Assembly: GCF_003033885.1 (NCBI RefSeq)
Contig: NZ_CP024081.1
Location: 4,838,230 to 4,902,229 of the forward strand
Origin: Pseudomonas rhizophila
GTDB lineage: Bacteria > Pseudomonadota > Gammaproteobacteria > Pseudomonadales > Pseudomonadaceae
DNA length: 64,000 bases
Reading direction: 5' to 3'
The notes under the pieces were generated by a model, which saw nothing but the letters and a program-made list of their open reading frames with translations, did no database searches and was not told the DNA's origin. Of this stretch, positions 1-64,000 are shown piece by piece. How positions within the stretch are numbered: the stretch's first letter is position 1; every line of letters starts with the position of its first letter. A program made the position numbers and the translations under genes.

Positions 1-314
1 TGCTCGCGAAAGCGGTCTGCCAGTCAGCACTTGGTTGGCAGGCAGATCGCCTTCGTGAGCTAATCCATACAGAGAGCTCGACGCACTCCCCGGTGTTTAA
101 GCAACCAATATCTTGTTCAACCTGCTGCTATGCTTAGGTCTTCTCGAAAAGAGTCGAAGCGACTTTCAAGTCAAAACTATTAGCGCTAAATTAACCCCAT
201 CAACACCGCTAATGCTAACTATGAATAGCCTTTCGGCTAAACCCGGCAAAGTTAATAATCATATGAGCAAGGCTCGACCAACTTAACGTACGGCCCCGCC
301 AAGGAAAAGCGATC
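1..314. other. Intergenic region upstream of orphan gene
   Basis: No gene is supported here. The first 30 bases look like half of a REP palindrome (GCTCGCGAAAGCGG...). The rest is AT-richer than the core genome further right. An AAGGAAAAG Shine-Dalgarno-like stretch (303-311) precedes the ATG at 315. Confidence 0.5.
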
Positions 315-1256
315 ATGCCACTGAAGGTCAACGGGAAAAGCGTCTCTGATGGCTCCGCCAGTTCTAGTAGTTCAAGCACACCGCCTGCGGGGGAAACAAT
401 CGAACTCTCCGACCTCATTGCCGAGACGGAACCGGCGCTTGTGTCACTCGGAATAACCAGCCCCGCACAGCTAAAAACAGCGGAGTCATTACTAAAAAAT
501 CTACTAGTCACTGACAAATCTTTTGCCTCCGCTAGCGAACTGGCAAAATACTTATTCAGCATCCTCCACTCTCAGGAACCGTTACTACATCAGCAATCCG
601 AGGACATTACCTATAAGCTCATCCTTGAAAGTATCGAGAACGAAAGCTGCCTTTCATCGTTCAAGACGGGCGGGCAAAAAACGGTGTCAATTATTCTACC
701 CCACCCTCGATATTTACTCTCTCAGGCGAAGGATTCGTCGAAGGATAAGGTACTGATCCAACAAGTCAGTGATATGCAAGCGCTTAACAAACTCGGAATT
801 AATGCCCTAAAAACGTCCGGAATATTTACATTCATGGACAAAAAATCATTTATCTCGGAGAAAGTAGAAGGCGCAGAAAACGCTCGAATCCTAGACAACG
901 TTGTGGTAGACAACCTAAGCCTGACGCTCTCACGCTCAACATTGATTACTGCACTAAGGAAGGCCAAAATTTTTGACAAACTTCCTAAGTTGGAGCAGGC
1001 GACCAGCGACCTGGCGAAAATAGCAAAACATTGTGAAAACCACCCAAGATTCTTGAACGATTTGCAATGTCTAGTTCAAGCAAGTACTGGCAACCTCATC
1101 ATACATGATCCATCTGCAACGCTTCCCGACCAACCACAGAACCCAATGCAAGAAAAAGTACAAGCGACCCGTCTGAAAGGTTACGAGAAGAAGCTAACTT
1201 TCTTATTGAGCACGCTCAAGTCGCAGTGCAGAATTTTAGGTGGTGAAAGCCAGTAA
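315..1256 (+). CDS. Hypothetical protein, orphan accessory gene
   Basis: This encodes a 313-residue soluble protein that I do not recognise. The N-terminus has a Ser-rich low-complexity stretch (about residues 15-22, with SSSSSS) followed by a predicted helical body. No signal peptide, membrane segment or catalytic motif is evident. The start is supported by AAGGAAAAG five bases upstream of ATG. Base composition is AT-richer than the core genes after 5.3 kb, which suggests horizontal acquisition. It lies directly upstream of the displaced dusA 5' fragment, so it is outside the small dusA island but probably part of the same variable locus. A cargo or effector role is possible but cannot be argued from sequence. 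Confidence 0.7.
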   Translation: MPLKVNGKSVSDGSASSSSSSTPPAGETIELSDLIAETEPALVSLGITSPAQLKTAESLLKNLLVTDKSFASASELAKYLFSILHSQEPLLHQQSEDITYKLILESIENESCLSSFKTGGQKTVSIILPHPRYLLSQAKDSSKDKVLIQQVSDMQALNKLGINALKTSGIFTFMDKKSFISEKVEGAENARILDNVVVDNLSLTLSRSTLITALRKAKIFDKLPKLEQATSDLAKIAKHCENHPRFLNDLQCLVQASTGNLIIHDPSATLPDQPQNPMQEKVQATRLKGYEKKLTFLLSTLKSQCRILGGESQ

Positions 1257-1580
1257 AATCATAGCGTTAAAGCCTTTCGCCAGCTGGCGATTCTCTTCAG
1301 CTAGCCGAATGTGTGCTCGAAGATGTTGCGCTGTTGATATTTTGGGTTGTCGAACGGCTTGATTCTCCGGCTGAAAATGAACTTTATCCAGCACCTGGGT
1401 ATCACGGGCAGCATCAGGTAGCATTCGCGTGGCATTGCAACAGATGGCATTGCAACAGATGGGACTGCAACAGATGGGACAGATTTATTTAACTCTGGCC
1501 CAACCGATTGGCGCATCCCCATCCTCGCCATCCCATTCCTGTTAAACTGCGCTCCCGTCGCATTCGTCATTTCAGATCTC
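1257..1580. other. Non-coding stretch upstream of the old dusA start
   Basis: There is no convincing gene. The minus strand at 1257-1425 reads as a short Leu/Glu-rich peptide (EENRQL) loosely like the end of an IS3-type OrfA, too weak to call. A three-copy 15-bp tandem repeat lies at 1432-1476, followed by GGGACAGATTTATTTA (1476-1491). The last about 60 bases resemble the promoter region found again in front of the intact dusA at 5328. Confidence 0.45.
1432..1476. repeat. 15-bp tandem repeat, three copies
   Basis: Three adjacent 15-bp units at 1432-1446, 1447-1461 and 1462-1476. The first two are identical (GCATTGCAACAGATG) and the third differs at two positions. A partial fourth GGACAGAT follows. 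Confidence 0.85.
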
Positions 1581-1664
1581 ATGCCCTCACATACAGCATC
1601 ATCCCAAGTCCTCTCCCGCCGGTTCAGCGTTGCGCCGATGATGGATCGAAGCTACTGGAACTAA
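1581..1664 (+). pseudogene. dusA': dusA 5' fragment displaced by island insertion
   Basis: This 27-codon reading frame starts ATG at 1581 and carries SRRFSVAPMMD, the conserved N-terminus of tRNA-dihydrouridine synthase A. It then runs into island sequence (RSYWN) and stops at 1662-1664. The same motif opens the intact dusA at 5328. The DNA at 1611-1645 and 5358-5392 matches at 30 of 35 positions and both copies end in ATGATGGA. This is the pattern left when an element integrates into the 5' end of dusA, a known target of a dedicated integrase family, and supplies a substitute 5' end. It is almost certainly not functional as a protein. Confidence 0.9.
1611..1645. other. Left attachment site (attL-like) of dusA island
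   Basis: This 35-bp imperfect direct repeat matches 5358-5392 at 30 of 35 positions. The shared 3' end ATGATGGA is the likely crossover core, since sequences diverge completely immediately after it. The identification rests on the repeat plus the known use of dusA as an integration site. Confidence 0.75.
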
Positions 1665-1906
1665 AAAACCTTATTTTTCAGTAGCATAGAGACAATTTAA
1701 TCCTTGCTGTAGCAAAAATTAAGCAGGGAATTGGAAATATCCCCTCAGAAGGGCCATTTTTCACGCAAGAGTCTGTCCACCGGATTATTGTCACGGCGCC
1801 GCTCTATGACCTACCAGCAAAAGCATTGTAAATTCGCTATACGTGAGCGCCCTGCCTTACAGTCCATTCGACATCTCGACAGTTACTACCATTGCCCTGC
1901 AACAAC

Positions 1907-4354
1907 TCATTCGTCTACTGCTGGTAAATCTTCGGACTCCCCGGCGGGGCTATAATCGTATCCAGATATCTTTCGTTGGTATTGAATAATAATACTGGTT
2001 ATATCTGGATCACCAACGCGCTCTTCCGCAAGCTTCAACCTATCCATCGCGTCGTCGAATGCAGACATATCTTTAGCTCGCCTAAAAATCTCAACACCGA
2101 CATCACAATATGTGCGCAAAAAATCTTTGTTATCTTTATACCTATCTATAGCGTTAGTTGCATAGGCTCTGGCCTTTTCAAGGATTGCAATTCTATCCTC
2201 TTCTAAAATGCCAGGGGTTCGCTCTGCGCGAGCTAACAAAAGCATGATTTTAAAGCGGTGAACTGGGCCATCTGCTTTAAAATCATTTTCAAAAAGACGA
2301 ATCTCTGTATCTGCCTTCTCAATCTCATTTATATCGATAAGATTGCGAATCAACCTATGGCGCGGAACTCTTTCGCCCGGTGCCTTCGAGATCATTTTTC
2401 GTAGAAGTTTATTCCTCACATGTTTATCTGCAATTCTACCGATTCCTTTTTCATAACCACATAGCTGGCGGATGGTGCGAATTTCAACATCGTAGGTCGG
2501 AACGATGCCATCTATCACACGCTCAAACAGACTTATATACTCCTTAACATCAGGCATTTTATATTGCGCTATTATATCAGTAATTACCGGATGCCTACCT
2601 TTCCAGCCGTAAGTCCCATCCTTACTACTTATAGTAAACTCATGAACAATATCAACCAAATTCTCCAAAGACGCAGTAACTTGGCCAGCGGGAATTCCTA
2701 GTAGCCGCATAACGAGCTGACGATGAACTATGATACCTGAGCTTTCCATTGCAGCGACTAAGCGGTATATTTCTTGATAGTTTTCGTTTAGTGACGCGAA
2801 CTCCCTCAAGACAATATCGTCGAATTTATCCGAAGCAAAAATATTTTTCAAACATACAAACGTGTCTGACTCACATCGTACGGTTAACCTACGCTTTCTC
2901 TCCGATCTTGAAAACCCAGAAAAGCTGTTCTCCACGAGAGGTTTAAGATCTGCGTTCGTGTCTACTAAAGTCAGTAAGTCCTCTACTTCTGTCGGGTCGA
3001 GCCCTTTTAAAATCTTCTGGGAAGCATGTTTAAAAAAATTGGGGGTTTTAACTCTCGGATTCCATAAGTTCCTAGATGAAATCAATAATATTTTCAGACT
3101 CTGAACATTGTCGGCCACCAACAAATCGATTAGCGAGCTAATATCTCCTACATGCTTATGAGCATCATCAACCAACAACACTCCAGTCTTGTTTTTCTCC
3201 TTAAGATAATTAGCAACCGCCCTCCAAGCGGAGGGAAGCAATGTATGCTCTGCTTTATGTTCCCACGCGTAGATGGAAACCTGAGACTTCATGTATAAGA
3301 CTTGCTTGGCCAATGTAGACTTACCTGTCCCACTAGCACCCAGGACGATCGTTATAAACTTCTCATTACTTTCCAACTGAGGCATAAGATGAGCGGAAAG
3401 AGTTCGCCGGAAAGTTAAATTTGCCGCAATGTCGGCATACGAAGCTGGCCAACCATTAAACATAGAGCTAGCATCTTTAATGCTACTAGTAATATCATGC
3501 GCAACATCCCTAGTTACGGGACGCAGCACAGAAAATGCATCAAGCGGGTCATCATTGACCTTATTTGTTAGAGCTTCACTTTTGGTGTTCTTCTGGAGCT
3601 CGACAAAAAAATCGTCAAGACTACCAAATGAAACCCTAACACCTCGCCGCTCATGCAACAGAGCCCGGTTCTCGTCCGGCGTATACAAAATCAAATTTAT
3701 TGTAGCCGGCATATGACTTCTTGCATTGATGTCTAACGACTTAGATATCAAATCTTTAATGTGAGCATCTGCCAATGAATACCCTATAATAACCAAATCA
3801 GTCCCCGCCAAATCCATTTTCAGCGAGTCATACAGGTACTCCCTATACTCCATAGTTAGATCATAGTCATTTTCAGAAATAATGATACGACTATGAACAC
3901 CATCGACCTCGTCTTTCTCTATACTTCCATGCAATTTAAATAACTTAGTAGCTTCAGGAATACGCTGAGTTGTGAAATCAAAATTTGAAGAAATTACTGA
4001 TAGTGGCTGATCGCGCCTAGCATAAGACTGTTCAATCAACGAGTCATAGTTAGTAGTGTAGATGTTTCGCCAACCGTACAGTGGTAAATTCAGTAAACTA
4101 CCCGTTGGCACAAGCTTCTCAAAGGATCTCCTCAACGTCTTTATCATTTCACGACGACAATCTTTCTGCTCAGCCAAGCTCGCAACTTCGCTCAGCGAAT
4201 ATCCATAGGAATCTATGTCGAACCGTTCTGAGAGGCGATCAATTAAAAGCTTTACAGATGGTGCGCCGGAAGGAAGCGACGAGCCCGCTCCGAAAAAAAG
4301 GACTGTGTTTTCTGGCTTTATTCTTCTGGCCAGTTCGGCTAACGGGATGCTCAT
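1907..4354 (-). CDS. SIR2-STAND NTPase, Avs5-like anti-phage protein
   Basis: An 815-residue multidomain protein. Residues 10-250 form a SIR2-like NAD-binding domain: GAGSS at 22-26, TTNYD with Asn102 and Asp104, LHG with His142, and GYS at 191-193, so the residues expected for NADase activity are present. A P-loop STAND-type NTPase follows: Walker A GASGTGKST at 339-347 and Walker B GVLLVDDAH at 391-399. The C-terminal 300 residues are helical, perhaps a TPR-like sensor. This order matches single-gene SIR2-STAND (AVAST type 5) defence proteins, which sense phage and deplete NAD. Specific phage triggers cannot be inferred. An upstream GTG at 4357 is possible, but AAGGA lies only 3 bases from it and 6 from the ATG at 4354, so ATG is preferred. 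Confidence 0.85.
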   Translation of the reverse strand: MSIPLAELARRIKPENTVLFFGAGSSLPSGAPSVKLLIDRLSERFDIDSYGYSLSEVASLAEQKDCRREMIKTLRRSFEKLVPTGSLLNLPLYGWRNIYTTNYDSLIEQSYARRDQPLSVISSNFDFTTQRIPEATKLFKLHGSIEKDEVDGVHSRIIISENDYDLTMEYREYLYDSLKMDLAGTDLVIIGYSLADAHIKDLISKSLDINARSHMPATINLILYTPDENRALLHERRGVRVSFGSLDDFFVELQKNTKSEALTNKVNDDPLDAFSVLRPVTRDVAHDITSSIKDASSMFNGWPASYADIAANLTFRRTLSAHLMPQLESNEKFITIVLGASGTGKSTLAKQVLYMKSQVSIYAWEHKAEHTLLPSAWRAVANYLKEKNKTGVLLVDDAHKHVGDISSLIDLLVADNVQSLKILLISSRNLWNPRVKTPNFFKHASQKILKGLDPTEVEDLLTLVDTNADLKPLVENSFSGFSRSERKRRLTVRCESDTFVCLKNIFASDKFDDIVLREFASLNENYQEIYRLVAAMESSGIIVHRQLVMRLLGIPAGQVTASLENLVDIVHEFTISSKDGTYGWKGRHPVITDIIAQYKMPDVKEYISLFERVIDGIVPTYDVEIRTIRQLCGYEKGIGRIADKHVRNKLLRKMISKAPGERVPRHRLIRNLIDINEIEKADTEIRLFENDFKADGPVHRFKIMLLLARAERTPGILEEDRIAILEKARAYATNAIDRYKDNKDFLRTYCDVGVEIFRRAKDMSAFDDAMDRLKLAEERVGDPDITSIIIQYQRKISGYDYSPAGESEDLPAVDE

Positions 4355-4770
4355 CACAAATCCTTATGCGTTTGTAATAGCAATTTAATACCGCTTACCG
4401 TAGCTGCTGTCTACCCGGTTGGGAACGGAATGAAGAAAAGTCTAGAAATGACAGCGTATGGCGACATCGGCCTTACAGCCCACGGAAATAACGGTTAGAC
4501 GCGGGTTCAACCCCCCATATCCAAAAAATAAGCTATAAAAATCATGCAATTAGCGTTTATTTCAAGTGCTTTTTTTGCCTGAATGAGTGGTTTTGGCTCG
4601 GTTATACCAGCTTTAGGACAGCCTGCCTGCCCGCGAAGCCCATCCGTGGCTGTCGCTTTTACCTCAACAATCGACAACACGTTTTTCGTCGCTTTTCCGG
4701 TTTGAAAACGCGCCAAAACGATCTGTCTGGGGTATTAAATCTGTGTCGGCTTACACACAGAGGCCCATAC
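4355..4770. other. Island intergenic region with tmRNA-end-like sequence
   Basis: There is no supported gene in this 416-bp gap between the divergent SIR2 and AlpA genes. It should contain both promoters. GACGCGGGTTCAAC at 4498-4511 equals part of the conserved 3' end of tmRNA (ssrA), but the T-stem is then broken (CCCCCC in place of TCCCGC) and no upstream RNA folds with it. It may be an old attachment-site remnant. Confidence 0.4.
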
Positions 4771-5019
4771 ATGCCGACACATACCCCCAAGAAATACTTG
4801 ATCAGTCATATCTCTCTGCAGCACCGCTTTGATAAAAGCCGCTCCGGCCTTGAAAAGCTGCTCAAAACCGATCCCAGCTTCCCTCGCCCCATCAAGTTTG
4901 GCTTGAGCAAACAGGCTGGCGTTTACTTCCTCGTCGCGGAGGTGGAAGCCTGGTTGGAGAGCAAGATCAGCGAACGCGATAGCGTCGTTCAGGATCTCTC
5001 CAAAAGAGACAAGCAATGA
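4771..5019 (+). CDS. AlpA-family DNA-binding regulator
   Basis: An 82-residue protein of the AlpA/excisionase-like winged helix-turn-helix family. The pattern is an N-terminal YLISH helix, a recognition region followed by FPRPIKFG (about residues 36-43), and the terminal VAEVEAWLESKI (about 56-67), the classic AlpA ending. AlpA proteins activate integrase or excision genes in P4-like and satellite islands, for example CP4-57 in E. coli. Here no integrase accompanies it, so its target is missing or elsewhere; it may instead regulate the SIR2 gene next door. ATG at 4771 is chosen because the conserved domain begins just after it; the preceding AGAGG is a modest ribosome binding site. Confidence 0.8.
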   Translation: MPTHTPKKYLISHISLQHRFDKSRSGLEKLLKTDPSFPRPIKFGLSKQAGVYFLVAEVEAWLESKISERDSVVQDLSKRDKQ

Positions 5020-5084
5020 CCACATGCGAGCAGACACTGCCGTTCTTGGCAGAGATGCGCGAACCGGACGTGCCTCATATCTGA
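5016..5084 (+). CDS. 22-residue overlapping ORF, possible remnant
   Basis: An ATG at 5016 overlaps the stop of the AlpA gene (ATGA) and opens a 22-codon frame ending at 5084. The overlap is typical of translational coupling, so this is probably the start of a gene truncated by deletion rather than a functional peptide. No family can be recognised. Confidence 0.3.
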   Translation: MTTCEQTLPFLAEMREPDVPHI

Positions 5085-5327
5085 GCCCAGGAGTTGCGCC
5101 AAAGCCGCTCCCATGCAAGAAAAAGGGGGACAGATCTATTTACCGGCCGGCCCTCCGACTGCGTGCAATCCCAACATAGCAACCAGCGCCCTAAGACTCC
5201 CGATTAGAACTGGGAATCTCTGACCCTGCCGGGAGATTCAACTCTCTCACCAATCTAGCCCGCCAGCCTTACCCTATCCCATTCCTGATAAACTCCCCGT
5301 CTCTGCCCTACCCATTCAGATTCCCCA
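5085..5327. other. Island right end with substitute dusA promoter region
   Basis: No gene is seen. The GGGACAGATCTATTTA-like stretch at 5127-5142 echoes the GGGACAGATTTATTTA upstream of the displaced dusA start (1476-1491). CATCCCATTCCTG(T/A)TAAACT-like sequence occurs before both starts (1528 onward and 5274 onward). The island therefore carries its own version of the dusA upstream region. Confidence 0.55.
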
Positions 5328-6323
5328 ATGCCCTTAATCACAACCGCCCCCCAATCACTGTCCCGCCGCTTCAGCGTGGCCCCCATGATGGACTGGACTG
5401 ACCCCCACTGCAGGTTCTTCCTACGCATCCTCTCCAAACACGCCCTGCTCTACACCGAGATGGTCACCACTGGCGCGTTGCTCAACGGCGATCACGAGCG
5501 TTTCCTGCGCCACCACGAAGCCGAGCATCCCCTGGCGCTTCAACTCGGCGGTAGCGTCCCGGCCGATTTGGCTGCGTGCGCGCGGATGGCTCAGGAGCAT
5601 GGCTATGATGAGGTCAATCTCAACGTCGGCTGCCCAAGCGATCGCGTGCAGAACAACATGATCGGTGCATGTCTGATGGGGCATCCTGAGCTGGTGGCCG
5701 ATTGTGTGAAGGCGATGCGTGATGCTGTGTCGATTCCGGTGACGGTCAAGCATCGGATCGGGATCAATGGGCGGGACAGTTACGAGCAGTTGTGTGAGTT
5801 CGTCGGGACGGTGCGTGACGCCGGTTGTACGAGTTTTACCGTGCATGCGCGGATTGCGATTCTGGAAGGGCTGTCGCCCAAGGAGAACCGTGAGATCCCG
5901 CCGCTGCGGTATGACGTGGCGGCACAGCTGAAGAAGGATTTCCCGGAGCTGGAGATTGTGCTAAACGGCGGGATCAAGACGCTGGAAGCCTGCCACGAGC
6001 ATTTGCAGACATTCGACGGTGTGATGCTGGGGCGCGAGGCGTATCACAACCCGTATCTGCTGGCCGAGGTGGATCAACAACTGTTTGGCAGCAGCGCGCC
6101 TGTCATCAGTCGGGCTGAGGCGTTGGCGCAGTTGCGGCCTTATATCGCCAAGCACCTGGACGCCGGCGGGGCGATGCATCACATCACTCGCCATGTACTG
6201 GGGCTGGGTACCGGGTTTCCTGGGGCGCGCCGTTTTCGGCAGTTGTTGTCGGTGGACATCCACAAAACCAAAGACCCGTTGGCGCTGCTGGATCAGGCGG
6301 CGGGCATGCTGGAAGGACGCTAA
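5328..6323 (+). CDS. dusA: tRNA-dihydrouridine synthase A (U20/U20a)
   Basis: A 331-residue FMN- and NADPH-dependent enzyme that reduces uridine 20/20a in the D-loop of tRNAs. The TIM barrel starts with SRRFSVAPMMDWTD (residues 12-24). The catalytic cysteine lies in NVGCPS (Cys102), and KHRIGI and the GGI / GVMLGREAYHNP phosphate-binding segments follow. Length is normal for DusA. The first about 20 codons and the promoter derive from the inserted island, because the original 5' end remains at 1581; the protein is nevertheless complete. The downstream neighbour is transaldolase. Confidence 0.97.
   Translation: MPLITTAPQSLSRRFSVAPMMDWTDPHCRFFLRILSKHALLYTEMVTTGALLNGDHERFLRHHEAEHPLALQLGGSVPADLAACARMAQEHGYDEVNLNVGCPSDRVQNNMIGACLMGHPELVADCVKAMRDAVSIPVTVKHRIGINGRDSYEQLCEFVGTVRDAGCTSFTVHARIAILEGLSPKENREIPPLRYDVAAQLKKDFPELEIVLNGGIKTLEACHEHLQTFDGVMLGREAYHNPYLLAEVDQQLFGSSAPVISRAEALAQLRPYIAKHLDAGGAMHHITRHVLGLGTGFPGARRFRQLLSVDIHKTKDPLALLDQAAGMLEGR
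5358..5392. other. Right attachment site (attR-like) inside dusA
   Basis: This 35-bp partner of 1611-1645 lies in codons 11-22 of the intact dusA. It encodes the conserved LSRRFSVAPMMD motif, so recombination here preserves the protein sequence. Identity is 30 of 35 with ATGATGGA at the 3' end. Confidence 0.75.
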
Positions 6324-6501
6324 CTGTCACTTGCTTTGAACCTGAGTCCTGTTTTGGCATCGTATCTACCGATACCCGCCCCGGCCTTTCAAACATCCGT
6401 TTTCAGGTTGTTGCCGCTGGGGCCATCGATCCCCCTTCACGCCCTTGAGTGGCTGCCGGCCCTCGGGTAATGTCAACAGACCCATAGGACAGAGCACGCT
6501 C

Positions 6502-7428
6502 ATGACTTCCAAGCTGGAACAACTCAAACAATTCACTACCGTAGTGGCCGATACCGGCGACTTCGAAGCCATCGCCCGCGTTAAACCCGTGGATGCCACC
6601 ACCAACCCTTCCCTGCTGCTCAAGGCCTCGGCCATTCAAGGCTACGCCGAGCTGCTGAACGCCTGTGTGGCCGATTGCAAGGGCGATGTGGGCCTGGCCA
6701 GCGACCGTTTTGGCGTGGCGGTCGGGCAAGAGATTCTCAAGGTGATTCCGGGGCGTATTTCCACTGAGGTGGATGCGCGTCTGTCGTTCGACACCGAGGC
6801 CATGCTGAAACGTGCGCATCGCCTGATCGACCTGTACGAAAAGGCCGGCGTTGGCCGCGATCGCGTGCTGATCAAGATCGCGTCCACCTGGGAAGGTATT
6901 CGCGCCGCCGAGCAGCTGGAGCGTGAAGGCATCCAGTGCAACCTGACGCTGCTGTTCTCCTTCGCCCAGGCTGCGGCTTGCGCCGATGCCGGCGTGTTCC
7001 TGATTTCGCCTTTTGTCGGCCGCATCTACGACTGGTACAAGAAGGCCAACGGCAACGACTACACCGGTGCCGATGATCCGGGCGTGCAGTCGGTGACGCG
7101 CATCTACAACTACTACAAGGCCAATGACTACAAAACCGTGGTCATGGGCGCAAGCTTCCGCAACCTCAACCAGATCGAGCAACTGGCCGGCTGCGACCGC
7201 TTGACGGTCAGCCCGGATCTGCTGGAGAAACTGGCCGCCGACGAGGGCAAGCTGGAACGCAAACTGGCGCCTGGGCAAGCCGGCGAGGCGCGCTTGAGCC
7301 TCAATGAAGCGCAGTTCCGCTGGTTGTCCAACGAGGACGCCATGGCGACTGAGAAACTGGCTGAAGGCATTCGTCAGTTCGCCCGGGACCAGGAGAAGCT
7401 TGAGGCGTTGCTGCAAGCCAAGCTTTGA
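6502..7428 (+). CDS. tal: Transaldolase
   Basis: A 308-residue cytosolic enzyme of the non-oxidative pentose phosphate pathway, which transfers a dihydroxyacetone unit from sedoheptulose 7-phosphate to glyceraldehyde 3-phosphate. Visible motifs are [10 protein letters not shown] near residue 31-40, the Schiff-base lysine in VLIKIASTW (Lys125) and the CNLTLLFS strand. The length fits the TalB type. The start at 6502 ([10 protein letters not shown]) is preferred over an upstream in-frame ATG because the family begins there. A strong terminator follows immediately, so it is probably monocistronic. Confidence 0.97.
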
Positions 7429-7449
7429 GGTGATTTCGAAGTCATAAAG

Positions 7450-7482
7450 AAGGGCGAACCTGGGTGGGTTCGCCCTTTTTTA
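7450..7482 (+). terminator. Rho-independent terminator after tal
   Basis: A 9-bp perfect stem GGGCGAACC (7452-7460) / GGTTCGCCC (7467-7475) is followed by a run of T. Confidence 0.92.
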
Positions 7483-7513
7483 TAGGCTTGGGAAGGTGGC
7501 GGCTGGCCGGCCG

Positions 7514-7610
7514 CCATCGCGAGCAAGCTCGCTCCCACAGGGGGATTTGTGCAGATTCGGAGATCGTGGTCGATGCGAGACCTTGTGGGAGCGAGCTTGC
7601 TCGCGATGAG
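7514..7610. repeat. REP doublet (inverted pair)
   Basis: Two inverted REP palindromes, ATCGCGAGCAAGCTCGCTCCCACA at 7516-7539 and its inverse near 7584-7607, lie between the convergent tal and STAS genes. Confidence 0.9.
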
Positions 7611-7638
7611 GCCCGCTCAGTCTACGCAAACCTATGAA

Positions 7639-8121
7639 TCAGGGCCGCTCCAGCGCACTCACCAAGTCATGGAACGCTTCACGATTGGAGTCGTTCAGCC
7701 CCATGAGGATCTTATGGGCTTCAAGCACCTTGATCCGCACTTCCTCTTCCGATTGATCCTGATCGGGCAGATCGTCCAGGCACTCCGGGCATGGCACGGG
7801 ATCGCCGACGATATTGAATACCTGGTCGAAGCCCATGGATTGCAGCAACCGGGTGATGTCGTTGTGGGTGGTGACCACGGTCGGCAGCAGGCCGACCTTT
7901 TGCCGCGACAGGATCGACAGCTTGGCCAGCAGGCCCAGGGTGGTGCTGTCGATGCTGCGGGTTTCGGTCAGGTCGATCACGATGGCGTTGAAGTTCAACG
8001 CGGTGAAGATCCGCTCAATAGTCGCATCCAGCGCCGAACAGAGGGTCAGGCGCACTTCACCGACAAACTTCAGGACAAAGGTGCCGTCCTGCTCGGCGAA
8101 CTGGATTCTACCGGTACTCAT
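7639..8121 (-). CDS. rssC: STAS-domain anti-sigma-factor antagonist (RssC-like)
   Basis: A 160-residue protein with an N-terminal STAS domain (about residues 1-105). The segment SIDSTTLGLLAKL carries the conserved phosphorylatable serine region, and a charged tail follows with a CPEC motif near residue 112. STAS antagonists are controlled by phosphorylation and partner switching. The ATG overlaps the stop codon of the upstream rssB-like gene (TGATG), so the two are translationally coupled. RssB's PP2C domain is the likely phosphatase for this protein. The symbol follows the Pseudomonas RssB-RssC pair and is assigned by context. Confidence 0.85.
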   Translation of the reverse strand: MSTGRIQFAEQDGTFVLKFVGEVRLTLCSALDATIERIFTALNFNAIVIDLTETRSIDSTTLGLLAKLSILSRQKVGLLPTVVTTHNDITRLLQSMGFDQVFNIVGDPVPCPECLDDLPDQDQSEEEVRIKVLEAHKILMGLNDSNREAFHDLVSALERP

Positions 8122-9302
8122 CAAAGATTCCTGCTCAACACTAACAGGGCGATATCATCCGGCATCTCCCCTAGCGTGGCTAATCCAAACACTTGACGCA
8201 AGCCTTCCAGGCTGCCGCCCGCTGCGCTTACCCGTTCAGGCAAGGCCGCTTCTTTCTCTTTGAGTGTAGGTTCTGACAAAAGGTCCAGAATGCCATCAGA
8301 CATCAGCGTCAAACTGAAGGTCGGTGGCAGTTCCAGTACGTGGTCTTCGTAGGTGGCCTCGTTGAACAGGCCCACCGGCAAACCACGCCCTTCCAGGTAA
8401 CGAACACTGTCAGGCGTATACAACACAGGCAACGGCAGATGACCGCCGATGCTATAGGTCAACAAACCCGTCTCCTCGTCGATGACCCCACCGACCATTG
8501 TCACGTGTTTGCCCAGCTTACAACTGATCAGGCCCCGGTTGATATGACCAAGGACTTCTGATGGCTTGAACTCAGGCAACGTGCCGTTGCGCTTGGATTC
8601 GAACAGCAGGCGCGTGGTCATGAACTTCAACAGTACCGTCACGAACGCTGACGAAGCGCCATGGCCGGAAACGTCCGCCAGATAGAACGCCACTCGACGT
8701 TCATCGACCCGGAAATAGTCGACGAAATCCCCCGACAGATACAAAGACGGGATGATCTGGTGGGCAAAACGGAAATCGTCGGCGGTCCAGGGACTGACCG
8801 GCAACATGTTCATCTGCACCTGGCGGCCGGCGTTCTGGTCTTCCTGCAACAGGTTCAGGCTGGCTTCCAGCTCGCGGTTGGCAGTTTCCAGCTTTTCGCG
8901 ATAACGCTGGTTCTCCACCAACAGGCGCGAACGGTCCAGGGCCCGGCGCACCGAGTGCTCGAGCACGGCCAGGTCTTCAAGGGGCTTGATCAGGTAATCG
9001 GCCGCGCCCAGGCGCAACGCCTCGACCGCGTCGTTCATCACGCCCGCACCCGAAACCACGATGACCGGAGTCTGCGAGGAAAGCTCGGTGACTTGGCGAA
9101 TGAGTTCGAGTCCGCCCATCTGCGGCATGCGCAGGTCGCAGATGACCAGGTCGGGCTTGTCTTGCTCGAATACCTGAAGACCCTGTTGACCGTTGCTGGC
9201 CTGCAGGACGCTGAAACCACTGTCTTCCAAGTAGGCTGCGAGGCTGGCTCGCACCACTTCGTCATCATCGATTATCAGCAGCGTGGCACTGGTTTTTGGC
9301 AT
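8121..9302 (-). CDS. rssB: Response regulator with PP2C phosphatase domain (RssB)
   Basis: A 393-residue two-domain protein. The N-terminal receiver has the acidic pair IDDDE (11-15), the phospho-acceptor Asp56 in CDLRMP and LIKP near residue 105. A short coiled linker (about 130-165) leads to a C-terminal SpoIIE/PP2C-type phosphatase with ADVSGHGASSAF and MSDGILDLL metal-binding segments. In Pseudomonas, RssB directs turnover of RpoS and acts with the STAS protein RssC, encoded next in an overlapping gene. The start MPKTSATLLIIDDDE at 9302 is chosen because residues upstream are not receiver sequence. Confidence 0.92.
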   Translation of the reverse strand: MPKTSATLLIIDDDEVVRASLAAYLEDSGFSVLQASNGQQGLQVFEQDKPDLVICDLRMPQMGGLELIRQVTELSSQTPVIVVSGAGVMNDAVEALRLGAADYLIKPLEDLAVLEHSVRRALDRSRLLVENQRYREKLETANRELEASLNLLQEDQNAGRQVQMNMLPVSPWTADDFRFAHQIIPSLYLSGDFVDYFRVDERRVAFYLADVSGHGASSAFVTVLLKFMTTRLLFESKRNGTLPEFKPSEVLGHINRGLISCKLGKHVTMVGGVIDEETGLLTYSIGGHLPLPVLYTPDSVRYLEGRGLPVGLFNEATYEDHVLELPPTFSLTLMSDGILDLLSEPTLKEKEAALPERVSAAGGSLEGLRQVFGLATLGEMPDDIALLVLSRNL

Positions 9303-9647
9303 GTGGGCAAACGGCGCCAGAATTAGGTTGGCGTAGCGGGCTGGGCAACTGGGCCTGGCGCTCACTACTGGATTCGCTTTCTAGCCTCTCTGTCGTACCG
9401 GATGTAGGCCCTTGTCCTACACACAGTTACATCAGAGGTGCCCTTCTAAGGCGCAGACGGTACTCCCATCCGCGGGGCGTTTCAAGCTCATGCAGATAGC
9501 CGCTTGCCGTCTTGGTTTGTCAAAGTACAGAGAGTTATAAGAACCGAGCGAAGCGTAACTCAATGGAAGGTTCGATCCCTGCTTAAACAGTGCCTCAAAA
9601 CAAAGAAGGCGGCCCTGAGGCCGCCTTCCTGGGGTTACCGGGCGAAA
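9303..9647. other. Intergenic region rssB-mlaA
   Basis: A gap of 345 bp that should hold the rssB promoter (minus strand) and contains the mlaA terminator at 9593-9627. I see no gene. GGTTCGATCCCTGC near 9571-9584 looks like a tRNA T-arm, but no cloverleaf can be formed. Confidence 0.5.
9593..9627 (-). terminator. Terminator of mlaA
   Basis: Perfect 9-bp stem AAGGCGGCC (9606-9614) / GGCCGCCTT (9619-9627) with a CTGA loop. On the minus strand it is followed by TTTGTTTT. Confidence 0.85.
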
Positions 9648-10337
9648 TTAAAAATCATCTTCGACCTGGCCATCCTTGACCTTGAATTCACGGTTCTGCA
9701 GGAAGGCGTTGCGGATAAACACATACTTGTCGCCACTCACCAGTTTTTCGGCGGACAACAGGCTGGCGCGGGTATCAACGATGTTCAGGCCGAAGATCGA
9801 GTTACGCACCGAGACGTTGTCGATGTAACGATAAGGGGCCGTGTAGTCATCGACAAGCTTGGCCGGCGCGTCACGCAAGGTGCTTGGTCCCAACAACGGC
9901 AGCATCACGTACGGGCCACTGCCGACTCCCCAATAGCCCAGGGTCTGGCCGAAATCTTCATCGCTGCGTTGCAGGCCCATATGGGTGCCCACATCGAAGA
10001 ACCCCAACAGACCGAAGGTGGTGTTGAAGATCAACCGGGCCGTGTCGACCCCGGCTGCAGCCGGCTTGGCCTGCAATACATTGTTGGCCAGATTGCCCAC
10101 GTCGCCGATATTGCGGAACATGTTATGGATGCCGTCTTCGAGAAATTGCGGCGTCACGTACTGATAACCCTGGGCCAGCGGCTTGAGTGCGTAGGTATCA
10201 ACGGTGTCGTTGAAGGTAAAGATCGGGCGGTTGATGCTTTCCCAAGGATCGTCTTCCGTTGCGGCCTGGGCGGCGAAGGGGACTAGCAGGACGCAGGCAG
10301 ACAAACACAGCTGAGCTAGACAATGGCTCCAGCGCAT
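9648..10337 (-). CDS. mlaA: MlaA (VacJ) outer-membrane lipid asymmetry protein
   Basis: A 229-residue MlaA-family protein, the outer-membrane component that extracts misplaced phospholipids from the outer leaflet and passes them to MlaC. A signal peptide (about residues 1-25, ending AQAA) precedes the hallmark WESINRPIFTFNDTVD and LKPLAQGYQYVTP segments (about 32-65). The pore-region Gly-rich GYWGVGSGPYVMLPLLGPS lies mid-protein. No lipobox cysteine is visible at the cleavage site, unlike E. coli MlaA. It is transcribed alone, with its own terminator, and divergently from the HAD gene. Confidence 0.94.
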   Translation of the reverse strand: MRWSHCLAQLCLSACVLLVPFAAQAATEDDPWESINRPIFTFNDTVDTYALKPLAQGYQYVTPQFLEDGIHNMFRNIGDVGNLANNVLQAKPAAAGVDTARLIFNTTFGLLGFFDVGTHMGLQRSDEDFGQTLGYWGVGSGPYVMLPLLGPSTLRDAPAKLVDDYTAPYRYIDNVSVRNSIFGLNIVDTRASLLSAEKLVSGDKYVFIRNAFLQNREFKVKDGQVEDDF

Positions 10338-10478
10338 AGGGAAAACTCCTTGGATTATTCAGGCAAGGGCGCCGAGCCCAGGCGGTAAGGGCGCTAGTAT
10401 AAAGCGGAACGCTTGGATAGACAGCACTGAAAGAGAAGCTGCTCGTAGGATTTTTCCGCACCCGGCGCCTTCATTTCA

Positions 10479-10496
10479 CTGTCATTGGACTGTCAT
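10479..10496 (+). promoter_or_regulatory. PHO box (PhoB site) with -10
   Basis: Two exact 7-bp direct repeats CTGTCAT (10479-10485 and 10490-10496) are separated by 4 bp, the consensus architecture for PhoB. A -10-like TAGGCT begins at 10507, ten bases downstream, which is the spacing expected of a PhoB-activated promoter. The gene served is the HAD-like protein at 10537. Confidence 0.75.
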
Positions 10497-10536
10497 TGAG
10501 GCACGTTAGGCTGCGGAATATTTCAAGGACGTTCCC

Positions 10537-11157
10537 ATGCCCCGCGCCGAAACCCTGCCCCTGCCCGCCCCCAGCCTGACCGCCGTACTGTTTGGCTTGA
10601 GCGGTTGTCTGGTGGATTTCGGGGCAAGGGCGCGACAGTCAGGCGCAGTGCCCACCGAGCATTCGCAGCCAACCCCCGGCGCCCTCGAAAGCCTGCGCCT
10701 TTTGCAGCTTCAGGAGATTCCCTGCGCCTGGCTCGACGAACTGCCACCTGCCATCAGTCATAGCCTGGCTGCTTCGTTACCGGCGTGGATCAAATCGCCG
10801 CAACTTCCCGCAACAAATTATGCGTGGCCGGCCCCGCATGCCTGCTGGCAGGCCTTGATGGCGTTGAACGTCCAGCAATTGGACGGTTGCGTGCTGGTCA
10901 GCGGCGAGCCGCGCTTGTTGCAGTCGGGGCTCAATGCCGGCTTGTGGACCATCGGCCTGGCGTCCTGCGGCTCGCTGTGTGGCCTGGCGCCGAACGAATG
11001 GCAGCTCCTGAGCCAACAGGAACGAGAGACCAAGCGCGCCAAAGCCACCGTGCAGTTGTTCGGCCTGGGCGTGCATTCGGTGATCGATCACCTGGGTGAA
11101 CTCGACACCTGCCTGGCGGATATCAGCCTGCGTCGGCTCAAAGGTGAAAAGCCCTGA
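10537..11157 (+). CDS. HAD-fold phosphonatase-like protein lacking catalytic Asp
   Basis: A 206-residue protein related to phosphonoacetaldehyde hydrolase-type HAD enzymes. The C-terminal GLNAGLWTIGL (131-141), the GL..NEWQLL segment and HSVIDHLGEL resemble that family. However, motif I, normally DxDGxLVD, reads FGLSGCLVDFG (19-29), so the nucleophile and second Asp are replaced by Gly20 and Ser22. The acidic motif IV (normally VDDT) reads VSGE (121-124). It is therefore likely a pseudoenzyme with a binding or regulatory role. A PHO box promoter 40 bases upstream implies induction under phosphate limitation. AAGGA supports the ATG. A DUF4404 gene follows. Confidence 0.8.
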   Translation: MPRAETLPLPAPSLTAVLFGLSGCLVDFGARARQSGAVPTEHSQPTPGALESLRLLQLQEIPCAWLDELPPAISHSLAASLPAWIKSPQLPATNYAWPAPHACWQALMALNVQQLDGCVLVSGEPRLLQSGLNAGLWTIGLASCGSLCGLAPNEWQLLSQQERETKRAKATVQLFGLGVHSVIDHLGELDTCLADISLRRLKGEKP

Positions 11158-11266
11158 CCGAGATCATGCAGGGTGCACGAGGGTGGATTACTCTTAAAGC
11201 AAGCCACGGACTTTTGACGCACCGTCGCGGTCCATGGCTGTGCCTATCAATAAAGGGAGTACGCCA

Positions 11267-11530
11267 ATGCCTGCCCGCGAATTGCAGAAACAACTTGATG
11301 AACTGCGCGAGCAATTGGAACAGAACCCGCCGCTTTCCGAACCGGAGCGCGAGAATCTGCATCAACTGATGATTCAGCTCGAAGCCGAGATCGAACTGGA
11401 TAATTCGCTTCAGAATGCCGACCTGGTCGATGGTGTGAACCTGGCCGTCGAGCGCTTCGAACTGGATCACCCCACTATTGCCGGGACGTTACGCAACATC
11501 GTACAAGCCTTGGGCAACATGGGAATCTAA
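11267..11530 (+). CDS. DUF4404 family small helical protein
   Basis: An 87-residue, highly charged, almost entirely helical protein (repeated LDELREQLEQ-type heptads, about residues 6-45) ending in a hydrophobic HPTIAGTLRNIVQALGNMGI-type segment. It matches the DUF4404 family in length and character; function is unknown. ATG at 11267 is preferred because AGGGAG lies eight bases upstream. It is followed by a strong terminator and lies 109 bp after the HAD-like gene, with which it may be cotranscribed. Confidence 0.8.
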   Translation: MPARELQKQLDELREQLEQNPPLSEPERENLHQLMIQLEAEIELDNSLQNADLVDGVNLAVERFELDHPTIAGTLRNIVQALGNMGI

Positions 11531-11544
11531 ACCCACCAGATGCA

Positions 11545-11577
11545 AAAAAGCCCCGCTATTGATAGCGGGGCTTTTCA
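11545..11577 (+). terminator. Terminator after DUF4404 gene
   Basis: Stem AAAAGCCCCGCTA / TAGCGGGGCTTTT with TTGA loop, followed by T-rich sequence. The A/T symmetry makes it potentially bidirectional. Confidence 0.92.
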
Positions 11578-11601
11578 TTTTTCACGATATGAAATGCAAT
11601 C

Positions 11602-11694
11602 CCCTGTGGGAGCGAGCCCGCTCGCGATAGGTGGCTCAGCCAACATCAATGCTGAATGTGCCTGACTCATCGCGAGCAGGCTCGCTCCCACAGG
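11602..11694. repeat. REP doublet
   Basis: Inverted pair of REP palindromes (CTGTGGGAGCGAGCCCGCTC... and ...GAGCAGGCTCGCTCCCACAG) between the convergent DUF4404 and queF genes. Confidence 0.9.
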
Positions 11695-11699
11695 ATTAT

Positions 11700-12530
11700 T
11701 TATTGCCGGACCAGGCGATGGTTCGGCAGCGGCACCTCTTCGGTACTGCGATACGGGTTGATGTCCAGCCCACCCCGCCGCACATAGCGCGCATACACCG
11801 TCAATTTTTCCGGTTTGAGCAAGCGTTGCAGGTCGAGAAAGATCCGCTCCACGCACTGTTCGTGGAAATCCGAATGCTGGCGGAAGCTGACGATGTAGGC
11901 CAGCAAGCTGGCAGGGTCCAGCGCTGCACCGCGATATTGCACTGCAACGCTGCCCCAGTCCGGCTGGCTCGTCACCGGGCAATTGGATTTGAGCAGATGG
12001 CTGTGCAGGCTTTGCTCCACGATGCGCGAATCATCGCAGCGCAGCAGCTCCGGGCGCGGATGCTCGTAGGAGTCGACGGTGATGTCCAAGTCATCGATGC
12101 ACACGCCGGGTAATGCCACGACCCCTTCACTTTCCACGTCCTTCAGGCTGCGGATGCGCACGCCCACCGGTGTACCGGCGGCCGCCGACAGGTCCTGACG
12201 CAGGGTCGCTTCCAGGCTCGCGGTATCAGCGAAGGGCGTCTGGTTCAGCGAGTTAAGGTACAGCTTGAAGGATTTGGATTCGATGATGTTTGGTGAATCC
12301 GCCGCGATTGCGAATTCACCAATGGCCACCACCGGTTTGCCGGACGGCAGCAGCCATGACAGCTCGAAACAGTTCCAGAAATCCACGCCCTTGTACGGCA
12401 GGGTCTCGGCCGTCAGGCCCAGTTCCGCCCATTTCGCGGTGCGCGGGATCGGAAACAGCAGTGACGGCGTGTACGTGGCGATGTATTCGCTGGATTTGCC
12501 CAGCGGCGAATGTTCGGCTGCGGGATGCAT
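11700..12530 (-). CDS. queF: NADPH-dependent preQ0 reductase QueF
   Basis: A 276-residue enzyme of queuosine biosynthesis that reduces the nitrile of 7-cyano-7-deazaguanine to preQ1. The length marks it as the bimodular (long) QueF type. The QueF motif [11 protein letters not shown] sits at 84-94. The thioimide-forming catalytic cysteine is in [13 protein letters not shown] (Cys184), with Asp191 as proton donor. It stands alone between the DUF4404 terminator region and the cupredoxin gene. Confidence 0.97.
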
Positions 12531-12591
12531 GACGGAAACCTGACTGAAGAATCAGCCAATTCTATCAGCCTTTGCCCCAGCCTTTGAGTGC

Positions 12592-13113
12592 TTACTGACT
12601 GACTGTCAGCTTGCCTTTCATCCCGGCCTGGTAGTGGCCGGGCACATTACAGGCGAACTCCAGCCGCATGGCCTTGTTGAAGGTCCAGGTCAGCTCGGCG
12701 GTTTTGCCCGGCTCCACCAGCACACTGTTGGGGTCTTCATGGCGCATGCCGGCCTGCCCGTGCCCCATGGAGCCATGGGCCATCCCTTGCTTCATTGCGG
12801 TCGGGGTCAGTTGTCCGCTCTGTTGCATCTTGAGCATTTCCTGCTGATGCTGGGCGTGCATCGCGGCATTGCCCAGGTTGAACTCATGCAGCAACTGACC
12901 TTTATTGATCAGCACGAACCGAACGGTCTCCCCAGCCTTGATATCAAGTGCACCGGGGTCGAAGGTCATGTCCCCCATCACCACATCGATACTGCGACTG
13001 GCCTTGGCCGCCGAGGCAGGCTGGCCGAAATCAAAATGGCCCGGTGACGCCCACGTGGGCGTACTGAGCACCAGTGCAAAGGCGGTCAGGATCAAGCGGT
13101 TTGCCATTAACAT
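12592..13113 (-). CDS. Periplasmic cupredoxin-like copper protein
   Basis: About 173 residues. A signal peptide (ending TWAS, about residue 23) precedes a plastocyanin/azurin-like fold. Ligands visible are the mid-protein His of LLHEFN and the C-terminal ACNVPGHYQAGM (Cys, His, Met), a type I copper pattern. Between them is a Met/His-rich loop (MHAQHQQEM..., MAHGSMGHGQAGM), suited to binding Cu(I)/Cu(II). It is divergent from copRS with a CopR box between them, indicating a copper-induced periplasmic buffer. ATG at 13113 is chosen because AGGAG lies 7 bases upstream; the first in-frame ATG at 13119 is only 1 base from it. Confidence 0.9.
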   Translation of the reverse strand: MLMANRLILTAFALVLSTPTWASPGHFDFGQPASAAKASRSIDVVMGDMTFDPGALDIKAGETVRFVLINKGQLLHEFNLGNAAMHAQHQQEMLKMQQSGQLTPTAMKQGMAHGSMGHGQAGMRHEDPNSVLVEPGKTAELTWTFNKAMRLEFACNVPGHYQAGMKGKLTVSQ

Positions 13114-13184
13114 GTCCATACTCCTGTCAGATTCAGCGTGTGAGAACTCTATCTCTGCACACCTGCCAATCGGCTTACGGATCG

Positions 13185-13200
13185 ATTACAACTTTGTCAG
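13185..13200. promoter_or_regulatory. CopR box between cupredoxin gene and copRS
   Basis: Read on the minus strand this is CTGACA-N5-GTAAT, the motif reported for CopR in Pseudomonas. It lies 72 bp upstream of the cupredoxin gene and 65 bp upstream of copR, in position to control both. Confidence 0.75.
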
Positions 13201-13264
13201 GTAGAGCCACGGCTACGTCCGACGCGGTATAACGCCCTCGTTCCAACAACGCCTTGAGCTGCCT

Positions 13265-13945
13265 ATGAAACTGCTGATCGTCGAAGACCAAACCAAAACC
13301 GGCCAATACCTGCGCCAGGGCCTGACCGAAGCCGGGTTCAACGCCGACCTGGTGGCCGATGGCATTACCGGCCAGCAATTGGCCTTGAGCGGTGAATATG
13401 CCTTGCTGATCCTCGATGTGATGCTGCCCGGCCGCGATGGCTGGCAGATTTTGCAGGCCGTGCGCGGGGCCGGCCTGGATACGCCGGTGCTGTTTCTCAC
13501 CGCGCGGGATGCGGTCCAGGATCGCGTGCATGGCCTGGAGTTGGGCGCCGACGATTACCTGGTCAAACCCTTTGCCTTTTCCGAACTGCTGGCGCGAGTC
13601 CGCAGCCTGTTGCGCCGCGGCAGCTCGACGCCCCAGGAAACCAGCCTGCGACTGGCGGACCTGCGCCTGGACCTGATCCGCCGCCGCGTCGAACGCAGCG
13701 GCCAGCGCATCGACCTCACGGCCAAGGAGTTCGCGTTGCTGGAAATGCTCCTGCGTCGCCAGGGCGAGGTCCTGCCCAAATCCCTGATTGCTTCCCAGGT
13801 CTGGGATATGAATTTCGACAGCGACACCAACGTCATCGAAGTCGCGATACGGCGCCTGCGAATCAAGATCGACGACGATTTCCCCAGCAAGCTGATCCAC
13901 ACCGTGCGGGGCATGGGGTATGTCCTTGAAGAGCGCAACCTGTGA
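13265..13945 (+). CDS. copR: Copper-responsive response regulator CopR
   Basis: A 226-residue OmpR/PhoB-type regulator. The receiver has ED at 7-8, phospho-acceptor Asp51 (ILDVMLPG) and Lys101 (DDYLVKPF). The winged-helix DNA-binding domain covers about 130-224 with [12 protein letters not shown] and the GMGYVLEE ending. The closely linked CopS kinase, the divergent cupredoxin gene and the CopR box identify the copper function. The copS start overlaps this stop codon (GTGA). Confidence 0.93.
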
Positions 13946-15294
13946 GGGGGCGTTGGTCGCTGAGCAGCCGGCTGGCGCTGCTGTTCGCCGCCTGCACCGC
14001 CGTGGTCTCCCTGTTTGCCGGCGTGCTGTTCAGCCGTGGCAGCGAGGCGCACTTCATCGAGCTGGATCAGCAACTGCTCGAAGGCAAACTGATCGGCCTG
14101 CGTCGCGCCCTGCAGGGGCTGGATGCCGAACAAACCCAAAGCCGTCTGGCAGATGAACTCAGTCGCCAGGCCGACCTGGCCTTGCGCATCAAGGATAGCG
14201 ATGGCGTGCGCTGGTACGACAGTTCGCTGCGGATTCCGGCTCAGTTGCCGGAGCGTCCCGGCCTGTCCACCCTCAGCGATGCCGACACTGACTACCGGGT
14301 ATTGAATGCGCCGCTGTACCCCGACCGCACCGACTCGCCGCAACTGACGCTGCTGCTGGACATCACCCACCACCAGCACTTCCTGCAACGCATGCAGCGC
14401 CTGATCTGGCTGACGGTCGGCCTCTCAGCCCTGGCTACCGCCCTGCTCGGGGCCTGGGCCGCCCGGCGCGGCTTGCGACCGTTGCGGCGTATGGGGGCCA
14501 TCGCCGGCAGCGTCTCGGCCCGCTCTCTCAATGCCCGACTGCCGGAAGAACACATGCCCGCCGAACTGGCGGAACTGGCCCACAGCATCAATGACATGCT
14601 CCGACGTCTCGATGATGCGTTTCAACGGCTCTCGGCGTTCTCTGCCGACATCGCCCATGAACTGCGCACCCCTTTATCGAACCTGTTGACCCACACTCAG
14701 GTCACCCTCACCCGCGAACGCTCGCTGGAGGATTATCGCGAAGCATTGCACAGCAATCTTGAAGAGCTGCAATGGATGGCGCAGTTGGTCAACGACATGC
14801 TTTACCTGGCCAAGGCTGACCACGGCTTGCTGGCACCCAGCCGCGAACCGCTGGAACTGGCTCAGGAAGTGGATCTGCTGCTGGAGTTTTTCGCCCCGCT
14901 GGCCGAAGACGCCCACGTCCGCTTGAGCCGTGAAGGCAACGGCCGCATCGACGGAGACCGCAGCATGTTGCGCCGGGCCCTGTCCAATTTGCTGGACAAT
15001 GCTTTGCGCTTCACGCCTGACGGTGGCGAAGTACGGGTACATATTGTCGAGGGCGTTGGGCAGATGCATGTAAACGTGGAGAACAGCGGTGACGGGATTT
15101 CAGCGCACTTGCTGCCGCGTCTGTTCGACCGTTTCTATCGCGCCGACCCGGCCCGCCAGGAAGGCAGCAGTGAACACGCCGGGCTGGGGCTGGCCATCAC
15201 CCGCTCCATCGTCCGCGCCCATGGCGGGCAGATCCGCTGCGAATCGGCCGATGGCTGGACGCGGTTTTTGATTGAGTTGCCGAAGGAAGATTAA
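13942..15294 (+). CDS. copS: Heavy-metal sensor histidine kinase CopS
   Basis: A 450-residue inner-membrane kinase with TM1 at about 11-31, a periplasmic sensor of about 120 residues, TM2 at about 154-173, HAMP (about 174-228), HisKA with His239 in [12 protein letters not shown], and an HATPase with [11 protein letters not shown] and [11 protein letters not shown]. It starts with GTG overlapping the copR stop. It resembles the CusS/IrlS/CopS family, which senses periplasmic copper and controls CopR phosphorylation. Confidence 0.93.
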
Positions 15295-15328
15295 GCCCAA
15301 CGCAAACCCTGGTGGCAAAGAGACTTAT

Positions 15329-15420
15329 CTGTGGGAGCAAGGCTTGCCCGCGATGCAGGCGCCTTGTTTCCCCCGCAGACCGCGTCGTCTGCATCGCGGG
15401 CAAGCCTTGCTCCCACAGAC
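15329..15420. repeat. Large inverted REP pair
   Basis: CTGTGGGAGCAAGGCTTGCC...GATGCA and its reverse complement face each other around a short centre between convergent copS and lolE. This is a different REP sequence class (AAGGCTTGCCCGCGATG) from the others in the window. Confidence 0.88.
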
Positions 15421-15487
15421 ACCTCGCTAAATCCCGTCGCCACCAGAGTCTTCAACAAGCCCTTCTGCCACAGAGGTCTGTGCAGTA

Positions 15488-16732
15488 TCAGGAATAGCGC
15501 AACGCCTGCGCCGGCTCGACCTTCGCCGCACGCCAGGCCGGGTAAACCGTGGCGAGGAAGCTCAGGATGAACCCGGCCGAGCAGATCAGCACTACATCAC
15601 CGCGTTGAAGCTCCGAAGGCAGGTTGCTGACGAAATACACGTCGGAACTGAAAATATGCTGGCCAGTGACCCTTTCCACCCAACCCACTAAATCACTGAC
15701 GTTCAGCGCCGCAATCACCCCCAGCACACCGCCGATCAGCGTGCCGACCACACCAATCACCGTACCCTGGACCATGAAAATCGCCATGATCTGCCGCGGC
15801 GTGGCGCCGATGGTGCGCAGGATCGCGATATCCGCGCCCTTATCGTTCACCACCATGATCAGGGTCGCGATGATGTTGAAGGCCGCCACTGCGACAATCA
15901 TCAACAACAGCAGGCCGATCATGGTTTTTTCCATCTTCATGGCACTGAACAGGCTGCCCTGAGTGTGGGTCCAGTCGTCGGCCTTGTAGTCCGCGCCGAG
16001 ACCCGCGGCGATGTCGCCGGAAACTCGCGGCGCGGCGTACAGGTCCTTGACCGCCAGGCGCACGCTTTGCACCTGGTTGGGCTGCCAATGCTGCATTTGC
16101 GCGGCGTCGGCCACGTGGATCAGCGCCATGGAGCCATCCAGTTCGGCGCCTACCTTGAACACGCCGACCACATTCAAGCGCTGCATCCGCGGGGTGATGC
16201 CACCCGGCGCGGTGCTGATTTCCGGCACAATCAGGGTCAGTTTGTCCCCGACGTTCAAACGAAAGCGCCGGGCGGTGATTTCGCCGATCACCACGCCAAA
16301 CTCGCCCGACTTCAAGGCATCGAGACGCCCCTGGACAATATGCTGGGCGACAATGGATACCTTGCCTTCCTGGGCAGGGTCGATGCCGCTGATCTGGATC
16401 GGTTGCATCGCGCCTTTATGGCTGAGCATGCCTTCCATTTCAGTGAACGGCACGGCAGCGATCACCTCAGGATTTTTCAGCGCCGCGGCAGCCACCGGCT
16501 GCCAGTCGTCGATCGGCTTGACGCCGACGATGGTGGCGTGGGGCACCATGCCCAGGATGCGCGAGCTCATTTCGCGCTGGAAGCCATTCATCACCGACAG
16601 CACCACGATCATCGCCAGCACCCCCAGGGCGAGACCGATCATCGAGGTCATGGAAATGAACGAAACAAAGCGATTGCGGCGCTTGGCGCGGGTATAGCGC
16701 GTGCCGATGAAGATCGATAACGGTCTGAACAT
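15488..16732 (-). CDS. lolE: Lipoprotein-releasing permease LolE
   Basis: A 414-residue inner-membrane subunit of the LolCDE ABC system, which extracts outer-membrane lipoproteins and hands them to LolA. An N-terminal TM (about 25-48, [18 protein letters not shown]), a large periplasmic domain and three C-terminal TMs follow the MacB/FtsX plan. It is a paralogue of the gene at 17487. The start at 16732 (MFRPLSIFIG) mirrors that of LolC. A terminator-like hairpin lies between lolD and this gene, so its expression may be uncoupled in part. LolC and LolE could be swapped; the assignment follows gene order. Confidence 0.92.
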   Translation of the reverse strand: MFRPLSIFIGTRYTRAKRRNRFVSFISMTSMIGLALGVLAMIVVLSVMNGFQREMSSRILGMVPHATIVGVKPIDDWQPVAAAALKNPEVIAAVPFTEMEGMLSHKGAMQPIQISGIDPAQEGKVSIVAQHIVQGRLDALKSGEFGVVIGEITARRFRLNVGDKLTLIVPEISTAPGGITPRMQRLNVVGVFKVGAELDGSMALIHVADAAQMQHWQPNQVQSVRLAVKDLYAAPRVSGDIAAGLGADYKADDWTHTQGSLFSAMKMEKTMIGLLLLMIVAVAAFNIIATLIMVVNDKGADIAILRTIGATPRQIMAIFMVQGTVIGVVGTLIGGVLGVIAALNVSDLVGWVERVTGQHIFSSDVYFVSNLPSELQRGDVVLICSAGFILSFLATVYPAWRAAKVEPAQALRYS

Positions 16733-16750
16733 TCGCGGGGCACCGTATGA

Positions 16751-16787
16751 AAATAAAAGACCCGGCGCTTGCAGCAAGCGCCGGGTT
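16751..16787 (-). terminator. Terminator-like hairpin between lolD and lolE
   Basis: A perfect 12-bp inverted repeat CCCGGCGCTTGC (16761-16772) / GCAAGCGCCGGG (16774-16785) is followed on the minus strand by TCTTTTATTTT. It lies inside the operon, 9 bp after the lolD stop and 18 bp before the lolE start. Confidence 0.8.
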
Positions 16788-16795
16788 TCGGTCGG

Positions 16796-17494
16796 TCAAA
16801 TGGGCGTCAGGCAACCTTCCTGCAAGTGCAGGACGCGGTCCATCTGCCGGGCCAGGTTCATGTCGTGGGTCACCACCAGGAACGCGGTACGCATCGAGGT
16901 ACTGAGTTCCAGCATCAGGTCCTGAATGCCTTGGGCGGTGTGGGAGTCGAGGTTGCCGGTCGGCTCGTCGAGCATCACCAGCCCCGGCTTGTTGACCAGG
17001 GCCCGGGCAATCGCCACGCGCTGGCGCTCGCCACCGGACAACTCCGCCGGCTTGTGCTCCAGACGATGGCCCAACCCGACCCGCTCCAACAACGCCGTGG
17101 CCCGCTGGCGGGCTTCAGGGATCGCGGTGCGACCGATCAGCAGCGGCATGCAGACGTTCTCCAGCGCGGTGAACTCGGGCAGCAAATGGTGGAACTGGTA
17201 AACGAAGCCCAGGGAACGGTTACGCAGCAGGCCACGGGCCTTCTCGTTCAGCGCCGAGAGTTCTTCGCCGGCCAGCCAGACACTGCCGGCAGTCGGTGTA
17301 TCGAGGCCGCCCAACAGATTGAGCAAGGTACTTTTGCCCGACCCGGACGTACCGACAATCGCCACACGCTCGCCTGGATGCAGCTCCAGCTGCAAGCCCG
17401 ACAACACCACCACCGATTCCGGCCCCTCCTCGTAGGATTTGCCCAGGTTACGGCAGCTCAAGATTGCTTTTTCACTCATACCCGACTCACTCAT
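16796..17494 (-). CDS. lolD: Lipoprotein-releasing ATPase LolD
   Basis: An ABC ATPase of 232 residues (227 if the second ATG at 17479 is used) that powers LolCE. It has Walker [13 protein letters not shown], the Q-loop in YQFHHLL, signature [15 protein letters not shown], Walker [12 protein letters not shown] and an H-loop TH. The ATG at 17494 overlaps the lolC stop by 8 bases and has GGAGG nine bases upstream, so I prefer it; 17479 (MSEKAIL) lacks a good ribosome site. Confidence 0.95.
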
Positions 17495-18737
17495 AACGTA
17501 ACGCCTCCGCAGGCTGGGTGCGCGCGGCACGCCAGGCTGGATACAGGGTGGCGAGGAAACTCAGGACCAACGCGGCGCCGCAGACCATCAACACATCATC
17601 TGTCTGCAACTGCGACGGCAGGTAGTCGATGAAGTACACGTCGGCGTTGAGAAACTTGTGCCCGATCAGGCCTTCGAGAGCGGCAATCGCGGCGCTGACG
17701 TTCAGCGCGGCAAACATCCCGACCAAGGCGCCGACCACCGTACCGATCACGCCAATGACCGTGCCCTGGACCATGAAGATCCGCATGATCTGCCCCGGCG
17801 TGGCGCCAAGGGTGCGCAGGATGGCGATGTCGCCTTTCTTGTCATTCACCACCATCACCAGAGTGGAGATGATGTTGAACGCGGCAACGGCGACGATCAG
17901 CAGCAATAGCAGGCCGATCATGGCTTTTTCCATGCGGATCGCCTGGTACAGGTTGCCGTGGGTGCGGGTCCAGTCGCGAGCGTAGTAGCGGTCTTCGCCG
18001 AGCTGCTGGGCGATGGTCCACGCGACGCGCGGCGCCTGGAACAGATCATCGAACTTCAGCCGCAGGCCCTGGACCTGATCCGGCTTCCAGCGATGCAGGC
18101 GCGCCAGGTCCTGAAGGTTGGTGACGCCCAGGTAACCGTCCAGCTCGCCGGCGCCGACATGGAAAATGCCGACCACGGTAAAGCGCTTCATGCGCGGGAA
18201 CATGCCGCCCGGGGTCACGGTGACTTCCGGTGCCACGAAGGTCAGCTTGTCGCCGATGGCGGCGCCGAGCTTGGCAGCGGCCTTGTCACCGATGACGATG
18301 CCAAAGCTGCCTGGCGCCAGGTCGTCGAGTTTGCCCTGCTGCATGAAGTTGTCGATGATCGACACCTGCCGCTCAAGCCCAGGGTCAATGCCATTGAGCA
18401 AGACCTTGGAAACCTTGCCATTGTGGGTCAGCAGCCCCTGCATCTGGGTGAACGGCGCAACCGCCAGCACCTGCGGGTTCTGCTTGACCTTGGCGGCCAG
18501 GCTCGGCCAGTCGCTGATGGCTTCGCCGGTTTCGAGGGTGGCGTGGGGCACCATGCCCAGCACGCGAGTGCGCATCTCATGGTCGAACCCGTTCATCACC
18601 GACAGCACGACGATCATCACGACCACGCCAAGGGCCAGCCCGATGATTGAAGTCAGGGAAATGAACGATACGAAATGATTGCGACGTTTTGCACGGGTAT
18701 AACGCGTGCCGATAAATACGAAGAGAGGTCTGAACAT
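17487..18737 (-). CDS. lolC: Lipoprotein-releasing permease LolC
   Basis: A 416-residue MacB-like permease with the same plan as LolE: TM1 around 25-48 ([18 protein letters not shown]), a periplasmic domain binding LolA, and three TMs in the last 160 residues. It is first in the lolCDE operon. Its N-terminus ([20 protein letters not shown]) is nearly the same as that of the downstream lolE product, showing gene duplication. A PilZ gene is divergent. Confidence 0.93.
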
Positions 18738-18831
18738 GTCGGGGCTTGTTCGGAGGGAAAAGGAACGTCCTTGTGGCGGGGGTCACAAACCAGCTTTACA
18801 CTCAGACCACCGCCGCTACCATGGGTTCGCC

Positions 18832-19428
18832 ATGTCGACATTAGATGAAGAAGATCGCCGCGAATACTACCGTATCGAGGACACGATCGCACTGGAAATT
18901 CGGCCCCTCTCCATTCCTGAAGCTGCTGGCCAGGAAGTGTTGCAGGATGCTTCTCCACTGTTCAATCTGCTCAGCGAATTGCACCTGAGCGAATTCGAAT
19001 CGCAACACCTGCTGCGCCAGATCAGCGAGCGCGAGCGTAGCATCGCGGCTTACCTCAAGGCGATGAACAAACGCATCGACCTGCTCAGTCAGGTCATTGC
19101 CCTGACGGCGCTCGGCGAAATCGGCGAACCGCAGCCGGTGATCATCTCCGAGGGCGGCATCGACTTTCAGCACGCCACGCCTGTCGGCGTTGGCACGCAC
19201 CTGTCGATCAAGATGGTGCTGATGCCCCAGGCCCTGGGGCTGTTGCTCCGGGCCCGGGTCACTCATTGCGACCCCAAGGGCGACGGCTATGACGTGGGCA
19301 CCGAGTTCGAACGCCCCACCGACGCCCAGCGCCAGTTGCTGGCCCGCTACATCCTGCAGAAACAGGCGCAAGAACGACGCCTGGCGCGGGAACTGAACGA
19401 ATCCGGCATCAATAAGGAAGAACCGTGA
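18832..19428 (+). CDS. PilZ domain protein
   Basis: A 198-residue cytosolic protein. It begins with RREYYRIEDTIALEI (about residues 7-21), the RxxxR-type entry common to PilZ proteins. A helical middle follows, then a C-terminal beta-barrel (GGIDFQHATPVGVGTHLSIKM... about 104-125) with the DG..SxxG-like region degenerate. PilZ domains bind cyclic di-GMP; whether this one keeps affinity is uncertain. The GTG start of the following GDPD gene overlaps its stop. Confidence 0.85.
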   Translation: MSTLDEEDRREYYRIEDTIALEIRPLSIPEAAGQEVLQDASPLFNLLSELHLSEFESQHLLRQISERERSIAAYLKAMNKRIDLLSQVIALTALGEIGEPQPVIISEGGIDFQHATPVGVGTHLSIKMVLMPQALGLLLRARVTHCDPKGDGYDVGTEFERPTDAQRQLLARYILQKQAQERRLARELNESGINKEEP

Positions 19429-20147
19429 CCCTCATTTATGGCCACCGTGGCGCCAAGGGCGAAGCGCCAGAAAATACCCTGACCGGTTTTCAGGAGTGCC
19501 TCAAGCACGGCGTGCGCCGATGCGAGCTGGATCTGCACCTTTCAATGGACGGCGAGTTGATGGTGATCCACGACCCGACCCTCAAGCGCACCACTGATCG
19601 CCGGGGCAAGGTGGTGGAGCATTCGGCCGCCGAGCTGGTGACCTACGATGCGCGCAAGGGTGGCCCGGGCTGGATCAAGCCGTGCCCGATCCCACGCCTG
19701 GAGGAGCTGTTCGAAAAATGTGATTTCGAGCATTGGCAACTGGAGGTCAAGAGTGCCTCACGCACCCGTGCCGCCGCCACCGTGCTGGGGATCCGCGAAA
19801 TGGCCCAGCGTTTCGGGTTGCTGGACAAAATCACCATCACCTCCAGCTCTCGGGAAGTGCTCAAGGCTGCCCTGGACCTGACCCCGGACATCTCCCGCGG
19901 GCTGGTGGCCGAATACGCCTGGCTCGACCCGCTGAAGGTCGCCCAGAGTTACGGCTGCGAGATTCTGGCGCTCAACTGGACGCTGTGTACGCCGGAACGC
20001 CTGATCAAGGCCCAGCGGCAGGGGTTGCATGTATCAGTGTGGACCGTCAACGAACCCGCGCTGATGCGCAGGCTCGCCGACTTCGGCGTTGACAGCCTGA
20101 TTACAGACTTTCCCGGTTTGGCCACTGCCACCCTCGAGAATTGCTGA
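19425..20147 (+). CDS. Glycerophosphodiester phosphodiesterase
   Basis: A 240-residue cytosolic enzyme of the GDPD family, hydrolysing glycerophosphodiesters to glycerol 3-phosphate and an alcohol. The TIM barrel has YGHRGAKGEAPENT (His7, Arg8 and Glu16 region), CELDLHLSMDGELMVIHD with the metal-binding Glu/Asp and catalytic His, LEVKS and the closing VWTVNE and ITDFPG motifs. There is no signal peptide, so it is UgpQ-like. The GTG start overlaps the PilZ gene stop. Confidence 0.93.
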   Translation: MTLIYGHRGAKGEAPENTLTGFQECLKHGVRRCELDLHLSMDGELMVIHDPTLKRTTDRRGKVVEHSAAELVTYDARKGGPGWIKPCPIPRLEELFEKCDFEHWQLEVKSASRTRAAATVLGIREMAQRFGLLDKITITSSSREVLKAALDLTPDISRGLVAEYAWLDPLKVAQSYGCEILALNWTLCTPERLIKAQRQGLHVSVWTVNEPALMRRLADFGVDSLITDFPGLATATLENC

Positions 20148-20189
20148 AATCGGTCTCCCCGGCCGGCTCAGGCCACCGGCCGGAGCCGC

Positions 20190-21584
20190 TCAAAAAAGCC
20201 GGTTGAGCCCGTCATAGGCCGCTACCCGATAGGCTTCGGCCATGGTCGGGTAGTTGAAGGTCGTGTTGACGAAGTATTTCAGCGTGTTCAGCTCGCCCGG
20301 CTGGTTCATGATCGCCTGGCCGATGTGAACGATCTCCGACGCCTGGTAACCGAAACAGTGCACGCCCAGCACTTCCAGCGTCTCGCGGTGGAACAGGATC
20401 TTCAGCATGCCCTGCGGCTCTCCGGCGATCTGCGCCCGCGCCATGCTCTTGAAGAAGGCCTTGCCCACTTCGTACGGCACCTTGGCCTGGGTCAGCTCCT
20501 GCTCGTTCTTGCCGATCGAGCTGATCTCCGGAATGGTGTAGATGCCGGTCGGTACGTCGTTGACGAAGCGCCAGCTCCCGTTGTCGACAATGCTGCCGGC
20601 CGCTGAACGGCCCTGGTCATGGGCGGCGCTGGCCAGGCTCGGCCAACCGATCACGTCACCGGCGCCGTAGATGTTCGTCACACAGGTGCGGTAGTTCTCG
20701 TCAACTTCGATCTGGCCACGGCTGTTGACCTTCACGCCGATGTTTTCCAGGCCCAGGGTGTCGGTGTTGCCGGTACGGCCGTTGCACCAGAGCAAGGCGT
20801 CGGCCTTGATTTTCTTGCCGGACTTGAGGTGCAGGATCACGCCGTTGTCCACGCCTTCGACGCGGTCGTAGTCCTCGTTGTGCCGCACGGTGATGTTGTT
20901 GTTGCTGAAGTGATAGCTCAGGGCCTGGGAGATTTCCGAGTCCAGGAAGCTCAGCAACTGGCCACGGTTATCCACCAGCTCCACCAGCACACCCAGGCCG
21001 CTGAAGATCGAGGCGTATTCGCAACCGATCACCCCGGCGCCGTAGACAATCAGCTTACGCGGGGTGTGGCCCAGGCTCAGGATCGTGTCGCTATCGTAGA
21101 TACGTGCGTGGTTGAAATCGATATCGGCCGGACGATACGGGCGCGAGCCGGTGGCGATGATGATGTGCTTGGCCACCAGCTTTTCGACCACGCCATTGCC
21201 GCAGACCACTTCAACGGTCTGCTCATCGGCAAAGCTGCCGGTGCCAAAGAACACGTCGACCCGGTTGCGGGCGTAGTAACCGGTGCGCGAGGCGACTTGC
21301 TTGGAGATCACCTTCTCGGCGCTCTTGAGCACGTCCGGGAAGGAGAACCAGCGCGGCTCGCCGATGGCGCGAAACATCGGGTTGGTGTTGAACTGCATGA
21401 TCTGCCGGACCGAGTGACGCAAGGCCTTGGACGGGATGGTGCCCAAGTGGGTGCAGTTGCCACCGACCTGCCGACGGCTGTCGACCATCGCGACCTTGCG
21501 CCCTGCCTTGGCGGCGTTCATTGCCGCGCCCTCTCCCGCCGGGCCGGAACCCAATACCACCACGTCGTAGTTGTAGACAGCCAT
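20190..21584 (-). CDS. sthA: Soluble pyridine nucleotide transhydrogenase
   Basis: A 464-residue FAD flavoprotein that transfers hydride from NADPH to NAD+. It has an N-terminal [18 protein letters not shown]-binding fold and [16 protein letters not shown] in place of the CxxxxC redox pair: the second cysteine is Thr, as is typical of SthA and unlike lipoamide dehydrogenase. It also has the NAD site [17 protein letters not shown] and a C-terminal dimer interface. Length is normal. Confidence 0.97.
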
Positions 21585-21794
21585 GCGTACTCCTCAGAAC
21601 AGGCCGCGGCGCTACATTTGGCACCACGGCTAAATCATGCCGGCCAGCGACATGAAGGAACAATTTGGGGCCGGTTCATGAGCCCGGCCACAGTCTATAG
21701 AAGCGTCAACGCCGCGCACATTACCCCTTGGTCGCGTCGTAGGCTAGTTTTGCCTGCGCTATTTCGCCACAGGTGCGCTTTCAGCGCGCTGTCA

Positions 21795-22811
21795 TCATTG
21801 GGTTTTTCCGCCAGTCATCCGTTCAAATGCTTCATTGGTGCGAACGATGAAACGGTCATTGTCCCGCAATACGAAAAATACCCCGATGCCATGCTTCTGG
21901 GCATAGTCCCAACCCCGTTCAGGACCGAGAATGAGCAACAGCGTCGATAGTCCATCGGCCATCAACGCCGAAGGATGAATCACCGTGACTGACGCGAGGT
22001 TGTGTAGGACCGGTGCACCGGTGCGCGCATCAAAGGTGTGGGAATAACGCCTGCCGCCCTGTTCGAAATATTTGCGGTAGTCGCCCGAGGTGGAAACCCC
22101 GTAGCCGTTGACCTCGATGACGCGCTCAGCCACCCGCCGGTCGTCCCGGGGTTCTTCCAGGGCGATACGCCAGGCGGCACCATCGGGTTTGCGTCCGGCG
22201 GCCTTGAGTTCGCCAGTGACCTCGGCCAGATAGCTGTCGATGCCCAAGGCCTTGAACCGGCTGGCGATCCGGTCGACGGCATAACCGGCGGCGATACTGT
22301 TGAAGTCGACTTCCACCGCGGCGTCTTTGCACAAGCGGTCGCCGTCGATGCGCAGATGAGCATGCCCGACGCGTTGGCGCACCTGGGCCAGGGCTTCTGC
22401 GGTCGGTACTTTCTCTGCTCGGGACTGGGGACCGAAGCCCCACAGGTTGAGCAGCGGCTCCACCGTCAGATCGAAAGAACCGTCGCTTTGGGAGGACAAC
22501 TGCTCACCCACGCGGATCAACTCCAGGACAGGGCCAAGCATGATCTGGCAGCTATTGGCCGGCAACGCATTGAACCGTTCGATGTCCGAATCGCTGCGAT
22601 AGGTCGAGAACAGTCGATCCACTTCGGCGAGGATGCTTTCCACCTCGGCCCGCACCGCTTTCGGTCCAGGTGCGGCGGAATGCCTGACGTACTGAATCGA
22701 ATAGTGGCTGCCCATGGTCGGGCCGTCGAAGCGCTCCAGGGTGTCGCCGTTGCCGCAACCGGACAACACGCCGAGCAGCACCACAAGCCCCATCCATCGT
22801 CCAGTTAACAA
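21795..22811 (-). CDS. apbE: FAD:protein FMN transferase, ApbE lipoprotein
   Basis: About 338 residues. The lipobox LSGC is followed by GNGD, so the mature protein is membrane-tethered on the periplasmic side. The ApbE core shows GPTMGSHYSIQY, STYRSDSDIERFN, VDFNSIAAGYAVDRIA, and the metal-binding THTFDARTGAP and MADGLSTLLLILG. ApbE attaches FMN to Thr residues of partners such as NqrB/C. The start is uncertain: TTG at 22811 has GAGGGGGG upstream and yields a compact lipoprotein signal (MLTGRWMGLVVLLGV...), while ATG at 22844 has no ribosome site. Confidence 0.92.
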   Translation of the reverse strand: MLTGRWMGLVVLLGVLSGCGNGDTLERFDGPTMGSHYSIQYVRHSAAPGPKAVRAEVESILAEVDRLFSTYRSDSDIERFNALPANSCQIMLGPVLELIRVGEQLSSQSDGSFDLTVEPLLNLWGFGPQSRAEKVPTAEALAQVRQRVGHAHLRIDGDRLCKDAAVEVDFNSIAAGYAVDRIASRFKALGIDSYLAEVTGELKAAGRKPDGAAWRIALEEPRDDRRVAERVIEVNGYGVSTSGDYRKYFEQGGRRYSHTFDARTGAPVLHNLASVTVIHPSALMADGLSTLLLILGPERGWDYAQKHGIGVFFVLRDNDRFIVRTNEAFERMTGGKTQ

Positions 22812-22881
22812 ATCTTCATCCCCCCTCGAAACCGCGCCGGCCATTATGGGCTTCAGCGCCCTTCAGTCCAGATGCAAAAAA

Positions 22882-22973
22882 CTGTGGGAGCGAGCCTGCT
22901 CGCGATAGCGTCGGATCAAACGACATTGATGTGACTGACACACCGCTATCGCGAGCGGGCTCGCTCCCACAGT
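22882..22973. repeat. REP doublet
   Basis: Inverted pair of REP palindromes between apbE and the broken MFS gene. Confidence 0.9.
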
Positions 22974-23018
22974 GGGTGCAGCGCTTTCATACAAGATTGT
23001 CAGAGTGAGTACCTACCC

Positions 23019-24316
23019 ATGCCTTCCAACACCAGCAACGGCAAGGCGATCTTTCGCGTTGTCAGCGGCAACTTCCTGGAGATGTTCGACTTCATGGTCT
23101 ATGGCTTCTACGCCACGGCCATTGCCAAGACGTTCTTCCCGACCGACAGTGCTTTCGCCTCGCTGATGCTGTCCCTGGCCACATTTGGCGCCGGGTTCTT
23201 GATGCGCCCGCTGGGGGCGATTTTTCTCGGGGCCTACATCGACCGGCACGGCCGCCGCAAAGGCTTGATCATCACCTTGGCGATGATGGCCGCCGGCACC
23301 GTCTGATCGCTTGTGTGCCGGGTTACACCACCCTCGGCGTGGCGGCACCGCTGCTGGTGCTGCTGGGGCGATTGCTGCAGGGCTTTTCCGCCGGTGTTGA
23401 GCTGGGCGGCGTATCGGTGTATCTGGCGGAAATTTCCACACCGGGGCGCAAGGGTTTCTTTGTCAGTTGGCAATCCGCCAGTCAACAGGCCGCCGTCGTG
23501 TTTGCCGGCCTGCTGGGCGTTGGCCTCAATCACTGGCTGAGTCCCCAGGAGATGGGCGAATGGGGCTGGCGCGTGCCGTTTCTGGTGGGTTGCATGATCG
23601 TGCCGGTGATATTCGTGATCCGTCGCTCCTTGGAAGAAACACCTGAATTCCAGGCGAGAAAACATCGCCCTACCCTGTCGCAAATCATCCGTTCCATCGG
23701 TCAGAACTTCGGCATCGTCCTGGCGGGCATGGCGTTGGTGGTGATGACCACGGTGTCGTTTTACCTGATCACGGCGTACACGCCGACCTTCGGTAAAGCC
23801 GAACTGAACCTGTCGGACCTGGATGCGTTGCTGGTGACGGTATGCATCGGGCTGTCGAACTTCTTCTGGCTGCCGGTGATGGGCGCATTTTCCGACAAGA
23901 TCGGACGCAAGCCCTTGCTGCTGGGTGCGACGATTCTGGCGATCCTCACGGCATATCCGGCGCTGTCCTGGCTGGTGGCGAACCCCAGCTTCAGCCATCT
24001 GCTGATCGTGGAGTTGTGGTTGTCGTTCCTGTATGGATCGTACAACGGTGCCATGGTAGTCGCCTTGACGGAAATCATGCCGTTGGAAGTGCGCACCACC
24101 GGCTTCTCCCTGGCCTACAGCCTGGCAACAGCGACCTTCGGCGGGTTTACGCCAGCGGCCTGTACTTATCTGATTCATGTGCTGGGCAACAAGGCCGCGC
24201 CGGGGATATGGCTCAGTGGCGCGGCGGTGTTGGGGCTGATTGCTACCTTGGTGTTGTTCAGGGGCAATCGCCATGAACTGCGGACTGCACAGGCCTTGGC
24301 GGCGAGCGGCGCCTGA
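23019..24316 (+). pseudogene. Frameshifted citrate/tricarballylate-type MFS symporter
   Basis: Two adjacent frames (23019-23306 and 23315-24316) make up one MFS metabolite:H+ symporter of about 430 residues. The first part ends ...[12 protein letters not shown] at TGA (23304-23306). In the +1 frame the protein continues [28 protein letters not shown], exactly as expected. Restoring one C in GTC(C)TGATC at about 23303 rejoins them. Both halves look otherwise well conserved, including DRHGRRKG between TM2 and TM3 and FSDKIGRKP at the mirrored loop. It is either a recent loss-of-function mutation or a sequencing error. The substrate, citrate or tricarballylate, is inferred from the family only. 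Confidence 0.88.
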
Positions 24317-24323
24317 CAGATTG

Positions 24324-24392
24324 CTATCGCGAGCAGGCTCGCTCCCACAGGATTTACTCGGTCCATTGTGGGAGCGAGCCTGCTCGCGATGA
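24324..24392. repeat. REP doublet
   Basis: Closely spaced inverted REP pair between the frameshifted transporter and the gap terminator. Confidence 0.88.
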
Positions 24393-24421
24393 GGCCAGCC
24401 CGGGCGACAAAAAACCCAGAC

Positions 24422-24453
24422 AAAAAAACGCCCCGACAAGTCGGGGCGTTTTC
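24422..24453 (-). terminator. Terminator of gap
   Basis: Perfect stem AACGCCCCGAC / GTCGGGGCGTT with AA loop. The minus strand ends in a run of seven T. Confidence 0.93.
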
Positions 24454-24468
24454 ATGTGCAGCTAAGGC

Positions 24469-25917
24469 TTAGCGCGGGAATGCTGGCGGGTTTACACCGG
24501 CCATGTCTTCCATCACGCGAACGACCTGGCAGCTATAACCGAACTCGTTGTCGTACCAGACGTACAGCACAACGCGGTTGTCCTGAACGATGGTCGCTTC
24601 AGCGTCGACCACGCCGGCATGGCGCGAGCCAACGAAGTCGGTGGACACCACTTCCTGGGAATTGACGAAATCGATCTGCTTGTGCAGGTCGGAGTGCAGC
24701 GCCATATAGCGCAGGTACTCGTTCATCTCTTCACGGGTGGCGGCTTTCTCAAGGTTCAGGTTGAGGATGGCCATCGACACGTTCGGCGTCGGTACACGGA
24801 TCGCGTTGCCGGTCAGCTTGCCGGCCAGCTCAGGCAAAGCCTTGGCAGCAGCGGTGGCGGCACCGGTCTCGGTGATCACCATGTTCAGCGCGGCGCTGCG
24901 GCCACGACGGTCGCCTTTGTGGAAGTTGTCGATCAGGTTCTGGTCGTTGGTGTACGAGTGAACGGTTTCAACGTGACCGTTGATGATGCCGAACTTGTCG
25001 TTCACAGCCTTGAGCACCGGCACGATGGCGTTGGTGGTGCACGAAGCGGCGGAGACGATCTTGTCGTCAGCGGTGATTTCGTTGTGGTTGATGCCGTGAA
25101 CGATGTTCTTGAGCTTGCCCTTGCCAGGTGCGGTCAGAACAACGCGGTCGACACCCGGGCATGCCAGGTGCTGGCCCAGGCCATCGGCGTCACGCCATAC
25201 ACCGGTGTTGTCCACCAGCAGTGCGTCCTTGATGCCGTACTGGGTGTAATCCACCTCGGTCGGGTTCTTCGCGTAGATCACCTGGATCAGGTTACCGTTG
25301 GCCGTGATGGTGTTGTTTTCTTCGTCGATGGTAATGGTGCCGTTGAACGAACCATGGACCGAATCGCGACGCAGCAGGCTGGCGCGCTTGGTCAGGTCGT
25401 TCTCCGCGCCTTTGCGCACCACGATGGCACGCAGGCGCAAACCATCGCCACCACCGGTTTTCTCGATCAGGATGCGCGCCAGCAGACGACCGATACGACC
25501 GAAGCCGTAGAGCACGACGTCGGTGCCTTTGCGTGCCGAAACGTTTTGCTGGCCAACCACATCAGCCATCTCTTCGCGAACGAACTGCTCGGCGCTACGG
25601 CCGTTGCCTTCGTTACGGAATTTGAACGCCAGCTTGCCCAGGTCCACCGAAGCCGCGCCGAGCTTGAGCTCGCTCATGGCCTTGAGCAGAGGGAATGTTT
25701 CGTGGACGGAGAGTTCGCTGTCGTCGGAAGAACGGTGGCGAGCAAAGCGGTGAGCCTTGAGAATCGCGATGACAGACTGGTTGATCAGGCTGCGGCCATA
25801 GATCGAGCTCACCACGTTGTTATTGCGGTAGAGCTGACCGATGAGAGGGATCATCGCTTCTGCGAGTGCTTCACGATCGATCCATTCACCAAGACACTGG
25901 TCGGGCTTCTGAGTCAC
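24469..25917 (-). CDS. gap: Glyceraldehyde-3-phosphate dehydrogenase (long form)
   Basis: A GAPDH of about 482 residues with a 125-residue N-terminal extension relative to the 330-residue classical form. The Rossmann entry is VLYGFGRIGRLLAR, the catalytic cysteine lies in SAASCTTNAIVPV, and VRVPTPNVS-like and WYDNEFGYS complete the C-terminal domain. This long type is typical of pseudomonads. I prefer the GTG start at 25917 because GGAAGG lies five bases upstream; ATG at 25932 (adding five residues) has no ribosome site. It is divergent from mfd. Confidence 0.93.
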   Translation of the reverse strand: MTQKPDQCLGEWIDREALAEAMIPLIGQLYRNNNVVSSIYGRSLINQSVIAILKAHRFARHRSSDDSELSVHETFPLLKAMSELKLGAASVDLGKLAFKFRNEGNGRSAEQFVREEMADVVGQQNVSARKGTDVVLYGFGRIGRLLARILIEKTGGGDGLRLRAIVVRKGAENDLTKRASLLRRDSVHGSFNGTITIDEENNTITANGNLIQVIYAKNPTEVDYTQYGIKDALLVDNTGVWRDADGLGQHLACPGVDRVVLTAPGKGKLKNIVHGINHNEITADDKIVSAASCTTNAIVPVLKAVNDKFGIINGHVETVHSYTNDQNLIDNFHKGDRRGRSAALNMVITETGAATAAAKALPELAGKLTGNAIRVPTPNVSMAILNLNLEKAATREEMNEYLRYMALHSDLHKQIDFVNSQEVVSTDFVGSRHAGVVDAEATIVQDNRVVLYVWYDNEFGYSCQVVRVMEDMAGVNPPAFPR

Positions 25918-26100
25918 GGGAACCTTCCACATGTAGGGGCTGAAAAAAGGGGCTACATTATGCCGCCGACTCTTCGGCGGAGCAATGCGCGCCTGTCGCA
26001 CCGTGGTTTTCCTGTTCGCCAGGGTAGTCTGCGACTGACAGCCGCCCCCTTCCCCCGCTACAATTGCCGACTTTGTCGCAACGCTGGAGCTCAACCTTCC

Positions 26101-29100
26101 GTGCCCGTTCTGCGTCTCCCGCTTCTCCCTGCCGCGGCAGGTAAACAGCACTGGGGCAACCTGCCCGGTGCCGCCCTGAGCCTGGCCATTGCCGAGGCTG
26201 CCAGCGCTGCAAAGCGCTTTACCCTGCTGCTGACCGCCGACAGCCAAAGCGCCGAGCGGCTCGAACAGGAACTGAGTTTCTTCGCCCCGGATTTGCCTGT
26301 GCTGCATTTCCCGGACTGGGAAACCCTGCCCTACGATCTGTTTTCGCCCCACCAGGACATCATTTCCCAGCGAATCGCCAGCCTTTATCGATTGCCGGAG
26401 CTCAGTCATGGCGTTTTGGTAGTGCCGATCACCACGGCCCTACATCGTCTGGCACCGACCCAGTTTTTGCTCGGCAGCAGCCTGGTGCTGGACATCGGCC
26501 AGAAGCTCGACGTCGAGCAAATGCGCAGCCGTCTTGAAGCCAGTGGCTATCGTTGCGTCGACACGGTGTACGAGCACGGCGAGTTCGCGGTACGCGGCGC
26601 GCTGATCGATCTGTTCCCGATGGGCAGCAAGTTGCCTTACCGCATCGACCTGTTCGATGACGAAATCGAAACCCTGCGCACTTTCGACCCGGAAAACCAA
26701 CGCTCCATCGACAAAGTACAGTCGGTGCGCCTGCTGCCGGCCAAGGAATTCCCGCTGCAAAAAGACGCCGTGACCCGCTTCAAGGCGCGCTTTCGCGAAC
26801 GCTTCGATGTGGATTTCCGTCGCTGCCCGATCTTCCAGGACCTGAGCAGCGGGATCACTCCCGCCGGTATCGAGTACTACCTGCCGCTGTTTTTCGAAGA
26901 AACCTCCACCCTGTTCGATTACCTGCCCCAGGACACCCAGGTGTTTTCCCTGCCCGGCATCGAGCAGGCGGCGGAAAACTTCTGGAACGATGTGCGCAAT
27001 CGCTACGAAGAGCGCCGCGTCGATCCTTCCCGGCCTTTATTGCCACCGGCCGAGCTGTTCCTGCCGGTGGAAGACTGCTTTGCCCGGCTCAAGAACTGGC
27101 CACGCGTGGTGGCAAGCCAGCAGGACGTGGAAACGGGCGTCGGCCGCGAACGCTTCCCGGCCAAGGCCTTGCCGGACCTGGCGATCGAAGCCAAGGCCAC
27201 GCAGCCACTGGCGGCCCTGGCCGGTTTTCTCGACGGTTTCCCCGGCCGCGTGCTGTTCACCGCCGAATCCGCCGGTCGTCGTGAAGTGCTGCTGGAACTG
27301 CTTGAACGCCTGAAACTGAGGCCGAAAACCGTCGATAGCTGGCCAGACTTCGTCGCCGGCAAAGATCGCCTGGCGATTACCATCGCGCCGCTGAACGATG
27401 GCCTTGTCCTGGAAGACCCGGCCCTAGCGCTGGTGGCCGAAAGCCCGTTGTTTGGTCAGCGCGTCATGCAGCGTCGGCGTCGCGAGAAACGCGCCGACGC
27501 CGCCAACGACGCGGTCATCAAGAACCTCACCGAGCTGCGCGAAGGCGCGCCAGTGGTGCACATCGACCACGGCGTAGGCCGCTACCTGGGTCTGGCGACC
27601 CTGGAAATCGACAACCAGGCCGCCGAATTCCTCACCCTGGAATACGCCGAGGGTGCCAAGCTCTACGTGCCGGTGGCGAACCTGCACCTGATCGCCCGCT
27701 ACACCGGGAGCGACGACGCCCTGGCGCCGCTGCATCGCCTGGGTTCGGAAACCTGGCAGAAAGCCAAGCGCAAGGCCGCCGAACAGGTGCGCGACGTGGC
27801 CGCCGAGTTGCTGGACATCTATGCCCGGCGCGCCGCCCGCGAGGGGTATGCCTTCGCCGACCCGAAAGCCGACTACGAGACCTTCAGCGCCGGGTTCCCC
27901 TTCGAGGAAACCGTCGACCAGCAAACCACCATCGAGGCCGTGCGCGCTGACATGCTCGCGCCCAAACCGATGGACCGGCTGGTGTGCGGCGATGTCGGTT
28001 TCGGCAAGACCGAAGTGGCGATGCGCGCCGCATTCATTGCCGTGCACGGCGGCAAGCAGGTGGCAATCCTGGTGCCCACCACCCTGCTTGCCCAGCAGCA
28101 CTACAACAGTTTCCGCGACCGCTTCGCCGACTGGCCGGTGACCGTGGAGGTGATGAGCCGCTTCAAGTCCACCAAGGAAGTGAACGCGGCGGTGGCCGAT
28201 CTGGCCGAGGGCAAGATCGACATCGTCATCGGCACGCACAAACTGCTGCAGGACGATGTGAAGATCAAAAACCTGGGGCTGGTGATCATCGACGAAGAGC
28301 ACCGCTTTGGCGTGCGCCAGAAAGAACAGCTCAAGGCCCTGCGCAGCGAGGTCGACATCCTGACCCTGACGGCCACGCCGATCCCGCGCACGCTGAACAT
28401 GGCGGTGTCGGGCATGCGTGACCTGTCGATCATCGCCACGCCGCCGGCCCGTCGCCTGTCGGTGCGCACCTTCGTCATGGAGCAGAACAAAAGCACGATC
28501 AAGGAAGCCCTGCTGCGCGAGCTGCTGCGGGGCGGCCAGGTCTATTACCTGCACAACGACGTCAAGACCATCGAGAAATGCGCCGCCGACCTGGCCGAGC
28601 TGGTGCCGGAAGCCCGCATCGGCATCGGCCACGGGCAGATGCGCGAACGTGAACTCGAACAGGTGATGAGCGATTTCTACCACAAGCGCTTCAACGTGCT
28701 GATCGCCTCGACCATCATCGAGACCGGCATCGATGTGCCGAGCGCCAACACCATCATCATCGAGCGCGCCGACAAATTCGGCCTGGCCCAGTTGCACCAG
28801 TTGCGCGGTCGGGTCGGGCGCAGTCACCACCAGGCCTACGCCTACCTGTTGACGCCACCGCGCCAGCAGATCACCCCGGACGCGGAAAAGCGCCTGGAAG
28901 CCATCGCCAACACCCAGGACCTGGGCGCCGGTTTCGTGCTGGCCACCAACGACCTGGAAATCCGCGGTGCAGGCGAGTTGCTGGGCGACGGCCAGAGCGG
29001 CCAGATCCAGGCCGTGGGTTTCACCCTGTACATGGAAATGCTCGAACGGGCGGTCAAGTCGATCCGCAAGGGTGAGCAACCGAACCTCGACCAACCGTTG

Positions 29101-29550
29101 GGCGGCGGGCCGGAAATCAATCTGCGGGTGCCGGCGCTGATCCCGGAAGACTACCTGCCGGATGTCCACGCACGGCTGATCCTCTACAAACGCATCGCCT
29201 CGGCCACTGACGAAGAAGGCCTCAAGGACCTGCAAGTGGAGATGATCGACCGCTTCGGCCTGCTGCCGGAGCCAACCAAGAACCTGGTGCGTACCACCTG
29301 GCTCAAGCTCAAGGCCGAGCAACTGGGCATCAAGAAAGTCGACGGCGGCCCCAATGGTGGTCGTATCGAGTTCGAAGCCCAGACGCCGGTCGATCCGCTG
29401 GTACTGATCAAGCTGATCCAGGGCCAGCCCAAACGCTACAAGTTTGAAGGTGCCACGATGTTCAAATTCATGGTGCCCATGGAACGCCCGGAAGAGCGTT
29501 TCAATACCGTAGAAGCGCTGTTCGAGCGCCTCACTCCGACCCCTGCTTGA
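26101..29550 (+). CDS. mfd: Transcription-repair coupling factor Mfd
   Basis: A 1149-residue DNA translocase that removes RNA polymerase stalled at lesions and recruits UvrA. Order: UvrB-like module (FPDWETLPYD..SPHQDIISQR near 80-100), RNA polymerase interaction domain (VVHIDHGVGRYLGL, about 485), helicase with Walker A GDVGFGKTE (about 629) and DEEH (about 730), TRG region, and C-terminal UvrA-masking domain. The start is GTG at 26101 (MPVLRLPLLP), the N-terminus known in Pseudomonas; open frame upstream is antisense to gap. Confidence 0.97.
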   Translation: MPVLRLPLLPAAAGKQHWGNLPGAALSLAIAEAASAAKRFTLLLTADSQSAERLEQELSFFAPDLPVLHFPDWETLPYDLFSPHQDIISQRIASLYRLPELSHGVLVVPITTALHRLAPTQFLLGSSLVLDIGQKLDVEQMRSRLEASGYRCVDTVYEHGEFAVRGALIDLFPMGSKLPYRIDLFDDEIETLRTFDPENQRSIDKVQSVRLLPAKEFPLQKDAVTRFKARFRERFDVDFRRCPIFQDLSSGITPAGIEYYLPLFFEETSTLFDYLPQDTQVFSLPGIEQAAENFWNDVRNRYEERRVDPSRPLLPPAELFLPVEDCFARLKNWPRVVASQQDVETGVGRERFPAKALPDLAIEAKATQPLAALAGFLDGFPGRVLFTAESAGRREVLLELLERLKLRPKTVDSWPDFVAGKDRLAITIAPLNDGLVLEDPALALVAESPLFGQRVMQRRRREKRADAANDAVIKNLTELREGAPVVHIDHGVGRYLGLATLEIDNQAAEFLTLEYAEGAKLYVPVANLHLIARYTGSDDALAPLHRLGSETWQKAKRKAAEQVRDVAAELLDIYARRAAREGYAFADPKADYETFSAGFPFEETVDQQTTIEAVRADMLAPKPMDRLVCGDVGFGKTEVAMRAAFIAVHGGKQVAILVPTTLLAQQHYNSFRDRFADWPVTVEVMSRFKSTKEVNAAVADLAEGKIDIVIGTHKLLQDDVKIKNLGLVIIDEEHRFGVRQKEQLKALRSEVDILTLTATPIPRTLNMAVSGMRDLSIIATPPARRLSVRTFVMEQNKSTIKEALLRELLRGGQVYYLHNDVKTIEKCAADLAELVPEARIGIGHGQMRERELEQVMSDFYHKRFNVLIASTIIETGIDVPSANTIIIERADKFGLAQLHQLRGRVGRSHHQAYAYLLTPPRQQITPDAEKRLEAIANTQDLGAGFVLATNDLEIRGAGELLGDGQSGQIQAVGFTLYMEMLERAVKSIRKGEQPNLDQPLGGGPEINLRVPALIPEDYLPDVHARLILYKRIASATDEEGLKDLQVEMIDRFGLLPEPTKNLVRTTWLKLKAEQLGIKKVDGGPNGGRIEFEAQTPVDPLVLIKLIQGQPKRYKFEGATMFKFMVPMERPEERFNTVEALFERLTPTPA

Positions 29551-29560
29551 AGGACGCCCC

Positions 29561-30127
29561 ATGCGCCTGTTTCGCTCACTGACCTTGTTGATGACCCTGG
29601 TCGCTCCCCTGGCGTTTGCCGATGACCTGTATCAGGTTGAAATGATCCTGATGCGCCAGAACGCCGAACCGGCGATTGTCAGCCGCGCCGCACCGGAGGA
29701 CTGGGACGCGGGCGCGCAACGCCTGGACGCGAAGAGCCAGCGCACGCCTGCATTGGGTCACATCGTGGAAAAACTCAACGCCAGCGGCCAGTACACGGTG
29801 CTGATGCACAAAGCCTGGCAGCAGAACCTGGGCGAACAGGGCAGCCGAATCGCCGTCAGTGATGGCGCAGAACAGTTCGGCCAGTTTCCCATCGAAGGAA
29901 CCCTGGAACTGAAACTGGGGCGGTTTACCGACGTGGACGCCGACTTCTGGATCAACCAGATCGACACCAATGGCCTGGTCACTTCCAGCGAACGCCTCAA
30001 ACAGCAGAGCCATACCAAAAATGGCCAGTTGAATTTCCTCGACAACGGCCACCTCGGCCTGCTGATCAAAATCACCTCGCTGACTGCGCCTGCGCCACGG
30101 CAGGCGCCTGACGTCATTCCGGACTGA
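29561..30127 (+). CDS. CsiV family periplasmic protein
   Basis: A 188-residue secreted protein with a signal peptide of about 20 residues (LLMTLVAPLAFA). The mature part begins DDLYQVEMILMRQ, the entry of the CsiV family, known in Vibrio as a peptidoglycan-binding protein acting through LpoA. It lies 10 bp after mfd and 11 bp before the helicase gene, so the three probably form one transcript. The family match is fairly clear; the role in Pseudomonas is not established. Confidence 0.85.
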   Translation: MRLFRSLTLLMTLVAPLAFADDLYQVEMILMRQNAEPAIVSRAAPEDWDAGAQRLDAKSQRTPALGHIVEKLNASGQYTVLMHKAWQQNLGEQGSRIAVSDGAEQFGQFPIEGTLELKLGRFTDVDADFWINQIDTNGLVTSSERLKQQSHTKNGQLNFLDNGHLGLLIKITSLTAPAPRQAPDVIPD

Positions 30128-30138
30128 TCGGCGCGCCT

Positions 30139-32832
30139 ATGCCCTCGCCCCTGAGCAAACCCCTGGCACCCTCCTGGGTCAATCGATTCAAGGAACAGAG
30201 CCTGGAGCGCGGGCGCCGTTACGCGCTGGAAAACCGCGTCAGGATCGTCGAGGCCGGCGACAGCACCATCACCGCCAGTTGTGAAGGCTCTGGGGGTAAC
30301 GTTTACCGCCAGACGATTCGCCTGAAAGAGTCAGCCAAAGGCACGTTGATTCTGCTTGAAGCCGCCTGTACCTGCCCGGTGCGCATCAACTGCAAGCACT
30401 GCGCGGCGGTGCTGCTGCAAGTCCAGGAAACCCTGGCCTACCCGGCCGCCGAGAAAGACGCGCAGTTGCTGGAGAAACTCCAGGCCGTGCTGGAAAACCG
30501 CAGCCCCAAGGCCCCGCCGCAAGTGCTGGTGGACAACGTCCAACCAATGCCGCGGCTGTGGCTGGCGAGCATCGAGTTCAGCGCTTTCGAGCCGCGCAAT
30601 GGCAAGATGCAGCGCTACATCCAGCACCGCGCCGCCCTGTCTTTCAGCTACCTGGACGAATACGTCAGCGGCCAGCGCAACACTGACGTACTGATTCGCC
30701 AGGACACACAGACGCTGCGGATAAAACGCCAGACAGAAGTGGAGCAGTCCTACCGCGAACAGCTTCGAATCCTCGGCTTCAAAATCGCAACCCGCCAAAG
30801 CAAGGCCCTGCCCGAAAGCGCCGGTGAACTGTACGAGATGGTCAACGACAGTGCGTGGCTGACGTTCACCCTCAACGATCTGCCGAAACTGCGTAGCCAG
30901 GGCTGGGAGTTGCAGATCGACGAGGATTTCGGTTTCGACCTGACGGCGGTGGACGAATGGTACGCCACGGTCGAAGAAACGCCGGAACGGGACTGGTTCG
31001 ATCTGGAACTGGGGATCATCGTCAACGGTGAGCGATTGAGCCTGCTGCCGATTCTGCTGAACCTGATGCGTTCGCACATCGAGCTGTTCAACCCGGAACG
31101 CCTGGCCAGGCGCCGCGATGACGAACTCATTCTGGTCAACTTGCCTAACCGCCCGAACTCCGAGTTCGGCCCGCAGCAAGTGGCCCTGCCCTATGGCCGG
31201 CTGAAACCGGTGCTGGCCACCCTGGGCGAGTTTTACCTGCAAGAACCGGGCACCACCAAACTGCGCTTGAACAGCGCGGATGCCCTGCGCCTGAACCCGC
31301 TGCAAGACATGCCCTTGCGCTGGGAAGGCGGCGAACACATTCGTGGCCTGGCCCAGCGCCTGCGGGACATCAAGGACTACACCAGCACGGCGCCAGACGG
31401 TCTGAACGCCACGCTGCGGCCTTATCAGCTCGAAGGTTTAAGCTGGATGCAATCGCTCAGGCAACTGGAAGTCGGCGGCATCCTCGCGGACGACATGGGC
31501 CTGGGCAAAACCCTGCAAACCCTGGCGCACATCCTCAGCGAAAAAAACGCCGGGCGCCTCGACCGCCCTTGCATGGTGGTCATGCCCACCAGCCTGATCC
31601 CCAACTGGCTCGACGAGGCCGCCCACTTCACCCCGCAACTCAAGGTATTGGCCTTGTACGGCGCCGGGCGCAAGAAGCACTTTGACCGGCTGAACGATTA
31701 CGACCTGGTCCTCACCACCTATGCGCTATTGCCCAAAGATGTCGAGCGCCTGGCGGCGCAGCCGTTGCATGTGCTGATCCTCGATGAAGCCCAGTACATC
31801 AAGAACCCGAACAGCAAAGCCGCCGAGGCGGCCCGCGAACTCAACGCCCGCCAGCGGCTGTGCCTGTCCGGTACGCCGCTGGAAAACCACCTGGGTGAAT
31901 TGTGGTCGTTGTTCCACTTCCTGCTGCCGGGATGGCTCGGGGACGTCAAGAGCTTCAACCGCGACTACCGCGTGCCGATTGAAAAGCGCGGCAGCGATGT
32001 GCGACTGCAGCACCTCAACGGTCGGATAAAACCTTTTCTGCTGCGCCGGACCAAGGAGCAAGTGGCGACAGAACTGCCACCCAAGACCGAGATCATTCAT
32101 TGGGTCGAGCTCAGCGATGCCCAGCGGGACGTCTACGAAACCATGCGCCTGGCCATGGACAAGAAGGTACGCGACGAGATCACCCGCAAAGGCGTGGCTC
32201 GCAGCCAGATCATCATTCTCGAGGCGCTGCTCAAGCTGCGCCAGGTCTGTTGTGACCTGCGCCTGCTCAACGATGCCGCCCTGCCCGCCCGCGGCAGCAC
32301 CTCGGGCAAGCTCGACAGCCTGATGGAGATGCTCGAAGAGCTGTTTGAAGAAGGTCGCCGGGTGCTGCTGTTTTCTCAGTTCACCTCGATGCTGTCGCTG
32401 ATCGAAGACGAACTGAAGAAACGCGGCGTCGATTACGCCATCCTGACCGGCCAGACCCGGGACCGACGTACGCCGGTCAAGGAATTCCAGAGCGGCAAGC
32501 GTCAGATCTTTCTGATCAGCCTGAAGGCCGGCGGCGTAGGCCTGAACCTCACCGAGGCGGACACCGTGATCCACTACGATCCATGGTGGAACCCCGCCAC
32601 CGAAAACCAGGCGACCGACCGCGCCTATCGCATCGGCCAGGAGAAGCCGGTGTTCGTCTACAAAATGATTGCCCGAGGCACGGTGGAAGAAAAGATTCAG
32701 TTACTGCAGAAGGAAAAATCCGACCTCGCAGCCGGCGTATTGGACGGGCGCGTGGCCGGAGACTGGAAACTGCAAAGCGACGATATCGAGGCGCTATTCG
32801 CGCCACTGCCGGACAAGCTGGAAAAACGCTGA
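30139..32832 (+). CDS. SNF2-type helicase with SWIM zinc finger
   Basis: An 897-residue protein. An N-terminal SWIM finger (CTCPVRINCKHC, about residues 76-87; CxCxnCxH) is followed by a linker of about 300 residues and a Snf2 ATPase: Walker A DDMGLGKTLQT, Walker B LILDEAQYIKN, SGTPLENHLGELWSL and, in lobe 2, LLFSQFTSML, SLKAGGVGLNLT and DRAYRIGQ. Bacterial SWI2/SNF2 proteins of this type (RapA-like or HelZ-like) probably remodel nucleoprotein or RNA polymerase complexes. A fragment of a second, diverged copy lies on the opposite strand at 33.8-34.0 kb. Confidence 0.93.
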   Translation: MPSPLSKPLAPSWVNRFKEQSLERGRRYALENRVRIVEAGDSTITASCEGSGGNVYRQTIRLKESAKGTLILLEAACTCPVRINCKHCAAVLLQVQETLAYPAAEKDAQLLEKLQAVLENRSPKAPPQVLVDNVQPMPRLWLASIEFSAFEPRNGKMQRYIQHRAALSFSYLDEYVSGQRNTDVLIRQDTQTLRIKRQTEVEQSYREQLRILGFKIATRQSKALPESAGELYEMVNDSAWLTFTLNDLPKLRSQGWELQIDEDFGFDLTAVDEWYATVEETPERDWFDLELGIIVNGERLSLLPILLNLMRSHIELFNPERLARRRDDELILVNLPNRPNSEFGPQQVALPYGRLKPVLATLGEFYLQEPGTTKLRLNSADALRLNPLQDMPLRWEGGEHIRGLAQRLRDIKDYTSTAPDGLNATLRPYQLEGLSWMQSLRQLEVGGILADDMGLGKTLQTLAHILSEKNAGRLDRPCMVVMPTSLIPNWLDEAAHFTPQLKVLALYGAGRKKHFDRLNDYDLVLTTYALLPKDVERLAAQPLHVLILDEAQYIKNPNSKAAEAARELNARQRLCLSGTPLENHLGELWSLFHFLLPGWLGDVKSFNRDYRVPIEKRGSDVRLQHLNGRIKPFLLRRTKEQVATELPPKTEIIHWVELSDAQRDVYETMRLAMDKKVRDEITRKGVARSQIIILEALLKLRQVCCDLRLLNDAALPARGSTSGKLDSLMEMLEELFEEGRRVLLFSQFTSMLSLIEDELKKRGVDYAILTGQTRDRRTPVKEFQSGKRQIFLISLKAGGVGLNLTEADTVIHYDPWWNPATENQATDRAYRIGQEKPVFVYKMIARGTVEEKIQLLQKEKSDLAAGVLDGRVAGDWKLQSDDIEALFAPLPDKLEKR

Positions 32833-32845
32833 TTCACAGCAATCC

Positions 32846-33812
32846 CTGTGGGAGCCGAGCTTGCTCGCGATAGCGGTGATTCAGTTGTTGGAGATCTTGG
32901 CTGTGCCGCCGTCATCGCGAGCAGGCTCGCTCCACATTGCCCTGAGGTGAGCGCCGGATAGGTCTGCACCCCGAATCTCCTGTGGGAGCGAGCTTGCTCG
33001 CGATAGCGGTGGTTCAGTTGTTGGAGATCTTGGCTGTGCCGCCGTCATCGCGAGCAAGCTCGCTCCCACATTGCCCTGAGGTGAGCGCTGGATAGGTCTG
33101 CACCCCGAATCTCCTGTGGGAGCGAGCTTGCTCGCGATAGCGGTGGTTCAGTTGTTGGAGGTCTTGGCTGTGCCGCCGTCATCGCGAGCAGGCTCGCTCC
33201 CACATTGCCCTGAGGTGAGCGCAGCATAGGTCTGCACCCCGAATCTCCTGTGGGAGCGAGCTTGCTCGCGATAGCGGTGATTCAGATGTTGAAGATGTTG
33301 GCTGTGCCGCCGTCATCGCGAGCAGGCTCGCTCCCACATGGCCCTGAGGTGAGTGCTGGATAGGTCTGCACCCCGAATCTCCTGTGGGAGCGAGCCTGCT
33401 CGCGATAGCGGTGATTCAGATGTTGAAGAGGTTGGCTGTGCCGCCGTCATCGCGAGCAAGCTCGCTCCCACATTGCCCTGAGGTGAGCGCCGGATAGGTC
33501 TGCACCCCGAATCTCCTGTGGGAGCGAGCCTGCTCGCGATAGCGGTGGTTCAGTTGTTGGAGATCTTGGCTGTGCCGCCGTCATCACGAGCAGGCTCGCT
33601 CCCACATGGTCCTGAGGTAAGCGCCGGATAGGTCTGCACCCCGAATCTCCTGTGGGAGCGAGCCTGCTCGCGATAGCGGTGGTTCAGTTGTTGGAGATCT
33701 TGGCTGTGCCGCCGTCATCGCGAGCAGGCTCGCTCCCACATTGCCCTGAGGTGAGCGCAGCATAGGTCTGCACCCCGAATCTCCTGTGGAAGCGAGCTTG
33801 CTCGCGATAGCT
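32846..33812. repeat. Tandem array of REP doublets, exact 134-bp period
   Basis: The GTGGGAGCGAGC start of each unit falls at 32848, 32982, 33116, 33250, 33384, 33518, 33652 and 33786, a constant spacing of 134 bp. This gives seven full units and a truncated eighth. Each unit holds two inverted REP palindromes with a conserved spacer (GGTGATTCAG..., TTGGCTGTGCCGCCGTC) and a linker (CCTGAGGTGAGCGC..GGTCTGCACCCCGAATCTC). Units differ by only a few substitutions. No cas genes or unique spacers are present. Confidence 0.96.
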
Positions 33813-33814
33813 GA

Positions 33815-34003
33815 CTAACCGGTAGACACCTTGTCACTTTGAAAATCCCTCACCGGCGTGCGCCGATCCGTGGTGCTGCCGGTCAACAACGAATAGTCAA
33901 GGCTGCGCTTTTGCAGCTCCTCCTCAATCAAGGCCAGCATTGAGGTGAACTGGGAAAACAACAGAATCTTGCCCGAATAGCCCTTGCTGACAGCAGGAAA
34001 CCT
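33815..34003 (-). pseudogene. Remnant of a second SNF2 helicase
   Basis: Read on the minus strand from about 33980 this encodes GKILLFSQFTSMLALIEEEL, then DYSLLTGSTTDRRTPVRDF, aligned with lobe 2 of the complete helicase (LLFSQFTSMLSLIEDEL, ILTGQTRDRRTPVKEF). It stops at TAG (33817-33815) just before the conserved motif V would begin. An upstream in-frame TGA near 34004 limits the other side. DNA differs widely from the intact gene at 32.3 kb, so it is a decayed paralogue rather than a recent copy. Confidence 0.85.
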
Positions 34004-34030
34004 TTGTGCCCGTTTTCACTGCCTGTTCCG

Positions 34031-35793
<1,763 letters not shown>

Positions 35794-35964
35794 AGTATTT
35801 CCTTGATAACAATGAACCCGCACAGCGACGCACGCACGACCGCGCTGCCGGGCTCCAGGCCCGGCAGGTCACGGTTATGCAATGAAATATAAAGCGGGTT
35901 CGAAACGAGAGTCGGCATGGGCCGCTAGCTTAGCGGATGTAGGCAGCCGCGCCCACCCGTGCAC

Positions 35965-36672
35965 TCAGGCCTTGGCGAGCGCCGGGGCTGATTTGCTGCG
36001 TGGGCGCAACTGCGCGGCAGCCATGGCCTCATCGGTGACGCCACTTTCGGCGCGCATGCCTGCGGCCAGGAATGGCACCATCAGACGCATCACTTGCTCA
36101 ATCGAGGTATTCACACCGAAATCGGTTTCAGCGATGGCCCGCAGCGCCTTGATGCCGGACATGCTGAAGGCAGCGGCGCCGAGCATGAAATGCACGCGCC
36201 AGAACAACTCGATCGGCGGAATGCGCGGCGCGGCCTCATTGACCAGAAGCATATAGCGGCGGAAAACCTTGCCGTACATGTCTTCCAGATACCGCCGCAG
36301 GTGGCCTTGGCTCTGGCTGAATGCCAAGCCCAGCAAGCGCATGAAAATGGAAAGGTCGTTACCGCTGCGTGGCTGCACGACAAGGGCTTGCTCAACCAGG
36401 ATCTCCAGCAGCTCTTCCAGGGTTGGCTTGACGTCAGGCTTGGCCTGACGCCGCTCCAACTCACGATCCAGGCTGACACAGAAAGGCCCGAGGAAACGCG
36501 AGAACACGGCCTGGATCAGCGCTTTCTTCGAACCGAAGTGATAATTCACCGCCGCCAGGTTCACCCCGGCCTTGCTGGTGATCAGACGCAATGAGGTTTC
36601 AGCGAAACCTTTTTCCGCGAACAATTGCTCGGCAGCATCGAGAATGCGTTCTACGGTTTCCGACTGGGCCAT
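35965..36672 (-). CDS. psrA: TetR-family fatty-acid regulator PsrA
   Basis: A 235-residue TetR-type repressor/activator. The N-terminal helix-turn-helix (TVERILDAAEQLFAEKGF and LRLITSKAGVNLAAVNYHFGSK, about 6-46) precedes a ligand domain for long-chain acyl compounds. In Pseudomonas, PsrA represses itself and fadBA and activates rpoS. Two overlapping PsrA boxes lie just upstream of its start (36688-36714), supporting autoregulation. It is divergent from lexA, the conserved arrangement. Confidence 0.95.
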   Translation of the reverse strand: MAQSETVERILDAAEQLFAEKGFAETSLRLITSKAGVNLAAVNYHFGSKKALIQAVFSRFLGPFCVSLDRELERRQAKPDVKPTLEELLEILVEQALVVQPRSGNDLSIFMRLLGLAFSQSQGHLRRYLEDMYGKVFRRYMLLVNEAAPRIPPIELFWRVHFMLGAAAFSMSGIKALRAIAETDFGVNTSIEQVMRLMVPFLAAGMRAESGVTDEAMAAAQLRPRSKSAPALAKA

Positions 36673-36687
36673 GGCTACTCCGCCTGA

Positions 36688-36714
36688 CAAACACTTGTTT
36701 GAAACATACGTTTC
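36688..36714. promoter_or_regulatory. Double PsrA operator of psrA
   Basis: Two 14-bp palindromes share one base: CAAAC-ACTT-GTTTG (36688-36701) and GAAAC-ATAC-GTTTC (36701-36714). Both match the G/CAAAC-N4-GTTTG/C PsrA consensus exactly. They lie 16 bp upstream of the psrA start. Confidence 0.9.
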
Positions 36715-36867
36715 AGCCTTGGGGTTGTCAAGCCTGCCGGGACGTTTTGCGAACGCTCGGTCAGATATTTAACCACACCTGCGGCCCGCTGTAGCCCATG
36801 ACGTTTTTGCGGCCCGACCGACCGTCCAGCGGCCTGTGCGAAAAGGAGGATTGCCAAGCCGCGCCCA

Positions 36868-36883
36868 CTGTATATAATCCCAG
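36868..36883. promoter_or_regulatory. SOS box 1 (weaker)
   Basis: CTGT-ATATAATC-CCAG fits CTGT-N8-ACAG with one mismatch in the right half-site. It overlaps a TATAAT-like sequence and would block the lexA promoter. Confidence 0.75.
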
Positions 36884-36886
36884 TCA

Positions 36887-36902
36887 CTGTATAAAAAGAC
36901 AG
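36887..36902. promoter_or_regulatory. SOS box 2 (consensus)
   Basis: CTGT-ATAAAAAG-ACAG matches the LexA consensus exactly, 19 bp after box 1 and 10 bp before the lexA start. Confidence 0.92.
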
Positions 36903-36912
36903 AGCGATCAAT

Positions 36913-37521
36913 ATGCTAAAGCTGACGCCACGCCAAGCAGAGATTCTAGCCTTCATCAAACGCTGCCTCGAAGACAACGGCTACCCGCCGACCCGCGCGG
37001 AAATCGCCCAGGAACTGGGCTTCAAGTCGCCCAACGCGGCTGAAGAGCACCTCAAGGCGCTGGCTCGCAAGGGCGCTATCGAAATGACCCCGGGCGCGTC
37101 CCGTGGCATTCGCATCCCCGGCTTCGAGGCCAAGGCCGACGAAACCACCCTGCCGATCATCGGCCGGGTAGCAGCAGGTGCTCCGATCCTCGCCGAGCAG
37201 CATGTCGAGGAGTCCTGCAACATCAACCCATCGTTCTTCCATCCACGAGCTGACTACCTTCTTCGCGTGCACGGCATGAGCATGAAGGACATCGGCATCT
37301 TCGACGGCGACCTTCTTGCGGTCCACACCACTCGCGAAGCCCGCAACGGCCAGATCGTGGTGGCGCGAATCGGTGATGAAGTGACCGTCAAGCGTTTCAA
37401 GCGCGACGGCAGCAAGGTCTGGCTGATTGCCGAGAACCCCGAGTTCGCCCCCATCGAAGTCAATCTTAAAGATCAGGATCTGGTCATCGAAGGCTTGAGT
37501 GTCGGCGTTATTCGCCGCTAA
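36913..37521 (+). CDS. lexA: SOS repressor LexA
   Basis: A 202-residue repressor. The N-terminal winged HTH (about 1-70) is followed by the autocleavage site Ala88-Gly89 (RVAAGAPI) and the catalytic dyad Ser123 (GMSMKD) and Lys160 (VTVKRF). RecA-stimulated self-cleavage derepresses the SOS regulon, including sulA ten bases downstream. Two SOS boxes sit in its own promoter. Confidence 0.98.
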
Positions 37522-37531
37522 AGGAGGCTTT

Positions 37532-38005
37532 ATGCAGTTCCCACACACACCACAACACACTCAACTTCCGCTGTTCGAGGCGTTCATGGCCCAACCGCTG
37601 GTTCCCGCCCTCAAAGAGGTGATCGAGTCACCTTGGGGCGCCGAGCCCGAAGCCTTCAGCGAACTGTCGTTACGTGGTGCCGCCGGGAACTGCCTGAACC
37701 TGCTGGCGCCGATCCTGCGCGAGCTGAGCCAGGACCAGGACGCTCGCTGGCTGACGCTGATCGCACCACCGGCCAGTGTCACCCAGGCTTGGCTGCGAGA
37801 TGCGGGCCTGAACCGTGAGCGCATCCTGCTGCTACAGCCGCGAGGCACTCAAAGCGCCCAGCAACTGACCTGCGAAGCGTTGCGCCTGGGTCGCAGCCAT
37901 ACGGTGGTCAGTTGGCTCAATCCGTTGACCACAACCGCACGGCAACAGTTGATCAGCGCCGCGCGCACCGGGGACGCACAAAGCCTGAATATTCGATTGG
38001 GCTAA
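37532..38005 (+). CDS. sulA: SOS cell-division inhibitor SulA
   Basis: A 157-residue protein that blocks FtsZ polymerisation during SOS. The SulA/RecA-like core includes FSELSLRGAAGNCLNLLAPILREL and WLTLIAPPASVTQAWLRDAGLNRERILLL, with the later SHTVVSWLNPL. ATG at 37532 is preceded by AAGGAGG. It sits 10 bp after lexA in one operon, the usual Pseudomonas arrangement, so it shares the lexA SOS boxes. Confidence 0.94.
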   Translation: MQFPHTPQHTQLPLFEAFMAQPLVPALKEVIESPWGAEPEAFSELSLRGAAGNCLNLLAPILRELSQDQDARWLTLIAPPASVTQAWLRDAGLNRERILLLQPRGTQSAQQLTCEALRLGRSHTVVSWLNPLTTTARQQLISAARTGDAQSLNIRLG

Positions 38006-38076
38006 AAAACTCAGGGCTTCTCCAGGACAGAGAAGCCGGCCAGGAACACTATCGTCCAAAAAGCCGACAGGCGGGA

Positions 38077-38310
38077 TCAATGAAGAACCCGCGGCCCCTC
38101 TTCCTTGTTGAATTCGCCTTCAACCAGACGACCTGCCATCTGCACGCCCACACTCAACATCGCCTTGGCGACTTCGACGTGCTGGCCTTGCAGGAAGGCC
38201 TTGGCGTCCTCGGAGAAGTTCAAGGTAACCAGAGAACCCTCGTCCTCGGCCCTGCGCAGCTCGATGCGGCCATCAGGAAGTTCGACAATTTCTAGAAAGG
38301 ACGTTGGCAT
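38077..38310 (-). CDS. Conserved small hypothetical protein
   Basis: A 77-residue acidic protein (MPTSFLEIVELPDGRIELRR start, then LVTLNFSEDAKAFLQ and VAKAMLSVGVQMAGRL). No named domain is recognisable. A gene of this type sits beside lexA-sulA in other Pseudomonas genomes, which makes it likely real. It is convergent with sulA and downstream of the DUF6586 gene on the same strand. Confidence 0.75.
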   Translation of the reverse strand: MPTSFLEIVELPDGRIELRRAEDEGSLVTLNFSEDAKAFLQGQHVEVAKAMLSVGVQMAGRLVEGEFNKEEGPRVLH

Positions 38311-38416
38311 AAAAGTCTGTTCTCCACGAAAGGCGAGGATTATATAGTCATCGGCCAGGCTTCGCTCGGGATCTTGACCAAGCGTTATGGGCGAATATTA
38401 CGGATCGGGGGAAAAC

Positions 38417-38941
38417 TCAGCACTCGTTCAGCCCTTCGCGAAAGCGGATTGCCAAGCTCTTGAGGTTCTGACGCCAGCTTTCCAGCTCCTCTCGGCTCAA
38501 TGCCTGCTCGGGCTCTTCTTCGTCCAGATTGACCGCCATGATCAAAGGCTGGGTCACGTCGCCCTTAGGCTTGCGAGGAGCGCGGGGCGGCTCAAACAGT
38601 GCCGCGTGTGCCGCCAACAGTTGCGCCAGCCAGGTTTGCGGGTTGTGCGCCAGCTCGACCATTTCGGCCAGTTCCGGAATGGCGACGGTTTCCAACACCT
38701 CTTGTGTCAACAACAGTTCGGCCCGGGGCGCATTTGCCTGCGGCAGACGGTAGAAACCGGCAATTTCGTGGCAAAGCCCCAACAACGCGCCGTACAGATG
38801 AAACAGCGCTGATTCGCGCCCAGCCTGGGTCAGCGCGGGGGAATTCATCGCACGCCCATCCTCTGCCCTGGCGAGCGCTTCGAGCGACAGGCCGGCAAAA
38901 TAAATTTTCTGATTGGTGCGGGTGTAGAGTTCGTGGGCCAT
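38417..38941 (-). CDS. DUF6586 family protein
   Basis: A 174-residue soluble, mostly helical protein (MAHELYTRTNQKIYFAGLSL start) matching the DUF6586 Pseudomonas family. There is a conserved N-terminal TRTNQKI...LSLEAL segment, an all-alpha core and an acidic linker (DEEEPEQALSREELESW). Function is unknown. It is located between the 77-residue gene and topA, as in P. aeruginosa. Confidence 0.85.
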   Translation of the reverse strand: MAHELYTRTNQKIYFAGLSLEALARAEDGRAMNSPALTQAGRESALFHLYGALLGLCHEIAGFYRLPQANAPRAELLLTQEVLETVAIPELAEMVELAHNPQTWLAQLLAAHAALFEPPRAPRKPKGDVTQPLIMAVNLDEEEPEQALSREELESWRQNLKSLAIRFREGLNEC

Positions 38942-39024
38942 GGCGGCATTCTCCCCAACGAAATAAAAGCTTCACGCAAGGGCGACAGTGTCGTGGAACA
39001 ACCGAGGCCACTGCAAGGCAAAAA

Positions 39025-39068
39025 CAAAAAGGCCGCATGAAAACCTACGGGTTGTCATGCGGCCTTTT
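39025..39068 (-). terminator. Terminator of topA
   Basis: Stem AAAAGGCCGCATGA / TCATGCGGCCTTTT with a loop containing AAACCTACGGGTTG, followed on the minus strand by T-rich sequence. It lies downstream of topA. Confidence 0.88.
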
Positions 39069-39187
39069 GTTGACTTGAGGCTATTGGGACAGCTGCGCCC
39101 GAAATATCGGACTGGTCCAGCGGGAGCAAGCCCCCTCGCCACAGGGAGCCCTAAAGCAAGCCCCCCTCTTCAGACAAGCCTTGGTGA

Positions 39188-41800
39188 TCAGCGCTTGTCT
39201 TCAACCGTCCATTTACCGCCGTCGTAGTACGCCTTCCAGCCGGTTGGCTTGCCGTCGACTTCGGTCTGCACGTACTGCTCCTTGGTCTTGCGGCTGTAAC
39301 GAATCACCGCCGGCCGACCCTCCGGATCCTTCTGCGGAGCTTCGCAGAGGAAATGGTACTTCGGATCGATTTCATCCTTGTGCGGCACGATCTCCAGCAC
39401 CAGCGGCGCACGGGTCTCGCGGTTTTTCGGGAACTGGCTCGCCGCCAGGAACAGGCCGGACGCGCCGTCGCGCAGGATGTAGGTGTCGTTGACCTTCTCG
39501 CACTTGAGTTCAGGCATCTTCACCGGGTCCATCTTCGGCGGCGCCGCGTCACCGCTCTTGAGCAGTTTGCGGGTGTTCTTGCAGGTCGGATTGGTGCAGC
39601 CGAAGAACTTGCCGAAACGGCCGGTCTTGAGCTGCATCTCACTGCCACACTTGTCGCACTCAAGGCTCGGACCTTCATAGCCCTTGATGCGATAGGTGCC
39701 CTCTTCGATCTCGTAACCGGCGCAATCGGGATTGTTACCGCAGATGTGCAGCTTGCGCTTCTCATCCAACAGGTAGGCATCCATCGCTGTGCTGCAGATC
39801 GGGCAGCGGTGCTTGCCGCGCAGCACCAGGGATTCCGATTCACCCTCGTCGTCCGCGGCGATTTCGTCGCCCGGCACCAGGTTGACCGTCGCCTTGCAGC
39901 GCTCCTTGGGAGGCAGACTGTAGCCCGAGCAACCCAGGAACACGCCAGTCGAGGCGGTACGGATCTGCATCGGACGACCACACGTCAGGCATGGGATGTC
40001 GGTCATGACGGGCTGGTTGGCCCGCATGCCGTTCTCGGCACTTTCGGCTACTTCGAGTTTTTTCTTGAAATCGCCATAAAACTCGTCGAGGACGTTTTTC
40101 CAGTCCCGCTCACCCTGGGCCACGTCGTCGAGGTTCTCTTCCATGCCGGCGGTGAAGCCGTAATCCATCAGGTTGGAGAAGCTCTCGGACAAACGTTCGG
40201 TGACGATGTCGCCCATCTTTTCCGAATAGAACCGACGGTTGTGCAGCGCCACGTAACCGCGGTCCTGGATGGTGGAAATGATCGCCGCGTAGGTCGAAGG
40301 ACGACCGATGCCACGCTTTTCCATTTCCTTGACCAGGCTGGCTTCCGAATAACGGGCCGGCGGCTTGGTGAAGTGCTGGGTCGGATCAAGCTTGATCAGC
40401 TTCATCACATCGCCCTGGGCCATGTCTGGCAGGACGTCGTCGTCACCCGGCTTGGTGATTTGCGGCATGACGCGGGTGTAGCCGTCGAACTTCAGGATGC
40501 GGCCCTTGGCGCGCAGCTCGAAGTCGCCAGCACCGACGGTGACCGTGGTCGACAGGTATTGCGCCGGCAGCATCTGGCAGGCCAGGAACTGGCGCCAGAT
40601 CAGCTCGTAGAGGCGCTCGGCATCGCGCTCCATGCCCGACAGCTTGCTTGGCTCGGTGTTGGCATCGGAGGGACGAATCGCTTCGTGAGCCTCTTGTGCG
40701 CCTTCCTTGCTGCTGTAGACGTTCGGCGTCTCCGGCAGGTATTTCTTGCCGAACTCGCATTCTATATAAGTGCGCGCCATTGTCACGGCATCGGCCGAGA
40801 GGTTGGTCGAGTCGGTACGCATGTACGTGATGTAGCCCGCTTCGTACAAACGCTGGGCCATCATCATGGTTTTCTTCACGCCGAAACCCAGGCGGTTGCT
40901 CGCTGCCTGTTGCAACGTGGAGGTGATGAACGGTGCCGACGGCTTGCTGCTGGTCGGCTTGTCTTCACGCTTGACGATGCTGTAGCTGGAAGCCTTGAGC
41001 TTCTCCAACGCAGCCATGGCCTGGGCTTCGTTGAGCGGCTTGAAGGCTTCACCCTTCTCACGGGCCACGTCGAAGCGCACGGTGGCGCCCTTGGCGGTGC
41101 CGAGGTCGGCGTGGACTTCCCAGTATTCTTCAGGGATGAACGCACGGATCTCCCGCTCGCGCTCCACCACCAGCTTCACGGCGACCGACTGCACACGCCC
41201 GGCCGACAGGCCACGGGCGATCTTGGCCCACAGCAGAGGCGAGACCATGTAGCCCACCACGCGATCAAGGAAGCGCCGCGCCTGTTGGGCGTTGACCCGA
41301 TCGATGTCCAGCTCGCCTGGCTGGGAGAAGGCCTCCTGGATGGCCTTCTTGGTGATTTCGTTGAACACCACGCGCTTGTAGCGGCTGTCATCCCCACCGA
41401 TGGCTTCGCGCAGGTGCCAGGCAATGGCTTCCCCTTCGCGGTCCAAGTCCGTCGCCAGATAGATGGTGTCGGCATCCTTGGCGAGCCGACGCAGTTCTTC
41501 GATGACCTTTTCCTTGCCCGGGAGGATCTCGTACTTGGCTTTCCAGCCGTGTTCCGGATCAACCCCCATGCGCGAGACCAGCTGCTTGCGCGCCTTGTCC
41601 TTGGGCGACAGCGCCGGCGCTTCACCGGCAGCAGCCTTGCCGCGCTTGGCGGCTGGCTCCTTGCTGGCGCTAGCCGAACCGCTGGTGGGCAGGTCTCGGA
41701 TATGGCCGATACTCGACTTCACCACGTATTGGTTGCCCAGATACTTGTTGATGGTCTTGGCCTTAGCCGGGGATTCCACAATGACCAGCGATTTGCCCAT
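39188..41800 (-). CDS. topA: DNA topoisomerase I
   Basis: An 870-residue type IA topoisomerase that relaxes negative supercoils. The TOPRIM domain starts [20 protein letters not shown] (3-22) with the acidic DLDREGE. The catalytic tyrosine is in [12 protein letters not shown] (about residue 326). Four-cysteine zinc motifs follow in the last 270 residues ([27 protein letters not shown]). A lysine/alanine-rich insert ([19 protein letters not shown]) occurs near residue 45-63, as in other pseudomonads. Confidence 0.98.
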
Positions 41801-41915
41801 GGATCAGAAAATTCCTGAATTCTAAAAAGTGAAAGGCGGTTGGCGCCTGACGCGGCACCGCTATATATAGTGGCTGCAAGGTGAGGTCAAGCGCAGGGTT
41901 GCCCCGGTATCGGCC

Positions 41916-42152
41916 TCAAGGCTTGGAAAAAAGGCTCTCTTCGGCCTGCACCAAAGCAAAGCGTGGCACCTGCTCGCCGTCAACTTCGACAGACTCCTGG
42001 AACATGCTCAACGGTCGCACCCAAAAGCCGTAATCGCCATACAGGGCTTGATAGAAGACCACTTCTTCCTCGGTCTCGGAATGCCGCGCGATGCTGAATA
42101 CGCGGTACTGCGGACCTTTGTAATGTTGGTAGAGCCCAGGTTGTATCGGCAT
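41916..42152 (-). CDS. DUF1653 family protein
   Basis: A 78-residue protein. DUF1653 markers are PGLYQHYKGPQYRVFSIARHSETEEEVVFYQALYG followed by WVRPLSMFQE. The function is unknown. ATG at 42152 (MPIQPGLYQHY) is preferred over an in-frame upstream start because a GAGGG site lies eight bases away and the family begins here. It lies between topA and fadA on the same strand. Confidence 0.9.
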   Translation of the reverse strand: MPIQPGLYQHYKGPQYRVFSIARHSETEEEVVFYQALYGDYGFWVRPLSMFQESVEVDGEQVPRFALVQAEESLFSKP

Positions 42153-42212
42153 GCTTCGGCCCTCGCTCAAATATTTTTTAAATAAAAACAAAATCTTTTT
42201 TTTCTAAACCCG

Positions 42213-42244
42213 GAAAAACAAAAACCGGGGCACTTGGCCCCGGC
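42213..42244 (-). terminator. Terminator of fadBA
   Basis: Stem CCGGGG (42225-42230) / CCCCGG (42238-42243). The minus strand continues TTTTTGTTTTT. Confidence 0.88.
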
Positions 42245-42261
42245 TTCCATCGACGTAACGC

Positions 42262-43452
<1,191 letters not shown>

Positions 43453-43467
43453 CTAGTCGTTGGGCGC

Positions 43468-45615
43468 TTAACCGAAGAAGCTCTGGCCGTTCTTGGCCAT
43501 TTCACGCAGCTTCGCGGTCGGGTGGTACAGCGCGCCCAAATCAGCGTACTGGTCTGCCAGGGCAACGAACTCGGCCACACCGATCGAATCGATGTAGCGC
43601 AGCGCACCGCCACGGAATGGAGGGAAACCGATACCGTAGACCAGACCCATGTCGGCTTCGGCGGCGGTTTCAACAATGCCGTCTTCCAGGCAACGCACGG
43701 TTTCAAGGCACAGCGGGATCATCATCCAGTTGATGATGTCCTCGTCGGTGACTTCGCGCTGCTCGTAGACGATCGGCTTGAGCACTTCCAGCACCGACGA
43801 GTCGGCCACTTTCTTCTGCTTACCGCGCTTGTCGGTCTCGTAGGCGTAGAAGCCCTTGCCGTTCTTCTGGCCCAGGCGCTTGGCTTCGTAGAGCACGTCG
43901 ACGGCCGACCGGCGGTCGTCTTTCATGCGGTCCGGGAAGCCTTCAGCCATGACATCGCGACCATGGTGGCCGGTATCGATGCCGACCACGTCCATCAGGT
44001 ACGCAGGGCCCATCGGCCAGCCGAATTTTTCCATGATCTTGTCGATGCGCACAAAGTCCACACCAGCGCTGACCAGCTTGGCGAAACCGCCGAAGTACGG
44101 GAACAGAACGCGGTTGACCAAAAAGCCCGGGCAGTCGTTGACGACGATCGGGTTCTTGCCCATTTTCTTGGCGTAGGCCACGGTGGTGGCGATCGCTTGT
44201 TCGCTGGACTTCTCGCCACGGATCACTTCCACCAGCGGCATCATGTGCACCGGGTTGAAGAAGTGCATGCCGACGAAGTTTTCCGGACGCTTGAGGGCCT
44301 TGGCCAGCAGCGAGATGGAAATGGTCGAGGTGTTCGAAGCGAGGATGGTGTCCTCTTTGACCTTGTCTTCGACTTCAGCCAGTACCGCCTGCTTGACCTT
44401 CGGGTTCTCGACAACGGCTTCGACCACCAGGTCGACATGGCCGAAATCGCCGTAAGACAAGGTCGGACGAATGCCGTTGAGCACTTCGGCCATCTTCGCC
44501 GCGGTCATGCGACCTTTATCGACGCGGCCAACCAGCAGCTTGGCCGCCTCGGCCAGGCCTTGCTCGATACCGTGCTCGTTGATGTCTTTCATCAGGATCG
44601 GCGTGCCTTTGGACGCCGACTGATAGGCGATACCGCCACCCATGATACCGGCGCCGAGTACGGCGGCCTGCTTCACGTCACGGGCGATTTCGTCGTAGGC
44701 CTTGGCCTTTTTCTTCAGTTCCTGGTCATTGAGGAACAGACCGATCAGGCTTTGTGCAGCCGAGGTCTTGGCCAGTTTGACGAAGCCGGCGGCTTCGACT
44801 TCCAGGGCCTTGTCGCGACCGAAGTTCGCGGCTTTCTGGATGGTCTTGATCGCTTCGACCGGCGCCGGGTAGTTCGGGCCTGCTTGACCTGCGACGAAAC
44901 CCTTGGCGGTTTCGAAAGCCATCATTTGTTCGATGGCATTGAGCTTGAGCTTTTCCAGCTTCGGCTGGCGCTTGGCCTTGTAGCCGAACTCGCCACTGAT
45001 GGCGCGCTTGATCGTTTCGAGGGCCGCTTCCTGGAGTTTGCCTGGCTCGACCACGGCATCCACGGCGCCGACTTTCAGTGCGTCTTCAGCACGGTTTTCC
45101 TTGCCGGCGGCAATCCACTCGATGGCGTTGTCGGCACCGATCAGGCGCGGCAGACGCACGGTACCGCCAAAGCCTGGGTAGATGCCCAGCTTGACTTCCG
45201 GCAGGCCGATCTTGGCCGTGCTGGACATGACGCGGTAATCCGCTGCCAGGCACATCTCAAGGCCGCCACCCAGGGCGATGCCATTGATGGCCGCGACGGT
45301 CGGTACGTTGAGGTCTTCGAAGTCGCTAAAAATACGGTTCGCTTCGAGGTTGCCAGCGATCAGTTCGGCATCGGGCAGCTTGAAGTTATCGACGAATTCG
45401 GTGATGTCGGCGCCGACGATGAAGACGTCCTTGCCGCTGCTGACGATCACACCCTTGATCGAAGCATCTGCCTTGATAGTGTCCACAGCCTGACGCAGTT
45501 CATTCAGGGTTAGACGGTTGAACTTGTTGACGGACTCACCCTTGAGATCGAACTTCAGTTCGACGATGCCACTTTCAAGAGCCTTAACCGTGATGGCTTT
45601 ACCTTCGTAAATCAT
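43468..45615 (-). CDS. fadB: Fatty-acid oxidation complex alpha subunit FadB
   Basis: A 715-residue bifunctional protein. The enoyl-CoA hydratase/isomerase domain (about 1-190, [19 protein letters not shown] and [15 protein letters not shown] with the catalytic Glu region) precedes a 3-hydroxyacyl-CoA dehydrogenase domain ([19 protein letters not shown] site near 320; [15 protein letters not shown]). ATG at 45615 (MIYEGKAI) is the family start. A double PsrA-type operator lies 151 bp upstream. Confidence 0.97.
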
Positions 45616-45765
45616 CAACTGATCTCCACGATATGGAAGCTGAACAGTACACGTTGAACGCTGACTGCTGGTTCGGCATTGACGTTTACCGCCGATGCTA
45701 CGCCAATCCGCCAGGCACACCCGTCAACGCGATAGTCGGGGTTCTGTAGGAACGTTCGGAAAATA

Positions 45766-45792
45766 CAAACGCTCAATTCATACGCCCGTTTG
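45766..45792. promoter_or_regulatory. Putative double PsrA operator of fadBA
   Basis: CAAAC-GCTC-AATTC (45766-45779) and CATAC-GCCC-GTTTG (45779-45792) overlap by one base, the same 27-bp layout as the operator of psrA. The outer half-sites are exact and the inner ones degenerate; 17 of 27 positions match 36688-36714. fadBA is a known direct PsrA target in P. aeruginosa. Confidence 0.65.
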
Positions 45793-45919
45793 ATTTGGGT
45801 ATGCCACCTTCACGGAATTTCCGACAATTGTCAATCGCCCTAAACAGGGGCTTGAACGCGACTTCCCGGTCATTTGCGTACCGCACGGATCCGCAACACG
45901 GCGCTGCATGTACAGCCAT

Positions 45920-46100
45920 TCATAGGATCAATAATTAGAAAAGTCGCCCTAATTCCAAGCGCGCTGGATTCAACCGACTACTCTGTCGGGAGCGCGATTG
46001 AAGATTTTGAGCAAAGGACGTTACGAACGAACGTCCGGATAGGCGTTTTGATTACCGGCCTGCCTGGCCAACCCGCCCGATGAGACTGTCGGGCTTTTTT
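45920..46100 (+). ncRNA. Candidate structured small RNA
   Basis: There is no open frame. Consecutive hairpins are CGCGCT (45960-45965) / AGCGCG (45991-45996) enclosing CCGA/TCGG; a perfect 7-bp stem GGACGTT (46016-46022) / AACGTCC (46030-46036); GGCC..GGCC near 46058-46069; and an intrinsic terminator. The 5' end is a guess. This looks like an Hfq-type intergenic sRNA. I cannot identify the family. Confidence 0.5.
46075..46100 (+). terminator. Intrinsic terminator of the sRNA candidate
   Basis: GCCCGA (46075-46080) / TCGGGC (46089-46094) followed by six T. No protein gene upstream on this strand would need it. Confidence 0.85.
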
Positions 46101-46105
46101 ATGCC

Positions 46106-46543
46106 TCAGGCCAGCGCCTTGAGCACCGCGCAAATATCCTGCAACACAGCGGCTTCGCCCTTCTCGCCCCAATATAAGGCGATCATTTGCCCGTCGGCCT
46201 CGATTTTGTAGACGTTGGCTGGCAATTTTTCGAAATGATTGAGCAACGACTCATCCTGGCAGACTTCGCGCCACTGATTGACCCATACGCCCGGCGCTGT
46301 TTGCCAGTAGGTCCAGATAGCCGGCTGCTTGCCCCGTCGGGGCCGATGGTACTGGGCGCAGGGGTTTGGCGCCTGCTGCCCGAGCCAGTGGGGCCACTCC
46401 TGCGGAGCCAGTTGCATGGCCAGGCCAAGGCGTCGCGCCTCCATGCGCAACGCCATGCGACCGCTCTGAACACGGGACGGGCGCAACCATGCCAGGGGGC
46501 TTAATACCACCAACAGGATTGACACCACTATCCAGACCGTCAT
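46106..46543 (-). CDS. Membrane-anchored hypothetical protein
   Basis: A 145-residue protein with an N-terminal TM (about 3-20, VWIVVSILLVVLSPLAWL) and a cytosolic or periplasmic basic helix (MALRMEARRLGLAMQLAPQEW). A C-terminal domain follows with WTYWQTAPGVWVNQW and EADGQMIALYWGEKGEAAVL. No named family is recognised. A gene in this position between fadB and the universal stress gene occurs in other pseudomonads. Confidence 0.78.
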   Translation of the reverse strand: MTVWIVVSILLVVLSPLAWLRPSRVQSGRMALRMEARRLGLAMQLAPQEWPHWLGQQAPNPCAQYHRPRRGKQPAIWTYWQTAPGVWVNQWREVCQDESLLNHFEKLPANVYKIEADGQMIALYWGEKGEAAVLQDICAVLKALA

Positions 46544-46653
46544 ATTCGTACTCCCCGAATTCTGATGAGCCCATTGACGATTGACCCACGTCGCCGTCGA
46601 TGCGCTTGAAACCAGCCATACTTACCGTATCGCAATTCTCTGGAGTGCCTTCC

Positions 46654-47094
46654 ATGTACTACGAACACGTCCTGGTCGCCGTCGACCTCACTGAAGAATG
46701 TGATCCCGTCGTCAAGCGTGCTCTGGCCCTTTGCGAAGGTCGAGACACCAAACTGTCGCTGGTTCACATCGTCGAACCCATGGCCATGGCCTTCGGTGGT
46801 GATGTGCCGATGGACCTTTCCCAGTTGCAACAACAACAATTCGATCAAGCCAAGGAACGCCTTGACCGGCTGATCGTGAAATACCCCGCCCTGAAAAAGG
46901 AATACAGCCACCTGACCTACGGCCAGCCGCGTCAGGAGATCCATCACCTGGCCAAGGAACAGGGTTGCGACCTGATCGTCGTGGGCAGCCATGGCCGTCA
47001 TGGCCTGGCACTGCTGTTGGGCTCTACAGCCAACGACGTGCTGCATGGCGCGCCTTGCGATGTGCTCGCGGTGCATCTGGTCAAGCGCACATAA
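46654..47094 (+). CDS. Universal stress protein UspA family
   Basis: A 146-residue cytosolic Usp domain. It begins YEHVLVAVDLTEECDPVV and ends with the nucleotide-binding GSHGRHGLALLLGSTANDVLHGAPCDVLAVH (G-2x-G-9x-G-S type). ATP-binding class members act in stress survival. ATG at 46654 follows GGAGTGCCTTCC. Confidence 0.93.
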   Translation: MYYEHVLVAVDLTEECDPVVKRALALCEGRDTKLSLVHIVEPMAMAFGGDVPMDLSQLQQQQFDQAKERLDRLIVKYPALKKEYSHLTYGQPRQEIHHLAKEQGCDLIVVGSHGRHGLALLLGSTANDVLHGAPCDVLAVHLVKRT

Positions 47095-47103
47095 AACCTA
47101 AAC

Positions 47104-47195
47104 CTGTGGGAGCGAGCCTGCTCGCGATAGCGTTGGGTCAGCCAATACCCATATTACTGACCCACCGCTATCGCGAGCAGGCTCGCTCCCACAGG
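47104..47195. repeat. REP doublet
   Basis: Inverted REP pair between convergent usp and uup. Confidence 0.9.
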
Positions 47196-47262
47196 GGAAT
47201 AGCGTTTCAAATAGAAATCCCGGCGTTCATCTCTGAGCACCGGGATTCTTTACAACAGTGGA

Positions 47263-49182
<1,920 letters not shown>

Positions 49183-49396
49183 GAGCTTCTCCAAAAACCG
49201 GGCGCGCATTCTACCTGAGATGAGGCCTCAGAAGTCCGCCAATTTCGCCCTCGAAGCACTCTGCATAACAAATGTTGCGAACTTGCGCGGATGACCCCGC
49301 AAAGCTTTCGCCCATTGCTGGCAAAAGGCTAAGCTACAGACAGTTACCCTGGGTCAAACCTTGGGCTTGTCATGTTTTTTTCTGCCCGGACGTATC

Positions 49397-51325
49397 ATGC
49401 GCAGTCGCCTTTTCAGTGTTTTATCTTGCTTGTTTGTATGTGCCACTGCCGTTCAAACCGCCCAGGCGGTGGATATCTCCACCCAGCGTCAGTATTACGA
49501 TGAAGCCAAGCGTGCCTTGGCCAAAGGTGATTCCGGCCCCTATTTTCGCTACAGCCAGGCCCTGCGTGACTATCCGCTGGAACCCTACCTGGCCTACGAC
49601 GAATTGACCGCTCGCCTCAAGAGCGCCAGTAATGCCGAAATCGAGAAATTTCTCGCCGAACATGGCGACCTGCCCCAGGCCAACTGGATGAAGCTGCGCT
49701 GGTTGCGCTGGCTGGCCGACCGTGGCGATTGGGCGACCTTCGTCAAGTACTACGACCCCAAGCTCAACTTCACCGAACTGGACTGCCTCAACGCCCAGTA
49801 TCAGCTCAGTCATGGCCTCAAGGCCGAAGGCTACGCCAACACCGAAAAGCTTTGGCTCACCGGCAAATCCCAACCGGCCGCGTGTGATGCGCTGTTCGGC
49901 CTGTGGGCGACCCAGGGTCAACTGACTGAACAGAAGCGCTGGGAGCGCGCCAAACTGGCCGCCCAGGCCCGCAATTATCCACTGGCTAAAAGCCTGATCA
50001 GCGGCCTGAGCACCCTCGCCCCTCGCGGCCAACTGCTGATAGACGTGGCGCAAAAACCGGAACTGCTCAATCAGCCATCGCGTTTCCGTCCGGCCGATGA
50101 GCCGATGGCCGATATCGTCAGCCTCGGCTTGCGGCGCCTGGCCCGTCAGGATCCAGAGAAAGCCATGGCGCTGTTGGACGGCTACGCCAGCACCATGCAT
50201 TTTTCCAAGCCTGAGAAAGTCGCCATCGCCCGGGAAATTGGCCTGACCCTGGCCAAGCGTTTCGACAGTCGCGCCTTGGGCGTGATGACAAAATATGACC
50301 CGGAACTGCGCGACGATACCGTCTCGGAATGGCGCTTGCGCCTGCTGTTGCGCCTGGCCCGCTGGGACGACGCCTATGAGTTGACCCGCCGCCTGCCCGA
50401 GACGCTGGCCAGCACCAGTCGCTGGCGTTACTGGCAGGCCCGCAGCCTGGAGCTGGCGCAGCCTCAGAATCCCGAGGCGCTGACGCTTTACAAGCATCTG
50501 GCCCGTGAGCGGGACTTCTACGGTTTCCTGGCCGCCGATCGTTCTCAATCGCCCTATTCGCTCAACAACAAGCCGCTGGTGATGAGCCAGGCGCTGATCA
50601 ATAAAGTGCGCAACACACCGGGTATTCGTCGGGCCCTGGAGTTTCATGCCCGGGGTCAGATCGTCGACGGTCGCCGCGAGTGGTATCACGTCACTCGCCA
50701 CTTCAACCGGGACGAGATGGTCGCCCAGGCGAAACTGGCCTACGACCTGAAATGGTACTTCCCGGCGATCCGCACCATCAGCCAGGCCAAGTATTGGGAT
50801 GACCTGGATATTCGCTTCCCAATGGCCTACCGCGACACTCTGGTGCGTGAAGCCAAGGTTCGCGGCCTGCATTCAAGCTGGGTGTTCGCCATCACTCGAC
50901 AGGAAAGTGCCTTCATGGAAGATGCGCGCTCCGGTGTTGGCGCCAGCGGCCTGATGCAGTTGATGCCGGCCACCGCCAAGGAGACCGCGCGCAAGTTCAA
51001 CATCCCGCTGGCCTCGCCCAAGCAAGTGCTGAACCCGGACAAGAACATCCAGCTGGGCGCGGCGTACCTGAGCCAGGTTCACAGCCAGTTCAACGGCAAC
51101 CGCGTCCTGGCCTCCGCCGCCTACAACGCCGGCCCTGGTCGGGTGCGCCAGTGGCTGCGCGGTGCCGACCACCTGAGCTTCGATGTCTGGGTCGAAAGCA
51201 TCCCCTTCGACGAAACCCGGCAATACGTGCAGAACGTGTTGTCGTACTCGGTGATCTACGGCCAGAAACTCAACTCGCCGCAACCGCTGGTGGACTGGCA
51301 TGAGCGCTATTTTGATGATCAGTGA
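49397..51325 (+). CDS. slt: Soluble lytic murein transglycosylase Slt
   Basis: A 642-residue periplasmic enzyme that cleaves glycan strands to anhydromuropeptides. The signal peptide (about 1-23, FSVLSCLFVCATAVQTAQA) precedes a superhelical U/L domain of about 420 residues. The C-terminal goose-lysozyme-like domain has catalytic Glu about 503 in TRQESAF, then ASGLMQLMPATAKETA and AAYNAGPGRV. ATG at 49397 gives a proper signal peptide; an upstream ATG at 49370 would add nine residues. Confidence 0.95.
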   Translation: MRSRLFSVLSCLFVCATAVQTAQAVDISTQRQYYDEAKRALAKGDSGPYFRYSQALRDYPLEPYLAYDELTARLKSASNAEIEKFLAEHGDLPQANWMKLRWLRWLADRGDWATFVKYYDPKLNFTELDCLNAQYQLSHGLKAEGYANTEKLWLTGKSQPAACDALFGLWATQGQLTEQKRWERAKLAAQARNYPLAKSLISGLSTLAPRGQLLIDVAQKPELLNQPSRFRPADEPMADIVSLGLRRLARQDPEKAMALLDGYASTMHFSKPEKVAIAREIGLTLAKRFDSRALGVMTKYDPELRDDTVSEWRLRLLLRLARWDDAYELTRRLPETLASTSRWRYWQARSLELAQPQNPEALTLYKHLARERDFYGFLAADRSQSPYSLNNKPLVMSQALINKVRNTPGIRRALEFHARGQIVDGRREWYHVTRHFNRDEMVAQAKLAYDLKWYFPAIRTISQAKYWDDLDIRFPMAYRDTLVREAKVRGLHSSWVFAITRQESAFMEDARSGVGASGLMQLMPATAKETARKFNIPLASPKQVLNPDKNIQLGAAYLSQVHSQFNGNRVLASAAYNAGPGRVRQWLRGADHLSFDVWVESIPFDETRQYVQNVLSYSVIYGQKLNSPQPLVDWHERYFDDQ

Positions 51326-51369
51326 GTGGGCAGCAGCAAGCCATAGGCTTCAAGCGGCAAGTTGTTCCT

Positions 51370-51408
51370 GAAAAAATGCCCGCATCTTTCGATGCGGGCA
51401 TTTTTTTG
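51370..51408 (+). terminator. Terminator of slt
   Basis: Stem AAAAAATGCCCGCATC / GATGCGGGCATTTTTT with a TTTC loop, potentially bidirectional. Confidence 0.93.
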
Positions 51409-51422
51409 CTCGGTTGCAGACC

Positions 51423-51512
51423 CTGTGGGAGCGAGCCTGCTCGCGATAGCGGTGTGACAGTCGACCTCATGGTTGCCTATCTGCCCCTATCCCGAGCAGG
51501 CTCGCTCCCACA
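51423..51512. repeat. REP doublet
   Basis: Inverted REP pair between convergent slt and the ABC exporter gene. Confidence 0.9.
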
Positions 51513-51532
51513 TTGGTTTCGGCTCAGCAGGC

Positions 51533-53311
51533 TCACGGAACAGAATCACCCTGCTGATTGAACTGCAACGCCGCCAATCGCGCATACAACGCGTTACTGG
51601 CCACCAGTTCCTGATGGGTGCCCACGGCGACTACTTTGCCCTGATCCATCACCGCGATCCGGTCGGCATTTTTCACCGTGGCCAGGCGGTGGGCGATGAC
51701 CAGGGTGGTGCGATTTTTCATCAGGCTGGGCAGCGCTTGCTGGATCAAGTGTTCGCTTTGCGCATCGAGGGCGCTGGTGGCTTCGTCCAATAGCAGGATC
51801 GGTGCGTCCACCAACAGCGCTCGGGCGATGGCCAGACGCTGGCGTTGACCGCCGGATAACCCCAGACCGCCGTCACCCAGGTGGGTCTGGTAACCCTCCG
51901 GCATTTTTTCGATGAAATCGTGGGCATGGGCAATCTGCGCGGCTTCGCGCACCTGCTCGGACGTCGCCTCGGGATTGCCGTAGCGGATGTTCTCTTCAAC
52001 CGTGCCGAAAAACAGCGCCGGGTTCTGCGAAACCAGGGCGAAATGGCGACGCAGGTCCAGTGGATCGAGCTGGGTCAGCGGCACATCATCGATGAGAATC
52101 CGCCCTTGCGCCGGGTCGTAGAAGCGCAGGAGCAAGTCATACACCGTGGATTTCCCGGCACCGGACGGCCCGACCAGGGCCAGGGTCTCGCCAGCCTGGA
52201 CGCTCAGGTCCAGGCCGTCGACCGCATAGCTGTCCGGCCGGGACGGATAAGAGAAGCGCACGCCTTCGAGACGCAAATCACCCCGTACCCGCTCAGGCAG
52301 AGTCACCAGGCCAGAAACCGGCGGCTGGATGATGTTTTCCGAGCGCAGCAATTCGGCAATGCGCTCAGCCGCACCAGCCGCCCGCTGCAACTCGCCGATG
52401 ACTTCGCTCAGGGTGCCGAAAGCGCTGCCGACGATCAGGCTGTAGAACACAAACGCCGCCAGCTCACCCCCGGAAATCCGTCCGGCGATCACATCCATGC
52501 CCCCGACCCAGAGCATCACCCCCACCGCCCCCAGCACCAGCACGATCACCAGTGTGATCAGCCAGGCCCGCTGGGCGATGCGCTTGCGGGCGGTGTCGAA
52601 GGCCTGCTCCACGGTCACGGCAAAGCGCCGCTCATCCTGGACCTGATGGTTGTAGGCCTGCACGGTTTTGATCTGGCCGAGGGTCTCGGAGACGTAGCTG
52701 CCGACATCGGCAATGCGGTCCTGGCTCTGGCGCGACAGGCTGCGCACCCGCCGCCCGAATATCAGGATCGGCGCCAAGACCAACGGCAGCGCGATCACCA
52801 CGATACTGGTGAGTTTGGGGTTGGTGATGAACAACAACACAATGCCGCCGACCACCATCAAGGCGTTGCGCAAGAATAGCGACAACGACGAGCCGATCAC
52901 TGACTGCAACAAGGTCGTATCGGCGGTCAGGCGCGACTGGATTTCCGAGCTGCGGTTGTTTTCGTAAAAGCCCGGGTGCAGATACACCAGATGGTTGAAG
53001 ACCTGCCGGCGAATATCGGCTACCACTCGCTCGCCAATCCAGGACACCAGGTAGAAACGGGAAAAAGTGCCGATCGCCAATCCCACTACAAGCACCATGA
53101 ACAGGCCAATGGACTGGTTGAGCAGGTGCGGGGAGCGCGTCATGAAGCCCTGGTCCACCAGCAACCGGATGCCTTGCCCCATGGACAAGGTGATTGCGGC
53201 GGTGACGATAAGGGCCAATAAGGCGCCAGCAACCTGCTTGCGATAAGGGGCAATGAAGCCACTGGCCAGGCGTATGGCACGGCGTTGTTGGGAAGAGAGC
53301 ATCAGAAGCAT
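51533..53311 (-). CDS. ABC exporter, fused membrane and ATPase domains
   Basis: A 592-residue half-transporter: six TM helices in about 20-320 (for example ALLALIVTAAITLSMG; LITLVIVLVLGAVGVMLWV) and an ATPase domain with Walker A GPSGAGKSTVYDLLL, the Q-loop VSQNPALFF, LSGGQRQRLAIARAL and DEATSALD. It resembles MsbA/LmrA-type (BmrA) exporters. The substrate is unknown; a lipid or drug is possible but not shown. The start is uncertain between 53311 and 53302. No operon partner is seen. Confidence 0.9.
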   Translation of the reverse strand: MLLMLSSQQRRAIRLASGFIAPYRKQVAGALLALIVTAAITLSMGQGIRLLVDQGFMTRSPHLLNQSIGLFMVLVVGLAIGTFSRFYLVSWIGERVVADIRRQVFNHLVYLHPGFYENNRSSEIQSRLTADTTLLQSVIGSSLSLFLRNALMVVGGIVLLFITNPKLTSIVVIALPLVLAPILIFGRRVRSLSRQSQDRIADVGSYVSETLGQIKTVQAYNHQVQDERRFAVTVEQAFDTARKRIAQRAWLITLVIVLVLGAVGVMLWVGGMDVIAGRISGGELAAFVFYSLIVGSAFGTLSEVIGELQRAAGAAERIAELLRSENIIQPPVSGLVTLPERVRGDLRLEGVRFSYPSRPDSYAVDGLDLSVQAGETLALVGPSGAGKSTVYDLLLRFYDPAQGRILIDDVPLTQLDPLDLRRHFALVSQNPALFFGTVEENIRYGNPEATSEQVREAAQIAHAHDFIEKMPEGYQTHLGDGGLGLSGGQRQRLAIARALLVDAPILLLDEATSALDAQSEHLIQQALPSLMKNRTTLVIAHRLATVKNADRIAVMDQGKVVAVGTHQELVASNALYARLAALQFNQQGDSVP

Positions 53312-53560
53312 CCGATAATGCAGCAGGAAATGGACCGCCCGGCGACACCGAAGCGCAGCGGAACTTGGTTGAATCAGAATGAGTCAGGTTAAATATGACC
53401 GTAGCGACTAGAGGCTAGATGTTATCGGTCTAAAGTCTGGCTGGAAACGCGACCGTGTTTCTGATTGAGTGGAGCTGTCGCCATGAACCTACAAGGAGTG
53501 TCATGGCTCGGTCACCTGGCGACACTAAAATAGGCACACAACCTGATGAGGAGACAGGCC

Positions 53561-53740
53561 ATGTCCTTGCAACACAGCAGCGACGACAAGATTCAAGTGA
53601 TCCGCACGCAACCGGACCAGTCTCTGGGCTGCTCGTTCATCGACGCCCAAGGGCGCGAAGTACCGATCACCGAAGACATGATCCAGAAAGCCTGCAGCGA
53701 GCTGGAAAAACGACTGGTCAAGCCTGCCGAACAAAAGTGA
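53561..53740 (+). CDS. Conserved small hypothetical protein (PA1571 type)
   Basis: A 59-residue acidic protein (MSLQHSSDDKIQVIRTQ start, VPITEDMIQKACSELEKRLV end). GAGGAG lies eight bases before ATG at 53561, and its own terminator follows, so it is likely expressed. Family members are found only in Pseudomonas relatives as far as I know; function is unknown. Confidence 0.75.
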   Translation: MSLQHSSDDKIQVIRTQPDQSLGCSFIDAQGREVPITEDMIQKACSELEKRLVKPAEQK

Positions 53741-53758
53741 TACAGCCCGTCTTCATTG

Positions 53759-53784
53759 AACCCGACCATGATGTCGGGTTTTTT
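53759..53784 (+). terminator. Terminator of the 59-residue gene
   Basis: AACCCGACC / TGTCGGGTT stem followed by TTTTTT. Confidence 0.9.
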
Positions 53785-53851
53785 ATGCCCGCAGCCTTTG
53801 CGGGCTCCTGTGACCTGGAGCAAGCTCCCTCGCCACAAAAGCGATCCACGA

Positions 53852-54994
53852 TTAAAGGCTGGTGGCGCCCAGAGCGCTCACGATCTGTTGCAACGCCGGC
53901 GACTGCCCCTCGATGCGAACCTTCAGGCTGTCGATCTCCCGACGCGGCGGATAATGCTTGCGCAGGGCATCGAAAGCGCTGCGTTGTTCGCTGACCGTTC
54001 CCACCAGGCTGCGACGAAAATCCGCGTCGTCACGACGTGGGTCATACACGCCACGGCACAACATCGCCAGCGCCCAGGCCGGATCAGTGTCAGCGTCCAG
54101 CGTGATGCCGCCCAGCCATGGCCGGGGCAGCAGATCGCTCAACCGGACCGCAACCGGTTGCTCGAGGAATGCGCACAAGGATTCGTAGATCTGCGCCGTA
54201 CCACGCTGGCGACCATCGAGGCTGTAGCCGGCAATGTGCGGGGTGGCGATCACGCACAGGTCAGCCAGATCCGCATCCACGCTCGGCTCATGCTCCCAGA
54301 CATCCAGCACCGCTTGCAGGTCTTCGCGCTCCAGCAGCACCTCGCGCAGCGCTGTGTTGTCGATCACCGGTCCACGGGCTGCGTTGATCAGCCAGGTACC
54401 GGGCTGGAGCCGGCGCAGGCGCTGCTCATCGAACAGGTGCCAGGTCGGTTGCGCGCCGTCGCGAGTCAACGGTGTGTGCAGGCTGATCACATCGCACTGT
54501 TCGATGATCTGTTCCAGACTCACGTAGTCGCCGCCTTCGGTAGCCTGACGGGGTGGGTCGCAGACTTTCACCGTCCAACCCAGGCCCTTGAGCACCTCAA
54601 CCAACCGCCCGCCCACCTGCCCGGCACCGACCACGCCAAAGGTGCGTTGCTTGAGGTCCGCGCCTTCGATTTCAGCCAGGGTCATCAGGCTGCCCAGCAC
54701 GTAGTCCACCACGCCACGGGCGTTGCAACCCGGTGCGCTGGCCCAACGAATACCGGCCTCGGCGAAATAATCCAGATCCAGGTGATCGGTGCCGATGGTG
54801 CAGGTGCCGACGAACTTCACCTTGCTGCCTTCCAGCAGCGTGCGGTTGACCTGGGTGACGGAGCGCACCAGCAACACATCGGCCTGCTCGACCATTGACC
54901 GGTCAATCCCCCGGCCCGGAACCCGGCGGATCTCGCCAAACCCTTGGAAAAACGCATCGAGCAGGGGAATATTTTCGTCGGCGACGATCAGCAT
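53852..54994 (-). CDS. pdxB: Erythronate-4-phosphate dehydrogenase
   Basis: A 380-residue NAD-dependent D-2-hydroxyacid dehydrogenase of the pyridoxal phosphate pathway. The NAD fold is [17 protein letters not shown]. The catalytic triad is in the Arg of NAARGPV, the Glu of DVWEHEP and the His of TPHIAGYS. The distinctive PdxB C-terminal dimerisation domain (last about 95 residues, [15 protein letters not shown]) separates it from SerA. The start [16 protein letters not shown] is canonical. Confidence 0.96.
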
Positions 54995-55067
54995 GGCAGA
55001 GCTCCTTTGGCGGGATGGGCAGTGTAGGCGTTCCGTTAGGCCTGTGCATTACCCGAAGCAAATGATG

Positions 55068-55163
55068 TTGTGGCGAGGGGATTTATCCCCGCTGGGTGCG
55101 CAGCCCCCCAACGACTTTGCGACTGCTGCGCAGTCGAGCGGGGATAAATCCCCTCGCCACAAG
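55068..55163. repeat. Inverted repeat, second family (GGCGAGGGGATTTATCCCC)
   Basis: TTGTGGCGAGGGGATTTATC and its inverse at the other end surround a spacer with TGCGCAGCCCCCC...CTGCTGCGCAGTCG. This is unlike the REP class elsewhere in the window, and is known as a repeat in the P. fluorescens group. Confidence 0.85.
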
Positions 55164-55276
55164 GTATTCGCAAGCCAGCTAAACGATTACAAATCCACAA
55201 CACAGGTTTTTTCCTGACCACTGTGTCAAGGCGTAGAATGCGCCGCCTCGCGCTTATTTTTTCGGACGTTTCGCCT

Positions 55277-56680
55277 GTGAATCCTGTGATCGACCACGCC
55301 ACCACCCTCTCCCGCCCGGCCCGGGTTCGCCTGGAGCTCAAGACGCTGCTGGCCCTGGCATTGCCGATCATGGTGGCGCAGCTGGCGACCACTGCCATGG
55401 GCTTTGTCGACGCGGTGATGGCCGGCCGGGTCGGACCACGGGACCTGGCGGCGGTTGCACTGGGCAATTCGATCTGGGTGCCGGTGTTCCTGTTGATGAC
55501 CGGCACACTGTTGGCCACCACGCCGAAAGTCGCCCAGCGCTTCGGCGCCGGCACGTTCGACGAGATTGGTCCGCTGGTGCGCCAGGCGTTGTGGCTGGCG
55601 CTGGTGGTGGGGTTGATTGCCACGCTGGCGCTGCTCGGCGCCGAACCGATCCTGCACATCATGAACGTGGACCCCGAACTGATCGGTCCTTGCATGGAGT
55701 ACCTGCAAGGCATCGCCACCGGCCTGCCGGCGGTGGCGCTGTATCACGTGCTTCGCTGCTTCAGCGACGGCCTGGGCCGAACGCGACCGGCGATGGTCCT
55801 GGGTTTGTGCGGGCTGGCGCTGAACATCCCGCTCAATTACATCTTCATTTACGGGCATCTGGGCCTGCCCGCCATGGGCGGCGTCGGTTGCGGCTGGGCC
55901 ACGGCCCTGGTGATGTGGTTCATGGCCCTGGGCATGGCCGGTTGGGCGCGCTGGGCGCCGGCCTACCAGTCGAGCCGGTTATTCAACCGCTTCGACTGGC
56001 CACAATGGACCGTCATCAAGCGCCTGCTGGGTATCGGCCTGCCGATTGGCATCGCGGTATTTGCCGAATCGAGCATTTTTGCGGTGATTGCCCTGCTGAT
56101 CGGCAGCCTCGGCGCCACCGTGGTGGCCGGGCACCAGATTGCCCTGAACTTCAGCTCCCTGGTGTTCATGATTCCCTATTCGTTGGGCATGGCTGTGACG
56201 GTGCGGGTCGGCCAGGCCCTGGGCCGGCGCCAGCCGCGCGAAGCGCGCTTCGCCGCCGGAGTCGGCATGGGTACGGCGCTGGCTTATGCCTGCCTGTCGG
56301 CGAGCCTGATGTTCTGGCTGCGCGGGCCCATCGCGGCGATCTATACCGGCGATCCGGTGGTGATCGAAGTGGCGTCGATGTTGATCGTCTATGCGGCGTT
56401 GTTTCAGTTTTCCGACGCGATCCAGGTCACGGCGGCGGGCGCGTTGCGCGGCTACCAGGACACCCGGGTGACGATGATCCTGACGCTGTTCGCCTACTGG
56501 GGCATTGGCCTGCCCGTGGGTTACATCCTGGGCCTGACCGACTGGCTCGGCACCGCCAGCGGTCCGAGCGGGTTGTGGCAGGGCCTGATCGTGGGCTTGA
56601 GCTGCGCGGCGCTGATGCTGTCGATCCGCCTGGCACGCAGCGCACGCAAGCAGATCCGCATCAGCCGTTCGGCGGACTAA
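55277..56680 (+). CDS. norM: MATE family multidrug efflux pump NorM
   Basis: A 467-residue, 12-TM Na+ or H+-coupled exporter of cationic drugs. MATE signature segments are [26 protein letters not shown] (TM1-2), the symmetric [23 protein letters not shown] and [20 protein letters not shown] at 55277 (MNPVIDHAT) is preferred. TAGAAT at 55233-55238 appears to be a -10 element, which excludes starts further upstream. Its stop overlaps the TusA-like gene stop convergently by 4 bases. Confidence 0.92.
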
Positions 56681-56928
56681 GCGAGCTTTTTGCGGATCCA
56701 GTAGCGGTAGGTGCCATCGACCTCGTCCTGAGCCACCAGTTCGTGGTCGAGGAACACACAGAACTTGGGAATGTCGCGACGGGTCGAGGGGTCGGTGGCA
56801 ATCACCTTCAACAGCCCGCCGGGCATCAGGTCGCGGATGTGCTGGTGCAGCATCATCACCGGCTCCGGGCAATTGAGGCCGGTGGCATCCAGCGTGCCGT
56901 CGACCGGCGTATCGTTCATTTCAATCAT
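56677..56928 (-). CDS. TusA-like sulfur carrier protein
   Basis: An 83-residue protein of the SirA/TusA/YedF family. The persulfide cysteine sits in [18 protein letters not shown] (about Cys20), followed by [21 protein letters not shown]. It transfers sulfur to partners in tRNA thiouridylation or other cofactor paths. It overlaps the norM stop codon on the opposite strand. Confidence 0.9.
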
Positions 56929-57001
56929 GTTCTACTCCTGAAACTGGCGGGCATTGTCGCGCAATGTCGGTGCAAGGTCACCTCTGGCTTAACACCGCCC
57001 C

Positions 57002-57093
57002 CTGTGGGAGCGAGCCTGCTCGCGATAGCGTCGGGCCACCCAACATCGATGTCCACTGATGCACCGATATCGCGAGCAGGCTCGCTCCCACAG
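57002..57093. repeat. REP doublet
   Basis: Inverted REP pair between the TusA-like gene and rlmM. Confidence 0.9.
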
Positions 57094-57115
57094 GGATTTC
57101 ATTGCCTTTCAAGCG

Positions 57116-58189
57116 CTAGCGGGACTTGGGCTTTTTGGTGTCCAGCCGCCGCAGATGGCACGTCACTTCCTCACGGTCGTGGTACAGCTGCTTGCAGCCG
57201 ATCTCGACCTTGATGCCCCGGGCCTTGAAGCCGTCGGCGATACGTTCGAGCAGGCGTTTCACTTCGGCGTAACGCTGCTTCATCGGCAGCTTGAGGTTGA
57301 CCACCGCCTCGCGGCAGTGCCCTTCGCCGATCCACTCTTCCAGCATCGCCGCATTACGCGCCGGCTTCTCGACGATGTCGCAGACCATCCAGTCCACCGG
57401 CTGCTTGGGCTTGAACGTAAAGCCGTCCGCCATCAGGTGCTGCACCAGGCCAGTGTCCATCAGGCTTTCGGCCATCGGCCCGTTGTCGATGGCCGTCACC
57501 AGCATGCCGCGGTTGACCAGTTGCCAGGTCCAGCCGCCCGGCGCGGCGCCGAGATCCACACCGGTCATGTCGCTGTGCAGGCGCTCGTCCCACTGATCCC
57601 GAGGAATAAAGTGGTGCCAGGCCTCTTCAAGCTTGAGGGTGGACCGGCTCGGCGCCTCCCGAGGAAACTTCAGGCGTGGAATGCCCATCGGCCACATGGC
57701 CGAATTATCGGCCTGCGCCAGGCCCAGGAAGACTTCGCGACCGCTCTTGAAGGTCAACAGCAGGCGCGGCTTGTACGGGTCATCCACCAGTTTGCCGGCG
57801 CCGGTCAGCGCCTTGCGCAGCGGCCCTTCGAATTTCTTGCAGAAGTTCGACAGCTCTTTACCGTCATTGGTGTCCACCACCTCCAGCCACAAGCTGCCGC
57901 AGGTCGGGAAGGCGCTCATGTGGGCCAGGATGACACTGATGCGGTCGGTTTCCGGCAGATCGATGAAGCTGCCGCGCGCCCACTGGCGCGGAAAAATCAG
58001 CTCGGCGAAACGCTGGCCGCGCATCAGTCGCTCGGCACCGTCGTCTTCGGTACAGACAAATTCGGCGCAGGCGCTGGCCGGCTTGGCCTTGGCGTAGCCG
58101 GCCACGTTCAGCCGTGCGGCGTGTTCGGCGATCTCGGAACAGACCTCGCCTTCGAAACCTGGTCGGCAGTGCATGAAAAGCGTGTTCAT
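57116..58189 (-). CDS. rlmM: 23S rRNA (cytidine-2'-O)-methyltransferase RlmM
   Basis: A 357-residue SAM-dependent enzyme modifying C2498. It has an N-terminal THUMP-like domain (CRPGFEGEVCSEIAEHAARL) and a C-terminal RrmJ-like methyltransferase with GVDLGAAPGGWTWQL (SAM site) and the K-D-K-E tetrad spread across AIDNGPM, VCDIVEKP, NLKLPMK and EEVTCHL. ATG at 58189 (MNTLFMHCRPG) is the family start; open sequence upstream reads as non-coding. Confidence 0.94.
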   Translation of the reverse strand: MNTLFMHCRPGFEGEVCSEIAEHAARLNVAGYAKAKPASACAEFVCTEDDGAERLMRGQRFAELIFPRQWARGSFIDLPETDRISVILAHMSAFPTCGSLWLEVVDTNDGKELSNFCKKFEGPLRKALTGAGKLVDDPYKPRLLLTFKSGREVFLGLAQADNSAMWPMGIPRLKFPREAPSRSTLKLEEAWHHFIPRDQWDERLHSDMTGVDLGAAPGGWTWQLVNRGMLVTAIDNGPMAESLMDTGLVQHLMADGFTFKPKQPVDWMVCDIVEKPARNAAMLEEWIGEGHCREAVVNLKLPMKQRYAEVKRLLERIADGFKARGIKVEIGCKQLYHDREEVTCHLRRLDTKKPKSR

Positions 58190-58361
58190 TGAAACTCCGT
58201 AGCAAAGCCTGTCACGAAAACCGGCGCATGATAGCGGAGTTCGGAACCCCAAACCCGCTCGTAGAGTCCAGTGATTAGTCATACGCTCAAAACAGGGCTA
58301 GGTTAAAGGCTCTGTCCGTCCCGTCAGTCCGTAGCCGTGCGGACTCAAAGGAGTCATTTCA

Positions 58362-61103
58362 ATGCCGTCCCTCGATAGCCTGAAAACCCTTAAAACGCTG
58401 CAAGTCGACGCCAGGATTTACCACTATTTCAGCCTGCCCGACGCCGCCCGAAGCCTGGGAGACCTGGACCGGTTGCCCATGTCCCTCAAAGTGCTGCTGG
58501 AGAACCTGCTGCGCTGGGAAGATGAAAAAACGGTCACCGGCACCGATCTCAAGGCCCTCGCCGGCTGGCTGAAGGAGCGTCGTTCCGACCGGGAAATTCA
58601 ATACCGTCCTGCTCGGGTACTGATGCAAGACTTCACCGGCGTTCCGGCCGTGGTCGATCTGGCCGCCATGCGCGCCGCCATGGAAAAGGCCGGTGGCGAT
58701 CCGCAGCGGATCAACCCGCTGTCACCCGTGGACCTGGTGATCGACCACTCGGTGATGGTGGACAATTTCGCCAGCAGCCAGGCGTTCGAACAGAACGTCG
58801 ACATCGAAATGCAGCGCAACGGAGAGCGCTACGCCTTCCTGCGTTGGGGCCAGAGCGCCTTCGACAACTTTAGCGTGGTGCCGCCGGGCACCGGCATTTG
58901 CCACCAGGTCAACCTCGAATACCTGGGCCGCACCGTGTGGACCAAAGAGGAAGACGGACGGACCTATGCGTTCCCGGACACCCTGGTGGGCACCGATTCC
59001 CACACCACCATGATCAACGGCCTCGGTGTACTGGGCTGGGGCGTCGGCGGGATTGAGGCCGAAGCGGCCATGCTCGGCCAGCCGGTGTCGATGCTGATTC
59101 CAGAAGTCATCGGTTTCAAACTCATCGGCAAGCTGCGCGAAGGCATCACCGCCACCGACCTGGTGCTGACGGTCACCCAAATGCTGCGCAAGAAAGGTGT
59201 GGTGGGCAAATTCGTCGAGTTCTATGGCGACGGCCTTGCCGACCTGCCGCTGGCCGACCGCGCCACCATCGCCAACATGGCCCCGGAATACGGCGCCACC
59301 TGCGGTTTCTTCCCGGTGGACGACGTGACCCTGGACTACCTGCGCCTGTCCGGACGTCCGACCGAAACCGTGAAGCTGGTGGAAGCCTACTGCAAGGCTC
59401 AGGGCCTGTGGCGGCTGCCCGGCCAGGAACCGGTATTCACCGACACGCTGGAACTGGACATGGGGAGTGTCGAGGCCAGTCTCGCCGGGCCCAAGCGTCC
59501 TCAAGACCGGGTCTCACTGCCGAATGTCGGCCAGGCTTTCAGCGACTTCCTGGGCCTGAACGTCAAACCCACCAGCAAGGAAGAAGGCCGCCTGGAAAGC
59601 GAAGGCGGCGGTGGGGTCGCGGTAGGCAACGCCGATCAGGTGGGGGAAAGCGAATACGAGTTCGAGGGCCGGACCCATCGCCTGAAAAACGGCGCAGTGG
59701 TGATTGCGGCCATTACCTCTTGCACCAACACCTCCAACCCCAGCGTGATGATGGCCGCCGGGCTGCTGGCGAAAAAAGCCGTGGAGAAAGGCCTGACCCG
59801 TAAGCCGTGGGTCAAGAGTTCCCTGGCACCAGGTTCGAAGGTGGTCACCGATTACTACAAGGCCGCCGGGCTGACCGAGTACCTGGACAAACTGGGTTTC
59901 GATCTGGTGGGTTACGGTTGCACGACCTGTATCGGCAACTCGGGGCCGTTGCCCGAGCCGATCGAAAAAGCCATCCAGAGCGCCGACCTGACGGTGGCCT
60001 CGGTGCTGTCGGGTAATCGTAACTTCGAAGGCCGCGTGCACCCGTTGGTAAAAACCAACTGGCTGGCGTCACCGCCCCTGGTGGTCGCCTATGCCCTGGC
60101 CGGCACGGTGCGCATCGACATCAGCAGTGAACCGCTGGGCAACGACCGCGACGGCAACCCGGTGTACCTGCGCGATATCTGGCCCAGCAGCCAGGAAGTC
60201 GCTAACGCGGTGGCTCAGGTCAACACCAGCATGTTCCACAAGGAATACGCCGCCGTGTTTGCCGGTGATGAGCAATGGCAGGCTATCGAGGTGCCGCAAG
60301 CCGCGACTTACGTCTGGCAATCGGACTCAACCTACATCCAGCACCCGCCGTTCTTCGAGAACATCAGTGGGCCGCCACCGGCCATCAACAATGTCGAAGG
60401 TGCACGAATCCTGGCTTTGCTCGGCGACTCGGTGACCACCGACCACATCTCTCCGGCCGGCAATATCAAGACCGACAGCCCGGCCGGCCGTTATCTGCGC
60501 GAACAGGGCGTGGAGCCCCGGGACTTCAATTCCTACGGTTCAAGACGCGGCAACCATCAGGTCATGATGCGCGGCACCTTCGCCAATATCCGGATCCGCA
60601 ACGAAATGCTCGGCGGCGAAGAAGGCGGCAATACGATCTACATCCCCAGTGGCGAGAAAATGCCGATCTACGACGCCGCCATGTCGTATCAGGCCATGGG
60701 CACGCCTCTGGTGGTGATCGCCGGACAGGAATATGGCACCGGCTCGAGTCGGGACTGGGCCGCCAAGGGCACCAATCTGTTGGGGGTCAAGGCGGTGATC
60801 GCCGAGAGCTTCGAGCGCATCCATCGCTCCAACCTGGTGGGCATGGGCGTGCTGCCGTTGCAGTTCAAGCTCGATCAGAATCGCAAGAGCCTGAACCTAA
60901 CCGGCAAGGAAACCCTGGACATCCTGGGCCTGAGCGACGTCGAACTGACACCACGCATGAACCTGCCACTGATCATCACCCGCGAGGACGGCCGCCAGGA
61001 GCGGATTGAAGTGTTGTGCCGGATCGACACCTTGAATGAAGTGGAATATTTCAAGGCTGGGGGGATTTTGCACTACGTCCTACGGCAATTGATTTCAGAA
61101 TAA
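58362..61103 (+). CDS. acnA: Aconitate hydratase A
   Basis: A 913-residue TCA-cycle enzyme isomerising citrate and isocitrate. Cluster-ligating cysteines are in [14 protein letters not shown] and [16 protein letters not shown]. The substrate-binding [20 protein letters not shown] segment and the [26 protein letters not shown] region are conserved. In the swivel domain [22 protein letters not shown] and [15 protein letters not shown] are intact. Length is right for AcnA. Confidence 0.98.
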
Positions 61104-61117
61104 AAAGAAGCGTCTTA

Positions 61118-61152
61118 CGAAAACACCGCCTGTTAATAGGCGGTGTTTTCGT
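61118..61152 (+). terminator. Terminator of acnA
   Basis: Stem CGAAAACACCGCCT / AGGCGGTGTTTTCG with GTTAAT loop. Confidence 0.9.
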
Positions 61153-61228
61153 ATGGGTCTGCCTATAATCCCGCCGGTCCTGCCATCACCATCGCCACAA
61201 ACGGTTCTTCAGTCTCAAAGGATGTGAT

Positions 61229-62017
61229 ATGCCTGCCCTGCCCTGGCCATACCTGGCCTTCCTTTCCATCGGCTATGCCTTGGCCCTGGCCTTCGGCCAT
61301 CTGGCCTGGACTGCTGCGATCTCGGTCGCGCTGCTGCTGTTCGCCGGGTATGCGGTGCGCCAGCAGCAGACACCGGTCGGGCAGTTTCTCGGCCACGCCC
61401 TGTTTGTGGTGATGGCCCTGGCGTTGGCCTTGCACTGGATGCCGGGTTTTTTCAATGGCCGGGCAATCGCGCCGCAACGTTTTACCGACGATGCCGTGCC
61501 GTTTGCCATGTACCTGAACCAGGACAAGCCACTGATCGGCTTCTGGTTACTGCTGGCGTGTCCCTGGATCGTCGGCAGGCGCTCGTTTCGCCTGTCGCTA
61601 CAGGCCACGGCCCTGGGGCTGACCCTGAGCGCCGTGCTGGCGCTGGGCGGGGCGATGCTGCTGGGAATGATCCATTGGGCACCGAAGTGGCCGGAGTCGG
61701 CCTGGATATGGGTACTCAATAATCTTTTATTGGTGACGTTGGTGGAGGAAGCGCTGTTTCGTGGCTACATTCAGGGTGGCCTGAGCCGACGCTTCAAACA
61801 TCTGAACTATGGCGACAATCTGGCATTAATCCTGGCCTCACTGCTGTTCGGCCTGGTGCATGCCGGGGCGGGATGGCAATGGGTGTTGCTGTCGGGCATG
61901 GCGGGGGTCGGTTATGGCCTGGCTTATCGCTTTGGTGGGCTGGGCGCGGCGATTGCCGCCCACTTTGGCCTCAATCTGCTTCATTTCGCCCTATTTACCT
62001 ACCCGATGCTGGCGTGA
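61229..62017 (+). CDS. CPBP family intramembrane protease
   Basis: A 262-residue, mostly hydrophobic protein with about 7-8 TM segments. The CPBP (CaaX-protease/bacteriocin-processing) active-site motifs are EEALFRG (about residue 173), FGLVHAG (about 209) and HFGLNLLHF near the C-terminus. Related proteins process isoprenylated or bacteriocin peptides; substrate here is unknown. It stands alone between acnA and aer. Confidence 0.9.
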
Positions 62018-62093
62018 TACCGACCGGAAAAATAACTTCAATAAAAACCTGACGGCGCCGACAACCTTTCAAAGCCTTGCGGATCTACACACC

Positions 62094-63659
62094 ATGCGTA
62101 ACAACCAGCCCGTCACACAACGCGAAAGGACCTTCCCGGCCCAACAACGTCTGATTTCCACTACCGATGCCAAAGGTGTGATCACCTATTGCAACGACGC
62201 GTTCGTTGAAATCAGCGGGTTTTCCAAGGAGGAACTGATCCGCTCGCCCCACAACCTGGTACGCCATCCCGATGTGCCGTCGGCCGTGTTCGCCCATATG
62301 TGGAACACGCTCAAACAAGGCTTGCCATGGATGGGTATCGTCAAGAATCGCTGCAAGAGCGGTGACCATTACTGGGTCAACGCCTATGTCACCCCCGTGT
62401 TCGAAGGTAACCAGGTGATCGGCTACGAGTCGGTGCGGGTCAAGCCCAGCGCCGAGCAGATCAGCCGGGCCGAAGCGCTCTATCAACGCATCAATCAGGG
62501 CAAGCCGGCGATCCCGCGCAGCGACAAATGGTTGCCGATCCTGCAGGACTGGCTGCCGTTTATCCTGGTCAGCCAATTGAGCTTCGTGGTTGGCGCATTT
62601 CTCAATTCCTCCTGGGGCTTTGCCCTGGCTGCCGTGCTCTCGGTGCCCCTGGGCCTGATGGGCCTGCAATGGCAACAGCGCGGGATCAAGCGCCTGCTGC
62701 GTCTGGCCGAGCAAACCACCTCCGATCCGTTGATCGCCCGGATGTACACCGACAGTCGAGGCGTCCAGGCGCGCCTGGAGATGTCGATCCTCAGCCAGGA
62801 AGCTCGCCTGAAAACCTGCCTGACCCGGTTGCAGGACACTGCCGAACACCTCAACGAGCAGGCGCGGCAGTCGAATTCGCTGGCCCATAACAGCTCCAGT
62901 GGGCTGGAACGCCAGCGAGTGGAGACCGAACAGGTGGCCACCGCCGTCAACGAGATGGCCGCGACGACCCAGGAAGTCGCCAGCCACGTGCAACGCACCG
63001 CCGACGCCACCCAGGAAGCCAATCGCCTGACCAGTCGTGGACGCGACATCGCCGGGGAAACCCGTGAAGCCATCGAGCGTTTGTCGGTGGTGGTGGGCGA
63101 GACCGGGCAGACCGTGACCCAGCTGGCCAAGGACAGCGACGAGATTGGTGGCGTGGTGGACGTGATCAAAGGCATTGCCGACCAGACCAACCTGCTGGCC
63201 CTCAACGCCGCCATCGAAGCGGCCCGCGCCGGAGAGATGGGTCGCGGCTTTGCCGTGGTGGCGGACGAAGTGCGCCAACTGGCGCAACGTACCAGTGAAT
63301 CCACCGGGCAGATCCACGCCCTGATCGCCAAGCTCCAGCAAACCGCCACCAATGCCGTGCAGACCATGGATGCCGGCCACCGCCAGGCTGAAGAAGGCGT
63401 GGCTCGGGTCATGGAGGCGGACGCAGCGCTGGTGGGGATCAGTGAAGCGGTGGCCAACATCACCGACATGACCACCCAGATCGCTGCCGCTACCGAAGAG
63501 CAGAGTTCGGTGGCCGAAGAGATCAGCCGCAACATCAGCAACATCTCGGAACTGGCCGACCAGACCTCGGGCCAGGCCCACAGCTCGGCGCTACTGAGCG
63601 AAGAACTGACCCGCACCGCCAATACGCAGTATTCACTGGTGGAGCGGTTCAACCGCTGA
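62094..63659 (+). CDS. aer: Aer-type PAS chemoreceptor (aerotaxis)
   Basis: A 521-residue methyl-accepting-type receptor without a periplasmic sensor. The N-terminal PAS domain (about 25-120; [21 protein letters not shown] and [11 protein letters not shown]) should bind FAD. A hydrophobic pair (about 150-195; [27 protein letters not shown]) anchors it. The C-terminal signalling domain has the hairpin tip [37 protein letters not shown]. There is no obvious HAMP or methylation pentapeptide, as in E. coli Aer. ATG at 62094 is chosen; the long open sequence upstream is out of the family. Confidence 0.9.
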
Positions 63660-63675
63660 TAGAAGCCTGCCTCAT

Positions 63676-63708
63676 GAAAAACCCGGACAGCGCAAGCTTC
63701 CGGGTTTT
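63676..63708 (+). terminator. Terminator of aer
   Basis: Stem AAAAACCCGGA / TCCGGGTTTTT separated by about 11 bases. Confidence 0.88.
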
Positions 63709-63723
63709 TTGTTGCCTGACAGA

Positions 63724-63753
63724 CCGCTATCGCGAGCAGGCTCGCTCCCACAG
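63724..63753. repeat. Single REP element
   Basis: One REP palindrome (CCGCTATCGCGAGCAGG...CCACAG) without a close inverted partner, immediately before the 59-bp tandem repeat. Confidence 0.85.
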
Positions 63754-63756
63754 GGG

Positions 63757-64000
63757 GTCAAGGTTGCTCATTCAAAGGCATTCCAATTGTGGGAGCAGCC
63801 TTACTCCCTCAGAGGGTCAAGGTTGCTCATTCAAAGGCATTCCAATTGTGGGAGCAGGCTTACTCCCTCAGAGGGTCAAGGTTGCTCATTCAAAGGCATT
63901 CCAATTGTGGGAGCAGGCTTACTCCCTCAGAGGGTCAAGGTTGCTCATTCAAAGGCATTCCAATTGTGGGAGCAGGCTTACTCCCTCAGAGGGCAGAGGG
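63757..64000. repeat. 59-bp tandem repeat, four copies at window edge
   Basis: Units start at 63757, 63816, 63875 and 63934, so the period is exactly 59 bp. Each contains GTCAAGGTTGCTCATTCAAA and a REP-like CAATTGTGGGAGCAGGCTTAC half followed by TCCCTCAGAGG. The first copy has GCAGCC instead of GCAGGC. The last copy ends with divergent bases (GGGCAGAGGG) and may continue beyond the window. Confidence 0.93.

Follow-up and report, generated by a model that had tools for sequence, protein, structure and literature searches.

CP4-57 is an AlpA-encoding island integrated at the tmRNA gene, where this target is combined with a tyrosine integrase and phage-defense cargo. A tmRNA target, AlpA, a tyrosine integrase, and cargo for phage defense are likewise shared between the I23, I44, and I55 islands and the islands of the type found here, as far as the available portion of PMC12595487 describes them. 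In I23, I44, and I55, intY is close to the 5′ end, whereas alpA occupies the 3′ end. A second class of islands inserts into the 5′ end of dusA between imperfect direct repeats, both of which are also seen at the locus analyzed here, and an integrase is common to all dusA islands described in the available part of that report (Farrugia 2015, PMC4482086). Among defense proteins, Avs5 is, according to the accessible text of PMC12931631, a Sir2-STAND protein that lowers NAD+; it responds to an early phage protein as its activator and depends on residues of the Walker A motif and of Sir2.

Here we examine a 64,000-nucleotide stretch of Pseudomonas rhizophila DNA (the window), which corresponds to positions 4838230-4902229 of a 5.95 Mb genome that consists of one contig. 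With a probability of roughly 0.78, we read positions 1581 to about 5112 (3.5 kb) as the left end of a dead, dusA-integrated defense island in which a SIR2-STAND gene persists as intact cargo.

Layout of the locus and its dusA ends

The dusA core TTCAGCGTNGCNCCNATGATGGA, sought in the window with up to 3 mismatches accepted and with shuffled sequences as the baseline, is present in two copies (Table 1), compared with a mean of 0.01 in the shuffles. These are the only exact copies in the entire genome, which has two additional places that match with 3 mismatches. An initial annotation of the window took the dusA repeats as the bounds of an island, and both cores are indeed present. However, the island part ends near 5112 and not at the right dusA repeat, and positions 5119-5420 are native-type DNA comprising the dusA upstream region and the dusA start.

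Table 1. Features of the dusA locus, with positions given in the window.
Feature	Coordinates	Strand	Basis
Native-type dusA upstream region, left copy, including the GGGACAGATTTATTTA motif	1476-1580	+	Contiguous DNA of relatives
dusA 5′ fragment, ATG at 1581, attachment core at 1623-1645 (attL)	1581-1645	+	
Left arm of dusA-type element; TTGCTGTAGCAAAAATTAAGCAG at 1704-1726, 81 bp from the core start	1646-1808	+	
815-aa SIR2-STAND NTPase protein, putative NADase defense gene	1907-4354	-	PF13289, PF25199
Degenerate relic of a tmRNA 3′ end (presumed old ssrA attachment end)	4498-4528	+	Last 31 nt of the L118 tmRNA and equivalents elsewhere
Conserved head block of AlpA-DUF3987 islands, 615 bp	4498-5112	+	78-87% identity to relatives
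82-aa AlpA-like regulator	4771-5019	+	PF05930, E 0.046, below cut-off
5′ remnant of DUF3987 gene, frameshifted and cut off	5016-5113	+	tblastn pieces in two frames
Native-type dusA upstream region, right copy	5119-5327	+	Match to G035
Intact dusA, core at 5370-5392	5328-6323	+	PF01207, 6.6e-88

At the left end, the dusA upstream region and start (from about 1467, 1476, or 1478 to 1645, 1646, or 1656) are contiguous in four relatives at 71-80% identity. To the right of the core, a survey of window positions 1-5420 against 398 genomes of the genus, its own included, revealed matches in G391 (to 1808), G331 (to 1779), and G204 (to 1778); at most two candidates were scored per genome, and counts from this survey are therefore lower bounds. 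An alignment of the four sequences contains the common stretch TTGCTGTAGCAAAAATTAAGCAG; in G331 and G204, within the stretches examined, the arm is not accompanied by the AlpA block discussed below. The same 23-mer occurs exactly in three IMG/VR contigs. In two of these the dusA core precedes it by 81 bp, which is also the spacing in the window, whereas the third contains a similar sequence outside the accepted core pattern. A search for the left arm among phage records found none. Because the core and arm are common to three other dusA-type ends, we read the left end as a genuine attL, that is, a true dusA-type attachment end, and it seems reasonable to view the TTGCTGTAGCAAAAATTAAGCAG stretch as an integrase arm site.

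Farther to the left, positions 315-1256 hold a gene for a 313-aa protein with no Pfam family over cut-off. Its single homologue in the protein database (97%) is itself tagged PF26324.

When the dusA starts of 20 relatives were classed by eye, 7 proved to be native-type, 11 island-type, and 2 unclear. The right dusA copy of the window is native-type by the same inspection, and an element-type right end is absent. Among the matches listed for the 398 genomes, only G035 aligns with the right upstream copy at full length (91% identity over 5119-5420), and this genome also has the closest DusA (97%) of 56 relatives searched. In G035, a stretch resembling window positions 1469-1531 (86%) is on one contig and the right copy is on another (C251 and C56; loci L059 and L151). 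The contig ends that face the place upstream of dusA carry other genes, which by eye are TetR-like, FAD oxidoreductase-like, and methyltransferase-like. This split, together with these other genes, indicates that the history of the site is longer than one insertion. The motif GGGACAGATYTATTTA is located upstream of both dusA copies (1476-1491 and 5127-5142), and a 15-base form of it occurs four times in the genome. Recombination at this motif may have provided dusA with its native-type start.

As the initial annotation had stated, there is no integrase between the dusA repeats, either among the open reading frames (ORFs) or by Phage_integrase profile search. The genome has eight Phage_integrase matches, of which the nearest lies at a distance of about 41 kb from the interval and does not reach the cut-off.

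The AlpA block and its relatives at tmRNA and dusA

The block that includes the AlpA-like gene, or at least 430 bp of it, is present in at least 17 of the 397 other genomes of the genus, and its right edge falls at 5112 or 5115 in most relatives. Nineteen such places were listed and 18 were retrieved as loci (L116-L133), with shorter matches in further genomes set aside. A complete tmRNA ends at the left edge of the block in 10 of these 18 loci, and a tmRNA 3′ end is present in 12. A DUF3987 protein adjoins the block in 14 loci, aligned by tblastn over 500-501 of 501 residues (frames not individually confirmed open), and the match is partial or broken in four (L120, L130, L132, and L133). An apparent stop codon is located early in the DUF3987 gene of L127. 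The family is PF13148 (1.6e-88 in G391).

In the window, only about 98 bp of the DUF3987 gene is left, cut after about residue 33. Two tblastn pieces, 5016-5066 and 5075-5113, are in different frames (E 0.001), and the frameshift is also visible in a three-frame translation. Both this truncated start and the tmRNA 3′-end relic escaped the initial annotation. These comparisons suggest that the AlpA block is the head of another kind of island, the AlpA-DUF3987 islands, which reside mostly at the tmRNA gene. We found no literature joining AlpA, ssrA, and DUF3987.

Four of the tmRNA islands (L121, L125, L128, and L129) have 1.0-2.6 kb of extra DNA between the tmRNA-end part (4498-4622) and the AlpA part. 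The head of AlpA-DUF3987 islands therefore seems to be a cargo site.

The window was initially thought to hold two real genes in this interval. The 815-aa SIR2-STAND gene stands, with domain matches over cut-offs, but the small gene is weakly AlpA-like, with a PF05930 match of 14 bits against a cut-off of 21. It also has a weak match to phrog_66, 'excisionase and transcriptional regulator' (E 0.035), and its 82-aa product is 87% identical to the counterpart in L118 and 82% identical to that in L120. Its ORF is intact, with dN/dS values of 0.10-0.28 against 13 relatives, and the median among the relatives is 0.15 (75 pairs). By this measure the ORF appears to be still constrained, perhaps in a slightly relaxed manner.

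Only one of the 18 block loci, that of G391, also carries a dusA attL with its arm, and about 35 bp separate this arm from the AlpA block. AlpA is followed there by DUF3987, a pair of UvrD-like and OLD-like genes (which we take to be Gabija-like), a GmrSD_N and AAA pair, a resolvase, and two small genes. A 419-aa tyrosine integrase comes next, and beyond it is another copy of the core, at a distance of 16.4 kb from the first. Beyond the second core the genes are phage-like by eye, and an intact dusA was not reached within the 60 kb read. The integrase of G391 is 59-73% identical to ORFs of at least 120 aa beside dusA in 9 of 20 dusA loci of relatives. By its position it fits the dusA integrase family described in the accessible part of PMC4482086.

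When the P. rhizophila genome was searched with the G391 integrase, no match was obtained in a run that lacked a positive control, for which the relatives found by blastp with the same query at 9 of 20 loci serve as a partial control. Among ORFs of at least 120 aa at the eight Phage_integrase loci, the best match is 42% over 43 residues (E 4e-4). A resident dusA integrase acting in trans was rejected on these grounds.

L123 is a tmRNA island that has tmRNA ends at both sides and the same AlpA and DUF3987 as G391, and its two small tail genes are 76% and 77% identical to those of G391. Its integrase, which is placed distally in the island and matches PF00589 and Arm-DNA-bind_2, is unrelated to that of G391 (best aligned piece of 30 residues, E 6e-4). 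Furthermore, a near-identical head is present at tmRNA in L118 and at dusA in G391 (contig C31; L116 and L136), with DUF3987 proteins that are 97% identical. Judging from G391, L123, and the window, one island chassis appears to be associated with two integrases that are unrelated to each other, one at tmRNA and the other at dusA, and this point looks new. The L118, G391, and L123 islands have the appearance of a naturally occurring switch of target brought about by replacement of the integrase, which may matter more than the relic itself. One could go further and speculate, though we consider it quite improbable, that the chassis (AlpA, DUF3987, and a lipoprotein-like gene plus a 'MEFRHLGNG' gene) moves between sites by trading a complete tmRNA-type module of integrase and attachment site for a dusA-type one, and that, through a retained attL (core and arm), any incoming dusA element could recapture truncated derivatives such as the SIR2 cassette.

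The SIR2-STAND protein and its distribution

All 815 codons are open from the ATG at 4354. The protein matches SIR2_2 (PF13289; 5e-25, 88.7 bits against a cut-off of 24.5) and nSTAND_NTPase5 (PF25199; 3.6e-12, over cut-off), and its nSTAND3 match is below cut-off (E 0.0037, 17.4 against 27.2 bits). The NAD site of the SIR2 protein is intact on alignment, with GAGSS at 22-26, TTNYD at 100-104, and HG at 142-143. In an alignment of 36 sequences, made of the window protein and 35 chosen from 120 homologues listed, T100, T101, N102, Y103, D104, H142, and G143 are invariant, as are G339, G342, G344, K345, and T347 of the P-loop GASGTGKS. Residues G22, G24, S25, and S26 of GAGSS are conserved at 90% or more. 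SIR2 and STAND domains are combined in all 36 sequences, with nSTAND5 and nSTAND3 both matching at E≤0.01 in every case, and no C-terminal repeat family is among the 25 of 34 Pfam families listed for the homologues.

A sequence search against solved structures returned 14 distinct sequences, including KomC, DSR2, and ThsA, and the matches listed are all in the SIR2 part, within about residues 6-242 of the query. In a chain named KomC(H146N), the altered position is the one that corresponds to H142 in the alignment. Another match (9v0g, E 1.6e-9) is named as an NAD-dependent protein deacetylase, and therefore the SIR2 chemistry is not fixed by homology alone. No model named for Avs5 is among the PADLOC matches listed for the window (25 of 30), from a library that may or may not include one, or among the PADLOC families listed for the 36 homologues (25 of 43) and for four distant plasmid relatives. 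Given its domains and motifs, the intact 815-aa gene is probably a defense gene that acts against viruses as an NADase.

The family has 345 homologues at E≤0.001 among 8000 candidates scored, and named homologues among the 120 listed include those at 84% (Pseudomonas sp.), 80% (P. syringae), and 72% (P. aeruginosa). The SIR2-STAND gene is nonetheless rare in the surveyed genomes and patchy, being found in 1 of 398 genomes of the genus (E≤1e-60) and in 1 of 369 genomes in a survey of the class (E≤1e-40), in each case its own. Spread of the exact gene by phages or plasmids was considered and rejected, with 0 occurrences in 50,697 phage records and no confirmed viral contig. Plasmid relatives of the protein are all below 60% identity, and the best of these (49%), from P. 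savastanoi NC_007274.1 (L142), is annotated as two ORFs and adjoins a tyrosine recombinase. In P. aegrilactucae (L016), the SIR2 homologue adjoins genes that are phage-like by translation. An AlpA of the window type was not found at the three SIR2 homologue loci L016, L017, and L142, and in the genomes of L016 and L017 the contigs with PF05930 matches differ in length from those of these loci.

Competing explanations, history, and relation to known systems

The initial annotation envisaged a minimal satellite mobilized by a resident dusA element. If such a satellite were functional, a dusA integrase supplied in trans would act on attL and the core in dusA, and AlpA would serve as the directionality factor. 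The intact core and arm, whose 81-bp spacing recurs in two viral contigs, the presence of the core in dusA, and the intact AlpA-like ORF all speak for a functional two-gene satellite of this kind. However, the island is cut inside a broken DUF3987 gene, there is no element-type right end, the genome search revealed no relative of the dusA integrase beyond the weak match noted above, and with the SIR2 gene confined to its own genome the pair is not seen spreading in the genus sample. We therefore abandon the satellite proposal as very unlikely. The same annotation had AlpA controlling the defense gene. A working regulatory pair would agree with the divergent orientation of the two genes, whose starts (4354 and 4771) are separated by 416 bp, and with their intact ORFs, but at least 17 other genomes have the AlpA block and yielded no match to the SIR2 gene (E≤1e-60), and in G391 the block is next to the arm. 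Relatives at unrelated loci without AlpA, which had been held to bear on the proposal as a whole, were seen at the three SIR2 homologue loci; they go against the pairing, which we judge highly improbable, and leave the defense reading untouched.

It might also be asked whether the protein is a metabolic or inactive sirtuin rather than a defense factor, as would be consistent with the lack of a named Avs5 match among the library matches listed and with the one solved relative named as a deacetylase. Against this, its other solved relatives include KomC, DSR2, and ThsA, SIR2 and STAND domains go together in every homologue aligned, and the distribution is patchy, and so we regard a sirtuin as extremely unlikely. 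A further alternative concerns history and not function: the SIR2 gene could have entered an already dead relic separately and never travelled with the island. The short distance between arm and AlpA block in G391 favors such an entry, as does the GC content of 0.42 for the SIR2 gene versus 0.51 for the block. Nothing direct argues against it, although the extra head DNA in four tmRNA islands indicates that extra genes at this position are not unusual. We consider separate entry possible but on balance unlikely.

Our preferred reading remains that of an island end with surviving cargo. With DUF3987 cut, no integrase present, and no element end on the right, the copy in the window has probably lost its mobility and represents a right-truncated relic. 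Its ancestor was probably an AlpA-DUF3987 island, with a chassis usually at the tmRNA gene, that came to have dusA attachment ends; as in G391, a dusA-type integrase was presumably encoded at the right end. All that lay to the right of about codon 33 of DUF3987, the integrase and attR with it, is missing; judged from the fuller relative G391, the losses probably comprised DUF3987, other cargo, and the dusA-type integrase. With the integrase and attR gone, the piece would therefore be fixed in the chromosome. The SIR2-STAND gene would represent cargo, flanked by the attL arm on one side and by the tmRNA relic on the other, and AlpA would be a leftover island regulator and not a regulator of the SIR2 gene. 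This whole-element model is drawn mainly from one relative, G391. Moreover, the native-type 5′ end of dusA beside the relic argues against a simple history: a simple deletion inside an integrated element is therefore insufficient, and further recombination or another order of events is needed. The dN/dS values of the AlpA ORF, which is not plainly decaying, likewise count against the relic reading.

By analogy with its family, the STAND part would keep the protein inactive until a phage product binds the C-terminal part. This binding might lead to NTP-dependent assembly and thereby switch on the SIR2 NADase, such that loss of NAD+ would stop the infection. The locus suggests that a defense gene can remain as a stable chromosomal gene after the death of its carrier, and it cautions that what is taken for 'integrase-free minimal islands' may consist of truncated ends. 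The SIR2-STAND homologues also provide a ready test set for which sensor part decides phage specificity.

With Avs5, as presented in the accessible portion of PMC12931631, the window protein shares an N-terminal PF13289 domain, a central STAND NTPase, and GAGxS and TTNxD at similar positions, and Avs5 is present in Pseudomonas. Because the layout and residues are the same, an Avs5-like mode is our best guess, and the window protein probably works like Avs5-type NADases. Nevertheless, nSTAND3 is named for the tested PaAvs5 in that text, whereas the window protein passes nSTAND5 with nSTAND3 below cut-off; its HG replaces the NG of PaAvs5-1; and it has no C-terminal repeat family among the families listed. 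Given the different rank of the nSTAND models and a C-terminal part without a family, we treat the protein as a candidate member of Avs5 only. ThsA, DSR2, and KomC align with the window protein through the SIR2 domain alone, and no SLOG-type family is among its Pfam matches.

A relic with an intact, probable defense gene is an already known kind of find. The locus differs from the dusA islands in the available part of PMC4482086 in that it has no integrase and no element-type right end replacing the dusA start. Compared with I23, I44, and I55 as described in the accessible portion of PMC12595487, AlpA is here at the tmRNA-proximal end and is followed by DUF3987, and the integrase, as seen in L123, is distal.
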